From positions 1-64,000 of the forward strand of contig NZ_LAQU01000013.1 of the NCBI RefSeq assembly GCF_000970345.1: a stretch of 64,000 nt of DNA, read 5' to 3'. Below are positions 1 to 64,000 of this stretch, piece by piece. A model generated the notes under the pieces. The model did not search any database. It was not told the DNA's origin and worked only from the letters and a program-made list of their open reading frames with translations. A program made the translations under genes and the position numbers. This DNA comes from Robbsia andropogonis. Lineage in GTDB: Bacteria; Pseudomonadota; Gammaproteobacteria; Burkholderiales; Burkholderiaceae. The stretch's first letter is position 1; the number at the start of each line of letters is the position of its first letter.

Positions 1-1
1 G

Positions 2-256
2 TTTGCCGGACGCGCGCGTTGCAATGACTTCGCGATCGGCGTGGAGTTGGAAGGCAGCGATACGACCCCATTCGAGCCGGCGCAATACGCGGCACTGGCG
101 ACGCTGACCGATGCCATCCGCGCCCGCCATCCGATCGAGGCGATCGTCGGGCATGAGCATATCGCCCCCGGTCGCAAGACCGACCCCGGCCCTTATTTCG
201 ATTGGGCGGCGTATGCGCATGCGGCACGTCTGCCGACGTCGCTACTACCTATCTGA
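2..256 (+). CDS. ampD: AmpD, 1,6-anhydro-N-acetylmuramyl-L-alanine amidase (3' end only)
   Basis: Only the last 84 residues are in the window; the 5' part lies upstream. AmpD is a cytoplasmic zinc amidase that removes the peptide from anhydro-muropeptides during cell-wall recycling. The visible part has the family hallmarks: RCNDFAIGVELEG near the left edge, and the C-terminal GHEHIAPGRKTDPGPYFDW motif, which carries the second zinc-ligand histidine and the aspartate ligand. The reading frame continues to the left edge with no start. It ends at a TGA and is followed at once by a hairpin. Identification is firm; nothing can be said about its start or promoter. Confidence 0.9.
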   Translation, partial: FAGRARCNDFAIGVELEGSDTTPFEPAQYAALATLTDAIRARHPIEAIVGHEHIAPGRKTDPGPYFDWAAYAHAARLPTSLLPI

Positions 257-258
257 CG

Positions 259-289
259 CCGGGCATCGGGACCTTCCCGATCTGCCCGG
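259..289 (+). terminator. Stem-loop directly after ampD, possible terminator
   Basis: A 7-bp stem CCGGGCA/TGCCCGG extends inwards into TCGGG/CCCGA with a 2-nt bulge, starting 2 nt after the ampD stop codon. The downstream side is only weakly T-rich (TTAGCGCATTT), so it may be a poor or factor-assisted terminator. Confidence 0.45.
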
Positions 290-397
290 TTAGCGCATTT
301 CCAAGTTAATGGGCAAGGCCCTTGTTGCGCCTGGGCAACCCCCTCACCAGCGCTACTGTCAAGCTAATGCAGTAAAAAAATGGGGCGATAAATCATT

Positions 398-426
398 TTG
401 CGATGGCATCGTGTACCCACTATACT
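398..426 (+). promoter_or_regulatory. Candidate sigma70 promoter of nrdA
   Basis: A -35-like TTGCGA (398-403) is separated by 17 bp from a -10-like TATACT (421-426). The -10 lies inside the first NrdR-box-like site, which fits repression by NrdR. Transcription would start near 433 and leave a leader of about 440 nt. Confidence 0.6.
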
Positions 427-432
427 TAGTGC
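417..432 (+). promoter_or_regulatory. NrdR box 1 upstream of nrdA
   Basis: CCACTATACTTAGTGC matches the known NrdR consensus ACACWATATATWGTGT at 12 of 16 positions and overlaps the nrdA -10. NrdR is the (d)ATP-sensing repressor of ribonucleotide reductase genes and binds paired boxes. Confidence 0.75.
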
Positions 433-448
433 GGAGCGACGGGCCTGC

Positions 449-464
449 ACACTACATCTGGTGT
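449..464 (+). promoter_or_regulatory. NrdR box 2 upstream of nrdA
   Basis: ACACTACATCTGGTGT has the ACAC...GTGT palindromic ends of an NrdR box. It starts exactly 32 bp after box 1, about three helical turns, the spacing expected for cooperative NrdR binding. Confidence 0.75.
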
Positions 465-873
465 TATTCTGGGGATAAGTGGTGTGTAACCCGGGGATAA
501 CCGGTGCCTAACCGTGCTGCTTCGGTACCTGAGTCTTGCGTGGAGGGCCGTGTGGGCAGGCGGTACAGGATACGGAGGGGATGCGGTCTGTTTGCGGGAC
601 AGTTTTCCACAAGGGGCGTGCTTGTACTGCAAGCCACGTAAGGACGATGGACGCCGGTATGAGCGTGGCCCTTCGACACATTTTTTTATAGATGCAGTAA
701 CCGGGTGCCGCGGCATCGCAGGACGCAGTTCGGAAGGGGCGATAGAGAACGGGGCGTCTCTACACCCGCTATGCCCGGCACACCGTCCGCCTTTCGCATT
801 GCTGATACAGCGGGGCGGCAAGTCTTCCATCTTACATTCGATTATTCGTTGCCCAGACCAGGAGTGTTTGTTT

Positions 874-3834
<2,961 letters not shown>

Positions 3835-3919
3835 AGGTAGTGGCCGGGTCGATCGATCCGGCCGCGATGTGCAACGGTCGTTGTCGACATTAGTGTCACT
3901 GAAGTAACAGTCGTAACGG

Positions 3920-3985
3920 GGTCGAACGTGTGGCGGGTAAATCGTGTCGAAGGTGAGACGATGCCCGCACCGTTCGACCTTTTTC
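3920..3985 (+). terminator. Intrinsic terminator after nrdA
   Basis: GGTCGAACG (3920-3928) pairs with CGTTCGACC (3971-3979), followed directly by TTTTTCTTC. The apical region can pair further, imperfectly. A separate GC-rich palindrome at 3842-3863 just after the stop codon has no T-tract. Confidence 0.65.
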
Positions 3986-4078
3986 TTCACCGTTGCCGTG
4001 ACCTGTATGTATGACGAAGCGGCACGGCGCTGGTGGCGCACGTTGCATCATGTGGCGCGCGCGCACAGTGACCCTGTG

Positions 4079-4094
4079 TCGCTATATATGGCCC
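4079..4094 (+). promoter_or_regulatory. NrdR box 1 upstream of nrdB
   Basis: TCGCTATATATGGCCC keeps the TATATAT core of the NrdR consensus (10 of 16 positions). It is the weaker partner of the box 32 bp downstream. Confidence 0.5.
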
Positions 4095-4110
4095 TTTTTG
4101 GCGATGGCGA

Positions 4111-4126
4111 GTACTATATTTAGTGG
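4111..4126 (+). promoter_or_regulatory. NrdR box 2 upstream of nrdB
   Basis: GTACTATATTTAGTGG matches the NrdR consensus at 12 of 16 positions and starts 32 bp after box 1, the same spacing as the pair upstream of nrdA. A -10-like TATATT (4115-4120) lies inside it. Confidence 0.65.
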
Positions 4127-4726
4127 TTTTGGGTGGGCGAACACAGGGATGGGTGCTACACTTGGTTCCGCGACTTCGTGCAGGGCCTCGTGCGCCATCT
4201 ACCCGTGACGTCGCAATGCGAATGCCGTGCGGGAACGTCCACAAGACAAGTGCAATGGCGGACGATCCAGCGGTGCGGCATGCATAACGCATCGATGGTC
4301 ATGTGGGCAGCGATCGTGATCGCATTGCCATGCGTGTGACGCGGCGAATGTGGATGTCGTCCATCGGCACGCGTGTTGCCGCGTTGGTGCCATTACGATG
4401 CGGAGGCGTCGTGTGGATGATGTCGAGGCGAGGCCGTCCCATATCGCACGCGAAGTGCGCGACATATCAACGACGCTGCGGCGGCACTTGCTCGACGGTA
4501 TCGCGCACCGCCGCATGGGGCGGCAAGCGACCGACGCATGATGGACGCCGAAAGATGTGAGCCATGAGGCAAATGACATCGCGTTCAGCACCCTGGATGG
4601 GTTTTGCGATCCAGATGTTGCTAATGTGCGATGCATGCAAAGACAAAACAGCTTTTTTGTGCAAGCGGTGCTTTTATCGTTTGACAAAAAATGGTACAAC
4701 CCGACTTGAATAAATGGTGAAAGCGA

Positions 4727-5944
4727 ATGCTGAACTGGGATGAAGAAACTTCCGTGATGCAACCTGCCGGTGCGACGCAACGAGCAGGGGTGTCGTCGGT
4801 GCAGAATGCAGGCGGCGCAGTGACGGGTGCGACGTTGCCGCAAGCGATGCCGGAAGCCCAGGCCGCGTTCGCGCAAGATGTCGCGAAGGCACCGGCAGCG
4901 CCGCAACAGGCAGCGCCGAATCCGACAGCCCGCGTGAATGTCAGCGACAAGCGGATCATCAACGGTCAGACCGACGTCAACCAGCTGGTGCCGTTCAAGT
5001 ACAAATGGGCATGGGAAAAATACCTGGCCGGCTGCGCGAATCATTGGATGCCGCAGGAAGTGAACATGTCGCGCGACATCGCGCTGTGGAAGGATCCTAA
5101 CGGTCTGACCGAAGACGAGCGTCGGGTCGTGAAGCGCAATCTGGGATTCTTCGTGACGGCGGACTCGCTGGCGGCCAACAACATCGTGTTGGGCACGTAT
5201 CGGCATATCACTGCCCCCGAGTGCCGGCAGTTCCTGTTGCGCCAGGCGTTTGAGGAGGCCATCCATACGCACGCGTACCAGTACATCGTCGAATCGTTGG
5301 GTCTCGACGAAGGCGAGATCTTCAACGCGTATCACGAAGTGACATCGATCCGCGACAAGGACGAGTTCCTGTTGCCGTTCATCGATACGTTGACAGATCC
5401 CGCGTTCAAGACCGGTACCTTGGAAACCGACCAACAACTGCTGCGCTCGTTGATCGTGTTCGCCTGCATCATGGAAGGTTTGTTCTTCTATGTCGGATTT
5501 ACACAGATTCTGGCGCTTGGTCGTCAGAACAAGATGACCGGCGCGGCAGAGCAATACCAATACATCCTGCGTGACGAGTCGATGCACTGTAACTTCGGTA
5601 TCGACTTGATCAATCAGATCAAGCTCGAGAACCCGCATCTGTGGACTGCGGAATTCAAGGCGGAGATCACAGGGATCTTCCGTCAGGCAGTGGATCTGGA
5701 GTATAAGTACGCGGAAGATACGATGCCGCGTGGCGTGTTGGGCTTAAACGCAAGCATGTTCAAGGGGTATCTTCGCTTTATATGCAATCGCCGTTGTCAA
5801 CAGATCGGCCTGGACGCCATGTTCCCGAACGAGGAAAATCCGTTCCCGTGGATGAGCGAGATGATCGACTTGAAGAAGGAGCGCAACTTCTTCGAGACGC
5901 GAGTCATCGAGTACCAGACAGGTGGCGCACTCTCTTGGGAGTGA
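4727..5944 (+). CDS. nrdB: Class Ia ribonucleoside-diphosphate reductase, beta subunit (NrdB)
   Basis: The 405-residue small subunit carries the diiron-tyrosyl radical cofactor for NrdA. The segment [11 protein letters not shown] supplies E177 and H180 as iron ligands and Y184 as the radical tyrosine, by alignment with E. coli E115, H118 and Y122. A second ligand segment [12 protein letters not shown] is present. An Ala/Gln/Pro-rich N-terminal region (about residues 12-70) precedes the ferritin-like core and is not needed in shorter homologues. The ATG at 4727 has a GGTGAAAG upstream. A pair of NrdR-box-like sites lies about 600 bp upstream. No convincing terminator is seen downstream. Confidence 0.96.
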
Positions 5945-6803
5945 TCGTAGGCAGTCCGTCGGTGGCGAGATGCGCGAGAGTGACGTGAAAGTGCATCGCA
6001 TTGACACGGAATGCGGCGATTACGTCACATGGTGGAATGATGTTTGCTCTACTTTTGTCGTGAAGGCGGTAGCATGGCGCATGTGGTCGAGCCATGTGAC
6101 CGCCAGCAGTGATACCTGATTCGAACAACGACGCATCGCAGCGACGTTGTCGCCAGTGACGCACTGGCAGGAAGCAGTCGGAGAAGACAGCATGGCAACA
6201 GACGTTGGTAAGCGCGTGATATGACGCCCCAACGGACAAGGCGGTAAATCGGAGTGTACTGACGGCGGTCCCGCGCGCAAACATCGCGTGAACAGATAGG
6301 ACATCCTAGAAAGCGTGTGACCTCGACAGTACCGGATGGATAGTGCCAATTAACGAAGTGGGGAAAGTCGTCCTGATGCAGAGCGCTTCGTGCGGCCAAT
6401 CGGCCCACCTGGATGACCGAGAGCTCTTTGCGATCCCTTCAGTGGGAGGGACCAACGCCCCTCCAAAAAAAGGACCCGTTTTCAAGCGATCCGATTACAA
6501 GTCAGGTTCCGAACTCTGCGCCGACGCCTTCGGCAGCGCGGAACCGCCTCATCAACCGTCACGATGCGATCGACCTGCCGATGGTGGCCGATCGCGTTAC
6601 ACGCGCATGCGATCGATTCCGGTCGCGTGCGCGTTGCCGCATTCGTCTGTTGGGCACCGATTATCGGTTCCCAGCGAACGAATAGCTCGTTTCAACGGCA
6701 TGCCACGTCCCTGGCATCAAAGCCTGGGCGTCAAGCCGTCAACGGGTTCCCGACGTAGGGTGTTGTTGCTTCACATTTCATCCGACAACTGAAGGAGAAA
6801 AAC
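5945..6803. other. Gene-free region between nrdB and the histone-like gene (859 bp)
   Basis: No open frame in either strand gives a recognisable protein; the longest plus-strand frame (6343-6792) looks like random translation. A small hairpin (GGAGGG/CCCTCC at about 6447-6463) is followed by an A-run rather than a T-run. I cannot assign a promoter to the downstream gene with confidence. The stretch could contain a small RNA or be degenerate sequence. Confidence 0.4.
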
Positions 6804-7313
6804 ATGGCTACCGCCAAAAAGAAACCTGCTACAAAGAAGGTCGCTGCAAAGAAAGCACCGGCTAAGAAAGCTGCTGCCAAGAAGGTCGCGGTCAAGAAGG
6901 TTGCCGCAAAGAAAGTAGCGGTCAAGAAGGTTGCCGTTAAGAAGGTCGCCGCAAAGAAAGCACCGGCGAAGAAGGCCGCTGCAAAGAAGGTCGCCGCCAA
7001 GAAAGTAGCGGTGAAGAAGGTTGCCGCGAAGAAGGCGCCGGCAAAGAAAGCGGCAGCGAAGAAGGTCGCCGTGAAGAAGGTCACCGCGAAGAAGGCTGCT
7101 GCAAAGAAGGTCGCTGCCAAAAAAGTAGCAGCGAAGAAGACGGCCGCGAAGAAGGCGCCGGCGAAGAAAGCTGCCGCCAAGAAAGCCTCGGCAAAGAAGT
7201 CGGCGGCAAAGCCTGCCCCTGCGCTCGGTGCGACGACGCCTACGTCACCGGCGGTGAAGACCACGCTGAGCACCACGGGTGCCTGGCCGTTTCCCACCAG
7301 CCCGAAGCCGTAA
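6804..7313 (+). CDS. Histone H1-like DNA-binding protein with AAKK/KKVA repeats
   Basis: The 169-residue protein is almost entirely built of five-residue units of the form AAKKV, VAVKK and APAKK from residue 10 to about 137, ending in a Pro/Ala/Thr-rich tail (about 138-169). Such lysine/alanine/valine repeats are typical of bacterial H1 homologues such as BpH1 of Bordetella, which bind DNA nonspecifically and resemble the C-terminal tail of eukaryotic H1. No globular domain or signal peptide is visible. GAAGGAGA lies a few nt before the ATG. Repeat number in this family varies by slippage. Role as a chromatin modulator is inferred. Confidence 0.9.
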   Translation: MATAKKKPATKKVAAKKAPAKKAAAKKVAVKKVAAKKVAVKKVAVKKVAAKKAPAKKAAAKKVAAKKVAVKKVAAKKAPAKKAAAKKVAVKKVTAKKAAAKKVAAKKVAAKKTAAKKAPAKKAAAKKASAKKSAAKPAPALGATTPTSPAVKTTLSTTGAWPFPTSPKP

Positions 7314-7484
7314 TGCGCTGCCGCGTTCGCGCGGCCTCACCGAAGGCAGGCACGACCGGTCATCCGGTGCGATGGTCAGGCTTGGCGGCAACCGCACTGC
7401 CAGCTTACCGAGCCCCGACCGGACCCTCGGCGTACGATCTTGCGATAAGCAACATCGTACGCGTCATCCGCTTGCCACAAAAAG

Positions 7485-7520
7485 AAACCCGCCCTCGCTT
7501 ACGCGAATGCGGGTTTTTTT
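7485..7520. terminator. Bidirectional terminator between the histone-like gene and the glycine-zipper lipoprotein gene
   Basis: AAACCCGC (7485-7492) and GCGGGTTT (7509-7516) form an 8-bp stem with a 16-nt loop, followed by T's on the plus strand and preceded by A's, so it can serve both converging genes. Confidence 0.85.
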
Positions 7521-7582
7521 ACCGATACGTCGGTCGATGGCTTCATGCCATCCCGAACCGTCTTGACGCGCGGGGAAACGGC

Positions 7583-8062
7583 TTAGTGCGTCACACGCGT
7601 TATGCCACCGCTTGTCAGCAGCCTGACGCGCTGGCCCGCGGCGAACGTCTCGGCGCTTGGCGCTTGCGTGATAGCACGCAGGTCGCCGTTGTCCAGGCGT
7701 ACAGTGATCTCGACGCCTTGCTTGGTGCCAATGCCTTTCTCGATCGCGTTGCCTGCCACGAGGCCTCCGAGACCGCCGAGGATGCCGGTCACCAGCGATC
7801 CGCGTCCACCACCGATCGCACTCCCTGCAACCGCGCCGAGGGCGCCGCCGCCGATCGCGCCGACACCGGTCGTCTCGCCTTCGCGAATCTGTACGGCCCG
7901 CACGGATTCCACGGTGGCCATGCGGACCGTTTGTTCGCGCTGTGCTTGGGACACCGTGTACGAGTCCGCGGAGGCACCGCCGGTGGCACATCCCTGCATG
8001 ACCAACAACGTTGCTGTCATCGGTACGATGACAGCAACTTGCCATAGCGTCGTCTTGCTCAT
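7583..8062 (-). CDS. Glycine-zipper 2TM-type outer-membrane lipoprotein (SlyB/Pcp-like)
   Basis: The 159-residue precursor has a short signal peptide ending in a lipobox (LLVMQGC). A glycine-rich segment follows (GAIGGGALGAVAGSAIGGG and a second copy GGLGGLVAGNAIEKGIG), typical of glycine-zipper 2TM lipoproteins of the SlyB/Pcp type. The C-terminal part (about 115-159) resembles the small beta-domain of that family. I chose the ATG at 8062 rather than 8068 because AGGAG is then about 9 nt upstream, while the earlier ATG is too close. It probably helps outer-membrane integrity; exact role unknown. Confidence 0.85.
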   Translation of the reverse strand: MSKTTLWQVAVIVPMTATLLVMQGCATGGASADSYTVSQAQREQTVRMATVESVRAVQIREGETTGVGAIGGGALGAVAGSAIGGGRGSLVTGILGGLGGLVAGNAIEKGIGTKQGVEITVRLDNGDLRAITQAPSAETFAAGQRVRLLTSGGITRVTH

Positions 8063-8109
8063 CTGCATTTTCTCCTGTTACCGCTGCCCACTATTACGTG
8101 ATAGTCGCT

Positions 8110-8159
8110 GCAACGCCAGCCTGGTTTCCGCGCCACTTCGGCGAGGGGAATGGCGTTGC
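8110..8159. repeat. Long inverted repeat upstream of the glycine-zipper lipoprotein gene
   Basis: GCAACGCCA (8110-8118) and TGGCGTTGC (8151-8159) are perfect complements separated by 32 nt, with a small nested hairpin CGCC/GGCG at 8131-8143. No T-run follows on either strand, so it is more likely a transcript structure or operator than an intrinsic terminator. Confidence 0.5.
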
Positions 8160-8247
8160 GTATCTTAGTTATATACGCCTAGACATTGATCTCAGCGCCA
8201 ATGCGAACGCTACCGACGGTGGGCACGTCACGAGGCAGTGAGCGAGG

Positions 8248-9198
8248 TCAAGCCAATGCGTATCCAAACGCACGTTGGAATGCGGCGTGCAGTTCGTCCA
8301 CGGTCAATGCATAGTTCTGCGGACCCTGCGTCGCGATCTTCAATGAGCCCATCAGGCTCGCCAGCCGACCGGTCGTAGGCCAATCCAGACCGTTTTCGAT
8401 GCCGAACAGCAGACCGCCGCGGAACGCATCGCCGCAGCCGGTCGGGTCGACGATACGTTCCGCCGGCACTACGGGGATGTCATCCTGTTGGCCGTCGCGG
8501 TAAATCGTCGCGCCCTTCTCGCCACGGGTCACGATGGTGGCCTGCGTGCGTGAGACGATTTCGTCCCACGACCAGCCTGTCTTGTTCTCAACCAATTTGG
8601 CTTCGTAGTCGTTGACCGCCAGATAGGTCGCGAGTTCGATCATACGACGTAGCGTGTCCTGTTGGAACAGTGGCAGGCCCTGACCGGGGTCAAACAGGAA
8701 GGGAATACCCGCTTTTGAGAATTGTTCGCAGTGCGCAATCATCCCATCGAGGCCATCGGGGGCGACGATGCCCACCTTGATCGCCCCATCATCGTTGCAT
8801 GCCCGCTCGACGTCGTTTTGATGCGATTGCATCATCGCGCCAGGATGGAAGGCCGTGATCTGATTATTGTCGAGGTCGGTCGTGATCATCGCTTGAGCGG
8901 TGCTCGCGCCATCAATCACGCGGACATGATGGGCTTTGAGATCCAGTTCGCCCAAGCGGTCGAGGTAGCGTTGACCATCGACGCCGCCGATGGTGGCCAT
9001 GATGCGAGCGTCCCCCCCCAGCATGCGCAGGCTATACGCGATATTGCCCGCGCATCCGCCGAATTCCTGACGCATCGTTGGCACGAGAAAACTGACGTTC
9101 AGAATGTGCACCTGATCCGGAAGGATATGTTCGCCAAAACGCCCTTCGAACGTCATGATGTTGTCGTAGGCGAGCGATCCGCAAATGAGCGAGGCCAA
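8248..9198 (-). CDS. PfkB-family carbohydrate/nucleoside kinase
   Basis: The 316-residue protein is a ribokinase-fold kinase. The N-terminal strand LICGSLAYDNIMTFEGRF, the substrate-site glycine pair in EFGGCAGNIAYSLRMLGG, and the C-terminal PfkB signature IVDPTGCGDAFRGGLLFG with the catalytic aspartate in the GCGDA motif are all present. Members of this subgroup are often annotated as adenosine or sugar kinases; the substrate cannot be set from sequence alone. Translation probably begins at a TTG (9196-9198): the homologous proteins start exactly at this methionine and no ATG fits. It is read in the same direction as prmA, about 100 bp downstream of that gene. Confidence 0.9.
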   Translation of the reverse strand: MASLICGSLAYDNIMTFEGRFGEHILPDQVHILNVSFLVPTMRQEFGGCAGNIAYSLRMLGGDARIMATIGGVDGQRYLDRLGELDLKAHHVRVIDGASTAQAMITTDLDNNQITAFHPGAMMQSHQNDVERACNDDGAIKVGIVAPDGLDGMIAHCEQFSKAGIPFLFDPGQGLPLFQQDTLRRMIELATYLAVNDYEAKLVENKTGWSWDEIVSRTQATIVTRGEKGATIYRDGQQDDIPVVPAERIVDPTGCGDAFRGGLLFGIENGLDWPTTGRLASLMGSLKIATQGPQNYALTVDELHAAFQRAFGYALA

Positions 9199-9301
9199 AG
9201 TGTTTTACCCAGAAAAAGTAAATGTGCCATGAACCATCATGGCGGCTATGAGGTATTTTACTCAGCCCCCGCCATCATTGCGAACTGGCGTGCGCGATGT
9301 A

Positions 9302-10258
9302 CTAAGCGCGGCGCGTGCCGCTGAGGCAGACCCACCCTTCGTGTTCACGCCAGACATGCATGTCGATCCACGGCGCATACGCCGCGGCCACTTCTTCGGC
9401 CTGGCGTGCCAATACGCCGGAGAGCGCGATGCGACCACCGGGCCGCACACGCCCGCATAGCATCGATGCCAGTACTTTCAACGGATTCGACAGGATGTTC
9501 GCGACGACGATATCGAACGTCGCTCCCGGTTCGGCCACTGCCTGCGCGCCCGTGGCGCTGCCAGGCGCCGAGGCCGCTGCGGGCAGGGCGTCTGGCAGGC
9601 CAAAGCGCAGCGCCTGGCCGGCTACACGATTGCGGGCCGCGTTGTCGTGCGCGGTCGCTACCGCCTGAGCGTCGATATCGATTCCTACCACATCGCGCGC
9701 ACCGCACTTGACGGCGAGAATGGCCAGGATACCGGAGCCGCAACCGTAGTCGAGCACGGTATCGCCATTCTGGACCTGGCTTTCCAGCCATTCCATGCAC
9801 AGCCGCGTAGTCGGATGGCTGCCGGTGCCGAAGGCCAGGCCGGGATCCAGTTCGAGGATCAACGCGTCGGGGTCCGGGGCATCGTGCCACGATGGCACGA
9901 CCCAGATGTGTCTGCCTATCGCGATGGGTGCGAACTGGGATTGCGTCAGGCGGACCCAGTCCTGGTCCGCGATCTCACGCGTCTCGAACGACGGTACGGG
10001 CAACAGCAGGTGGTTCGCCGCCGCGCGCAACAGGACGTCCGGGTCCTGATCCGCAGATAGCAGCGCGACGACGCGTGAGTGATGCCAGCTGTGCGACTGC
10101 ACGACCATGCCGGGCTCGCCGAAAACGGGCTGCTCGTCCGGCGTATCGGCATCGGCGTCTTCGATCGACACGGACAGGGCGCCCAGGTCCATCAGCGTGT
10201 CGGAGAGCGCTTCGGCGGTGTCACGCGCCGCATCAATGACTAATTCGCGGTAACTCAC
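9302..10258 (-). CDS. prmA: Ribosomal protein L11 methyltransferase PrmA
   Basis: The 318-residue enzyme trimethylates ribosomal protein L11 with S-adenosylmethionine. The family signature [19 protein letters not shown], the SAM motif [18 protein letters not shown] and the active-site [10 protein letters not shown] are visible. An Ala/Gly/Ser-rich stretch ([20 protein letters not shown], about residues 222-242) is inserted just before that last motif, where homologues have a short turn. The start is a GTG (10256-10258), supported by AGGAG 8 nt upstream. It follows accC on the minus strand across 233 bp. Confidence 0.95.
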
Positions 10259-10491
10259 GCGGATACTCCTGTTCAGCCGTCCAAACCCGGATGATACGCG
10301 ATGTCACCGGGTGTTCGACACCGCGCCCGTCGTGGTATCGAAGGGACGTATCGAAAAAAAGCGCGGGGCACCGGGGCGGCGCATGCACTGCGTCAGTCCC
10401 ACGGTACACCCGCGCGGTGGTCCTTCTGGCAACGTTCCCGGCAGTGGTTCGGCTTGTCCACGAGGCGCAACCCTGCACGCGCCGGTTACGT

Positions 10492-11862
10492 TTAGGCCTG
10501 GTTGCCTTGCTCGGCGGCTTTATTTGCGGCCAGGCGTTCTTCCAGATAATGGATGCTCGTGCCGCCGGCGATGAATGCACCGTCGGCCATCAGTTCCCGA
10601 TGCAGCGGAATGTTCGTCTTGATGCCTTCGACCACCATTTCCGACAGCGCGATCTGCATCCGCTTGATCGCCTGATCGCGGGTGGCACCATAGGCAATGA
10701 CCTTGCCGATCATCGAATCGTAGTTCGACGGCACGAAATAGCCATCATAGGCATGCGAATCGACACGGATGCCAGGGCCGCCCGGTGGATGCCATGACGT
10801 AATGCGACCCGGTGACGGCGTAAACTTGAGGGGGTCCTCGGCATTGATACGGCATTCGATCGCATGCCCGCGCAGTTCGACGTCGCGCTGACGGATCTCC
10901 AGTTTTTCGCCTGCGGCGATGCGGATCTGTTCCTGCACGATGTCGACGCCCGTGATCAGTTCGGTGACGGGATGTTCGACCTGCACGCGCGTGTTCATTT
11001 CGATGAAATAGAACTCGTCGTTTTCGAACAGGAACTCGAACGTGCCGGCGCCACGATACCCCATCTTCTTGCAGGCCTCGGCGCAGCGTTCCCCCACTTT
11101 TTCGACGATGCGGCGTGCAATACCCGGGGCCGGCGCTTCCTCGATCACCTTCTGGTGGCGGCGTTGCATCGAGCAGTCGCGCTCACCCAGCCAGATGGCG
11201 TTCTTGAACGTGTCGGCAAGAACCTGGATTTCCACGTGACGCGGATTCTGCAGGAACTTCTCCATATAGACTTCGGGATTGCCGAAGGCTCGGCCGGCTT
11301 CCTCGCGCGTCATGTTGACCGCGTTGATCAACGCCGCTTCGCTGTGGACCACGCGCATGCCACGACCGCCGCCGCCGCCCGCGGCCTTGATGATCACGGG
11401 ATAGCCCACGGCGCGGCCGATCTTGATGATCTCCTTCGGATCTTCCGGCAATGCGCCTTCCGAACCGGGCACGCACGGCACGCCGGCACGGATCATTGCC
11501 TGCTTCGCAGACACCTTATCGCCCATCATACGGATGGTTTCCGGGCGGGGTCCGATGAACGCGAATCCGGACTGCTCGACGCGCTCGGCAAAGTCGGCAT
11601 TTTCCGACAAGAAGCCATAGCCGGGATGAATTGCCTCGGCATCGGTGACTTCCGCGGCGCTGATCAGCGCCGGCATGTTGAGATAGCTGAGATTCGACGG
11701 AGCCGGACCGATACACACGGCTTCATCCGCCAGCCGGACGTACTTTGCTTCCTTGTCGGCTTCGGAGTAGACCACCACGGTCTTAACGCCGAGTTCACGG
11801 CACGCGCGCTGAATACGCAGCGCGATTTCCCCGCGATTGGCAATGAGAATTTTTTCGAACAT
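10492..11862 (-). CDS. accC: Biotin carboxylase subunit of acetyl-CoA carboxylase
   Basis: The 456-residue ATP-grasp enzyme carboxylates the biotin on AccB, the first half of the acetyl-CoA carboxylase reaction. The N-terminal [19 protein letters not shown], the glycine-rich ATP loop [14 protein letters not shown], and the metal/bicarbonate motif [14 protein letters not shown] are all intact, and length equals the family norm. It lies downstream of accB on the minus strand, but the two are separated by 291 bp rather than the few tens of bp usual for accBC. Confidence 0.97.
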
Positions 11863-12153
11863 AGCTGAAAAGCCTAGCGGAATGTCGGACGATCGTTACC
11901 GATCGCCGGGATCAATCGAAAAGGCACGAAAACTGTCGGAACAGGGCGGGACGGCGTGTTCGCTGCGAATGTCGCGGTCCCGGCGCCTTCTTCTCGGCAT
12001 ACGCCATCACGCACGCGCAGGAGAACCATGCGGTCTTCACTCTGTCTCATCCGCCGAAACGCGTCTTCGTGCCGACGACGACATCGGCGCGGGCTACGCG
12101 CACCGTCCTGGGGACCGGGGGCGCGTGGCACGCCGGGCTGTCCGCCCGCGGTA

Positions 12154-12621
12154 TCAGCCGATAACGAACAGCGGCTGGCCGTATTCGACTGCCTGGCCGT
12201 TGTCGACCAGTACTTCCTTGATCACGCCGCTCTTGTCGGCTTCGATTTCGTTCAACAGCTTCATCGCTTCGATGATGCAGATCGTCTGGCCTTCCTTGAC
12301 CGTGTCGCCCACCTGGACGAAGGATTCCGCACCCGGTGAGGGTGCGCGGTAGAACGTGCCGACCATCGGTGACGTGACGATATGGCCTTGTGGCGCCGCC
12401 GGCTCGGCGGGTGCTGCGCCAGGCGCCGCACCGGCAGCGGGCGCACCCGCCGCCGGTGCGCCCGCTGCCGGTGCGTAATGGACCGCCGGCGCCGCCGCCG
12501 CGTACACCGGCGCCGCATTCTTGACAATGCGCACGCGGCCTTCGCCTTCCGTGATTTCGAGTTCGGAAATGCTGGACTCGGCCACCAGGTCGATCAAAGT
12601 CTTCAGCTTACGTAGGTCCAT
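12154..12621 (-). CDS. accB: Biotin carboxyl carrier protein of acetyl-CoA carboxylase
   Basis: The 155-residue carrier has an N-terminal helical region ([20 protein letters not shown]), an Ala/Pro/Gly-rich flexible linker (about residues 40-75), and a C-terminal biotinyl domain with the thumb region and the biotin-accepting lysine K121 in [12 protein letters not shown] lies about 8 nt before the ATG. It is the first gene of an accB-accC-prmA direction group. E. coli and many relatives have aroQ just upstream; here there is a 746-bp gene-free stretch instead. Confidence 0.96.
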
Positions 12622-13367
12622 CGAAAAAGCTCCGTTTAAATTGATCTATGATCGGAACTACGACAGGCAGGCTTACCCCTGGCGCCCCTCGAACGGCGCC
12701 ACGCACACGGCGGCCGCGCTTATGGAGACGACAATGGTCCGAGCCATTCGGTCACCCCTCGCATGTCGGATCTGTCACGATCGCGGGATCAACCCCACGG
12801 ACGTCGGGGTCAATTCCTGATTAGCGTCAATGTAACCTAACTTCGTCCAATCTGCACGCTTTTTGCGAAAAATTCTGCTAATTTCAGCGTATTTCCAGGA
12901 TCGCATGCTGTGACGCAAACATGTATTCTGTCGAGAAACAATTGACTGTCGCCTGGTTGCAACAAAGTGATGGTTCGCAGCAAAATTCGCGAAGTTGCGC
13001 GACTTTACCGCTATTTGAAAAAAACTGTCCAGTGAAAAATAGGACTCAGCTTATTTCAGCGGGGGCAAAGGCGCGTGGCGCCCTGATCCGATGGGCGTTA
13101 CGCGCGACGTCGTTGTCTGTCGGCGCGGACGCCATAGGGCACGCCGGTCCTTTCGCATAAGACAGGCACAAAACGACAGCAACGGTAATGCGGACGATAC
13201 AAAGCCCATGCTGCATTCCGCGACATCGCAAGCAGATCCTGGAAGAGGGCGCACGAAAGCAAGGACGCCTGGCCGGTCGATCGGACATCGTGTCTGTCGA
13301 CACGATGTCGTGCCCGTCAGGTCACGTCTTTGGCAATGGGTCCTGGTGGCGCGGTCGTGGTAATGCC
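12622..13367. other. Gene-free region upstream of accB (746 bp), AT-rich in the middle
   Basis: No recognisable gene is present. Part of it is clearly richer in A and T than its surroundings (25 G/C of 60 bases at 12841-12900), as expected for the accB promoter region on the minus strand, but I could not pick a convincing -35/-10 pair. The region also follows the 3' end of the minus-strand gene at 13368. Confidence 0.45.
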
Positions 13368-14075
13368 CTATGCGCCTTCCTGGGCATCGGCCTGTGCTTC
13401 GAGCATATCCGTCAGCATTCGCATGCTGCCGCGAATCGGTCGGCCGCGGGGGTCGTTGCGCGTAGCGCCGCGGAGGTCGTTCTGCGGGTAAAGGGACAAC
13501 TGGATGCCTACGGTGCCGTCGGCGAGCGCGCCCATGCCGCCTAAGCCATGCCGGCCGTCGGTATCGCCTGCCCGCGCGTCGCGCAACGCGGCATCGCGCA
13601 CGACAAAGCTCAGCGTCTCTACCATGCCTTTGCCGCCCGCGTGACGGGTCTCGCCAGCGTCGTAGTCGATGCCGGCATTGAGCATGAAGATGGCAATGTC
13701 CTTGCTTGCATCGGAAAACAATTGCAGGTGGATGTCCGAGTGCGCTCCGGCCGTGCCATTCCAGACGGCGCCGGTCACGTACGGGTCGAACGCGGACAGG
13801 CGCGCCATCCATTCGAGAGCGATCCGTCGCATTGCGTGCAAGATTGCGGGCTGGCTGTCGGACAGGAAAAGCGACTGGTATTCGCGGACTTCATCCTCGA
13901 TCATGTCGTTGTCCGGCAGCCATTCACCGGAAATCCGGGAGTCTCCGAGCAGTTGTCGCGCGGCCTTGCGCTTGGCGCTAGCGAAGTCGAAGCCGTCCTC
14001 GGCGATCAACTTCGCTGCCACCGCCGCGATTTCTTCGCGTACGCGCCTGGGATCGAGTGCGGGTTTACGTGCCAT
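13368..14075 (-). CDS. Conserved protein of unknown function, possibly nucleotidyltransferase-like
   Basis: I do not recognise a named family for this 235-residue protein. It has no signal peptide or membrane segment. The N-terminal part (about 1-60) is helical and charged, including a segment with FASAKRKAARQLLG. The central segment VTGAVWNGTAGAHSDIHLQL resembles the G-S-x(n)-SDID core of nucleotidyltransferase-fold proteins, with the second acidic position replaced (SDIH), so catalysis is doubtful. The C-terminal part ends in an Ala/Gln-rich helix. It is divergently oriented from mpl with about 90 bp between the start codons. Similar proteins are, as I recall, found beside mpl in related genomes. 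Coding status is well supported by context and composition; function is not. Confidence 0.75.
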   Translation of the reverse strand: MARKPALDPRRVREEIAAVAAKLIAEDGFDFASAKRKAARQLLGDSRISGEWLPDNDMIEDEVREYQSLFLSDSQPAILHAMRRIALEWMARLSAFDPYVTGAVWNGTAGAHSDIHLQLFSDASKDIAIFMLNAGIDYDAGETRHAGGKGMVETLSFVVRDAALRDARAGDTDGRHGLGGMGALADGTVGIQLSLYPQNDLRGATRNDPRGRPIRGSMRMLTDMLEAQADAQEGA

Positions 14076-14122
14076 CGGGCCATGATACCTGAGATTCGAG
14101 GGGGGCTAGGCGGCCCCTCGGG

Positions 14123-14128
14123 TACAAT
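14123..14128 (+). promoter_or_regulatory. Candidate -10 element for mpl
   Basis: TACAAT lies about 37 nt before the chosen mpl ATG, in the short divergent intergenic region. No good -35 is seen, so this is only suggestive. Confidence 0.35.
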
Positions 14129-14164
14129 GCACCGGTTTTGATATCAGTCGTTCGGCACGTTCCC

Positions 14165-15646
14165 ATGCATATTCATATTCTCGGTATCTGCGGTACGTTC
14201 ATGGGTGGTTTGGCCGTGCTGGCCCGAGAAGCCGGGCACCAGGTCACGGGGTGCGATGCGGCGGTCTACCCACCGATGAGCACGCAGCTCGCCGCTCAGG
14301 GAATCAACCTGACCGATGGTTACGACGCCGATCCGGCCGTGATTGGCGCGGACCTGTATGTGATCGGGAATGTCATCACGCGCGGTAATCCGTTGATGGA
14401 GCGCATCCTCGATCGTGGCCTGCCTTACACGTCCGGGCCCCAATGGCTGTCCGAGCATGTCCTGGCGGACAAGTGGGTGCTGGCCGTCGCGGGGACGCAC
14501 GGCAAGACCACCACGACATCGATGCTGGCGCATATCCTGGATCAGGCAGGCTTCGCGCCTGGTTTCCTGATTGGCGGGGTTCCGCAGGATTTCGGGATTT
14601 CGGCCCGCTTGACCGATTCGTCGTTTTTCGTCATCGAAGCCGACGAATACGACACCGCGTTTTTCGACAAGCGGTCGAAGTTCGTGCATTACCGGCCGCG
14701 GACGCTGATTCTCAATAACCTCGAATACGATCACGCTGATATTTTCCCCGATCTCGCGGCCATCGAGACACAGTGCCATCATCTGGTGCGGACGGTGCCG
14801 GGCATCGGACGTATCGTGTCGAATGGGACCGAAGCGGCGCTGGATCGCGTGCTGCAACGCGGTTGCTGGAGCGAGGTCGAGCGCTTTGGCGTGGAGAACG
14901 GCTGGGAAGCCCGGGCGTTGTTGCAACCCGTCGCGGCCGCAATGCCGCCCACCGCGACACCGGGCGATCAGGTCGCCGACCGAGCGAGCGACGACATCGA
15001 CGCCGCGCATTTCGGCGTGGCGTGGCAGGGTCGCCAGGTGGCCGAGGTCGAGTGGGGATTGCAGGGCAGGCATAATGTCATGAACGCGTTGGCGGCGGTG
15101 GCGGCGGCGCATCATGTCGGCGTGCTGCCTAGCGTCGCCGCGAAAGCATTGGGCACTTTCCGGGGTATCCGGCGTCGAATGGAAAGGCGCGGCGATGTGA
15201 TGGGTATCACCGTCTATGATGACTTCGCCCACCATCCCACCGCGATACGTACGACGATTGCCGGTCTGCGCGCGGCGATGACGCGGGGGGATGCTGCCGG
15301 GCGTGACGGTCGCATCCTGGCGGTGCTGGAGCCGCGTTCGAATACGATGAAGCTAGGGGTGATGAAGGCTGCATTGCCGCAGAGCCTCATGGGCGCGGAC
15401 TTGACGTTCGCTTATCACGCGCCTACCGGTAAAACGGCGCTGGACTGGAATCTGGCAGACGCTTTGGCGCCGCTGGGCGGCCGTGCGCAGGCATTTGACG
15501 ATCTGCGCGGGCTGGTTGCCGCCGTCGTGCGTGAGGCGCGTCCCGGCGATCAGGTGCTGGTCATGAGCAATGGCGGGTTCGGCGGCGTGCATCAGCTGTT
15601 GCTCGATGCGCTGTCGCAGCGCCCCAAGAACCGGGAAGCGCATTGA
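14165..15646 (+). CDS. mpl: UDP-N-acetylmuramate:L-alanyl-gamma-D-glutamyl-meso-diaminopimelate ligase Mpl
   Basis: The 493-residue Mur-ligase-family enzyme attaches recycled tripeptide to UDP-MurNAc, so it belongs to the same recycling pathway as ampD. The N-terminus MHIHILGICGTFMGGLA, the P-loop VAGTHGKTTTTSML and the Mur motifs (IEADEYDTAFFDKRSKF; GRHNVMNALAAVAAA; YDDFAHHPTAI) are typical of Mpl. The ATG at 14165 was preferred over an in-frame TTG nine codons upstream because it gives the conserved N-terminus. An insert of about 25 residues rich in Ala/Pro/Thr/Asp (about 255-280) sits in the central domain. The stop codon overlaps the start of the next gene. Confidence 0.95.
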   Translation: MHIHILGICGTFMGGLAVLAREAGHQVTGCDAAVYPPMSTQLAAQGINLTDGYDADPAVIGADLYVIGNVITRGNPLMERILDRGLPYTSGPQWLSEHVLADKWVLAVAGTHGKTTTTSMLAHILDQAGFAPGFLIGGVPQDFGISARLTDSSFFVIEADEYDTAFFDKRSKFVHYRPRTLILNNLEYDHADIFPDLAAIETQCHHLVRTVPGIGRIVSNGTEAALDRVLQRGCWSEVERFGVENGWEARALLQPVAAAMPPTATPGDQVADRASDDIDAAHFGVAWQGRQVAEVEWGLQGRHNVMNALAAVAAAHHVGVLPSVAAKALGTFRGIRRRMERRGDVMGITVYDDFAHHPTAIRTTIAGLRAAMTRGDAAGRDGRILAVLEPRSNTMKLGVMKAALPQSLMGADLTFAYHAPTGKTALDWNLADALAPLGGRAQAFDDLRGLVAAVVREARPGDQVLVMSNGGFGGVHQLLLDALSQRPKNREAH

Positions 15647-16338
15647 TTCTCTATCTGCACGGATTCCGTTCCTCTCCGCGCTCCTTCAAGGCGCGGCGGC
15701 TTGCCGGACGCTTGGCTGTTCTTGGACAGATCAATGCATGGCGTTGCCCGCAATTGCCGGTAAGTCCCTATGAAGCAATCCGTCTGGCCGAGTCGATTAT
15801 CGGTCAGACGCCCGCATCGGATTTGACGCTGGTCGGAAGTTCGCTGGGTGGTTATTACGCGACATGGCTTGCGGAGCGGATCGGATGCCGTGCCGTGGTG
15901 ATCAATCCGGCGACGATGCCGGACGCGAGCCTGGAGCGCTTTCTGGGTGAGCAACCCTTGTGGCACGGCGGTGGCACGATCGTCGTCGAGCCACGGCATC
16001 TCGATGAATTGAAGGCATTGCGGGTCGAGCGGCTAAGTGACCCGGGTCGGTATTTTCTGCTGGCTGCCACGGGTGACGAGGTTCTGGACTATCGGGATAT
16101 GCTGGTGCATTACGCGGGCGCAAAAACGACGCTTATCGAAGGCAGCAACCACGCTATCAGCGAATTCGACGATTATCTGGACGCGGTGCTGGCATTCTGT
16201 GGCATCGATGTCGCACCGCTGCCGGGCGCGGTGGCAACCTGTCCGAATGCCGATATCGTTGCGCAGGATGATGTCCCGGCATTGGCGATTGGTGGTGTAC
16301 CGCCCGTGGTGACGGGAACGCGCCGCATGGCAAATTGA
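15643..16338 (+). CDS. YqiA-like alpha/beta-hydrolase (esterase)
   Basis: The 231-residue protein has the small alpha/beta-hydrolase fold of YqiA/UPF0227: ILYLHGFRSSPRSFKA at the N-terminus, the nucleophile elbow GSSLGGYYATWLAE, an acid in TGDEVLDY and the histidine in EGSNHAISEF. It is longer than E. coli YqiA by a C-terminal tail of about 35 residues. Translation most likely begins at a TTG (15643-15645) overlapping the mpl stop as TTGA, which implies translational coupling. Substrate unknown; short acyl esters are the family's known model substrates. Confidence 0.85.
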   Translation: MILYLHGFRSSPRSFKARRLAGRLAVLGQINAWRCPQLPVSPYEAIRLAESIIGQTPASDLTLVGSSLGGYYATWLAERIGCRAVVINPATMPDASLERFLGEQPLWHGGGTIVVEPRHLDELKALRVERLSDPGRYFLLAATGDEVLDYRDMLVHYAGAKTTLIEGSNHAISEFDDYLDAVLAFCGIDVAPLPGAVATCPNADIVAQDDVPALAIGGVPPVVTGTRRMAN

Positions 16339-16437
16339 ACATGTGTCGGTGGCGGCCCGATGGCAACCACCGACACCATCGCGTCATCGCGCACACGATG
16401 GGAACGACCGCAGTCGAATGCGGAGAAAGGGTAGAGC

Positions 16438-18585
16438 GTGAACGTTTTTTTTGAAGAATCCGGCAGTTTCAAGGCGGGCACCGTGCTCTCGCAGAACGGT
16501 GACGCGCTGCAGGTGGAGTTGCCGGGTGGTCGTCGGGCGAAAGTAAAGGGCCGGGACGTGATGGTGGAGTTTACGTCGCCCGCGCCCGCCGACCTGATCA
16601 AACAGGCCGACACTGAAGCGGGCGACATCGATCTGGATTTCCTTTGGGAGGTAGCCGGCGTCGACGAATTCAATTTCGCCGCGCTGGCGACCGAGTACTT
16701 TGGCGAGAAGCCGACGGCGGTGCAGCGCGCGGCACTGGCATTGCGTATTCACGGCTCGCCGGTCTATTTCCGGCGCAAGGGCCGGGGAAATTACCAGCGG
16801 GCGCCGGAAGAGCAATTGAAGGCGGCGCTGTCGGCATTGGCACGCAAGGCCGAGCAGGCACGCGTCCAGGATGGCTATGTACAGGAACTGATCGAAGGTC
16901 GACTGCCGGACGCCTTCAAGGGGCGGGTCGTGAACTTGCTGGTGCGGCCCGACAAGAATACGATCGAATACAAGGCGATGGAAGCCGCCGCCGCCGCGCG
17001 TGGCATGACGGCGGCGCAGTTGATGATCGCGTGCGGCGGCATCGAGTCGCCCCGTATGTGGCATGAGACCAAGTTTATCGCGGAATATTTTCCCGACGGT
17101 ATCGGTTTCCCGGCGGTCAGTGTCGCTGCGCCGCTAGACGAACTGCCGGACGCCGGTGTGCGCGCTTTCTCGATCGACGACATCACGACGACTGAAATCG
17201 ATGATGCCATCTCGGTGACACATCTGGCGGACGATCGGTTGAGGGTGGGCGTGCATATCGCGGCGCCATCGCTCGGCATCATGAAGGATGATGCGATCGA
17301 CGCCATCGCACGGGCGCGTCTGTCCACCGTCTATATGCCGGGTGACAAGATCACGATGTTGCCCCCGGAGGTGGTGGAGGTCTTCACGCTGAACGAAGGC
17401 GACTTCCGGCCAGCGGTGTCGCTGTACCTGATCGTCGACAAGCAGACCTACGATGTGGTTGCCACCGAGACGCGCGTCGAGAAGGTCTTCATCTCGCACA
17501 ATCTGCGTACAAATATTCTCGACCCGATCGTGACCGAGGAATCGCTGGCCGCCAATGAAGGCGACTACCCGCATCGCGACGACATCGTGGCATTGTGGCC
17601 GTTGGCGCAGGCGCTCCATGAGACGCGGCAGCAGACGCGGATCGCCAACGGCTTGCGCCGCGAGGTGCAACGCTCGTCCGATTTCAACTTCTACATCGAA
17701 GGCGAGCACGTCACCATCTCGCCGCGTCGCCGTGGCGCGCCGCTGGATCTGATCGTCGCCGAGCTGGCCATTGCGGCAAACAGCAACTGGGGCGCGTATC
17801 TGGCCGAACATGGCGTGCCGGGCATCTATCGGGCACAACGCGCCTTCGGTCCGAATCGCACGCGGATGCAGACATCGGCGGCACCGCATGAAGGTCTAGG
17901 CGTTGCGCAATATGCGTGGAGCACCTCTCCGCTGCGTCGGTATGTCGATCTGGTGAATCAATGGCAATTGGTGGCCATCACGCGTCATGGCGTGGCTGCA
18001 AAGATGGTCGCGCCGTTCAAGCCGAAGGATGCGGACCTTTATGCGGTGGTTCAGGGCTTCGACGAGACGTATTCGGCCTACGCCGAGCATCAGCACAAGA
18101 TGGAAAAGTTCTGGTGCCTGCGCTGGTTGCGGCAGGAGGAGCGCAAGCAGATGGTGGCACAGGTCATCAAGGGCGATCTGGTACGTTTCGAGGAGATCCC
18201 GCTCACGATGATCGTTCCCGCGATCGGCGTGCACGCGCGCGGCACGCGCCTGCTGCTCGATATCGTCGAGATGGATGAACTCAACGTCGACTTGTCATGT
18301 CGACTGGTACAGGTGCTGGACGTGCCGCCCGTCGATGGCGCGGACACGGTCGATGGCGCCGACGCCGAGGAGACGGGCGAGGACGCGGCGGAGGTGGAAT
18401 TGGCGGCCGAAGCGGGCAAGGCGGGCGACGGCGCCACGACGGAAGACGCTGCCGCGCCGCCGGACGGCGACACCGATACGGGGGCGCGGGACGACGACAA
18501 CGCATTCGACCAGGAGGCGGCAGTCACGGAAAACCGCGATCAGGCCGCATTGCAGGGCACCGGGGACTTGGAGAAGCGAGCATGA
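16438..18585 (+). CDS. RNase II/RNase R-family 3'-5' exoribonuclease
   Basis: The 715-residue protein carries the RNB catalytic domain; the four-aspartate signature is seen as FSIDDITTTEIDDAISVTHL (about residues 242-261). An N-terminal OB-like region precedes it and a degenerate S1-like part follows. The last about 85 residues (from about 631) are acidic, rich in Asp/Glu/Ala/Gly, and look disordered. Translation starts at a GTG (16438) with GGAGAAAGGG upstream. In Burkholderia relatives this gene is called VacB/RNase II; I cannot decide between RNase II and R subfamilies. Its stop overlaps the aroE start by ATGA. Confidence 0.92.
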   Translation: MNVFFEESGSFKAGTVLSQNGDALQVELPGGRRAKVKGRDVMVEFTSPAPADLIKQADTEAGDIDLDFLWEVAGVDEFNFAALATEYFGEKPTAVQRAALALRIHGSPVYFRRKGRGNYQRAPEEQLKAALSALARKAEQARVQDGYVQELIEGRLPDAFKGRVVNLLVRPDKNTIEYKAMEAAAAARGMTAAQLMIACGGIESPRMWHETKFIAEYFPDGIGFPAVSVAAPLDELPDAGVRAFSIDDITTTEIDDAISVTHLADDRLRVGVHIAAPSLGIMKDDAIDAIARARLSTVYMPGDKITMLPPEVVEVFTLNEGDFRPAVSLYLIVDKQTYDVVATETRVEKVFISHNLRTNILDPIVTEESLAANEGDYPHRDDIVALWPLAQALHETRQQTRIANGLRREVQRSSDFNFYIEGEHVTISPRRRGAPLDLIVAELAIAANSNWGAYLAEHGVPGIYRAQRAFGPNRTRMQTSAAPHEGLGVAQYAWSTSPLRRYVDLVNQWQLVAITRHGVAAKMVAPFKPKDADLYAVVQGFDETYSAYAEHQHKMEKFWCLRWLRQEERKQMVAQVIKGDLVRFEEIPLTMIVPAIGVHARGTRLLLDIVEMDELNVDLSCRLVQVLDVPPVDGADTVDGADAEETGEDAAEVELAAEAGKAGDGATTEDAAAPPDGDTDTGARDDDNAFDQEAAVTENRDQAALQGTGDLEKRA

Positions 18586-19586
18586 TCGCGAATACGTCGC
18601 ATGACCAAGCGGGCGGGCAACCAATCATGGATGTCGATCGCTACCTGGTGGTGGGACATCCGATCGCACACAGTAAATCGCCGGAGATCCATGCGGCTTT
18701 TGCGAAAGCCACAGGTCATGCACTGCACTATGACCGTCTGCTGGCACCGCTCGATGGTTTTGCCGACGCGGTGCGGTCGTTTGCCGCCGCGGGCGGGCGA
18801 GGGATTAATGTCACCGTGCCGTTCAAGCTGGAAGCGCACGCCCTGGCCGATACGTTGACGCCGCGCGCCGCCGCTGCGGGCGCAGTCAATACGTTGCGCT
18901 TTTTGCGCGAAGGTGACACGGTGCGGATCGAAGGCGACAACACCGACGGCGCCGGTCTGGTGCAGGACATCGAGATCAATCTGGGTTGTCCGTTCGCGGG
19001 TAAGCGCGTCTTGCTGTTGGGCGCAGGTGGCGCGGCGCGTGGCGTGATCCTTCCGATTCTGGAGCGTGGACCCAGGCAGTTGCACATCGCCAATCGTACC
19101 GTGCAGCGCGCACACGCGTTGCGCGACCATTTTGCCGCTGATGCCGTGGCGCGGCATGTGGTGCTGGAAGCCCTCGAAGCGTCACAGTTGCTGCCGTTCG
19201 ACGCGGCCGTCGTCCCGTCTGCTTCCGATCGTTCTCCGGCATCGATGACGGGCGCGACGGAAGCCGGAACCGCGGCGGCACTCGACGTAGCATCGGCATC
19301 GGCTGCGCGCTATGACATCGTCATCAACGGGACATCGAGCAGTCTCGGCGGCGCGTTGCCGGATCTGCCGGCCGGGGCGATTGGCGCTGGTACATTGGTT
19401 TATGACATGATGTACGGCGCTGCGCTTACGCCGTTCCTGCTTGCATCGCGGGCGGCCGGTGCCGATATCGCCGATGGTCTGGGGATGCTGGTCGAGCAGG
19501 CTGCCGAGTCGTTTCTGTCGTGGCGGGGGGTACGCCCTGATGGCCGCCCGGTGCTGACCGCGCTGCGCGCACGGTTGAAGGGATAA
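18582..19586 (+). CDS. aroE: Shikimate dehydrogenase
   Basis: The 334-residue enzyme reduces 3-dehydroshikimate to shikimate with NADPH. Key motifs are [11 protein letters not shown], the catalytic lysine in [18 protein letters not shown] and the nucleotide-binding [12 protein letters not shown]. The protein is about 45-60 residues longer than usual. Part is an N-terminal extension of 15 residues before [16 protein letters not shown]; the rest is mainly an Ser/Ala/Thr-rich insert (about residues 206-243) between the NADP-binding half and [11 protein letters not shown]. The start at 18582 has GGAGAAG upstream and an ATGA overlap with the preceding gene; 18627 is an alternative. Confidence 0.94.
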
Positions 19587-19594
19587 GTGCGATA

Positions 19595-20314
19595 GTGGCG
19601 ACCCGCTCCCCACGCCGGCGATGGCTGACCTCCCGCGTCATGCGGGTGTTGACGCTTTTGCTGGTGGCGTGGTGCGCGACGCAGGTCTTTTACCTGGCGA
19701 GCATCGTCTGGTGGCGTTTCGTCGACCCGGGTTCCACCGCCTACATGCGGGCCGGTAGCTGGCGGATGGCGCATGACGGCGATCACCGTTCCCTGGAACA
19801 TGAATGGGTGCCGTACGATGCCATCTCGATCAACTTGAAGCGCGCGGTGGTGGCATCCGAGGATGCCACCTTCGTCGACAATCCGGGCTTCGATACCGAG
19901 GCGATGATGCAAGCCTGGGATCGCAATCAGCGTGCGGGACGCGTGGCGCGCGGGGGGTCGACGATCACACAGCAATTGGCGCGCAATCTCTTTCTGTCGT
20001 CGGAAAAGAGCTATATTCGCAAGGGCCAGGAGCTGATCATTACCGGCATGCTCGACATGGTGCTCGACAAGCGTCGTATCCTTGAAATCTACCTGAACTC
20101 GGTGGAATGGGGCAATGGCGTGTACGGTGCGGAGGCGGCCGCGCGACATTACTTCCATGTTTCCGCGGCGCGGCTATCGGCGGCCCAGGCAGCGCGCCTC
20201 GCGGTGATGCTGCCCGATCCGCGCTACTACGACGCCCATCCTGGCTCGCCGTATCTGCGGCAACGCACCGGCGTCATTCAGGCGCGGATGAACGCGGTAA
20301 CGGTCCCGCGGTAG
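19595..20314 (+). CDS. mtgA: Monofunctional biosynthetic peptidoglycan transglycosylase
   Basis: The 239-residue inner-membrane protein polymerises lipid II into glycan strands. It has a basic N-terminus, one membrane segment (about residues 17-37), and the family-51 glycosyltransferase motifs: the catalytic glutamate in [14 protein letters not shown] and the second motif [16 protein letters not shown], followed by [20 protein letters not shown] and [15 protein letters not shown]. Translation starts at a GTG (19595), 8 bp after the aroE stop. Confidence 0.96.
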
Positions 20315-20316
20315 GG

Positions 20317-20322
20317 TAGAAT
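20317..20322 (+). promoter_or_regulatory. Candidate -10 element for pyrF
   Basis: TAGAAT lies 35 nt before the chosen pyrF ATG, immediately after the mtgA stop codon. There is no clear -35. Confidence 0.3.
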
Positions 20323-20357
20323 CGCGCTTGCGTTCCGATTCGCGTCCCGTTCATCTC

Positions 20358-21251
20358 ATGTCTGCTCATTCTTCCGTGCCCCCCTCTTCCGCCACGTTTT
20401 CTTTCAACGGCATGCTGCGTGCCGCCTGGCAACGCACCGGTTCATTGCTGTGCGTCGGACTGGACCCGGAGCCCACGCGTTTTCCCGCCGCACTGGGTGG
20501 GAACAGGGGCAACGCCGATCCTGAGCACCTCTTCACGTTCTGTCGCGATATCGTCGATGCCACCGCGCCGTATGCGAGCGCCTTCAAGCCGCAAATAGCC
20601 TATTTCGCGGCGCATCGCGCCGAGTGGCAGCTCGAACGGCTGATTGCGCATATTCACGCGCATCATCCGGGGGTGCCGGTGATCCTGGATGCGAAGCGCG
20701 GCGATATCGGCTCCACCGCGCAGCAGTACGCGCGTGAAGCGTTCGAGCGTTTTCAGGCGGATGCGGTGACGGTGAATCCGTATATGGGCTTTGATACGAT
20801 CGAGCCTTATCTCGCTTATCCGGGCAAGGGCGTCATCGTGCTGTGCCGGACATCGAATCCCGGTGGTTCGGATCTGCAGTTCCTCGATGTATCGCCCACC
20901 GACGGCGCGGCAACGGCGCGACCCTTGTATCAGGTCGTGGCGGAAAAGGCCGCCGGTGAATGGAACGCCAGCGGGGAGCTGTCGCTGGTCGTGGGCGCGA
21001 CCTTTCCAGCGGAAATTGCGAGGGTCCGGGGCATCGTCGGTGACATGCCGTTGTTGATTCCAGGCATTGGCGCGCAAGGCGGCGATGTGGAAGCAACGGT
21101 GTCGGCCGGCAAGACCGCCGACAACACCGGCATGATGATCAATTCGTCGCGTGCGATCCTCTATGCGGGTAACGGCGCGGACTTCGCCCAGCGCGCGGCC
21201 GACGCGGCTCGCGCGACCCGTGACGCGATCAATGTCGCGCGCGGCGTTTGA
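20358..21251 (+). CDS. pyrF: Orotidine 5'-phosphate decarboxylase (type 2)
   Basis: The 297-residue enzyme makes UMP from orotidine monophosphate. [22 protein letters not shown], the catalytic [17 protein letters not shown] and the phosphate-binding C-terminus ([19 protein letters not shown]) mark the longer type 2 subfamily. The ATG at 20358 was chosen over an upstream TTG ten codons earlier because homologues begin near this point. It converges on pncC with 46 bp between stops. Confidence 0.95.
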
Positions 21252-21297
21252 TTCGCACGGCGACCTGCTTCCGTGATGCGCCGTGGTTTGCCGTGCT

Positions 21298-21873
21298 TCA
21301 TGTGCCCGTCGTAGTGTGCGAGACGAGCAGCGCCAGACCATGCAGTGCATGCCGCGCGCTTTGCCGCCGAACGGACGCACGATCACCATCGAAGTGACAG
21401 GTGACCGTGTGGACCACTGGCGCCGTATTTTCCGCCGATCGATAGGCCCACCCGAAGCAAACCGTTCCCACTGGTTTCTCGGCGCTGCCACCGCTGGGTC
21501 CCGCGACGCCGGTGACCGATGCCGTTATCCGAGCCTGGCTCGCCAATAACCCGCCACGCGCCATCGCCGCCGCCACCGGTTCGCTGACCGCGCCATGCGT
21601 ATCGATCAGCGCGGTGGCGACATCCACCGCGCCGGTTTTCGCGGCATTCGAATAGGTCACGAAGCCCCGCTCGAACCACGCGCTGCTTCCCGCCACTTCC
21701 GTGAGCGCAGCGGCGATCAAGCCGCCGGTGCATGATTCGACCGTCGCCACCGTCCAGCCGCGCTGAATCAGCTGCTGTCCTAATTGGGCCGCTTGCTGAG
21801 CCAGTGCGTCATACGATGGTGGTGGTGCAGCCTCTGCGATCGTCAAGTCAACAGTAAGCGTGTCTGAGGACAT
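21298..21873 (-). CDS. pncC: Nicotinamide-nucleotide amidohydrolase PncC (CinA C-terminal family)
   Basis: The 191-residue protein is a stand-alone CinA C-terminal domain that converts NMN to nicotinate mononucleotide. VATVESCTGGLIAAALTEVA contains the conserved serine, and GFVTYSNAAKTG, SVTGVAGPSGGSAEKPVGTV and the final arginine-rich helix complete the family pattern. An AGGAGGA 7-8 nt before the ATG at 21873 decides the start; a longer frame begins at 21903. Confidence 0.93.
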   Translation of the reverse strand: MSSDTLTVDLTIAEAAPPPSYDALAQQAAQLGQQLIQRGWTVATVESCTGGLIAAALTEVAGSSAWFERGFVTYSNAAKTGAVDVATALIDTHGAVSEPVAAAMARGGLLASQARITASVTGVAGPSGGSAEKPVGTVCFGWAYRSAENTAPVVHTVTCHFDGDRASVRRQSARHALHGLALLVSHTTTGT

Positions 21874-21933
21874 CGGCGTTTCCTCCTGGTAAGCGAGAAA
21901 CAAGGGCGCACGGGACGGATCGTATCGGCCACG

Positions 21934-22464
21934 CTAGCCGAACAGACGATGTCCGATCGCCAGGACCAGCAACGCGAAAAACGCGGCCACGATATCGTCG
22001 AACATGATGCCGAAGCCGCCTTTCAAACGCTGGTCGAACCAACGGATCGGCGGTGGCTTGACCATATCGAAAAAGCGGAACACGGCGAAGGCAAGCAATT
22101 GCGCAGCGAAACCCGTTGGTGCGGCGAGCCACAGGACCAGCCATATCGCGATGACCTCGTCCCATACGACGGGTCCCGGGTCCGGCACATTCATGCGGCG
22201 CGCGGTAAAGCCGCAGAAGCCGATGCCGGCCAGGAAGCCGATCAGGATCAACAGCGCCCAGGCCGTGTTGGACAACCACGGCTGGAGCACGGCAAACGCG
22301 GCCCAGCCGAACAACGTGCCGCAGGTGCCGGGCATGATCGGCGAAAGCCCGCTGCCGAAACCCAGCGAGGCGATATGTACCGGATGAGACAGCATGAAAC
22401 GCAGCGTCGCGGGCTGGCGCTCGACGCGTGCCTGTGTATCGGAGAGAGTAGGGTCAGGCTGCAT
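21934..22464 (-). CDS. pgpA: Phosphatidylglycerophosphatase A
   Basis: The 176-residue inner-membrane phosphatase makes phosphatidylglycerol. The family N-terminal motif GFGSGLSPIMPGTCGTLFGW, the VVWDEVIAIWLVL motif with acidic active-site residues, and FDMVKPPPIRWFD are clear, with several hydrophobic membrane segments. Its start overlaps the 3' end of thiL by 11 bp, so the two are translated from one message, as in many proteobacteria. Confidence 0.95.
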   Translation of the reverse strand: MQPDPTLSDTQARVERQPATLRFMLSHPVHIASLGFGSGLSPIMPGTCGTLFGWAAFAVLQPWLSNTAWALLILIGFLAGIGFCGFTARRMNVPDPGPVVWDEVIAIWLVLWLAAPTGFAAQLLAFAVFRFFDMVKPPPIRWFDQRLKGGFGIMFDDIVAAFFALLVLAIGHRLFG

Positions 22465-23686
22465 CGAAGTGATCGAAACCGGTCAGCGAAAGAGAAAGAG
22501 GGGTACCGTCGGAGGCGACCCAGTGTACCTGACCTGCCTGATTCAGGGTGCCCGTCGCGAGTCGTAGCGGCGCGGTGGTGTCGCGTATATCCTCGATCAC
22601 GGCACGGGATGCCAAGGCGTCCTCGGATGCGCCTGAGCGCATTGATTCATGATGCGTCGCGGGCATATCGCTTGGCGTGCCGGTTGGCGACGCCGCGGCG
22701 GTTTCCGGTGCCCGCATCGTACCGACCCGGGTGAGGGCGACACCATCGATCGAACCGTGAGCGTTCAGGGCTTCCAACGCCGCGCGCGATGCGATCGGTG
22801 CCGTGAAGCACAGTTCGTAATCGTCGCCGCCACTCAACGTGCAGACCTTCTGGATTTCGGGTGCGCACGCGGCCAACCATCCCGAGCGGGGCACGGCATC
22901 AACGTCGACGACGGCCACCAGGCCGGAGCGCCGCGCGATGTGTGCCAGGTCCCCGGCGAGGCCATCCGAGAGATCGATCGCCGCATGCGCCAGTTCGCGC
23001 AATTGCTCCCCTAGCGCAATGCGTGGTTGCGGCGCCTCCATCGCGGTGCGTACCGCTGCCAGCGTCCCGGCAGCGTCGGACGTGCCAAGCGTGGTCAGTG
23101 GCCAGTCCTGACGCATCAGCCCCAATGCCAGCCGTGCGTCGCCCAATGTCCCTGATAACCAGATGTCGTCGCCTGCGCGTGCCGCGTCACGCCGCAGTGC
23201 GGCACCATGCGGCAAGGCGCCGAAGATCGTGATGCTGATCGTCAACGGACCGGCTGTCGTGTCACCCCCGATCAATTCGCAGCCGTGCGGTTCCGCTAAC
23301 GCAAACAGCCCTTCCGCAAAGCGATCGAGCCAATTCACATCGGCCGCGATCTCCGGTGGCAGAGCCAGCGACAAGGTGAATGCCATCGGAGTGGCACCCA
23401 TCGCCGCCAAATCCGACAGATTGACCGCCAGCGCCTTGTGACCGAGCTTGCGCGGATCGACGTCAGGCAGGAAATGGCGGCCGCAGACCAGCATATCCGT
23501 CGACACCGCCAACGACTGTCCCGCAGGCAGGTCCAGCAGCGCACAATCGTCGCCGATGCCGAGGCGGGTGGAACGCAAGCGAGACGGCGCGGACCCGTCG
23601 CGGGCGGCATGCACTTCGGCGCGCACGCGCGCCGCACGCGCGCGGCGCAAGAAAATCTGATCGATCAGTTCGAATTCTGTTGGCAT
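22454..23686 (-). CDS. thiL: Thiamine-monophosphate kinase
   Basis: The 410-residue kinase makes thiamine diphosphate from the monophosphate. MPTEFELIDQIFLRRA, the metal-binding GIGDDCALLDLPAGQSLAVS and the GGDTTAGPLTISITIFG motif are present. It is much longer than the usual 325-350: an Ala/Ser/Thr/Met/Pro-rich insert lies at about residues 324-366, before the C-terminal segment that ends TGFDHF. The start at 23686 gives the conserved N-terminus; a longer frame reaches 23887 but its extra part looks noncoding. No TPP-riboswitch-like element was recognised upstream. Confidence 0.93.
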   Translation of the reverse strand: MPTEFELIDQIFLRRARAARVRAEVHAARDGSAPSRLRSTRLGIGDDCALLDLPAGQSLAVSTDMLVCGRHFLPDVDPRKLGHKALAVNLSDLAAMGATPMAFTLSLALPPEIAADVNWLDRFAEGLFALAEPHGCELIGGDTTAGPLTISITIFGALPHGAALRRDAARAGDDIWLSGTLGDARLALGLMRQDWPLTTLGTSDAAGTLAAVRTAMEAPQPRIALGEQLRELAHAAIDLSDGLAGDLAHIARRSGLVAVVDVDAVPRSGWLAACAPEIQKVCTLSGGDDYELCFTAPIASRAALEALNAHGSIDGVALTRVGTMRAPETAAASPTGTPSDMPATHHESMRSGASEDALASRAVIEDIRDTTAPLRLATGTLNQAGQVHWVASDGTPLSLSLTGFDHFDAA

Positions 23687-24322
23687 GCGGACTGGGGGAC
23701 TCGCCCTGCGTGGGCGGTCTGTCGAAAGTGGAAAACGCGGATCGGCGACATGGACTGCCTCGCCCGGTATTGTGCCCGCATTCATGTCGCGGCGGACAGG
23801 GTGGTTGCGCCGGCGGTCTCCAGATGTCTTTGTAAGATCGCGTCCCAGGCGGTTTGCCGCACCGATGCGCGGCCCATGGCAATACATCGGGGAGGGTGGT
23901 GGGACGTAACGCGCAACGCGGACGATGCCACGGCGATCGCCCCTTACGCCTTATGTGAATCACGACGCTGCTGCGACGCAGCAATACCGCTTGCACGATG
24001 GTGCAATAGCGTATTTCACGCAGCGATGCTCATATTTGTTGGAACAATTGGCGCTACAATGCGCCGACGCGTTGATCTTTTGGCGTCTGCGCGCGGCCCG
24101 CTTTGGGTGGGGTGCCCGCGACGTCGGCGCGCTGTTTCTCCTGATGGCGCAAGGTTTCGATTACAGGATGCCGGATGCACGATGACGGGCAAGGAGCGGC
24201 AGTGTCAGTGACCGCCGTTGCAACGATCGTGGCAATATCGTCGGTGGCGATGCTGTCGCCAGGCTGCTGTTGGATCGTCTTTGCTTTTTGGTCGTTACGC
24301 GACCGCTTTCTGCCAGGTTCTC
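23687..24322. other. Divergent intergenic region between thiL and maeB (636 bp)
   Basis: No recognisable gene is present. A plus-strand TACAAT (24055-24060) could be a maeB -10, leaving a leader of about 255 nt. No partner -35 is good. The stretch adjacent to thiL is as GC-rich as coding sequence and could be read as an N-terminal extension of ThiL, which I reject on homology. Confidence 0.4.
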
Positions 24323-26626
24323 ATGTCCACACCCGTCAATGCCAAACTGCGCGAAGCCGCGCTCGATTACCACGAATTTCCGACGCCGGGCAAGATCGCC
24401 ATCGCCGCGACGAAACAACTGATAAACCAGCGTGACCTTGCGCTGGCGTACTCGCCCGGCGTTGCCGCCGCGTGTGAGGAAATCGTCAAGGACCCGTTGA
24501 ATGCGGCGCGGTTCACGGCCCGCAGCAATCTCGTGGGGGTGGTATCGAACGGTACGGCGGTGCTGGGGCTGGGCAATATCGGTCCGCTGGCGTCCAAGCC
24601 GGTGATGGAAGGCAAGGCTGTTCTATTCAAGAAATTTGCCGGTATCGATGTATTCGACATCGAGCTGAACGAAATGGACCCGCATAAGCTTGTGGACGTG
24701 ATCGCGGCGCTGGAGCCGACGTTCGGCGGTATCAACCTCGAAGACATCAAAGCACCGGACTGCTTCGTCGTCGAAAGCGAATGCCGCAAGCGGATGAAGA
24801 TCCCGGTCTTTCACGATGACCAGCACGGCACGGCGATTGTCGTGGGCGCGGCAGTGACGAACGGCTTGAAAGTGGTCGGCAAGCCGATTTCGGAAGTCAA
24901 GCTCGTCTCGTCCGGCGCCGGCGCGGCGGCGCTCGCCTGTCTGGAGTTGCTGCTCGATCTCGGGTTGAAGCTCGAGAACATCATCGTGACCGACCTGGCC
25001 GGGGTGGTGTACAAAGGTCGCACCGAACTGATGGACCCCAAGAAGGAGCAGTTCGCGAGCGATACCTCGCATCGGACCTTGGCCGAAGCGATTGAAGGCG
25101 CCGATATTTTTCTGGGCCTGTCGGCCGGTGGCGTGTTGCAGCCGGAGATGGTCGCGAAGATGGCGAAGGATCCGCTGATCCTGGCGCTGGCGAATCCCAA
25201 TCCAGAAATCATGCCGGAGGCGGCGCTGGAAGTGCGGCCGGACGCCATCATCGCCACCGGCCGCACCGACTACCCGAATCAGGTTAACAACGTCCTGTGT
25301 TTCCCGTTCATCTTCCGCGGTGCACTGGATGTCGGCGCGACCACGGTTACAAAGAACATGGAAATCGCCGTCGTCAATGCGATCGCCGAATTGGCCCGCC
25401 AGGAACAAAGTGACGTGGTGGCCACGGCCTACGGCATCGAAGACCTGTCGTTTGGTCCGCAGTATCTTATTCCCAAGCCATTCGACCCGCGCCTGATCGT
25501 GAAGATCGCACCGGCGGTTGCAAAGGCGGCCATGCTCGACGGCGTGGCCACGCGGCCGATCGAGGACATGGACGCCTACGAACAGCATCTGCAGCAGTTC
25601 GTCTATCAAAGCGGCACGATCATGAAGCCGGTGTTCCAGGTGGCGCGCGCCGCCACGCCGGAGCAGAAGACCATCGTGTTCAGCGAAGGGGAAGAAGAGC
25701 GGGTCCTGCGCGCGGTGCAGATCCTGGTGGACGAGAAGATCTGCTTCCCGATCCTCGTGGGTCGTCCCGCGGTTATCCAGCAACGCATTACGCGTTATGG
25801 ACTGCGTCTGGTTCAGGATCAGGACTTCCGTATCGTCAATCCGGAGTTCGACGAACGCTATCGCGACTATTGGCAGACGTATCACAAGATGCAGGCCCGT
25901 AAAGGCACGACCGCCCAATCGGCCAAGCTGGAAATGCGTCGTCGTCCCACGCTGATCGGCTCGATGCTGGTGAAGAAAGGCGAGGCGCGAGGCCTGATTT
26001 GCGGCACGATCAGTACCACGCATCGCCATCTGCACTTTATCGACCAGGTAATCGGCAAACGGGAAGGCGCGACCGTCTACGCGGCGATGAATGCGCTGCT
26101 GCTGCCAGGGCGCCAGATTTTCCTAGTGGATACCCACGTCAACTATGATCCGACACCGGCGGAACTGGCCGAAATCACGATCATGGCGGCCGAGGAAGTG
26201 CGCCGTTTCGGCATCGAGCCGAAGATCGCACTGTTGTCGCATTCGAATTTTGGATCAAGCAAGGGTCCAAGCGCGCAGAAGATGCGCGATACGCTGGAGA
26301 TCCTGCAGCAAACAGCACCGGATCTGGACGTGGACGGCGAAATGCACGGCGATGTCGCATTGGACGCGCAATTGCGTGCGGACCAATTGCCGGATTCCAC
26401 GTTGCAAGGTAACGCGAATCTACTGGTCATGCCGAATATAGACTCGGCAAATATTGCCTATAACCTGTTGAAAGTCGCCGCCGGCAACAATGTAGCGATC
26501 GGTCCGATCTTGCTGGGTGCAAAGCAGCCGGTGCATATTCTGACGGCATCTGCGACGGTGCGACGAATCGTCAACATGGCAGCGTTGCTGGTGGCGGATA
26601 TCGTTGCCGAGGAACTGCGGCATTGA
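24323..26626 (+). CDS. maeB: NADP-dependent malic enzyme with phosphotransacetylase-like domain
   Basis: The 767-residue protein is a two-domain MaeB. The malic-enzyme half (about 1-425) shows [15 protein letters not shown], the metal site region [16 protein letters not shown] and the NADP loop [19 protein letters not shown]. The second half (about 430-767) resembles phosphotransacetylase and in the E. coli homologue acts as a regulatory domain, not an active transferase. It oxidatively decarboxylates malate to pyruvate. The ATG at 24323 gives the conserved [20 protein letters not shown] start. Confidence 0.95.
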
Positions 26627-26856
26627 TCGCGCGCATGTGTCGGTTATTTTCGTGATCGACACGTTTCGCTTTACTCCCTTCCGTCCCCCGTCGTGCGGGG
26701 ACAACCGTCACCTCATGGTGCGCGTCGCAATCGTCGTAAATTCCGATATCTGATTGATTTGCTTGTGCCTTCGGGGTAGGCTAACGCCTTGGCGCGTATT
26801 ATTTCGCGGTTTTTCTAATGCGGCGATGAACTCGGCCGCCTGGCTGGTGTCTTAGC

Positions 26857-27357
26857 ATGGGGAAGTGGGCGGCCCGTACCGCGGCAGCGGCGTTGATGGC
26901 GTTTGCCTGGTTAGGTGTTGGAACGGGGAGCGCCGTCGACGGTTTGCCGGCTGCCGGGTTTGGCGTGCATGGGCAGGGGTTGCGGATCGTTGCGGCCGCC
27001 GATGCGCGGCAGTCGCGCTACTCCGAAAATGGCGACGCGGGGGACCCGAACGGTGCGGCGACGTTCGCGGGGCCAACGCTCGAGAAGCACGCCTTACCCC
27101 TTGAGGCGCAGCGGGTATTGATCCAGATTCGTGATGGCGGGCCGTTCCGGTATGACAAGGACGGCATCGTTTTCGGCAACCGCGAAAAGTTGCTGCCGCG
27201 CGAACCCCGCGGCTATTATCGGGAGTATACGGTGCCAACGCCGCGCGCGAGGGATCGCGGAGCGCGGCGCATTGTGTGTGGCGGGCCACCGAGACAGCCA
27301 GATGCCTGTTTCTACTCGGACGACCATTACAGTAGTTTCAAACGAATCCAGGGATGA
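26857..27357 (+). CDS. Secreted barnase-like guanyl-specific ribonuclease
   Basis: The 166-residue precursor has a basic N-terminus and hydrophobic segment (about residues 3-25) that look like a signal peptide with cleavage near GSA-VD. After a linker, the RNase domain (about 78-166) carries the microbial N1/T1/barnase pattern: catalytic E123 in GYYREYTVPTP, an arginine cluster in RDRGARRIV, and H157 in YSDDHYSSFKRI, close to barnase's TDHYQTF. C141 and C151 flank a loop and could form a disulphide, consistent with export. The next gene, 7 bp downstream, encodes a barstar-like inhibitor. Target and physiological role are unknown. Confidence 0.85.
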   Translation: MGKWAARTAAAALMAFAWLGVGTGSAVDGLPAAGFGVHGQGLRIVAAADARQSRYSENGDAGDPNGAATFAGPTLEKHALPLEAQRVLIQIRDGGPFRYDKDGIVFGNREKLLPREPRGYYREYTVPTPRARDRGARRIVCGGPPRQPDACFYSDDHYSSFKRIQG

Positions 27358-27364
27358 CAACGGT

Positions 27365-27913
27365 ATGAGCGGCAACCATTCTGCGCAAGAGACCGTGGTC
27401 GCAGTTGATCTTTTCGGGCGTAGCGACTTGAACCTGTTTCGGCGGGTCATGTCACTGCGCGATAGTGCGGTGGAGCGCCAGCCGGCGGCTCCGAGCGCAC
27501 CCGACGACACGACGGTCGACATGTTTCGCACGGTGCGGTCAAACATCGTGCAGTCGATCCGCGCGTTCCGCATCGTCGATCTCGCCGAACAGGCGAAGCG
27601 CCTGGACCAGCATTTCTTCTATGCCGATTGCTCCGCGGCGAACACGAAAGCCGAAGTACTGGAAGCCATTTCACGCGCGTTTTATTTCCCGAAGCACTTT
27701 GGGAAGAATTTCGATGCGTTATACGACTCGCTGACGGATCTGGTTGCCAAGTCAGGACGTCAGACGGGTTTTGTGATCGTCCTGGATAGCTTGCCGGCTG
27801 TGCAAAAGTTCGACAAGGAAGCCCGTGAGAACCTGTTGGACGTTTTTCGCGAAGCGTCCGAGTTCTGGGCGGAACGGAGCGTGTCCTTCCGGGTGTTCTA
27901 CTCGTTTATCTGA
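27365..27913 (+). CDS. Barstar-family ribonuclease inhibitor
   Basis: The 182-residue cytoplasmic protein has a C-terminal barstar domain (about residues 90-182) with the family core of a Phe-Pro-x-x-Phe-Gly-Lys-Asn-Phe-Asp-Ala-Leu-Tyr-Asp motif (FPKHFGKNFDALYDSLTDL). About 85 extra N-terminal residues precede it, longer than classical barstar (about 90 aa in total). It lies 7 bp downstream of the secreted RNase gene, so it probably protects the cell from that enzyme before export. The ATG at 27365 is the first in frame after the RNase stop. It converges on rsmE with only 20 bp between. Confidence 0.85.
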   Translation: MSGNHSAQETVVAVDLFGRSDLNLFRRVMSLRDSAVERQPAAPSAPDDTTVDMFRTVRSNIVQSIRAFRIVDLAEQAKRLDQHFFYADCSAANTKAEVLEAISRAFYFPKHFGKNFDALYDSLTDLVAKSGRQTGFVIVLDSLPAVQKFDKEARENLLDVFREASEFWAERSVSFRVFYSFI

Positions 27914-27933
27914 TCTCTTGTTGCAACGCGGTG

Positions 27934-28713
27934 TCACCATCCGCCCCAGCGTCCGGCCAACGCGGCGAGGACGGCCATGCCGGCGGTTTCAGTGCGTAAC
28001 ACCCGCGGCCCGAGTGATAGCGCGGTGACACCGGCCGCGCGCGCGGCAGCCTCTTCTTCCATGGACCACCCCCCCTCGGGACCGATCCATAACTGGATCG
28101 GCGCGGCGGGGGGCGTGATTGGCAGTTCGGCGAACGTGGTTGCAGCGCGCGGTGATAGCAACCAGCGCAATGGCGTGAGCGCACCCTCTTGCGAGCCGCT
28201 TGTCTCCGCCGTGTTCCGCGTCGTTGCCTCCAACCAGCGATCGAACGGCTGCGGGACCCGCACCGTCGGGATCACATTGCGCCCACATTGCTCACACGCC
28301 GCCCGCACCAGTGCTTCCCAGTGGGCGTGCCGCCGTTCGAGCCGCTCGCCTTGTAGCTTGACGACGCTGCGGTGCGCGAGTATCGGCGTGATCGTGTCGA
28401 CCCCCAGTTCCACGGCCTTTTCGATCAGCCAGTCCATCTTTTCGTTGCTCGCCACGCCTTGCACCAGATCGATCCGGTAGGGTGGCTCCGCGGCAGCGGC
28501 ATTCACCGTTGCAGTCAGCACGGTGGCGTGCGCGCTGCGTTTTTCCAGGGCATCGAGCCGCGCGTCATAGGCGTTGCCGTCGCCGTTGAATACGGTCAGC
28601 AAATCGCCTTCGCGTAGTCGCAGGACTTGCAGATGCCGGACGGTTTCGGCGGGAAGCGTTAGCGATGTGCCGGTGCTGAGCGGCAGATCGACAAAGAATC
28701 GGGGGCTGGACAT
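27934..28713 (-). CDS. rsmE: 16S rRNA (uracil1498-N3)-methyltransferase
   Basis: The 259-residue SPOUT-class enzyme methylates U1498 of 16S r[12 protein letters not shown] at the N-terminus, [23 protein letters not shown], and the knot motifs [19 protein letters not shown] and [20 protein letters not shown] are conserved. The start codon lies within 15 bp of a minus-strand -10-like TAGAAT (28725-28720), so the message would be nearly leaderless if that element is used. Confidence 0.94.
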
Positions 28714-28717
28714 GCGG

Positions 28718-28748
28718 CCATTCTACACCGGGGGTTCTGATAGAATGG
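28718..28748. promoter_or_regulatory. Mirror-image -10 elements in the rsmE/tkt divergent region
   Basis: CCATTCTA (28718-28725) and TAGAATGG (28741-28748) are an exact 8-bp inverted repeat with a 15-bp spacer. The right arm preceded by TGA forms an extended -10 (TGaTAGAAT) for tkt; the left arm is TAGAAT on the minus strand for rsmE. Either divergent promoters or a dyad operator would explain it. Confidence 0.45.
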
Positions 28749-28943
28749 AGAGCCCGACTGGTGTGTGCTTTCGTCACGGCATGTGCCGCGAATCGTGAAT
28801 GCAGGCAACCGGTGGGGACGTATCGTGGACGTATTCTCCATGCATCCCGCGCCGACGTCGGCCGGGGCGCGACGCGCACGGCGCGGCTTTTGCCGCCGAC
28901 GGGCGATCCGCCCTGGCTCGCAGCGGCGCCAGCTCTCGACACC

Positions 28944-30968
28944 ATGACTCTTCAGACCAGTAGCCCGACGACGCCCCTCGCCAACGCCATTCGCTTTCTT
29001 GCGATCGACGCCGTCGAAAAGGCCAAATCGGGTCACCCGGGCATGCCGATGGGCATGGCGGAAATCGCCGTGGCGCTCTGGCAGAAGCACCTGAAGCACA
29101 ATCCCTCGAATCCGCTCTGGTTCGACCGTGATCGTTTCGTCCTCTCGAACGGTCATGGGTCGATGCTGCTGTATGCATTGCTTCATCTGACCGGCTATGA
29201 CTTGCCGATCGGTGAACTGAAGCAATTCCGTCAACTGCATAGCAAGACGCCTGGACACCCGGAGTGGGGCATCACCGCGGGTGTCGAGACGACCACGGGT
29301 CCATTGGGCCAAGGCATCGCGAACGCTGTCGGGATGGCATTGGCCGAGGTGCTGCTGGCACGGGAATTCAATCGCCCAGGCCACGATATCGTCGATCACC
29401 ATACCTACGCCTTCGTCGGTGACGGTTGCCTGATGGAAGGGATCTCGCACGAGGTCTGCTCGCTGGCGGGCACGCTGGGCTTGTCGAAGCTGGTCGTGCT
29501 GTACGACGACAACGGGATTTCGATCGACGGTCACGTCGAATACTGGTTCGGCGACGATACCCCGAGGCGCTTCGAAGCGTATGGCTGGCATGTCGTACGC
29601 GGTGTGGACGGTCACGACATCGATGCGGTCGACGCGGCGATCACCGCGGCCAAGGCCTCGGGCAAGCCGTCGCTTATCTGCTGCAAGACCGTCATCGGCA
29701 AGGGTTCGCCGAACAAGGCCGGTACACACGATGTTCACGGCGCTGCCCTGGGTGCGGACGAGATCGCGGCCACGCGCCAGGCGCTGGGCTGGCCATACCC
29801 GGCATTTGACGTGCCGGAGGAAATTTATGCGGCATGGGATGCGCGTGAAACCGGTAAGCAAGCGGAGTCCGAGTGGGATACGCGTTTTGCCGCCTACCGG
29901 GCCGCCTTCCCGACCGAGGCAGCGGAGTTCGAGCGTCGGATGCGTGGTGCGCTGCCGGCCGATTGGGCCGAGAAAGCCGCCGCGATCGTCGAAGGTGCCA
30001 ATGGCCGGGCCGAGACGGTGGCCACGCGTAAAGCCTCGCAACAGGCGATCGAGGGCTTGGCTGCGGTGCTGCCGGAACTGCTTGGCGGTTCCGCTGATCT
30101 GACGGGTTCGAACCTGACGAACTGGAAAGCTGCCAAGCCGGTCCGCGGCAGCGCCGAGGGTACGCAGGGTGGCAACTACATCAACTACGGTGTACGCGAA
30201 TTCGGTATGAGCGCCGCGATCAACGGCATCGCGGTGCATGGCGGCTTCGTCCCGTTCGGCGGCACGTTCCTGACGTTCTCGGACTATAGCCGCAATGCAT
30301 TGCGTGTCGCGGCCCTCATGAAGGCACGGTCCCTGTTCGTGTTCACGCACGATTCGATCGGCTTGGGTGAGGACGGTCCGACACACCAGTCGATCGAACA
30401 CGTTGCCAGCCTGCGTCTGATTCCGAATCTGGATGTATGGCGTCCATGCGATACGGTCGAGTCCGCGGTGGCGTGGACGCAGTCCGTTGAGCGCAAGGAC
30501 GGACCTGCCGCGCTGATTTTCAGCCGGCAGAACCTGCCGTTCCAAGCGCGCAGCGATGCGCAGATTGCCAATATTGCTCGTGGCGGCTATGTGCTGCGGG
30601 ATTGGAATGAAGAAATCCCGGCACGTAAAGTGATCCTGCTGGCCACCGGTTCCGAAATCGGTCTGGCGATGGAGGCTGTGGAGGCCTTGCAGCAGGTAGG
30701 CATCGGCGCCCGGGTCGTGTCCATGCCGTCGACCGATGTGTTTGACCGGCAGGATGCCGCATACCGTGAACGCGTGCTGCCGAAGGGCGTGGCACGGGTC
30801 GCGATCGAAATGGGAGTCAGCGACTTCTGGCGCAAATACGTGGGCCTCGAGGGCGGCGTGGTCGGTATCGACACGTTCGGCGAATCGGCCCCGGCGCCAG
30901 TGCTGTTCCAGCACTTCGGCTTCACCGTCGACAATGTGGTGAATGCCGTGAAGACGGTGCTCGACTGA
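28944..30968 (+). CDS. tkt: Transketolase
   Basis: The 674-residue thiamine-diphosphate enzyme moves two-carbon units in the pentose phosphate pathway. [37 protein letters not shown], the ThDP motif [15 protein letters not shown] and the central catalytic region with [16 protein letters not shown] are conserved. The ATG at 28944 gives [18 protein letters not shown]; the frame remains open upstream to 28761 but without similarity. gapA follows after 27 bp and is probably in the same operon. Confidence 0.97.
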
Positions 30969-30995
30969 TTTTTTTCAATCGATAGGAGACGTACC

Positions 30996-32009
30996 ATGAC
31001 GGTTCGTGTTGCAATTAACGGGTATGGCCGGATCGGCCGTAACACCCTGCGCGCATTCTACGAAGGTGGCAAGAAACACGACATCGAGATCGTGGCCATC
31101 AATGACCTCGGCGATGCCAATACCAATGCGCATCTGACGCAGTACGACACGGCCCATGGCCGTTTCCCTGGAACCGTGTCGGTCGAGGGCGAGTATCTTG
31201 TCGTCAACGGCGACAAGATCAAGGTATTGGCAAACCGTAATCCCGCGGAATTGCCGTGGGGCGAGCTGGGCGTCGATGTGGTCTTGGAATGCACCGGCTT
31301 CTTCACGACGAAGGAAAAGGCCAGTGCCCACCTGAAAGGGGGGGCGAAGAAGGTCATCATTTCCGCGCCGGGCGGCAAGGACGTGGACGCCACGATCGTC
31401 TATGGCGTGAACCATGGCGTGCTGAAGGCCAGCGACACCGTCATCTCGAATGCATCGTGCACGACTAACTGCCTGGCCCCTCTGGTCAAGCCGCTACATG
31501 ACAAGCTGGGCGTGGTCAGCGGTTTGATGACGACGATCCATAGCTACACGAACGATCAGGTCCTGACTGACGTCTACCATGAGGATCTGCGCCGTGCGCG
31601 TTCCGCGACGCACAGCATGATTCCGACGAAGACCGGTGCGGCAGCCGCGGTGGGTCTGGTGCTGCCGGAACTGAACGGCAAGCTGGACGGTTACGCGATT
31701 CGCGTACCCACGATCAATGTGTCGATCGTCGACTTGTCGTTCGTTGCGGCGCGCGACACGACTGTCGACGAAGTGAACGCGATCCTGAAGGAAGCGTCGG
31801 AATCGGGTCCGTTGAAGGGTATCCTTGCCTACAACACGGCACCATTGGTGTCGGTCGATTTCAACCACAACCCGGCGTCGTCGACGTTCGATGCCACGCT
31901 GACGAAGGTGACGGGCAACCTGGTCAAGGTTTCGAGCTGGTACGACAACGAATGGGGCTTCTCGAACCGGATGCTCGACACGACGGTAGCCTTCGCCACG
32001 GCAAAGTAA
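30996..32009 (+). CDS. gapA: Glyceraldehyde-3-phosphate dehydrogenase, type I
   Basis: The 337-residue glycolytic enzyme has the NAD motif [15 protein letters not shown] and the catalytic cysteine in [13 protein letters not shown], with the [15 protein letters not shown]-terminal motif. TAGGAGACGTACC precedes the ATG. It is the second gene after tkt and ends before a strong hairpin terminator. Confidence 0.98.
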
Positions 32010-32169
32010 GTATCGGGCACGCCTGTTTGATCAGTGTGGTTGGGCGGGCGTGCCTCGGCCGGAATGGCCAGCGAGCGCAGCAGTCGATTCCGGCGCAAGT
32101 GCTGCCGGTTCATGGCACTGCCGCGGTTGCCGAGAGCGATAGGACCGTACAGAAAAGTCCATTGCCGTT

Positions 32170-32223
32170 AAAAAAGGGAAGGAATACCGGTCACGCCGGC
32201 GTTCCTTCCCTTTTTTAATTTTT
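32170..32223. terminator. Bidirectional terminator between gapA and fur
   Basis: A perfect 15-bp stem, AAAAAAGGGAAGGAA (32170-32184) with its complement at 32202-32216, flanks a 17-nt loop. It has A's on the left and T's on the right, so it can stop both converging transcripts. Confidence 0.92.
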
Positions 32224-32280
32224 CACCGTATTACGCCGCGAAGCCATGCGGTTGCCCGCGGTTGCAGGGCATTTCCGTGC

Positions 32281-32706
32281 TTAAGCCTTCCGATTCGGGC
32301 AGTGTTCGCGGGTGCAGGTTCCGTAAAGCGCCAATGCATGATCCTGCAACTTGAAACCTTTCTGCTCGGCAATGTTATGCTGCCGTTTCTCGATCTCTGC
32401 ATCGAAGAATTCTTCGACGTGTCCGCAGTCGACGCAGACCAGGTGGTCGTGATGGTCCTTTTTCAGTTCGAACACGGCCTTGCCTGATTCGAACGTGGAG
32501 CGCGACAGCATGCCGGCCTGTTCAAACTGGGTCAGGACGCGGTAGACGGTCGCCAGTCCGATATCCAGCTCGTCATGGATCAGCTCGCGGTAGACATCTT
32601 CCGCCGTCAAGTGTCGGTCGCCGTTGCTCTGGAAGATGTCGAGGATCTTCATGCGCGGCAGCGTCGCTTTCAGTCCCTTGCTTTTGAGGTCGGATGGATT
32701 GGTCAT
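32281..32706 (-). CDS. fur: Ferric uptake regulator Fur
   Basis: The 141-residue repressor has an N-terminal winged helix ([35 protein letters not shown]) and a metal-binding dimerisation domain with [16 protein letters not shown] and a second zinc-binding cysteine pair near the C-terminus ([10 protein letters not shown]). It controls iron uptake genes. It is divergent from bamE across 199 bp, a common arrangement. I looked for a Fur box in that region and found only a weak AATAATAATGG. Confidence 0.97.
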
Positions 32707-32905
32707 CGCTGATTCTGCCTAGAGTACAATACGAGGCCCCAATAATAATGGGTTTTCGTGTCGCCGGATGCTACCGGATGAAAAGACCGCAATGCGGGCT
32801 GCTGTCGGGGGATGATCGCAGGCGGAAGCGACCGATCGGCCGGGTGGTCGGGCGGACGGCCGCAGGCGACCGGATGGAACAAAACGGCTTCAATGATGAG
32901 GTTCA

Positions 32906-33694
32906 ATGACTTCGTACAAGCATAAGATGCGCCTGGCGGCGCTGGCCGCTGCGCTGGGCGCTTCCGTTCTGGCAGGCTGTTCGGCGTACAACAGCGTGAC
33001 GGCTCGGATCGTGCAGCATGTGACGCCGTATCGCGTGACGATCGTGCAGGGCAATTTCGTCTCCAGCGACGCGGCAGCCAAGCTGCGCGTGGGCATGACG
33101 CGGGACGAAGTGCGCGCCGCGCTCGGCACGCCGCTGCTGACGGATATGTTCCACCCAGAACGTTGGGATTACATTTTCTACTTCAAGCGGGGCTCGACGG
33201 CCGTTGTCGAACAACGTGACGTCGTGGTCAATTTCGATGGTGATAAGGTCGTCGGTTGGAGCGGTACCAGCGACCTGCCGTCGAATCAGGACCTGATCGA
33301 GATGATCGACAGCTCTCGAAGTGAACGTAACTGGCTGCGCGAGCGGCAGAGTCAGCGCGCCAGCGAGGCCAAGGCGCAGGCGGCCGCGGGGGCTTCCACC
33401 CCGGCGGCGGTCGTGCCGGCAAGCGCCGGTGCGGTGCCGGCCAACCAGCGTGCCGCCGATGCCGCGAACAACGCGTTGGCGGCATCGACGCCCGCCGTGA
33501 CGGTACGGGCGCCGAACGTCCCGCAGTCCAACGTCGTCCGTGCGGGTCCGGCGTCGCCGGTGCAGGCGACGCCGGAACCGCAATTTCATCTGACCACGCC
33601 GAACCATCTGCGGCCGGCGGGTGGGTCGTCGTTGCTGGCGCGTCCGCCCGGCGCCGATGACGCCACGCCAGCGTCCGGCACGTCCGCCAATTGA
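32906..33694 (+). CDS. bamE: Outer-membrane assembly lipoprotein BamE
   Basis: The 262-residue precursor has a signal peptide ending in the lipobox VLAGC and a BamE/SmpA domain (about residues 50-120: YRVTIVQGNFV, LRVGMTRDEVRAALGTPLL, ERWDYIFYFKRG). BamE is part of the complex that folds beta-barrel proteins into the outer membrane. From about residue 140 on, a tail of about 120 residues rich in Ala, Pro, Val and Ser has no counterpart in E. coli BamE (113 aa) and looks disordered. Confidence 0.93.
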   Translation: MTSYKHKMRLAALAAALGASVLAGCSAYNSVTARIVQHVTPYRVTIVQGNFVSSDAAAKLRVGMTRDEVRAALGTPLLTDMFHPERWDYIFYFKRGSTAVVEQRDVVVNFDGDKVVGWSGTSDLPSNQDLIEMIDSSRSERNWLRERQSQRASEAKAQAAAGASTPAAVVPASAGAVPANQRAADAANNALAASTPAVTVRAPNVPQSNVVRAGPASPVQATPEPQFHLTTPNHLRPAGGSSLLARPPGADDATPASGTSAN

Positions 33695-33725
33695 CGCGAT
33701 CACGGACTGACAGCGACCTTTCCAG

Positions 33726-34523
33726 ATGAATATTGCCATTGCAGGTGCGAGCGGCCGCATGGGCCGCATGTTGATCGAAGCCGTCCTAGATGCAACGGAT
33801 CTGACGTTGTCCGGTGCGCTGGCCTCGGGCGGCAGCGCCGCGCTGGGCCGCGATGCCGGCGCATTCCTGGGCCGCGATACCGGGGTGCCGATTTCGGCGG
33901 ATGTCGATGCCGTTCTGGCGGTATCGGATGTGGTGATCGATTTTGCGCGCCCCGACGGCACGCTTGCGTTGCTGCAAGCGGCCACGCGGCTGCGGAAGGC
34001 CGTGGTGATAGGCACTACCGGATTCGATGCCGCGGGCAAGGCGGCGATCCAGCAGGCGGCGCGAACGATTCCGATCGTGTTTTCCGCGAATATGAGCGTG
34101 GGTGTCAATATCACGTTCAAACTGCTCGATGTCGCGGCACGGTTGTTGGCGACCGGCTATGACATCGAAGTCATCGAGGCGCATCACAAGCACAAGGTGG
34201 ATGCGCCTTCCGGTACGGCGTTGGCGATGGGCGAGGTAATCGCGCAGGCGCTCGGTCGCGACCTCGACGCATGTGGTGTATTCGGTCGCAGCGGCGTGAC
34301 CGGCGAACGCGACCCGTCGACGATTGGTTTCTCGGCCATTCGCGGCGGGGACATCATCGGTGAGCATACGGTGATGTTCGCCGGTATTGGCGAGCGGATC
34401 GAGATCACGCACAAATCGGCGAATCGGGTGGCTTATACGCAAGGGTCGGTGCGCGCCGCGCGTTTCCTGCAAGGCAAGCCGGCTGGTCTGTTCGATATGC
34501 AGGACGTGCTGGGCCTCAAGTAA
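33726..34523 (+). CDS. dapB: 4-hydroxy-tetrahydrodipicolinate reductase
   Basis: The 265-residue enzyme works in lysine/diaminopimelate synthesis. The nucleotide motif [11 protein letters not shown] and the substrate/catalytic motif [16 protein letters not shown] are intact, as are [10 protein letters not shown] and the C-terminal [12 protein letters not shown]. Length is normal. It follows bamE by 31 bp and precedes the ExbB-like gene by 50 bp. Confidence 0.97.
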
Positions 34524-34573
34524 GTCAAGCGTCGGCCGACCGTGCAAGCGGGCCGGCCGCTTCGGAGAGCGCA

Positions 34574-35374
34574 ATGACCGCCATGTCCGGTCTGATGCAG
34601 TATTGGGAAGAGGGCGACGTGGTGACCCACGTCGTGGCGCTATTGCTGTTGGCCATGTCGCTGCTGAGCTGGATCATCGCGCTGTATCAAGCCTGGAATC
34701 TCCGTGGCGCGCGCCGCGGCGTGGACCCTGCGATCGCGCGGTTCTGGCGTGAAACGAGTCCCGAGGCAGCGTTGCAAACGTTGCAGAAAACCAGCGCCGA
34801 TGCGTGGCTTTCCCCGCTGGCGCTGGCCGCGCTGTTTCCCGATCACGCGCCCGTCCCCGCGCCCGCGCCATCGGCGACCGTTGCAAATCATGCGACGTCG
34901 GCCGATGCGTCAACCGGGCCTGCGTCAGAGGCCGGCTCTCCCGCGATGCCGGTGCCCGCGGCCTCTGGCTCGCCGTCTCGCCCGCCTTCGTCGCTGGCCT
35001 CCCGTGCCTCGCATGCCGATCGCGTCACGCGCGCATTGCGAGAGGTCCTTCTGGTGCTGCAACGTCGCATCGACGCCGGTCAGACCTGGCTCGCGACGAT
35101 TGCCGGCGCCGCGCCATTCGTGGGCCTGCTGGGTACGGTATGGGGCATCTATCATGCGTTGATCGGTATCGCTGGCACGGACCAGCCGTCGATCACCACT
35201 GTCGCCGGTCCGGTGGGGGAAGCGTTGATCATGACCGCGTTGGGACTGGTCGTCGCCATCCCGGCTTTGGTTGCCTACAATTTGCTTGGCCGTTCGGGAC
35301 GGTTGCTGCATGAGGTCCTGGACGGTTTTGCCGGCGATTTGCAGCGGCTGTCCGGTGTGAGCAGGAGCAGCTGA
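34574..35374 (+). CDS. MotA/TolQ/ExbB-family proton channel protein
   Basis: The 266-residue inner-membrane protein has three hydrophobic segments (about residues 20-40, 172-192 and 220-240) and the family core TIAGAAPFVGLLGTVWGIYHAL. It partners with the ExbD/TolR-like protein encoded next, to energise outer-membrane processes with the proton gradient. A 60-residue Pro/Ala/Ser-rich insert (about 88-148) sits in the cytoplasmic loop. Whether it belongs to an Exb (TonB) or Tol system is not clear from sequence; there is no tonB or tolA beside it. Its TGA overlaps the next ATG by one base. Confidence 0.88.
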   Translation: MTAMSGLMQYWEEGDVVTHVVALLLLAMSLLSWIIALYQAWNLRGARRGVDPAIARFWRETSPEAALQTLQKTSADAWLSPLALAALFPDHAPVPAPAPSATVANHATSADASTGPASEAGSPAMPVPAASGSPSRPPSSLASRASHADRVTRALREVLLVLQRRIDAGQTWLATIAGAAPFVGLLGTVWGIYHALIGIAGTDQPSITTVAGPVGEALIMTALGLVVAIPALVAYNLLGRSGRLLHEVLDGFAGDLQRLSGVSRSS

Positions 35375-35940
35375 TGGGGTTCGGTGGCTTCGATCCGCAC
35401 GGCAATGGGCAAGACGGAGGCACCGAACAATCCAGTGCCTCGGGCCGCTACGGTCCGGGGCCGCTGGCGATCATCAATATGACGCCGCTGATCGATGTGA
35501 TGTTGGTGCTGCTGGTAATCTTTATCCTGGCCTCGTCGCTGGCGCCACGTCAGATCGGACTGCAATTGCCGAAGACGGCGCTGGCACCACGGTCACCGGG
35601 CCCAGCGGAGCCGACGCCGCCGACGATCACCATTTCGATCGACGTGAACGGGGCGCGGCAATGGAACGGGGCGGCGGTTGATGCAGCGGGCTTGGATGCG
35701 CGATTGCGGGCGGCTGCCGCCCGAGATCCGCAGCCGCAGATCGCGCTGCAGGCCGATCAGCGCACCCCCTATGCACGCATCGCGGAGGTGATGGCGGCCG
35801 CACAACGCGTGGGCCTGACCCGATTCGGCTTCGTCGTCGACACGCCGACTGGTGGGGCGGCGGCTGGCCCCGGATCGACGCTCGACATCCACTCCGGCCC
35901 CGGATCAGCATCCGAGCTGCCATTGCAGCCGAACCACTGA
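35374..35940 (+). CDS. ExbD/TolR-family biopolymer transport protein
   Basis: The 188-residue protein has a short cytoplasmic N-terminus, one membrane segment with the conserved proton-handling aspartate in MTPLIDVMLVLLVIFIL (about residues 36-52), and a periplasmic domain (PQIALQADQRTPYARIAEVM). About 30 Gly/Ser-rich residues end the protein. It overlaps the preceding channel gene by one base, so they are made together. Confidence 0.9.
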   Translation: MGFGGFDPHGNGQDGGTEQSSASGRYGPGPLAIINMTPLIDVMLVLLVIFILASSLAPRQIGLQLPKTALAPRSPGPAEPTPPTITISIDVNGARQWNGAAVDAAGLDARLRAAAARDPQPQIALQADQRTPYARIAEVMAAAQRVGLTRFGFVVDTPTGGAAAGPGSTLDIHSGPGSASELPLQPNH

Positions 35941-36001
35941 GCGTCACGTGGCGCCGGTGCGCGCCTGACCCTACCCGGCTGGACCGGCCTGCAGACGGTG
36001 C

Positions 36002-36028
36002 TTGCGGGTACGGCAGGCACGGTATAAT
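36002..36028 (+). promoter_or_regulatory. Candidate leuS promoter
   Basis: A perfect -10 TATAAT (36023-36028) is preceded by a weak -35-like TTGCGG (36002-36007) at 15 bp. Transcription would start near 36035, leaving a leader of about 140 nt. Confidence 0.5.
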
Positions 36029-36059
36029 CCGGGTTTTACGCCGACAATAGTCATCAAGA

Positions 36060-38792
<2,733 letters not shown>

Positions 38793-38868
38793 TCCGCGTG
38801 CGGTGCCGTGTCCAATGACAGGCACCGCATCGGACGGGATCGGAAAGCGTCAACGTGAAGGGATCATT

Positions 38869-39462
38869 GTGAAGACAGCAGCAACGCAGCACGCAGCGGG
38901 CGGCATCTGGGGACGGTGGGTCGGCATGGTGGCTGGCCTGGCCATGTTATTGGCGGTGGGGGCCTGCGGTTTCCAATTGCGCGGGAGCCACAACTACCCG
39001 TTCAAGCATTTGTTGATTACCGGCAATCTGTCGGCGGAAATGCAGACGCGGATGAAGCGCCTGATCGAATCCGGTAGCGACACCCGGATTGTCAATACGG
39101 CAAAGGATGCGGACGCGATCCTGTCGGTGTCGCTGGGCCGCGGGCAGAACTCGCTCAGCTTTGATGTCAACGGCGTCACGCAGGAATATCAGTTGACGAC
39201 GTCCGCCACGTATTCGTTGACAAGCACGAGCGGGGTCACGTTGATTCCGCAGAGTACGCTGAGCGTCAATCGGGCGATGGGCTACAACACCACTTACGCA
39301 CTTGCGAAGTCGACCGAGTCTACGTTGCTGTACAAGGACATGGAAAGCGATATCGTCGACCAGCTGTTACGCCGTCTGGATGTGGTGCAGTCGATGTCGC
39401 CAGCGCGCGCGCCGGCGCCGGGCGTGAATCAACGCGCACCGCTGCCGACACCGCCGTTGTGA
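38869..39462 (+). CDS. lptE: LPS-assembly lipoprotein LptE
   Basis: The 197-residue precursor has a signal peptide ending in AVGAC, followed by CGFQLRGSHNYPFKHLLI, the typical beginning of mature LptE. The lipoprotein plugs the LptD barrel that delivers lipopolysaccharide to the cell surface. The GTG start at 38869 has GAAGGGATC upstream; an ATG at 38815 in the same frame is the alternative. It lies between leuS and holA, the standard proteobacterial order. Confidence 0.93.
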   Translation: MKTAATQHAAGGIWGRWVGMVAGLAMLLAVGACGFQLRGSHNYPFKHLLITGNLSAEMQTRMKRLIESGSDTRIVNTAKDADAILSVSLGRGQNSLSFDVNGVTQEYQLTTSATYSLTSTSGVTLIPQSTLSVNRAMGYNTTYALAKSTESTLLYKDMESDIVDQLLRRLDVVQSMSPARAPAPGVNQRAPLPTPPL

Positions 39463-39472
39463 GCGTGGTCCG

Positions 39473-40576
39473 ATGCTGATTCGCGCCGATGCGCTGGACG
39501 CGCAACTCGCCCGCGGCATCAAGCCGCTGTACACGGTCTGGGGTGACGAACCCCTGCTGGTGCAGGAGTGCGTCGATCGCATCCGCCGCGCCGCGCGCGC
39601 GGCGGGTTGTTCGGAGCGACTGGTCTATTCCGTCGAGCGCGGTTTCGATTGGAGCACGTTGCTGGGCGAGGCGCAGGCGATGTCGCTGTTCGGTGACCGG
39701 CGCCTCGTCGAGTTGCGCATTCCTTCCGGCAAGCCCGGCAAGGAGGGGGCCGATGCGCTGAAGCGGCTGGCGTCATCGGCAGCCGACGCCCACGGCGCGG
39801 CGGAGCCGGATACGGTGACCCTCGTCACGTTGCCGCGCCTGGATGGCGCGACGCAAAAGAGTGCATGGTTCACCGCCCTGAGCGATGCAGGGGTGGCGCT
39901 GAAGATCGACCCGATCGATCGCAGTCGTCTGCCGCAATGGATTGGTGAACGTCTGGCGATGCAACGCCAGCGTGTGCCAGGCGGCGAGGCCGGGCGGCAA
40001 GCGCTGCAGTTCATGGTAGAGCGGGTGGAGGGTAACCTGCTGGCCGCACACCAGGAAATTCAGAAACTCGGCCTGCTTTATCCGGAGGGCGAGATGTCGC
40101 TGGAACAGATCCAGGCAGCGGTGATGAACGTGGCGCGCTACGACGTGTTCAAGCTGAACGAAGCGATGCTGACCGGCGATGTCGCCCGTCTGATGCGGAT
40201 GATCGACGGGCTACGCGGTGAGGGCGAGGCTGCCGTGCTCGTGCTGTGGGCGGTCACGGAAGAAATCCGTACCTTGCTCCGGGTGCGTCGCGGGATGGAT
40301 GGGGGCAAGCCGTTGGCGACATTGTTGCGCGAATACCGTGTCTGGGGGCCGCGCGAACGCCTTATCGGGCCAGCGCTGCAGCGGCTGGATGCAACCACGC
40401 TGGAACAGGCGTTGACCATTGCCGCGCGCCTGGATCGGCAGGTCAAAGGCCTGCATCCGGACCGGGGAATGGCGCCGCATGCGGCGCTGCCAGGGGATGC
40501 CTGGGACGGTCTGTTCGAACTGGCGATGCGGATTGCCTCGCCGCGCCCCGCGCACCATGCGGCGCTCGCCGGTTGA
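39473..40576 (+). CDS. holA: DNA polymerase III, delta subunit
   Basis: The 367-residue clamp-loader subunit opens the beta clamp. LYTVWGDEPLLVQECVDRIR at the N-terminus, ALQFMVERVEGNLLAAHQEIQKL in the middle and the C-terminal collar domain match HolA. It starts 10 bp after the lptE stop, and the leuS-lptE-holA order supports the call. Confidence 0.95.
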   Translation: MLIRADALDAQLARGIKPLYTVWGDEPLLVQECVDRIRRAARAAGCSERLVYSVERGFDWSTLLGEAQAMSLFGDRRLVELRIPSGKPGKEGADALKRLASSAADAHGAAEPDTVTLVTLPRLDGATQKSAWFTALSDAGVALKIDPIDRSRLPQWIGERLAMQRQRVPGGEAGRQALQFMVERVEGNLLAAHQEIQKLGLLYPEGEMSLEQIQAAVMNVARYDVFKLNEAMLTGDVARLMRMIDGLRGEGEAAVLVLWAVTEEIRTLLRVRRGMDGGKPLATLLREYRVWGPRERLIGPALQRLDATTLEQALTIAARLDRQVKGLHPDRGMAPHAALPGDAWDGLFELAMRIASPRPAHHAALAG

Positions 40577-40648
40577 AAAGCGGTGCCAAGGCGCAATTGG
40601 CTTACAATGACAGACTTGTTTTAAGTACGATCAACCGATATCACGCCG

Positions 40649-42082
40649 ATGTCCACGCTCCTCTCCACACTCGTCCGTCCTCCCGAGATCGACCCGGCCG
40701 CGCCGACGTCCGCATCGGTGGCGTCGCCCCTGCCGGCGATTCCGGCAGCGGATTGTCCGGATACGGACGTCGTGGCCTATATGGCGGCCATCGGTAAGCG
40801 GGCGCGGACGGCCTCGCGGGCGATGGCGCGGGCGTCCACCGCATTGAAAAACGACGCGCTGCTGCGCATTGCCGCCAGCATCGACGCCCATCGTGACGCG
40901 CTCGCGGAGGCGAATCGGCGTGATGTGGCGCGTGCCGCATCGAATGGGATGGATGCGGCTTTCATCGATCGGCTGACGCTGTCCGAGAAAGCGTTGCGTA
41001 CGATGGTAGAAGGTCTGCGCCAGGTGGCGGCGCTGTCCGATCCGATTGGTGAAATGTCGGACCTGAAGATTCGGCCCAGCGGTATCCAGGTCGGCCGGAT
41101 GAGGGTGCCGCTGGGCGTCATTGGCATCATCTACGAGTCGCGCCCCAACGTCACGATCGACGCGGCGGCGCTGTGCCTGAAATCCGGGAACGCGACAATC
41201 CTGCGCGGCGGTTCGGAGGCCATCGACAGCAACACCTTGCTTGCAACGCTGATTGCCGATGCGCTGGCCGCCACCGGCTTGCCACGCGATGCGGTGCAGG
41301 TCGTGGGCACGACCGATCGTCGCGCAGTGGGCGCGCTGATCACGATGACCGAATACGTGGATGTCATCGTGCCACGTGGCGGCAAGAACTTGATCGCCCG
41401 ATTGATGGCTGAGGCGCGCGTGCCGATGATCAAGCATCTCGACGGCATCTGCCACATCTTCGTCGATCGTCATGCGGACTCGGCCAAGGCCGTTAACGTC
41501 TGCGTCAATGCCAAGACGCAACGCTACGGCACATGCAACACGATGGAAACGTTGCTGGTGGATGCACAGGCGCCGGTCGCGTTGCTGCCATCGATTGCCC
41601 GCGCGATGCTGGAAAAAGGCGTCGCGCTGCGTGGTTGCACGCGTACGCTGGATGCATTGGCGGAAGCCGGATTGCCGGTGTCGCGCGGTGTCGATACGCG
41701 GGAAGTGGGCCCGGACGGTGCGGCGCGCATCGTCGCGGCCACCGAGGAAGACTGGCGCACCGAATACCTGGCGCCTATTTTGTCGGTGCGGATCGTCGAC
41801 GACCTGGACGCGGCAATCGATCACATTCACACCTATAGCTCCGCGCACACGGAAGCGATCATCACCGAGCACCACGATCACGCCATGCGCTTCCTGCGCG
41901 AGGTGGATTCGGCCAGCGTGATGATCAATGCTTCTACGCGCTTCGCCGACGGTTTCGAATTCGGTCTGGGGGCGGAGATCGGCATTTCGAACGATAAGCT
42001 GCATGCGCGCGGTCCGGTTGGTCTGGAAGGGCTGACGTCGCTGAAATATATCGTTTTCGGACACGGTGAACAGCGCGCCTGA
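40649..42082 (+). CDS. proA: Gamma-glutamyl phosphate reductase
   Basis: The 477-residue enzyme works in proline synthesis, reducing gamma-glutamyl phosphate to the semialdehyde. [20 protein letters not shown], the catalytic cysteine in [15 protein letters not shown] and the C-terminal [19 protein letters not shown] are conserved. It has an extra Ala/Pro/Ser-rich N-terminal stretch of about 45 residues before [28 protein letters not shown] at 40603-40609 could be its -10, but the 17-bp spaced -35 is poor. Confidence 0.96.
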
Positions 42083-42143
42083 GGGCGCATTCGTGGTTCC
42101 CCTCTTTCGGATTGGAACGACCGGCTGCTGAAAAAAGGACAGC

Positions 42144-42566
42144 ATGGCTTATCTCTGGGCGAAATCGCTGCATATCGTTTTTGTCGCATCCTGGTTCGCG
42201 GGGCTGTTTTACTTGCCGCGTTTGTTCGTGAACCTCGCGATGGAAACCGAGCCGGCGGCGGTGAACCGCTTGCTGCTGATGGCACGCAAGCTGTACCGTT
42301 TCATGACGATCATCGCCGTACCGGCCTTGGTCCTGGGTTTTTACCTGATGTTCGGCATCGGCATCGGCAAAGGCGCCGGATGGATGCATGCGAAACTGGC
42401 GGTGGTCGTGTTGATCCTGGTGTATCACCACCTGTGCGGTCGATTGCTACGCCAGTTCGAAGCCGGGCAGAACCGGCATGGCCACCGGTGGTATCGTATC
42501 TTCAACGAGATTCCAGTCCTGGGCTTGCTGAGCGCGGTCTGTCTCGTCGTTTTCAAACCTTTTTAA
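42144..42566 (+). CDS. HemJ-like protoporphyrinogen oxidase (CopD family)
   Basis: The 140-residue protein has four hydrophobic segments. The heme-binding histidine lies in AKSLHIVFVASWFAGLFYLP, and the conserved lysine and histidine appear in GWMHAKLAVVVLILVYHHL. HemJ oxidises protoporphyrinogen IX in heme synthesis. Database entries often call this family CopD-like; HemJ is the better-supported function. It stands alone between proA and edd. Confidence 0.82.
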   Translation: MAYLWAKSLHIVFVASWFAGLFYLPRLFVNLAMETEPAAVNRLLLMARKLYRFMTIIAVPALVLGFYLMFGIGIGKGAGWMHAKLAVVVLILVYHHLCGRLLRQFEAGQNRHGHRWYRIFNEIPVLGLLSAVCLVVFKPF

Positions 42567-42723
42567 GACCCGCCCAACGCCCCCGGTATGCGACCGGTTC
42601 GCCGTCCGGCCGTGTGTTTTATAAAATTGGAACCGGTGCCGAAGGTGTAATCACGCGCTGGAAGCATGCAAACGGGCCACATGACGATGGCCTGTTGCCG
42701 GTATCCGACCAGGAGACAGAACC

Positions 42724-44688
42724 ATGCCCACGATTCACTCGACGCTGCGCCAAGTCACGGAACGCGTGGTGGCGCGCAGTGCGCCCACGCGCCAGGTTTA
42801 TTTGCAACGGATCGACAACGCGCAGGGCCATTTTCCGATACGCGGCGCGCTGTCGTGCGCGAATCTCGCTCACGGCTTTGCGGCCATCGAAGGCGACGAC
42901 AAATTTGCGATCAAGGCGTTGAAAACCCCGAATATCGGCATCGTGTCGTCGTATAACGAAATGTTGTCGGCGCACGCCCCGTATCTGCGTTTTCCCGACA
43001 TCATCAAGCGTGCGGCGCGCGAAGCAGGTGGCACCGCCCAGTTCGCCGGTGGCGTGCCGGCGATGTGCGATGGCGTGACGCAGGGCAACATCGGGATGGA
43101 GCTCTCGCTGTTTTCGCGCGAGACCATTGCGATGTCGACCGCCGTGGCGCTGACACATAATATGTTCGATGCGGCCCTCTGCCTGGGCGTCTGCGACAAG
43201 ATCGTGCCAGGTCTGTTGATCGGTGCCTTGCAGTTCGGGCACCTGCCGACGATCTTCGTACCCGCCGGCCCCATGTCCAGTGGCCTGTCGAACGACGAGA
43301 AGGCGAAGGTACGACAACGGTTCGCCACCGGCGAGGTGGGGCGTGACGCGCTGCTGGAAGCCGAATCGGCGGCCTATCACGGCCAGGGCACGTGTACGTT
43401 CTACGGCACCGCCAACAGCAATCAACTGTTGATGGAGGTGATGGGGCTGCACTTGCCGGGCGCCGCATTTGTCCACCCGCACGATCCGCTGCGCGATGCG
43501 CTGACGGCGGAGGCCGCGCGTCGGGTGCTGGCGATCACCGCCGATGGCGGCGAGTACACGCCAATCGGCCGGGTAGTCGACGAGAAGGCGGTCATCAACG
43601 GCATCGTTGGCTTGCTGTCCACCGGCGGTTCCACGAATCACACCTTGCATCTGGTCGCCATCGCACGGGCAGCCGGTATCGTCATCGATTGGGACGATTT
43701 CGATGCGCTGTCGCAGATCGTGCCGTTGCTGGCCCGCATCTATCCGAATGGCAAGGCGGACGTGAATCACTATCATGCGGCGGGCGGCATGGCCTTCCTG
43801 ATCCGCGAATTGCTGGATGCGGGTCTGCTGCACGAGGACGTCACCACTGTCGTCGGCGCGGGCTTGCGTCGGTACGCGCGTGAGCCGCGTTTGTCGGAGA
43901 CGCCGGCTCGCGCGGCGGCAGCGGGGGCACCGATCGAGGCTTCGGCGGTAGTGGCGGCACCGATCGCATCGGATGGCACGGCGCGCCAGCCCGGTGCTGA
44001 CGTCGCGATCGCCTCGCGCGTGCCGCCCGTGCCAATCTGGGTGGATGCCGTGGCGCAGAGCTTGGACCCGGCGGTGTTGCGTCCGGCGACGGACCCATTC
44101 TCACCAGATGGCGGCTTGCGTTTGATGCGGGGGCGCCTTGGCCGTGGGGTGATCAAAATCTCGGCGGTGGCGCCGGCGCATCGCAAGGTGCAGGCACCCG
44201 CCATCGTCTTCGACTCACAGGAAGCCGTGCAGGCGGCGTTCAAGGCTGGCGAACTGGACGGCGATTTCGTTGCCGTCGTCAGGTTTCAGGGCGCCCGGGC
44301 AAACGGCATGCCGGAACTGCACCAACTGACGCCGTTGCTCGGCTCCTTGCAGGACAAGGGGCGCCATGTGGCACTGCTGACGGATGGCCGGATGTCCGGT
44401 GCATCGGGCAAGGTCCCGGCGGTCATTCATTTATCGCCGGAGGCGTTGCTCGACGGTCCGATCGGCAAGCTTCGCACCGGGGATATGATTGAACTGGACG
44501 CCGAGGCAGGCACACTGGAGGTGGTCATGGACGATGCGCAATGGCAGGCGCGCGCCTGCGAACGGCCACCCGTGACCGATTCGGGCAAGCCAACCCTGGG
44601 TACCGACCTGTTCGCCGTGTTCCGGCAGGCGGCGTCAAGCGCCGAGACGGGCGCCGGTGTCTTTGGCGCGATGCCGGGAAGTGCCTGA
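42724..44688 (+). CDS. edd: 6-phosphogluconate dehydratase
   Basis: The 654-residue iron-sulphur dehydratase is the first enzyme of the Entner-Doudoroff pathway. [53 protein letters not shown] and [20 protein letters not shown] include the cysteines that bind the cluster. About 45 Ala/Pro/Val-rich residues (about 390-437) are inserted between the N-terminal and C-terminal halves, where homologues have a short linker. AGGAGACAGAACC precedes the ATG. A TATAAA at 42620-42625 is a possible -10. Confidence 0.96.
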
Positions 44689-44796
44689 CGACGCAGCGGT
44701 ACGGAAAAACCGATACCCACGCTCACCGGGCGCGGTTGGACGACACCCTCTACGACGCGCATGATTAAAGCCCGCAACGGGCCAAGGAGAGAGACA

Positions 44797-45474
44797 ATGA
44801 GTGGCACTACGGCAGGCAAGGCATCGGCAACGCGTTTCACCGTGGACCAGATCGTGAAGATGGGTCCGGTGATTCCCGTCCTGAAATTCGACAGCGTCGA
44901 GGAAGGGCTGGCGGTCTCGAAGGCGCTGTACGACGGTGGCGTCAAAGTACTCGAGATCACGTTGCGGACCAAGGTTGGACTGGATGTCATCCGTGAGGCA
45001 TCGAAGATTGCCGACGATATCGCGGTGGGCGTGGGGACGTTGACGCGCCCGGCGGAATGCGAATTGGCCGTGCGCGCCGGGGCGACATTCGGCGTGTCGC
45101 CAGGTTTGACCGTTGATCTGGACCGCGCCGCGAAGGATGCCGGGCTGCCGTTGTTGCCGGGCGTGATGACGCCGTCCGATATTCTTGCGACAATCGCCGC
45201 CGGTTACGAAATCGTCAAGTTTTTCCCAGCGGAACAGGCCGGCGGCGTGAAGATGTTGAGCGCCCTTCATGGGCCGTTCCCATCGTTGCGTTTCTGCCCG
45301 ACGGGAGGGGTAACCCAGGCGTCGGCGTCGACATTTTTGTCCTTGCCGAACGTGGTTTGCGTGGGCGGCTCGTGGTTGACGCCCAAAGAAGCGGTCGCCG
45401 CGAAGGATTGGGCGCGGATCACCGAATTGGCGAAGGAAGCAACAACGCTCGGGCCGCTGCGCGAGAACGCGTGA
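44797..45474 (+). CDS. eda: KDPG aldolase (2-dehydro-3-deoxy-phosphogluconate aldolase)
   Basis: The 225-residue enzyme splits KDPG into pyruvate and glyceraldehyde 3-phosphate. MGPVIPVLKFDSVEEGLAVS, VLEITLRT with its glutamate, and the Schiff-base lysine in EIVKFFPAEQAGGVKML are present. AAGGAGAGAGACA precedes the ATG at 44797; an in-frame ATG at 44761 is less likely. It follows edd directly. Confidence 0.95.
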   Translation: MSGTTAGKASATRFTVDQIVKMGPVIPVLKFDSVEEGLAVSKALYDGGVKVLEITLRTKVGLDVIREASKIADDIAVGVGTLTRPAECELAVRAGATFGVSPGLTVDLDRAAKDAGLPLLPGVMTPSDILATIAAGYEIVKFFPAEQAGGVKMLSALHGPFPSLRFCPTGGVTQASASTFLSLPNVVCVGGSWLTPKEAVAAKDWARITELAKEATTLGPLRENA

Positions 45475-45550
45475 GGCACCGCGCGTGGCGACGCCACGCG
45501 CCGGGTACGCCGGTCTACGACATCGGAAAACAACAGAAGAGGGTGTGGCA

Positions 45551-46048
45551 ATGATCATTATCGTGATGGGCGTGTCTGGCTCGGGCAAGACCAGCGTGGG
45601 GCAGATGGTTGCGCGTCGCCTCGGCTGCGGTTTTGCCGACGCGGATGCGTTCCATAGCGCGGCCAACAAGGCAAAGATGGCGGCTGGCACGCCTCTGACC
45701 GACGATGATCGCTGGCCTTGGCTGGATGCGATGCGTGCGGCCATTGCCGAGAACATCGCGAACGGCGAGACGCATGTCTACGCCTGTTCGGCGCTAAAAC
45801 AGATCTACCGCGACCGTTTGCGCAATGGTGACAAGGACGTGTATTTCGTTTACTTGTCCGGCAGCTTCGCGCTGCTCGAACAACGGCTGGCGAAGCGGGC
45901 CAACCATTTCTTCGATCCGGCGTTGCTGAAGAGCCAGGTCGACACGCTGGAAGTGCCCGATGGCGCGGAGGCCATCACGATCGACATCACGCCGCCGCTC
46001 GATGAAATCGTCGACAAGGTCATGGCGGCGTTGCCAAAGCAGGCCTGA
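45551..46048 (+). CDS. gntK: Gluconokinase
   Basis: The 165-residue kinase phosphorylates gluconate to 6-phosphogluconate, feeding Edd. The P-loop MGVSGSGKTSVGQMV and the family segments FADADAFHSAANKAKMAAG, PLTDDDRWPWLDAM and CSALKQIYRDRLR are clear. The ATG at 45551 was chosen because homologues begin just before the P-loop. edd-eda-gntK forms a complete gluconate-to-pyruvate branch. Confidence 0.95.
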   Translation: MIIIVMGVSGSGKTSVGQMVARRLGCGFADADAFHSAANKAKMAAGTPLTDDDRWPWLDAMRAAIAENIANGETHVYACSALKQIYRDRLRNGDKDVYFVYLSGSFALLEQRLAKRANHFFDPALLKSQVDTLEVPDGAEAITIDITPPLDEIVDKVMAALPKQA

Positions 46049-46107
46049 TGCGCTGCCCGCCAGACGGGTCATAGTCGTTTTAATTTTTATCCGAACCAAG
46101 CGATACG

Positions 46108-47373
46108 ATGCCTCAATTTGATTTTTTCGCACCGTGCCCGCGCGGCCTGGAAGGGCCGTTAGCGGCGGAATTGCGCGAGCTGGCCGGTGGCGTCGGCGCT
46201 GCCGCTGGCATCGTGCCGGGTGCGGAAACGCCTGGTGGGGTGCATTTCCGTGGGGGGTGGGCGGCCGCGTTTGCCGTCAACCTGCATTCACGCATTGCCA
46301 GCCGTGTACTGCTGAAAATCGCCACTGGTTCGTACAAGGACGAGCGCGACGTGTTCGCGCTGGCTCTCGCCCAGGCGTGGGAGGACTGGTTTTCGGCGCG
46401 CCAGACGTTGCGCGTGGACGTCACGGCGGTCAAGTCACCGCTGAAGAGCCTTGAATTCACGACGCTCCGGATCAAGGATGCGATATGCGACCGTCTGCGC
46501 GAGAAAACCGGCAGCCGTCCGGATATCGATACCGCGCACCCCGAGGTGCGCGTGTTCGCCTTCGTGACTGCCACGCATTGCACACTGTATCTGGATACCT
46601 CGGGTGAGCCGTTGTTCAAGCGGGGCTGGCGTCTGGACAAAGGCGCGGCGCCGCTGCGCGAAAACTTGGCGGCGGGCATTCTGCGCCTGTCGGGATGGGC
46701 GCCGGGGCAAACGCTCTACGATCCGATGTGCGGCAGCGGCACGTTCATCGCCGAGGCGGCACAAATGGCGCTCGGCGTGCCTCCGGGCAGCGACCGGCGT
46801 TTCGCATTCGAGAAACTGCGCGGCTATGACGTGGGCACCTGGCAGCAGATGAAAGTGGATGCGATGGATCTGCGCCGCAAGGCGAAGTCCTCGCGTGCGC
46901 ACCTGGGCATCTACGGCAGCGATATTTCTGGCGACATGCTGCAGAAGGTGCGCCAGAATTTCGAGCGTGCCGGCTTGCCGATGCCGACGCTGAAGCAGCA
47001 GGACGCGCGATCGATGACACCACCGGTGAACGTGCCGGGCATTCTGATCGCGAATCCGCCGTATGGCGAACGGATCGAGGTGCGTGGACGCAATGCGCGC
47101 GGCGAGCGGATCGAGCGCAACCGCGACGGCAACGGGGATGACCGTGGTTTTTCCAGGGCCCAACCGAGCGCCGAGGAATCGGTCGATCCGGAATTCTTCC
47201 ATGCGCTTGGCGATGCATTGAAGCAGCGCTTCACGGACTGGCGGGCTTTCGTGCTCACGTCGGACCGGGGGTTACCGGGTCTGATGCGCCTGCGCGAATC
47301 GCAAAAACGCCGTTATACAACGGCGCACTGGAATGCCGGCTATTCCGTTTCGACATGCAGGCCGGCTCGTTGA
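46108..47373 (+). CDS. THUMP-domain class I RNA methyltransferase (RlmL-like)
   Basis: The 421-residue protein has a THUMP domain (about residues 60-160) and a methyltransferase domain with [19 protein letters not shown] and the active-site NPPYGERI. It resembles the N-terminal half of E. coli RlmL, which makes m2G2445 in 23S rRNA. An Arg/Asp/Gly-rich charged insert (about 321-361) follows the NPPYGER motif. Exact RNA target is inferred, not shown. Confidence 0.88.
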
Positions 47374-47419
47374 AACCGTCCAGGGGACAACCGCCCGTGG
47401 ATGCTTCCGGAGCAGAAGG

Positions 47420-48847
47420 ATGAGTGACACCCCCATTTCGACGGGTGCGGATCCTGCCGGCGCGCCGGCCATCGTGACGCGTGCGTTCGAGAATGTGGGC
47501 CGTGGCCGGCGCGTGGTCGTCGGCATGTCGGGCGGCGTCGATTCGTCGGTGACCGCGTGGCTGTTGAAGCAGCAGGGCTACGACGTCGTCGGCCTGTTCA
47601 TGAAGAACTGGGAGGACGACGATGACGGCGAATACTGCTCGACGCGGCAGGATTGGATCGACGTGGTATCGGTGGCGGACCTGATCGGCATCGACGTCGA
47701 GGCAGTCAATTTTGCCGCCGAATACAAGGACCGTGTATTCGCCGAGTTCCTGCGTGAATACTCGGCCGGCCGCACGCCGAATCCGGATGTACTGTGCAAT
47801 GCCGAGATTAAGTTCAAGGCGTTTCTCGATCACGCGGTTGCGTTGGGTGCGGAAACCATCGCAACCGGCCATTACGCACGTGTGCGCGAAGTGGGCAACG
47901 GCGCCGCCGCCGGTCGTTTTGCCTTGCTCAAGGCGCTGGATGCGACCAAGGATCAGAGTTACTTCCTGCATCGACTGAACCAGCATCAGTTGTCGCGTAC
48001 CTTATTCCCGTTGGGCGAGATGCCAAAGACCGAGGTGCGGCGTCTCGCGGCGGAAATTGGCTTGCCGAATGCCGCGAAGAAGGACTCCACCGGAATCTGC
48101 TTTATCGGCGAGCGACCGTTCCGCGATTTCCTGAATCGCTACCTGCCGACCGATCCGGGGCCGATGCGTACGACCGATGGCGAGGTGGTCGGCGAGCATA
48201 TCGGTCTGGCCTTCTATACGCTCGGCCAGCGCAAGGGCATCGGTCTGGGCGGGAGCAAGGACGGCAGCGGCGATCCGTGGTTTGTCGCCGCCAAGGACAT
48301 GGCGGCCAACACGCTGTACGTGGTCCAGGGGCACGATCATCCCTGGCTGTTGTCGCATACGCTGGCTGCAGGGCAGGTGAGTTGGACCAGCGCGGCCGCC
48401 CCGGACGCGGCGCGTTATCCGGCGTTGGCGGCGAAGACCCGTTACCGGCAGGCCGACGCGGCATGCCGCCTCGATCCCGCCGCCGCGGCCCGGGCGGGAC
48501 GGTCGGCACACCGCGACAACCCGGTCGCGGCTGGACTCGGTGCGTTCGCCGTGGCGGGCAATCCAGGCTACGCGCCTGCGGCGGTGCCATTTGGGTTGCA
48601 TTTCGATACGGCGCAATGGGCCGTGACCCCCGGCCAGTCCGCGGTGTTGTATGACGGTGACGAATGCCTGGGGGGCGGGATCATCGAGGCGGTGGGCGAC
48701 ATGGATGGTAAAATCGCGGCCGCCAGTGATGCCGCCGCTGCCTGGGACGCCTTGCAGGCGTCCCATCGCGCCGCGAAGGCCGACGAGGCCCGTCGCCGTG
48801 CGGCCGGCCGGGCCCGGCATGCACAGCAAGCCGCCCGTCGTCTCTAA
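47420..48847 (+). CDS. mnmA: tRNA-specific 2-thiouridylase MnmA
   Basis: The 475-residue enzyme thiolates the wobble uridine in tRNA-Lys, -Glu and -Gln. The PP-loop [20 protein letters not shown], the first catalytic cysteine in [14 protein letters not shown] and the second in [20 protein letters not shown] are intact. It is about 90 residues longer than usual: an Ala/Gly/Arg/Pro-rich insert (about 350-393) in the C-terminal barrel before [15 protein letters not shown], and an Ala/Arg-rich helical tail (from about 434). The ATG at 47420 has a nearby AGAAGG. Confidence 0.94.
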
Positions 48848-50257
<1,410 letters not shown>

Positions 50258-50272
50258 TCCGCCGCGGCGCGG

Positions 50273-51124
50273 TCAATCCGACGTTGCCGCGTTGCTCGGA
50301 CAAAGGAGTACCGGTAGCGGCATGCTGCGGGCCGCGACGCCGGATGCCGTACTTCCCAAGCCCGCATTCGCGGGCATTTTGCCGCTCGTACCCTTGCCGG
50401 CTGTGCCGCCTTTATCGGCACCGCCGATGGTATCGAGCGAATCCATCGGCATCCGTACCGGCTCGGCGCGTTCTTGCTGTATCGCGGCGCCAATGTCGTT
50501 CGCGACGCGGGCAAGCGCCTTGCGATGACCTGCGACCAGTGCGTCATAGCCTGATGCAACCGGCTGCGACACAATGGATTGGCAGGTCATCGTCAGGTGA
50601 TCCGTCGAGCGCACCACGCTCCAGACCGCATCGATTGTCGCGCGTTCACCGGGGACCGATTCGAAACGTCGGATATTGACGGTGAGTTGATACACGGTGG
50701 CGCCTTTTGGCCGCGGTGCGCGGTAGACATCGATGGCGGGCAGCGCTTGCGTCAGCGATGTCGACAGCGCACCGCCGATCTCATCGGCGAGCGGGCCGGA
50801 CCATCGGTGGTAGTCCTGGATGTCGACCTGCCCCTGCTTGGTGGACGTGACCAATTGCGGACGGGCCACCGCATCCGGGATATTGACCGGCGTCATTTCG
50901 ATCATCAATGGATGCGCCGGATCCGCGGTACCGCAGGACTGCCCGTTTTGCGCGGGACGTTGCGCACCGCAAGTGGTGGAGATCGCGCCCGTTCCGCCCC
51001 CGGAAAGCGTGTAGTACTGGCTGTCCGGCGAATTGGCACATCCGGCCAGCGCCAGCCCCAGGAAGAGGGACGACCCCAGGGCCAGGCGGCCCCGGCGATA
51101 GTTCTGCGTACGGCGCATCGTCAT
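50273..51124 (-). CDS. pqiC: PqiC-like ABC-type transport auxiliary lipoprotein
   Basis: The 283-residue precursor has a signal peptide ending in ALAGC, then a domain of the PqiC/ABC-transport-auxiliary lipoprotein family (QYYTLSGGG; VNIPDAVARPQLVTS; WSGPLADEIGGALSTSLTQA). About 55 C-terminal residues are Gly/Ala/Met-rich. It is the last gene of the pqi operon; its ATG overlaps the pqiB stop as ATGA. Confidence 0.9.
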   Translation of the reverse strand: MTMRRTQNYRRGRLALGSSLFLGLALAGCANSPDSQYYTLSGGGTGAISTTCGAQRPAQNGQSCGTADPAHPLMIEMTPVNIPDAVARPQLVTSTKQGQVDIQDYHRWSGPLADEIGGALSTSLTQALPAIDVYRAPRPKGATVYQLTVNIRRFESVPGERATIDAVWSVVRSTDHLTMTCQSIVSQPVASGYDALVAGHRKALARVANDIGAAIQQERAEPVRMPMDSLDTIGGADKGGTAGKGTSGKMPANAGLGSTASGVAARSMPLPVLLCPSNAATSD

Positions 51125-52812
51125 TTATCTTTCCCTGTTTTTCCGCGTATCAGCGCTTCCGGATGTCGTTCGAGGTAATCGGCCAGCACCGACAATTGCT
51201 GCGCGGTACGGGTCAATTCGCGCATTGCCTGGCGGACGTCCCCTTGCAGCGGCGAATCCGACGACAACGTTTGCTGTGCGCTGGCGAACGTCTTCTTTGC
51301 TTCTTGCAACGTTTGCGCGGCTTGCGGCGCCACCTGGGTGTTCAACTGGTCGAATAGCTTGTTCGCGTTGATCAAGGCGGTATTGACGTTCGCACCAATC
51401 TGGTCGAAGGGGATCTTGTCGATCTTCTTCGCGATATTCGCCACCTGCAACTGCAGCTCGTCCAACGTGTTCGGCAGCGTTGGCAATTCCGTCGGCTCGC
51501 TGTCGTAGTTGACCGAAACCGGCGGGGCGTTCGGGAAGAAGTCCAGCGCGACATACAACTGGCCGGTCAGCAAGTTGCCAGTGCGCAATTGCGCGCGCAG
51601 GCCGCGCCGGATCATCGTTATGAACATCTGGTGGCTACGGTCGGCATTGTCCTTGCGGATGGCGTTGGCGAAGGCCTTGCCCAACCGTTCCGGATAGATG
51701 TTCACCGTCACGGGCATCAAAATCTCCTGCTTCCTTGGGTCGAAGTCGACGCCGATATGCGTGACCTCGCCGACCGTGATGCCACGGAAATCGACGTTCG
51801 CGCCCACGGTCAGGCCGCGCAGCGATTGATTAAAGTTCAGGACGACCGGTACGGGGTCCGTGTCTGGCGGTTTCATCGCCGTGCCCAGGTCGGCGTTCAA
51901 GCGGAATTCACGGTTGTCCGCGGCAACCTGGCCCGGTGCTTCGTTCGGGGGTGCCTGGAACGCCACGCCCCCTAACAGCACGGCCGCCAGAGACTGGGTA
52001 TTCAGCTTGAAACCGCCCGAATCGAGGCGAACATCCACGCCACTCGCGTTCCAGAAGCGGGTATTCGTGGTGACGAATTGATCGTATGGCGCATTGACGA
52101 AAACACGCAGCGTGACCCCGCTGCCGTCGGGGTTCAAATTATAGGCAACCACCTGGCCGACCTGGATGCGCCGGTAATACACCGGTGCACCGATGTCGAG
52201 CGAGCCCAGGTCGCTTGCCTTCAATACATACTGATGTCCTTTTTGGTCACGGGTGACCGCCGGCGGGTTCTCCAGTCCGGTGAATTCCTTTTCGGAGTCG
52301 GGCGAGCGTCCCGCATCCACGCCGATATACGACCCGGACAGCAACGTATTCAAGCCGGAGATGCCATTGGCCGCCACGCGCGGCTTGACGATCCAGAAGC
52401 GGGTGTCCTTGACCGCGAATCCCTGCGCTTCCTTGGTGAGATCGACGGTGACGATCGCCCGGGAACGGTCATCCGCCAGTCGAACCGATTTTACTTCGCC
52501 GATGTCGACGTCCTTGTATTTGACCTTGGTCTTGCCACTTTCGATGCCTTCCGCGGATTTGAAGCTGATCGTGATGGTGGGCCCTTGCTGGACCACCTGC
52601 CGGACCACCAGCGAAATGCCGATCAGCGCCGCGATCAACGGGACCAACCAGACCAGCGACGGCAGCCAGCGGCCGCGTGGCGCGACCACCGGTTCTTGCC
52701 AGTCGGGCAGGCCGCCGGGGCCGGTCGCGGCGGTATTCTCCGTTCGAGGGGGGCCGGACACGCCGGTGGTACGGTCGTCGGTCCGAGGGGGCGTGTGCTG
52801 CTGATCGCTCAT
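51121..52812 (-). CDS. pqiB: PqiB-like MCE (MlaD) domain protein
   Basis: The 563-residue protein has a Pro/Thr/Gly-rich cytoplasmic N-terminus, one membrane segment (LVPLIAALIGISLVV, about residues 56-70) and three MCE domains in series (starting about GPTITISFKSAEGIESGKT, HQYVLKASDLGSLDIGAPV and PVPVVLNFNQSLRGLTVGA). A coiled-coil-like C-terminus (about 470-555) follows. In E. coli PqiB forms a needle that spans the periplasm and moves lipids. Start and stop codons overlap those of its neighbours by ATGA. Confidence 0.94.
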   Translation of the reverse strand: MSDQQHTPPRTDDRTTGVSGPPRTENTAATGPGGLPDWQEPVVAPRGRWLPSLVWLVPLIAALIGISLVVRQVVQQGPTITISFKSAEGIESGKTKVKYKDVDIGEVKSVRLADDRSRAIVTVDLTKEAQGFAVKDTRFWIVKPRVAANGISGLNTLLSGSYIGVDAGRSPDSEKEFTGLENPPAVTRDQKGHQYVLKASDLGSLDIGAPVYYRRIQVGQVVAYNLNPDGSGVTLRVFVNAPYDQFVTTNTRFWNASGVDVRLDSGGFKLNTQSLAAVLLGGVAFQAPPNEAPGQVAADNREFRLNADLGTAMKPPDTDPVPVVLNFNQSLRGLTVGANVDFRGITVGEVTHIGVDFDPRKQEILMPVTVNIYPERLGKAFANAIRKDNADRSHQMFITMIRRGLRAQLRTGNLLTGQLYVALDFFPNAPPVSVNYDSEPTELPTLPNTLDELQLQVANIAKKIDKIPFDQIGANVNTALINANKLFDQLNTQVAPQAAQTLQEAKKTFASAQQTLSSDSPLQGDVRQAMRELTRTAQQLSVLADYLERHPEALIRGKTGKDK

Positions 52813-53609
52813 TTACGCGCGGTTCCAGATTCGTCGATAGGGTCCCAGATACGCCGGGAATCGAATTGCAGCGAGGCGAACATCGTCAACACGACGACGG
52901 CGCCGAACGCCACCGCGCCGGGCCCGGCCGTGATTACCGCCAGCGACTGGAAGCGCACCAACGCCACAGTCAGCGTGATCACGAAGATGTCGAGCATCGA
53001 CCAACGGCCGATGGCCTCCACGACGTGGTAAAGCCGCGTACGTTGTTCCGGGCGCCAGTCCGAGCGGGTCTGGACCGAGTAGTTCAGGATCGACAGGGCG
53101 GCAAGCTTCAGCATTGGCACCAGGATGCTGGCAACGAACACGATGATGGCCAGTGCGTACGAGCCGGATGTCCAGAAGTACACCACGCCGCTCATGATCG
53201 TGTCGTCCGATGCCCCCAGCAGCGATGCGGTATGCATGACCGGCATCAGGTTCGCCGGGATATACAGCAGCACCGCCGAGACCAGCAGCGCCCAGACGCG
53301 GGCGGTCGCGTCGGGTTTGCGTGACAGCAACGGCGACCCGCAACGCAGGCAGTACTGCACGTCGATCGTCCGCACTCGTGGTGTGACCAGGCCACAATCG
53401 GTGCAACCGACGAGATCGCGCGTCCGGGCGCTGACCCGGTGATTTCGGTGACGTCGCTCACCCGCCGGCGCATCGATCTCCGGCAACGGTACGTCGTCGT
53501 ACTCCATCAACGGCATGACGGCGCGTGGGTCCTGCAACGGGGAGCGCGTATCGGGGGTATCCGACGCATTCGATGTTTCCGGGGAGGGCGGCGTACCGTG
53601 CAAGGTCAT
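52809..53609 (-). CDS. pqiA: PqiA-like integral membrane protein, second copy (C-terminal-half type)
   Basis: The 266-residue protein has a zinc-ribbon-like pair of CxxC motifs (CTDCGLVTPRVRTIDV, then YCLRCGSPL, about residues 68-95) and four membrane segments (AVLLYIPANLMPV; SYALAIIVFVASILVPML; and two near the C-terminus). It matches the second half of E. coli PqiA. The start at 53609 overlaps the preceding gene's stop as ATGA; its stop overlaps the pqiB ATG likewise. Confidence 0.9.
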   Translation of the reverse strand: MTLHGTPPSPETSNASDTPDTRSPLQDPRAVMPLMEYDDVPLPEIDAPAGERRHRNHRVSARTRDLVGCTDCGLVTPRVRTIDVQYCLRCGSPLLSRKPDATARVWALLVSAVLLYIPANLMPVMHTASLLGASDDTIMSGVVYFWTSGSYALAIIVFVASILVPMLKLAALSILNYSVQTRSDWRPEQRTRLYHVVEAIGRWSMLDIFVITLTVALVRFQSLAVITAGPGAVAFGAVVVLTMFASLQFDSRRIWDPIDESGTARK

Positions 53610-54301
53610 GGCGAGGGGGGCGGGAGCATCGATTGTGCCATCGCGGTATCCGCGGCGCGCAACGCGTTCAGACGGCGGCGCGACCGGCGCCACCGCCCAC
53701 ACCGGGCATCCGCGACATCCCAAAGCGTGTGCGGGTCGAACGACAGCGTCAGCGCCGTCAGGGCCGTCAGCGCGCCAAAAGCGAACAATGCGGGCTCGGG
53801 CATCAATCGGGCAAGGCTGGACAATTTCATCAGCGTGACCAGCACGCCGAGCATGAAGACTTCGATCATGCCCCAGGGACGCACGGCGAGCAGCGCGCGG
53901 AGTACGGGGTCGAAATACCGGGGACGCCGGCGAAATTGTAATGGAATCAACAAATAAAGTAGCGCCAGCGTCTCAAATATCGGAAACAAGAGCGTGCAGC
54001 AGAGCACCATCAGCGCAATGATCCAGCGCCCGTCGTCCCAAAGCTGATAGACCGCCCCGACCAATGTCGTCTGCGTGCTGATGCCTTGTGCCTCCAATTC
54101 GACGATGGGGAAGCCGTTGGCGATCAGGAAGGCAATAAACGCGGTCAGTGCCACTGCCAGCAATTTGTCGACGCGACCGTCGGTATGCTGATACAGGATT
54201 GCGTGGCAGCGCGTGCACCGGGCAACCGAACGCCGAGGCAGCCGAACCTTGCGGTGCAGTTTGTCACAGTACTTGCAGGCGACGAGTTCGGTATAAGCCA
54301 T
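53606..54301 (-). CDS. pqiA: PqiA-like integral membrane protein, first copy (N-terminal-half type)
   Basis: The 231-residue protein has two CxxC pairs (VACKYCDKLHRK and ARCTRCHAIL), four hydrophobic segments (LLAVALTAFIAFLIANGFPI; IALMVLCCTLLFPIFETLAL; IEVFMLGVLVTLMKL; ALFAFGALTALTALTL) and corresponds to the first half of E. coli PqiA. It opens the pqiA1-pqiA2-pqiB-pqiC operon. MAYTELVACKYCD at 54301 was chosen as start by homology; an in-frame ATG at 54331 is possible. No strong ribosome binding site is seen for either. Confidence 0.88.
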   Translation of the reverse strand: MAYTELVACKYCDKLHRKVRLPRRSVARCTRCHAILYQHTDGRVDKLLAVALTAFIAFLIANGFPIVELEAQGISTQTTLVGAVYQLWDDGRWIIALMVLCCTLLFPIFETLALLYLLIPLQFRRRPRYFDPVLRALLAVRPWGMIEVFMLGVLVTLMKLSSLARLMPEPALFAFGALTALTALTLSFDPHTLWDVADARCGRWRRSRRRLNALRAADTAMAQSMLPPPSP

Positions 54302-54420
54302 GAGTATTGCAGGGGCAATGGTGCGATCCATCTTACCAAATCGGTTACCGGCGTGTGTCACCGCCACGGGGGCGGTGAGGATGTGCATGTCCCGGCAGGC
54401 CGGTGCTGCCGTGACTACGT

Positions 54421-54449
54421 AACATACGGTGTTTTTTCGGCGCAAACAA
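54421..54449 (-). promoter_or_regulatory. Weak candidate promoter of the pqi operon
   Basis: On the minus strand TTGTTT (54449-54444) and TATGTT (54426-54421) are spaced 17 bp apart, upstream of pqiA1. Match to consensus is modest (3/6 and 4/6). Confidence 0.3.
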
Positions 54450-54641
54450 ATCGCTTAAGGTACGATGACTCCCAAGGGGGAAGGACGGCCGCGGCACGCA
54501 ATCGGCACCACGTTTCGGCTCACGCGCGCTCTTTTCGGGTCGCCGGGGCGCGAGATCTGTGCGGACGGCGGGCCAAGGCTGCAAGGCAACAGCATCCGTC
54601 GGTCTCATGCGAGGCCGGTCGGGCACACTTGAAGGAATGTG

Positions 54642-55241
54642 ATGATGTTTTCGATCGTAAACGCGCGGTCCGCGATGGCCCATAAGATCGTTCTGAAATC
54701 GGCATTGCTCGCGGCCGCGGCATGCGCGCTGTTTGGCGCCGCATCGGCATCGGCGGCGCCGATCGACGTGGCGAAGAGCTCCGTGATCACGACGTCGAAG
54801 CAGATGAGCGTGGCTGTCGACGGCAAGTTCAAGAAGTTCAGCGGCGATGTGACGTTCGATCCGGCCAATCCGAGCGCGGGTTCGGCGAAGGTAACCATCG
54901 ATATCGGCAGCTACGACATTGGCTCGGACGAGTACAACAATACGTTGAAGAGCGCTGAATGGTTCGACTCGGCCAAGTTCCCGCAGGCGACGTTCGTATC
55001 GACATCGATCGCCTCGGCCGGCCCGGGCAAGCTGACCGTCAAAGGCAAGCTGACGATCAAGGGTAAGACTCAGGACGTCTCAGTGCCGCTGTCGTACCAA
55101 GTGGCCGGCGCGACCCAGACCTTCGATGGTGTGACGTCGATCAAGCGCCTGGCCTACGGCATTGGTGCGAACGAGTGGAAGGACACCTCGGTTGTCGCCG
55201 ATGAAGTGGACATCAAGTTCCACCTCGTCGTGACGAAGTAA
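54642..55241 (+). CDS. YceI-family periplasmic protein
   Basis: The 199-residue precursor has a signal peptide (about residues 1-38, ending AASASAAPID) and a lipocalin-like YceI domain: SVAVDGKFKKFSGDVTFDP, SAKVTIDIGSYDIGSDEYN, WFDSAKFPQATFVS, GKLTVKGKLTIKGKTQDVSV. YceI proteins bind polyisoprenoids and are often induced by base or osmotic stress. GAAGGA precedes two adjacent ATGs; 54642 is used here, 54645 is equally possible. A strong terminator follows. Confidence 0.92.
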   Translation: MMFSIVNARSAMAHKIVLKSALLAAAACALFGAASASAAPIDVAKSSVITTSKQMSVAVDGKFKKFSGDVTFDPANPSAGSAKVTIDIGSYDIGSDEYNNTLKSAEWFDSAKFPQATFVSTSIASAGPGKLTVKGKLTIKGKTQDVSVPLSYQVAGATQTFDGVTSIKRLAYGIGANEWKDTSVVADEVDIKFHLVVTK

Positions 55242-55271
55242 GTATTTACGCCGGTCGGCGATCGGGTAACA

Positions 55272-55320
55272 GGATAATAAAAAGGAGGCGCACACCAGTG
55301 CGCCTCCTTTTTTATTATCC
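55272..55320. terminator. Strong hairpin terminator between yceI and secF
   Basis: An almost perfect stem of about 20 bp runs from GGATAAT (55272) to ATTATCC (55320) around the loop near CACCAG, with A-rich left and T-rich right arms, so it can terminate both converging transcripts. Confidence 0.93.
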
Positions 55321-55370
55321 GTGTCGTCCTGCGGCACCCCGCCGGGGCGCCGAGGATCCGTGGCGGCGGG

Positions 55371-56336
55371 TCAGACCTGCGCGCCGGCGTTCGGGTCGTT
55401 CGGATCGTGCGCGGTCTTCGATGACTTGATCAGATCCTCGCGTTTGACGCCCAGCCACATCGCCAGCGCCGCGGCGACGAACACCGACGAGTAGATACCG
55501 AACAGAATGCCGATCGTCAGCGCGATGGCGAAGTAGTGCAGCGTCGCGCCGCCAAACAGCAACATCGACAACACCATCATTTCCGTGCTGCCGTGCGTGA
55601 TGATCGTCCGCGAGATCGTGCTGGTAATCGCGTGGTTGATCGTGCCGACGGTGCCGAGGTTCTTTTCCCTGCGGAAGGTTTCGCGAATCCGGTCGAAGAT
55701 CACGACCGATTCATTGACCGAATAGCCCAGGACCGCAAGCACTGCCGCGAGCACCGACAACGAGAACTCCCACTGGAAGAACGCGAAAAAGCCCAGGATG
55801 ATGATCACGTCGTGCAGGTTCGCGATCACCCCTGCCACCGCATACTTCCATTCGAAGCGGATCGACAGATAAATCATGATGCCGACCACCACGCACGCCA
55901 GCGCCAACAGCCCGTTGGTCGCCAACTCCTTGCCCACGGACGGACCGACATACTCTACGCGCTGCAACGACACATCGCTGTTCTGCGCCTTCAGCGAATT
56001 CATCACCTGATCGCTTTGCATGGCCGAGGACAGCGGCTGGCCGTCCGGACCCTTCTTCAGCGGCAGGCGGATCAGTACGTCACGCGACGTCCCGAACGAT
56101 TGGACCTGCGCATCGGCATAACCGATGGTGTCAAGGTTGCCGCGCACGGCTTCCAGATTCGCCGATTGGGTGTACTGCACCTCGATCACGGTCCCGCCGG
56201 TGAATTCGATGGACAGGTGCAACCCGCGATGCAACAGGAAAAACACCGCTAAAACGAACGTGATCAACGAGATCGTGTTCAGTATCAGCGCATGCCGCAT
56301 GAACGGGATGTCTTTGCGGATACGAAAGAATTCCAT
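55371..56336 (-). CDS. secF: Protein translocase subunit SecF
   Basis: The 321-residue inner-membrane protein works with SecD to pull exported proteins through SecYEG using the proton gradient. MEFFRIRKDIPFMRH, SIEFTGGTVIEVQYTQ and the transmembrane motif VNESVVIFDRIRETFRREK are typical, with six predicted membrane segments. GAGGACATC precedes the ATG. The end (SSKTAHDPNDPNAGAQV) is short and polar. Confidence 0.97.
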   Translation of the reverse strand: MEFFRIRKDIPFMRHALILNTISLITFVLAVFFLLHRGLHLSIEFTGGTVIEVQYTQSANLEAVRGNLDTIGYADAQVQSFGTSRDVLIRLPLKKGPDGQPLSSAMQSDQVMNSLKAQNSDVSLQRVEYVGPSVGKELATNGLLALACVVVGIMIYLSIRFEWKYAVAGVIANLHDVIIILGFFAFFQWEFSLSVLAAVLAVLGYSVNESVVIFDRIRETFRREKNLGTVGTINHAITSTISRTIITHGSTEMMVLSMLLFGGATLHYFAIALTIGILFGIYSSVFVAAALAMWLGVKREDLIKSSKTAHDPNDPNAGAQV

Positions 56337-56351
56337 GATGTCCTCTAGGTA

Positions 56352-58481
56352 TCAGCGCGACTTGCCGCCGCGCTTGCCTTGGGCGGCCTTGTTGCCCGTG
56401 CCGCCGGCATTGCCACCGGCGCTGCTTGTATTGTTGTTCGCGTTGCTGCCGGCGTCCCCGACCGACGCGCTGCCCTGAGAACTGTCCCGTGCTGCTTGCG
56501 CGCGGCTCAGCTTGCTTTTCTTGGACGTCGTCGTGTTCGAACCGATCAACTGACTGGACTTTGGTATCGGTTTGCCGGCCGTGGCGCCATGACCCAGCGC
56601 GCCCGCCGCTTCCGGGCCGGAGGCGGGGCGCCCCCAGACCTGGCCGATCGCCAGCGATTGCAGCCGGCGCCGACCGCCATACCAGAGGTTGACCAGGCCG
56701 CGTGAGAAGAAGACCGCCGAGAACATCGACGTCACGATACCGATGCAGTGCACGACCGCGAAGCCGCGCACCGGGCCTGAGCCGAAGGCGAGCAACGCCA
56801 GGCCCGCGATCAACGTCGTGACGTTGGAGTCGAAGATCGTCGCCCAGGCGTGCTGGAAACCGGCGGAGATCGCGGTTTGCGGTGGCTGGCCGTTACGCAG
56901 TTCCTCGCGGATGCGCTCATTGATCAGCACGTTCGCATCAATTGCCATCCCCAGTGTCAACGCGATGGCCGCGATGCCGGGCAGTGTCAGCGTGGCTTGC
57001 AGCATCGACAGGATTGCCACCAGCAGCAGCAGATTCACCGACAACGAAATCGTCGAGAACACGCCGAACAGCATGTAGTAGGCAATCATGAACACGGCGA
57101 TGGCCACGAAGCCGTACGCCACCGAGTCAAAGCCGCGTTTGATGTTGTCCGCGCCCAGGCTCGGACCCACTGACCGTTCCTCAATGATGTTCATCGGTGC
57201 CGCCAACGCTCCGGCACGTAACAACAGCGCCAGGTCGTTCGCGGCCTGCGTGTCGGCGGAACCGGTTATCTGGAAACTTTCGCCCAGTTCCGACTGAATC
57301 GTCGCCACCGTCAGCACTTCACCCTTGTCGCGTTCGAACAGGACGATCGCCATCGGTTTCTGGAGATTCTCGCGCGAGACGGTGCGCAGGATGCGGCCGC
57401 CGGCGGCGTTCAGCTTGATCATCACGGCCGGCCGCTGTTGCTCGTCAAAGCCGGCGGACGCGCTGGTGATCTGGTCACCGGAGAAGATCACCTGTTTCTT
57501 CAGGAACACCGGTGCGCCGCGACCTTGTGTGAACAGATCGTCACCCGGCGGCACCGGGTCGTTGGGCTGCGGATTCGATGGGGCGTTCGTATCGACCAGG
57601 CGTGCTTCCAATGTCGCCGTCCGACCGATGATGTCCTTCGCCTTCGCCGTGTCCTGGATGCCGGGTAGTTCGACGACGATCCGGTCCGCGCCCTGTTGCT
57701 GGATCACCGGTTCGGAGACGCCCAGTTCGTTTACGCGGTTATGCAGCGTCTGCATGTTCTGCTTGACGGCGTCGTCCTGCACCGTGCGGCGCGTTTCATC
57801 CGAGAAGGTACCGACGACCTGGGCGCCGTTGCCGCCGGCGTCCACGATCTTCCATTGCAGATCCGAGCCGCTCGCCACCAGTGCATCACGCGCCTGCGCC
57901 GCGACCTGCGGGTTGGCGAAATTGATGGTCAGCGTGTCGTTCACACGGTTGATGCCGCCATCGCGGATGTTCTTGCCACGCAGCAGCGTGCGTGCGTCCG
58001 AAGCGTCCGATTCCAACCGTTTTTGCAGCGCGCCGGCCATGTCCACCTGCAACAGGAAGTGCACGCCGCCGCGCAAGTCCAGCCCCAGGTACATCGGTCG
58101 CGCCATCAACGCCGTGAGCCAATGCGGCGACGCGCTTTGCAGGCTCAATGCAACGATATAGGTCGGGTTCGACGGATCGTCGTTCAACGCGTGCTGCAGC
58201 AGGTCCTTCGTACGCAGTTGCGTGTCGCCGTCGTGCAAGCGGACGTGGATGCTGGCATTGGTCGCGCTGTTCTCGAACGAGACGTCGGCGGCATTGATGT
58301 GATTGGCTTGCAGCGTCTGTTCGACGCGCGCCATCACCGATGCGTCCACCTTGACGGTCGCCTTCAAGCTTTGGATCTGGACCGCGGGGGTCTCCCCAAA
58401 GAGATTCGGCAACGTATACAAGAGGCCGATGGCGACCGCCACCAGCATCGCGATGTACTTCCAGAGGGGGTAACGATTCAT
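56352..58481 (-). CDS. secD: Protein translocase subunit SecD
   Basis: The 709-residue protein has the first membrane segment at its N-terminus (MNRYPLWKYIAMLVAVAIGL), the periplasmic domain (LGLDLRGGVHFLLQVD; VNELGVSEPVIQQQGADRIV) and the five-helix membrane block (GMAIDANVLINERIREELR). The tail after about residue 610 is about 100 residues, rich in Ser, Gly, Asn and Lys, and absent from E. coli SecD (615 aa). The start at 58481 agrees with homologues; 58514 is an in-frame alternative. secF starts 16 bp downstream. Confidence 0.95.
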   Translation of the reverse strand: MNRYPLWKYIAMLVAVAIGLLYTLPNLFGETPAVQIQSLKATVKVDASVMARVEQTLQANHINAADVSFENSATNASIHVRLHDGDTQLRTKDLLQHALNDDPSNPTYIVALSLQSASPHWLTALMARPMYLGLDLRGGVHFLLQVDMAGALQKRLESDASDARTLLRGKNIRDGGINRVNDTLTINFANPQVAAQARDALVASGSDLQWKIVDAGGNGAQVVGTFSDETRRTVQDDAVKQNMQTLHNRVNELGVSEPVIQQQGADRIVVELPGIQDTAKAKDIIGRTATLEARLVDTNAPSNPQPNDPVPPGDDLFTQGRGAPVFLKKQVIFSGDQITSASAGFDEQQRPAVMIKLNAAGGRILRTVSRENLQKPMAIVLFERDKGEVLTVATIQSELGESFQITGSADTQAANDLALLLRAGALAAPMNIIEERSVGPSLGADNIKRGFDSVAYGFVAIAVFMIAYYMLFGVFSTISLSVNLLLLVAILSMLQATLTLPGIAAIALTLGMAIDANVLINERIREELRNGQPPQTAISAGFQHAWATIFDSNVTTLIAGLALLAFGSGPVRGFAVVHCIGIVTSMFSAVFFSRGLVNLWYGGRRRLQSLAIGQVWGRPASGPEAAGALGHGATAGKPIPKSSQLIGSNTTTSKKSKLSRAQAARDSSQGSASVGDAGSNANNNTSSAGGNAGGTGNKAAQGKRGGKSR

Positions 58482-58710
58482 GGCAGGCTGACGAAGAATG
58501 GCGCGGCGTTCCATTCGGGGATCGAACGGGCGCTCGCGGAGCCCAAGGCTCGTCGGGGCGGTCGCGCACTCAGGCGCAGACCCGCCCCCTCAAAACAGCA
58601 ATGCCGCCCGAAGGCGGCGCGGACAAAACGTGCCACGAAATGTGCCTCGGCAAGTTTTGTCTCGCCCAAGCGCCGCCGCGCATGCGTCACGCGGCAGGGC
58701 GGGCACGGCG

Positions 58711-59016
58711 TTACAGTGACTTGATCGTGCCCTTCGGCAGCACGGTCGTGATCGCGCCCTTCTGCACGGTGATCTCGACGTCTTCAGCGATCTGAATGCC
58801 GACATAGGCTTCGCCGACCTTGCTGATCTTGCCAACCAGGCCGCCGCTGGTGACGACTTCGTCACCCTTGTCGACGGCGGCCAGCATGTTCCGATGTTCC
58901 TTTTGGCGCTTCATCTGCGGACGAATCATGATGAAGTACAGCACAACGAACATCAGGATCAGTGGCAGGAAACTCATCAGGCTGGATTCGCCGCCAGCGC
59001 CTTGTAGATTAAACAC
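58711..59016 (-). CDS. yajC: Preprotein translocase accessory subunit YajC
   Basis: The 101-residue protein has one membrane segment (LMSFLPLILMFVVLYFIMI) then the conserved RPQMKRQKEHRNMLAAVDKG and DEVVTSGGLVGKISKV. It associates with SecDF. It lies between tgt and secD on the minus strand, the normal order. Between it and secD are about 230 bp with no gene. Confidence 0.96.
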   Translation of the reverse strand: MFNLQGAGGESSLMSFLPLILMFVVLYFIMIRPQMKRQKEHRNMLAAVDKGDEVVTSGGLVGKISKVGEAYVGIQIAEDVEITVQKGAITTVLPKGTIKSL

Positions 59017-59091
59017 GTTACAGTCTCCGCGTGTGTCTGAAGCGATCTAAAAAAGAAAAGCAAAGAAAACAAAAGCCAAAAAGAGCGGCGT

Positions 59092-59100
59092 ATTCTAGCA
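59092..59100 (-). promoter_or_regulatory. Candidate extended -10 for yajC
   Basis: On the minus strand TGcTAGAAT (59100-59092) forms an extended -10, about 75 nt before the yajC ATG. No -35 is needed for this type and none is convincing. The intervening leader is unusually A/T-rich. Confidence 0.45.
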
Positions 59101-59260
59101 CCCTCGCGACCCGCCGCCGTACGGCCAAACCCGGGGAACGTGTCCAATTCCTGGAAAGCGTGGCGTGAGGACCGAAATCACGTGGCTTGGCGACGTGGTG
59201 CCGGATCGTCGAATGCGGTGCCTGGCGCGGTTTTGCGCACGCATCGGCACCGTGTCCATG

Positions 59261-61550
<2,290 letters not shown>

Positions 61551-61743
61551 AAAGGAACGCATGCTTGACGGACATGCTGTAATCGCGCGCAAACGCGGCA
61601 CCGGGAGCACGGCAGAGCGGTTCCGGGATGCCCTGCGGATCCTTACGAGCCGGGAATTCCGGCATCCGGACACGGAGGGCATGCGGGCCAGGGTGGCCCG
61701 GGCGAATGCGCAAAAGTCGTTATTGTACTGGTGAAGTGTACTT

Positions 61744-64000
61744 ATGCCCGCGGAGAAAAAGGTTCCTGCGAAAAAAGCCGCCGGCAGCGACGCGGCCGCC
61801 AAGCTGAACAAGCTCGGTTTGGCGCGCGACATCGATCTCGTCCTGCACCTGCCGATGCGCTATGAGGATGAGACCCGGATCACGCCATTCGCGCAGTTGT
61901 TGCCTGGCATGCTTGCGCAGGTCGAGGTGCGCGTCGTGGATTCGGAAGTGTCCTATCGGCCCCGGAAGCAACTCGTCGTACGGGTGGAGGATGCCGCGGC
62001 GATGGGGGCCACGCGCGGCACGGCTCCCCTTGAGGATACGCCGGGCGCGGATGTCGAGCGTCCCGTCGGGCACGACATGTCGGGGCGCCGTTTTGGCGAA
62101 CCATTGAGCTTGCGCTTCCTGCATTTCTACGGTTCGCAATTGCGCCATTTCGCGCCCGGTACGCTGCTGCGGGTTCGCGGGGAAGTGCGCGGCGGTTTTC
62201 TCGGTCTTGAAATGGTGCATCCGACCTATCGCGCGGTGGAGCCGGACACGCCGCTGCCGACTGCATTGACACCGGTCTATCCGTCGACGGCCGGGGTCAG
62301 CCAGGCCTATCTGCGCAAGGCAATCGATAATGCGATGGCACGCACGCCCTTGCACGAAGTGATTCCGGCAAACGTGATGCCGACACACGAGATTGCCAGG
62401 GCCGGGCGGTTTGGTGACGGCGCGCGCGGCTTGCCCACCTTGGCCGATGCGGTACGGGCATTGCATCATCCGGCGAAGGATGTCGATGCGCAGGCCCTGA
62501 TCGATCGCACGCATCCCGCATGGGTCCGGATCAAATTCGATGAATTGCTGGCTCAGCAATTGTCGCTGGCGCGGGCGCGTGCCGAGCGGCGCGCGCAGGC
62601 GGCGCCAGCCATGCCGGTGCCGCAACCATTGCAACAGGGCGAAGTGTCCCCCGCGACGAGGACGGCGGGACCGGCGCCTGGCGCACGTGCGGGTGTTGAT
62701 GCCAACGCTCATGCCGGGTCGTTGACCGAACGCCTGCTGCGGGCCTTGCCGTTTCAACTGACGGAGGCGCAGCGCAAGGTGTGTGCGGAGATCTCGGGTG
62801 ACCTGGCGGTCCGTTATCCGATGCAACGATTGCTGCAGGGCGATGTGGGGAGTGGCAAGACGGTCGTGGCGGCGTTGGCGGCCACGCAGGCGATCGATGC
62901 GGGCTATCAGGTTGCCTTGATGGCGCCGACGGAAATCCTGGCTGAGCAGCACGCGCGAAAACTGCGTGGCTGGCTCGAGCCCTTGGGCGTGCATGTCGGA
63001 TGGCTCGCGGGCAGTCTCGGGGCGAAGGCGAAGCGGACGGCCATCGAGGCCGCGGCTTCCGGCATGGCGCAATTGACCATCGGCACCCATGCCATCATCC
63101 AGGACACCGTCACGTTCGCGCGGTTGGGTCTGGTCATCGTCGATGAGCAGCATCGCTTCGGGGTCGGGCAGCGCCTCGCGCTACGTCAGAAGGCGCGCCA
63201 TGCGGGCACCATTGCGCATCGTGATGCGCGCATCGGCATGGACGCGGGCGCGCGTGACACCGCGGCGGGCCCGGATACGCCGATCGCCCGCCCGCCGGTA
63301 CTTGCGCCGCTGGCGGAGGGGGTGCAGCCGCACCAACTGATGATGAGCGCCACGCCCATCCCGAGGACGCTGGCGATGACGTATTACGCCGATCTGGACG
63401 TGTCGACGATTGACGCTCTCCCGCCCGGCCGTACGCCGATCATCACGAAAACGATCTCGGACCTGCGCCGCGCCGAGGTGGTGGAGCGGGTGCGCCAGGC
63501 GGCGTTGCGTGGTGCGCAGATCTATTGGGTCTGCCCACTGATCGAGGAAAGCGAAGCGCTGCAATTGCAGACTGCGGTGGACACGCATGGCGCACTGGCC
63601 GCCGCCATGCCGGAGCTGCGCATCGGTTTGATCCACGGCAAGCTGTCCGCGGCGGAGAAACAGACGGTGATGGACGATTTCGCCGCCGCCCGTACGCAGG
63701 TATTGGTGGCGACTACGGTGATCGAAGTCGGCGTGGATGTTCCGAATGCATCGTTGATGGTGATAGAGCACGCCGAGCGGTTTGGCCTGGCGCAGTTGCA
63801 CCAGTTGCGTGGCCGCGTGGGCCGGGGCAGTACCGCGTCCGCGTGTGTCCTGATGTACGCGCAACCGCTCGGGCAGATTGCCAAATCACGGCTGCAAACC
63901 ATGCGCGACACCACGGACGGCTTTGAGATCGCACGTCGGGACCTGGAAATTCGTGGTCCGGGAGAGTTCCTTGGCGCGCGTCAATCCGGTGCCGCCATGC
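61744..64000 (+). CDS. recG: ATP-dependent DNA helicase RecG (partial, runs off the window)
   Basis: The 752 residues in the window are most of a RecG that processes replication forks and Holliday junctions. The wedge/OB domain (about 60-190) is followed by the helicase motifs: Walker A in [20 protein letters not shown] box in [20 protein letters not shown], motif III in [19 protein letters not shown], and motif VI in [11 protein letters not shown]. Two insertions are striking: an Ala/Pro/Arg-rich one (about 272-329), and a second of about 45 residues (about 482-529) between the DEQH box and SAT, within the helicase core. The start ATG follows queA's divergent start by about 190 bp. Confidence 0.95.

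Follow-up and report, generated by a model that had tools for sequence, protein, structure and literature searches.

Barstar is the textbook single-purpose inhibitor of a ribonuclease. RNase Sa of Streptomyces aureofaciens with its relatives (PF00545) and the barstar of Bacillus amyloliquefaciens (PF01337) are the described counterparts of the two proteins treated here. According to the text of Zhang et al. 2012 that was accessible (PMC3482391), simple stand-alone barnase-barstar gene pairs are widely distributed, with a stand-alone RNase gene followed by an inhibitor gene as in the locus treated here. The same text ties Imm-barstar specifically to barnase-like toxins, whereas the inhibitor studied here is often found alone. 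For STM3363, a barstar-like protein of Salmonella, the accessible part of PMC4534456 reports that a knock-out gave more swarming. That protein is likewise of the barstar family and is the nearest hint of other jobs for barstar-like proteins. No description of the orphan inhibitor group (inhibitors without a detected RNase) was recognised in a search of mostly non-subscription literature that included the accessible portions of PMC3482391, PMC7146069 and PMC4534456.

The pair was analysed in a 64,000-nucleotide stretch of Robbsia andropogonis DNA, called the window. The pair itself is of an ordinary, known kind. What is new is that many genomes have retained the inhibitor after loss of the RNase; its RNase-facing loop has changed there, and a module that bears a motif has hardly changed at all. 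Most simply read, the orphan pattern suggests a second, RNase-independent function. If a clade keeps a barstar without the RNase, alters the loop and freezes another module, an antitoxin can become anchored in genomes by a second job. The natural series of paired, broken-RNase and orphan loci separates RNase-binding residues from those kept for something else.

Locus layout

The features of the pair, in window coordinates, are listed below.

26857..27357, + strand: RNase Sa-type ribonuclease, presumably guanyl-specific, 166 aa (PF00545, E 1.3e-20; RNase Sa chains by sequence and model)
26857..26934, + strand: likely Sec signal peptide of the RNase, residues 1-26 (read by eye)
27223..27327, + strand: presumed catalytic residues E123, R134, R138 and H157 of the RNase (aligned to RNase Sa E54, R65, R69 and H85)
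27277..27309, + strand: cysteine pair C141-C151 of the RNase, possible disulfide (joint presence or absence in 29 sequences)
27365..27913, + strand: extended barstar-family RNase inhibitor, 182 aa (PF01337, E 9.1e-28; model against solved barstar)
27365..27520, + strand: N-terminal tail of the inhibitor, residues 1-52, variable and predicted mostly disordered (low pLDDT in the model)
27533..27607, + strand: predicted beta-alpha module of the inhibitor, residues about 57-81 (strand 61-64 and helix 70-79 in the model)
27542..27571, + strand: conserved motif NIVQSIRAFR, inhibitor residues 60-69 (kept in orphans of two families)
27689..27742, + strand: RNase-facing loop and helix start of the inhibitor, residues 109-126 (aligned to barstar 27-44; conserved in paired loci, changed in orphans)

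Both open reading frames lie where an earlier note on this DNA had placed them, with a spacer of 7 bp (27358-27364) between RNase and inhibitor, and a profile search found one copy of each gene in the genome. The pair is flanked by the gene for NADP-dependent malic enzyme on one side and by rsmE (convergent) and a transketolase gene on the other, in agreement with the position between the malic enzyme gene and rsmE given previously. The absence of a link to mobility was likewise borne out: the pair was found in 0 of 50,697 phage records and in 1 of 72,556 plasmid records (35% identity), and its chromosomal place is conserved in Burkholderiaceae. ARAGORN and Rfam (gathering thresholds) gave no match in the window, NCBIfam had no family for the RNase or the inhibitor, PADLOC gave no match for the pair, and promoter and terminator scans of positions 26600-28000 stayed at chance level.

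The ribonuclease

Residues 66-165 of the RNase matched PF00545 at 74.2 bits against a cut-off of 24, and RNase Sa chains were matched by sequence with E values down to 1.7e-22. The model aligned to RNase Sa chains with TM scores by target of 0.82-0.88, the best match having 46% identity and a TM score of 0.83. Fold and catalytic residues are common to RNase Sa and its relatives, and identity in the fold matches was 41-48%. E123, R134, R138 and H157 align with E54, R65, R69 and H85 of RNase Sa, which we take to be the catalytic positions, and are identical in 29/29 aligned sequences, the window's own included; E123 and H157 had been named as catalytic before. The protein had been called a secreted barnase-like RNase. 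Inspection by eye makes a signal peptide likely, and by sequence and model the RNase is of the RNase Sa type rather than barnase itself.

The RNase is likely exported, judging by a likely signal peptide read by eye at about residues 1-26, and this peptide would speak against a cytoplasmic toxin of a type II toxin-antitoxin module. As a stand-alone ORF of 166 aa rather than the tip of a large modular delivery protein, the RNase was not classed as a polymorphic toxin. Its AF2 model had a pLDDT of 64.6 overall, with values <50 at residues 1-6 and 8-66 and a disordered linker. This linker (residues 27-65) is without a counterpart in most aligned relatives, whose rows mostly begin at the domain.

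C141 and C151 are the sole cysteines of the window RNase. Both are present in 21/29 aligned sequences, neither in 8/29 and a single one in 0/29. This joint pattern fits the oxidised pair proposed in the earlier note and may reflect a disulfide; a single evolutionary event may also be enough to explain it. RNase Sa has a terminal disulfide, and this has no counterpart in the window RNase.

The inhibitor

Residues 83-179 of the inhibitor matched PF01337 at 96.5 bits against a cut-off of 23.4. The model aligned to a solved barstar with Z 8.6 and rmsd 2.4 over 88 residues, spanning residues 82-180, and over this span the fold is common to the barstar of B. amyloliquefaciens. D117, D121 and E163 are the equivalents of barstar D35, D39 and E76, presumably its acidic RNase-contact residues, and all three are there. 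The description of the protein as an extended barstar-like inhibitor is in keeping with the profile match and the model. It has 182 aa compared with about 90 residues in the solved Salmonella barstar chain. Relative to the Bacillus barstar it adds a tail, a beta-alpha module and the conserved NIVQSIRAFR, and it is often kept without a detectable RNase. A search of solved structures with a 30-row inhibitor profile gave coverage of the barstar core only.

The AlphaFold2 model of the inhibitor had a mean pLDDT of 73.9, with values <50 at residues 1-20, 36-42 and 44-51 and a low-confidence helix at 24-34. The model places two further elements, a strand at 61-64 and a helix at 70-79, ahead of the canonical barstar strand at 83-88. 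In a 1.1 Mb relative, an ORF of 132 aa has its start opposite about residue 51 of the window inhibitor. Because of the disorder in the model and the conservation of the motif, the "extra" N-terminus is read as a mostly disordered tail (1-52) followed by a conserved module (about 57-81). It had been put at about 85 extra residues of unknown use. The variable tail fits that description; the module does not, since its NIVQSIRAFR ranks among the most strictly kept parts, also where the RNase is missing.

Residues 47-182 of the model also aligned to AAA+ chains of ORC5 (Z 8.0-8.4, 125-126 residues, rmsd 3.5-3.8), and a weak AAA_22 match occurred in 5/30 inhibitor members. An AAA+ (ORC-like) identity was not adopted because the Z score is middling and no Walker A was seen by eye.

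Distribution in the Burkholderiaceae

The window's family (f1) is the Burkholderiaceae, judged from named relatives. A sample of 200 genomes from 25 genera was searched, and "paired" denotes a tblastn match to the RNase rather than a proven intact gene. The inhibitor was matched in 185/200 genomes (21/25 genera) and the RNase in 157/200 genomes (15/25 genera). Eight RNase-positive genomes were without a match to the window inhibitor; since a barstar was found by HMM in 8/8 of them, an RNase match without a barstar occurred in 0/157 at the genome level. Conversely, 36 of the 185 inhibitor-positive genomes were RNase-negative, and a PF00545 search of these 36 found none over the cut-off and two matches at E 0.26. 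Among the orphan-bearing genomes are 22 from g13, with sizes of 1.7-2.2 Mb, and four from g8, with sizes of 1.1-1.2 Mb. In 4/4 g8 genomes of 3.3-3.8 Mb, the inhibitor is intact and the coding sequence of the neighbouring RNase is distributed over different frames. The inhibitor is absent in 7/43 RNase-less Burkholderiaceae genomes, five of the seven being 0.2-0.5 Mb in size.

The order malic enzyme-[RNase]-inhibitor-rsmE-tkt was found with and without the RNase among the loci read, which have short flanks, some of them without one or more neighbour genes; four small g8 loci show no rsmE. Of the fixed chromosomal toxin-immunity unit described in the earlier note, the conserved place and the inhibitor stand, the latter being near-universal in the family. 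The RNase is not fixed, being without a match in 36 inhibitor-bearing genomes and frame-broken in four more. In an order-wide sample of 200 genomes, PF00545 was missing in 13/85 inhibitor-positive genomes. Of the PF00545-positive genomes, 4/76 had no match to the window inhibitor, and in these four a home-made profile found a barstar-like ORF around the RNase.

A plain toxin-immunity pair, in which the inhibitor protects only against its own RNase and the orphans are decaying leftovers, would agree with the PF00545 and PF01337 membership of the two proteins and with their co-location. Retention of the gene in the four g8 genomes of 1.1-1.2 Mb, at loci without RsmE in the flank, argues against decay, and we regard this explanation as very unlikely also in view of the substitution data below.

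The RNase-facing loop and the motif in orphans

Distinct inhibitor rows, 85 paired and 21 orphan, were compared; 23/36 orphan loci had been read (9/22 in g13). The comparison excluded two paired loci in whose chosen frame the script detected no motif (L099 and L117), the divergent orphan L149, the likewise divergent L150, which has an RNase, L073, whose contig stops short of the RNase position, and six duplicate loci. The four broken-RNase loci were kept apart from the paired/orphan comparison. H111, F112, G113, D121 and D125 align to barstar 29, 30, 31, 39 and 43, which we assume to be RNase-contact residues, as we do for the full list of 14 interface sites. In the 85 paired rows these five residues are present in 84, 85, 85, 85 and 83, and in the 21 orphans in 1, 3, 8, 16 and 6, respectively. 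N60 and V62-R69 are kept in 21/21 distinct orphans.

The orphans were also grouped into seven lineages, outside which stands the g19 orphan (L149), too divergent and with a motif trace only. By lineage majority, H111 is kept in none of the seven, F112 in one and D125 in two, and the paired-modal V57, N60 and V62-R69 are kept in 7/7. The difference between interface sites and other conserved sites by lineage majority had a permutation p of 2.6e-4; the list of 14 interface sites was set down after the column counts were known and predates only the second-family test. A tree was built without the 14 interface columns and is weak, with 57/106 inner branches open; parsimony needs six paired/orphan label changes on it, and starred branches force two. 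By parsimony, the 14 interface sites had 46 changes on orphan branches and 36 elsewhere, compared with 233 and 447 at the 101 other sites outside the motif (Fisher p 1.5e-4). Within loop 109-113, 27 changes fell on orphan branches and 2 elsewhere.

This concentration of changes in the RNase-facing loop speaks against decay of leftovers. Decay would fit the still intact inhibitor loop (3/3 distinct rows) of the large g8 genomes whose RNase is broken, and the altered C-terminus of the inhibitor in one reduced genome (G059, 1.2 Mb).

The orphans might instead have been re-targeted, a changed loop specificity directing them against other RNases that come from competitors or belong to other toxin systems. 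The loop differs among lineages, and its altered form is fixed in g13, with Q111, Q112, A113 and T125 in 9/9 loci read. Because it is fixed in 9/9 loci although dS is saturated, the g13 loop is not simply unconstrained, which favours re-targeting. Imm-Barstar is listed also beside the RNase toxin family Ntox21 in the accessible text of Zhang et al. (PMC3482391). Re-targeting alone leaves the conserved motif away from the loop unexplained, and the genomes of 1.1-1.2 Mb, which probably belong to obligate symbionts, should meet few competitors. We consider this explanation unlikely, but a serious rival.

Selection on orphan inhibitors

dN/dS was tabulated for 6 of the 9 g13 loci (15 pairs), with dS finite in 7 pairs at 1.3-2.4, near saturation. 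In these 7/15 pairs, dN/dS of the orphan inhibitor was 0.008-0.035. RsmE gave 0.037-0.072 in the 6 comparable g13 pairs and was above the inhibitor in each. Other orphan groups had inhibitor dN/dS values of 0.049-0.080. The orphan G016 had 0.087 and 0.129 against its paired sisters, compared with 0.041 for sister against sister. From these values most orphan genes are under purifying selection, and one recent orphan (G016) is partly relaxed. The raised dN/dS of G016 agrees with decaying leftovers; the g13 values, taken where dS is measurable, are lower than those of RsmE from the same pairs and speak against them.

A second family

The second family (f8) is probably the Oxalobacteraceae, from likeness to named Herbaspirillum and Glaciimonas loci. 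PF00545 was found in 125/245 f8 genomes. Of the 120 RNase-negative genomes, 80 were tested, and the inhibitor was present in 55/80 and missing in 25/80. The inhibitor is not strictly essential, because it is absent in these 25 genomes and in the seven RNase-less Burkholderiaceae genomes noted above (of 43).

All 55 f8 orphan loci (51 distinct proteins) and 33/125 RNase loci were read. Each of V57, N60 and V62-R69 is conserved in 48 to 51 of the 51 orphans, and site 61 is variable in orphan and paired alike. H111 is present in 2, F112 in 5, G113 in 20 and D121 in 7 of the 51 orphans. The 25 paired, motif-bearing inhibitors have H (19) or Y (5) at site 111, F112 in 23, G113 in 24 and D121 in 24. 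The interface test in f8 gave a permutation p of 7.7e-4 with sites >= 85% conserved in the paired set, by which H111 is excluded.

Among f8 orphan loci with long flanks, purN and an rsmB-like gene follow the inhibitor in 5/5 and a patatin-like gene is present in 3/5. This is the place of the named paired loci (patatin-like gene, RNase, inhibitor, purN, rsmB-like gene). Two loci counted as orphans carry RNase remnants beside the inhibitor (31 residues in L190, an internal stop in L196); because the remnants adjoin the inhibitor, the RNase was lost in place there. At L228 and L241 (2/25 motif-bearing paired f8 loci), the RNase is apparently intact and the inhibitor loop is changed. L222, L234, L239 and L240 (4/29 paired f8 loci) have a barstar type without the motif.

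The chromosomal place of the pair in f8 (L103, L116, L277-L281) differs from the one that it occupies in Burkholderiaceae, between the malic enzyme gene and rsmE-tkt. A connection with rRNA methylation, through rsmE in one family and the rsmB-like gene after purN in the other, was set aside because the neighbours differ and rsmE is convergent.

At 4/33 f8 RNase loci (L219, L246-L248), a barstar was not found in the stretch fetched around the RNase. L219 has an RNase Sa-type gene directly adjoining purN. L246, L247 and L248 (g133) have a divergent secreted RNase-like ORF, and other members of g133 keep the inhibitor without a PF00545 match.

The motif as a possible structural element

NIVQSIRAFR was seen in families f1, f8 and f49. 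The few barstars read from f6, f10, f17, f21, f23 and f38 have another sequence in the motif stretch. The motif could be purely a structural strand of an elongated barstar fold that binds no partner. In the model it forms a strand ahead of the barstar core, so its conservation could be structural, which counts against a second function, and a comparable stretch stands in the same place in barstars of other Burkholderiales families (few loci, by eye). However, the sequence differs in those families, yet in two families ten positions show next to no variation, and structure alone leaves the keeping of the gene without an RNase unexplained. A purely structural motif appears unlikely to us.

Proposed roles of the inhibitor

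The distribution, the broken RNase genes, the gene place shared by loci read with an RNase and without one, the loop change, the motif conservation and the low dN/dS were observed directly. On this basis the inhibitor is probably bifunctional, combining a putative inhibition of the RNase with an RNase-independent function through the motif-bearing face. We infer both the inhibition of the co-encoded RNase and the partner of the second face.

In the proposed mechanism, one locus would provide an exported RNase Sa-type ribonuclease and a cytoplasmic barstar-family inhibitor. From what is known of the family, the loop around 109-126 would block the active site of the RNase until export, and the RNase would then act outside the cell. 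A second face of the inhibitor, formed by the NIVQSIRAFR-bearing N-terminal module together with further conserved segments (148-162 among them), would serve an RNase-independent cellular role via a putative partner. This role would hold the gene in place after loss of the RNase, and the RNase-gripping loop would drift or be replaced. A stronger version is possible, and we put it forward tentatively: in Burkholderiaceae and the second Burkholderiales family, the extended barstar might be primarily a core cellular protein that acts through its NIVQSIRAFR module on a conserved partner, with RNase inhibition secondary and dispensable.

Divergent relatives

When 274 genomes of the class were searched with an inhibitor profile, 10 gave a match, and three of these belong to the window's own order. 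The 7 matches outside the order begin at profile position 40 or later (the motif is at 38-47), and the one that was read (L289) is without the motif. A genome of 2.0 Mb in which no RNase was detected has a divergent barstar-like ORF (L282:3845-4321) with 27% identity to the window inhibitor. Its RNase loop is unrecognisable, and the motif trace GSIRNW is kept.
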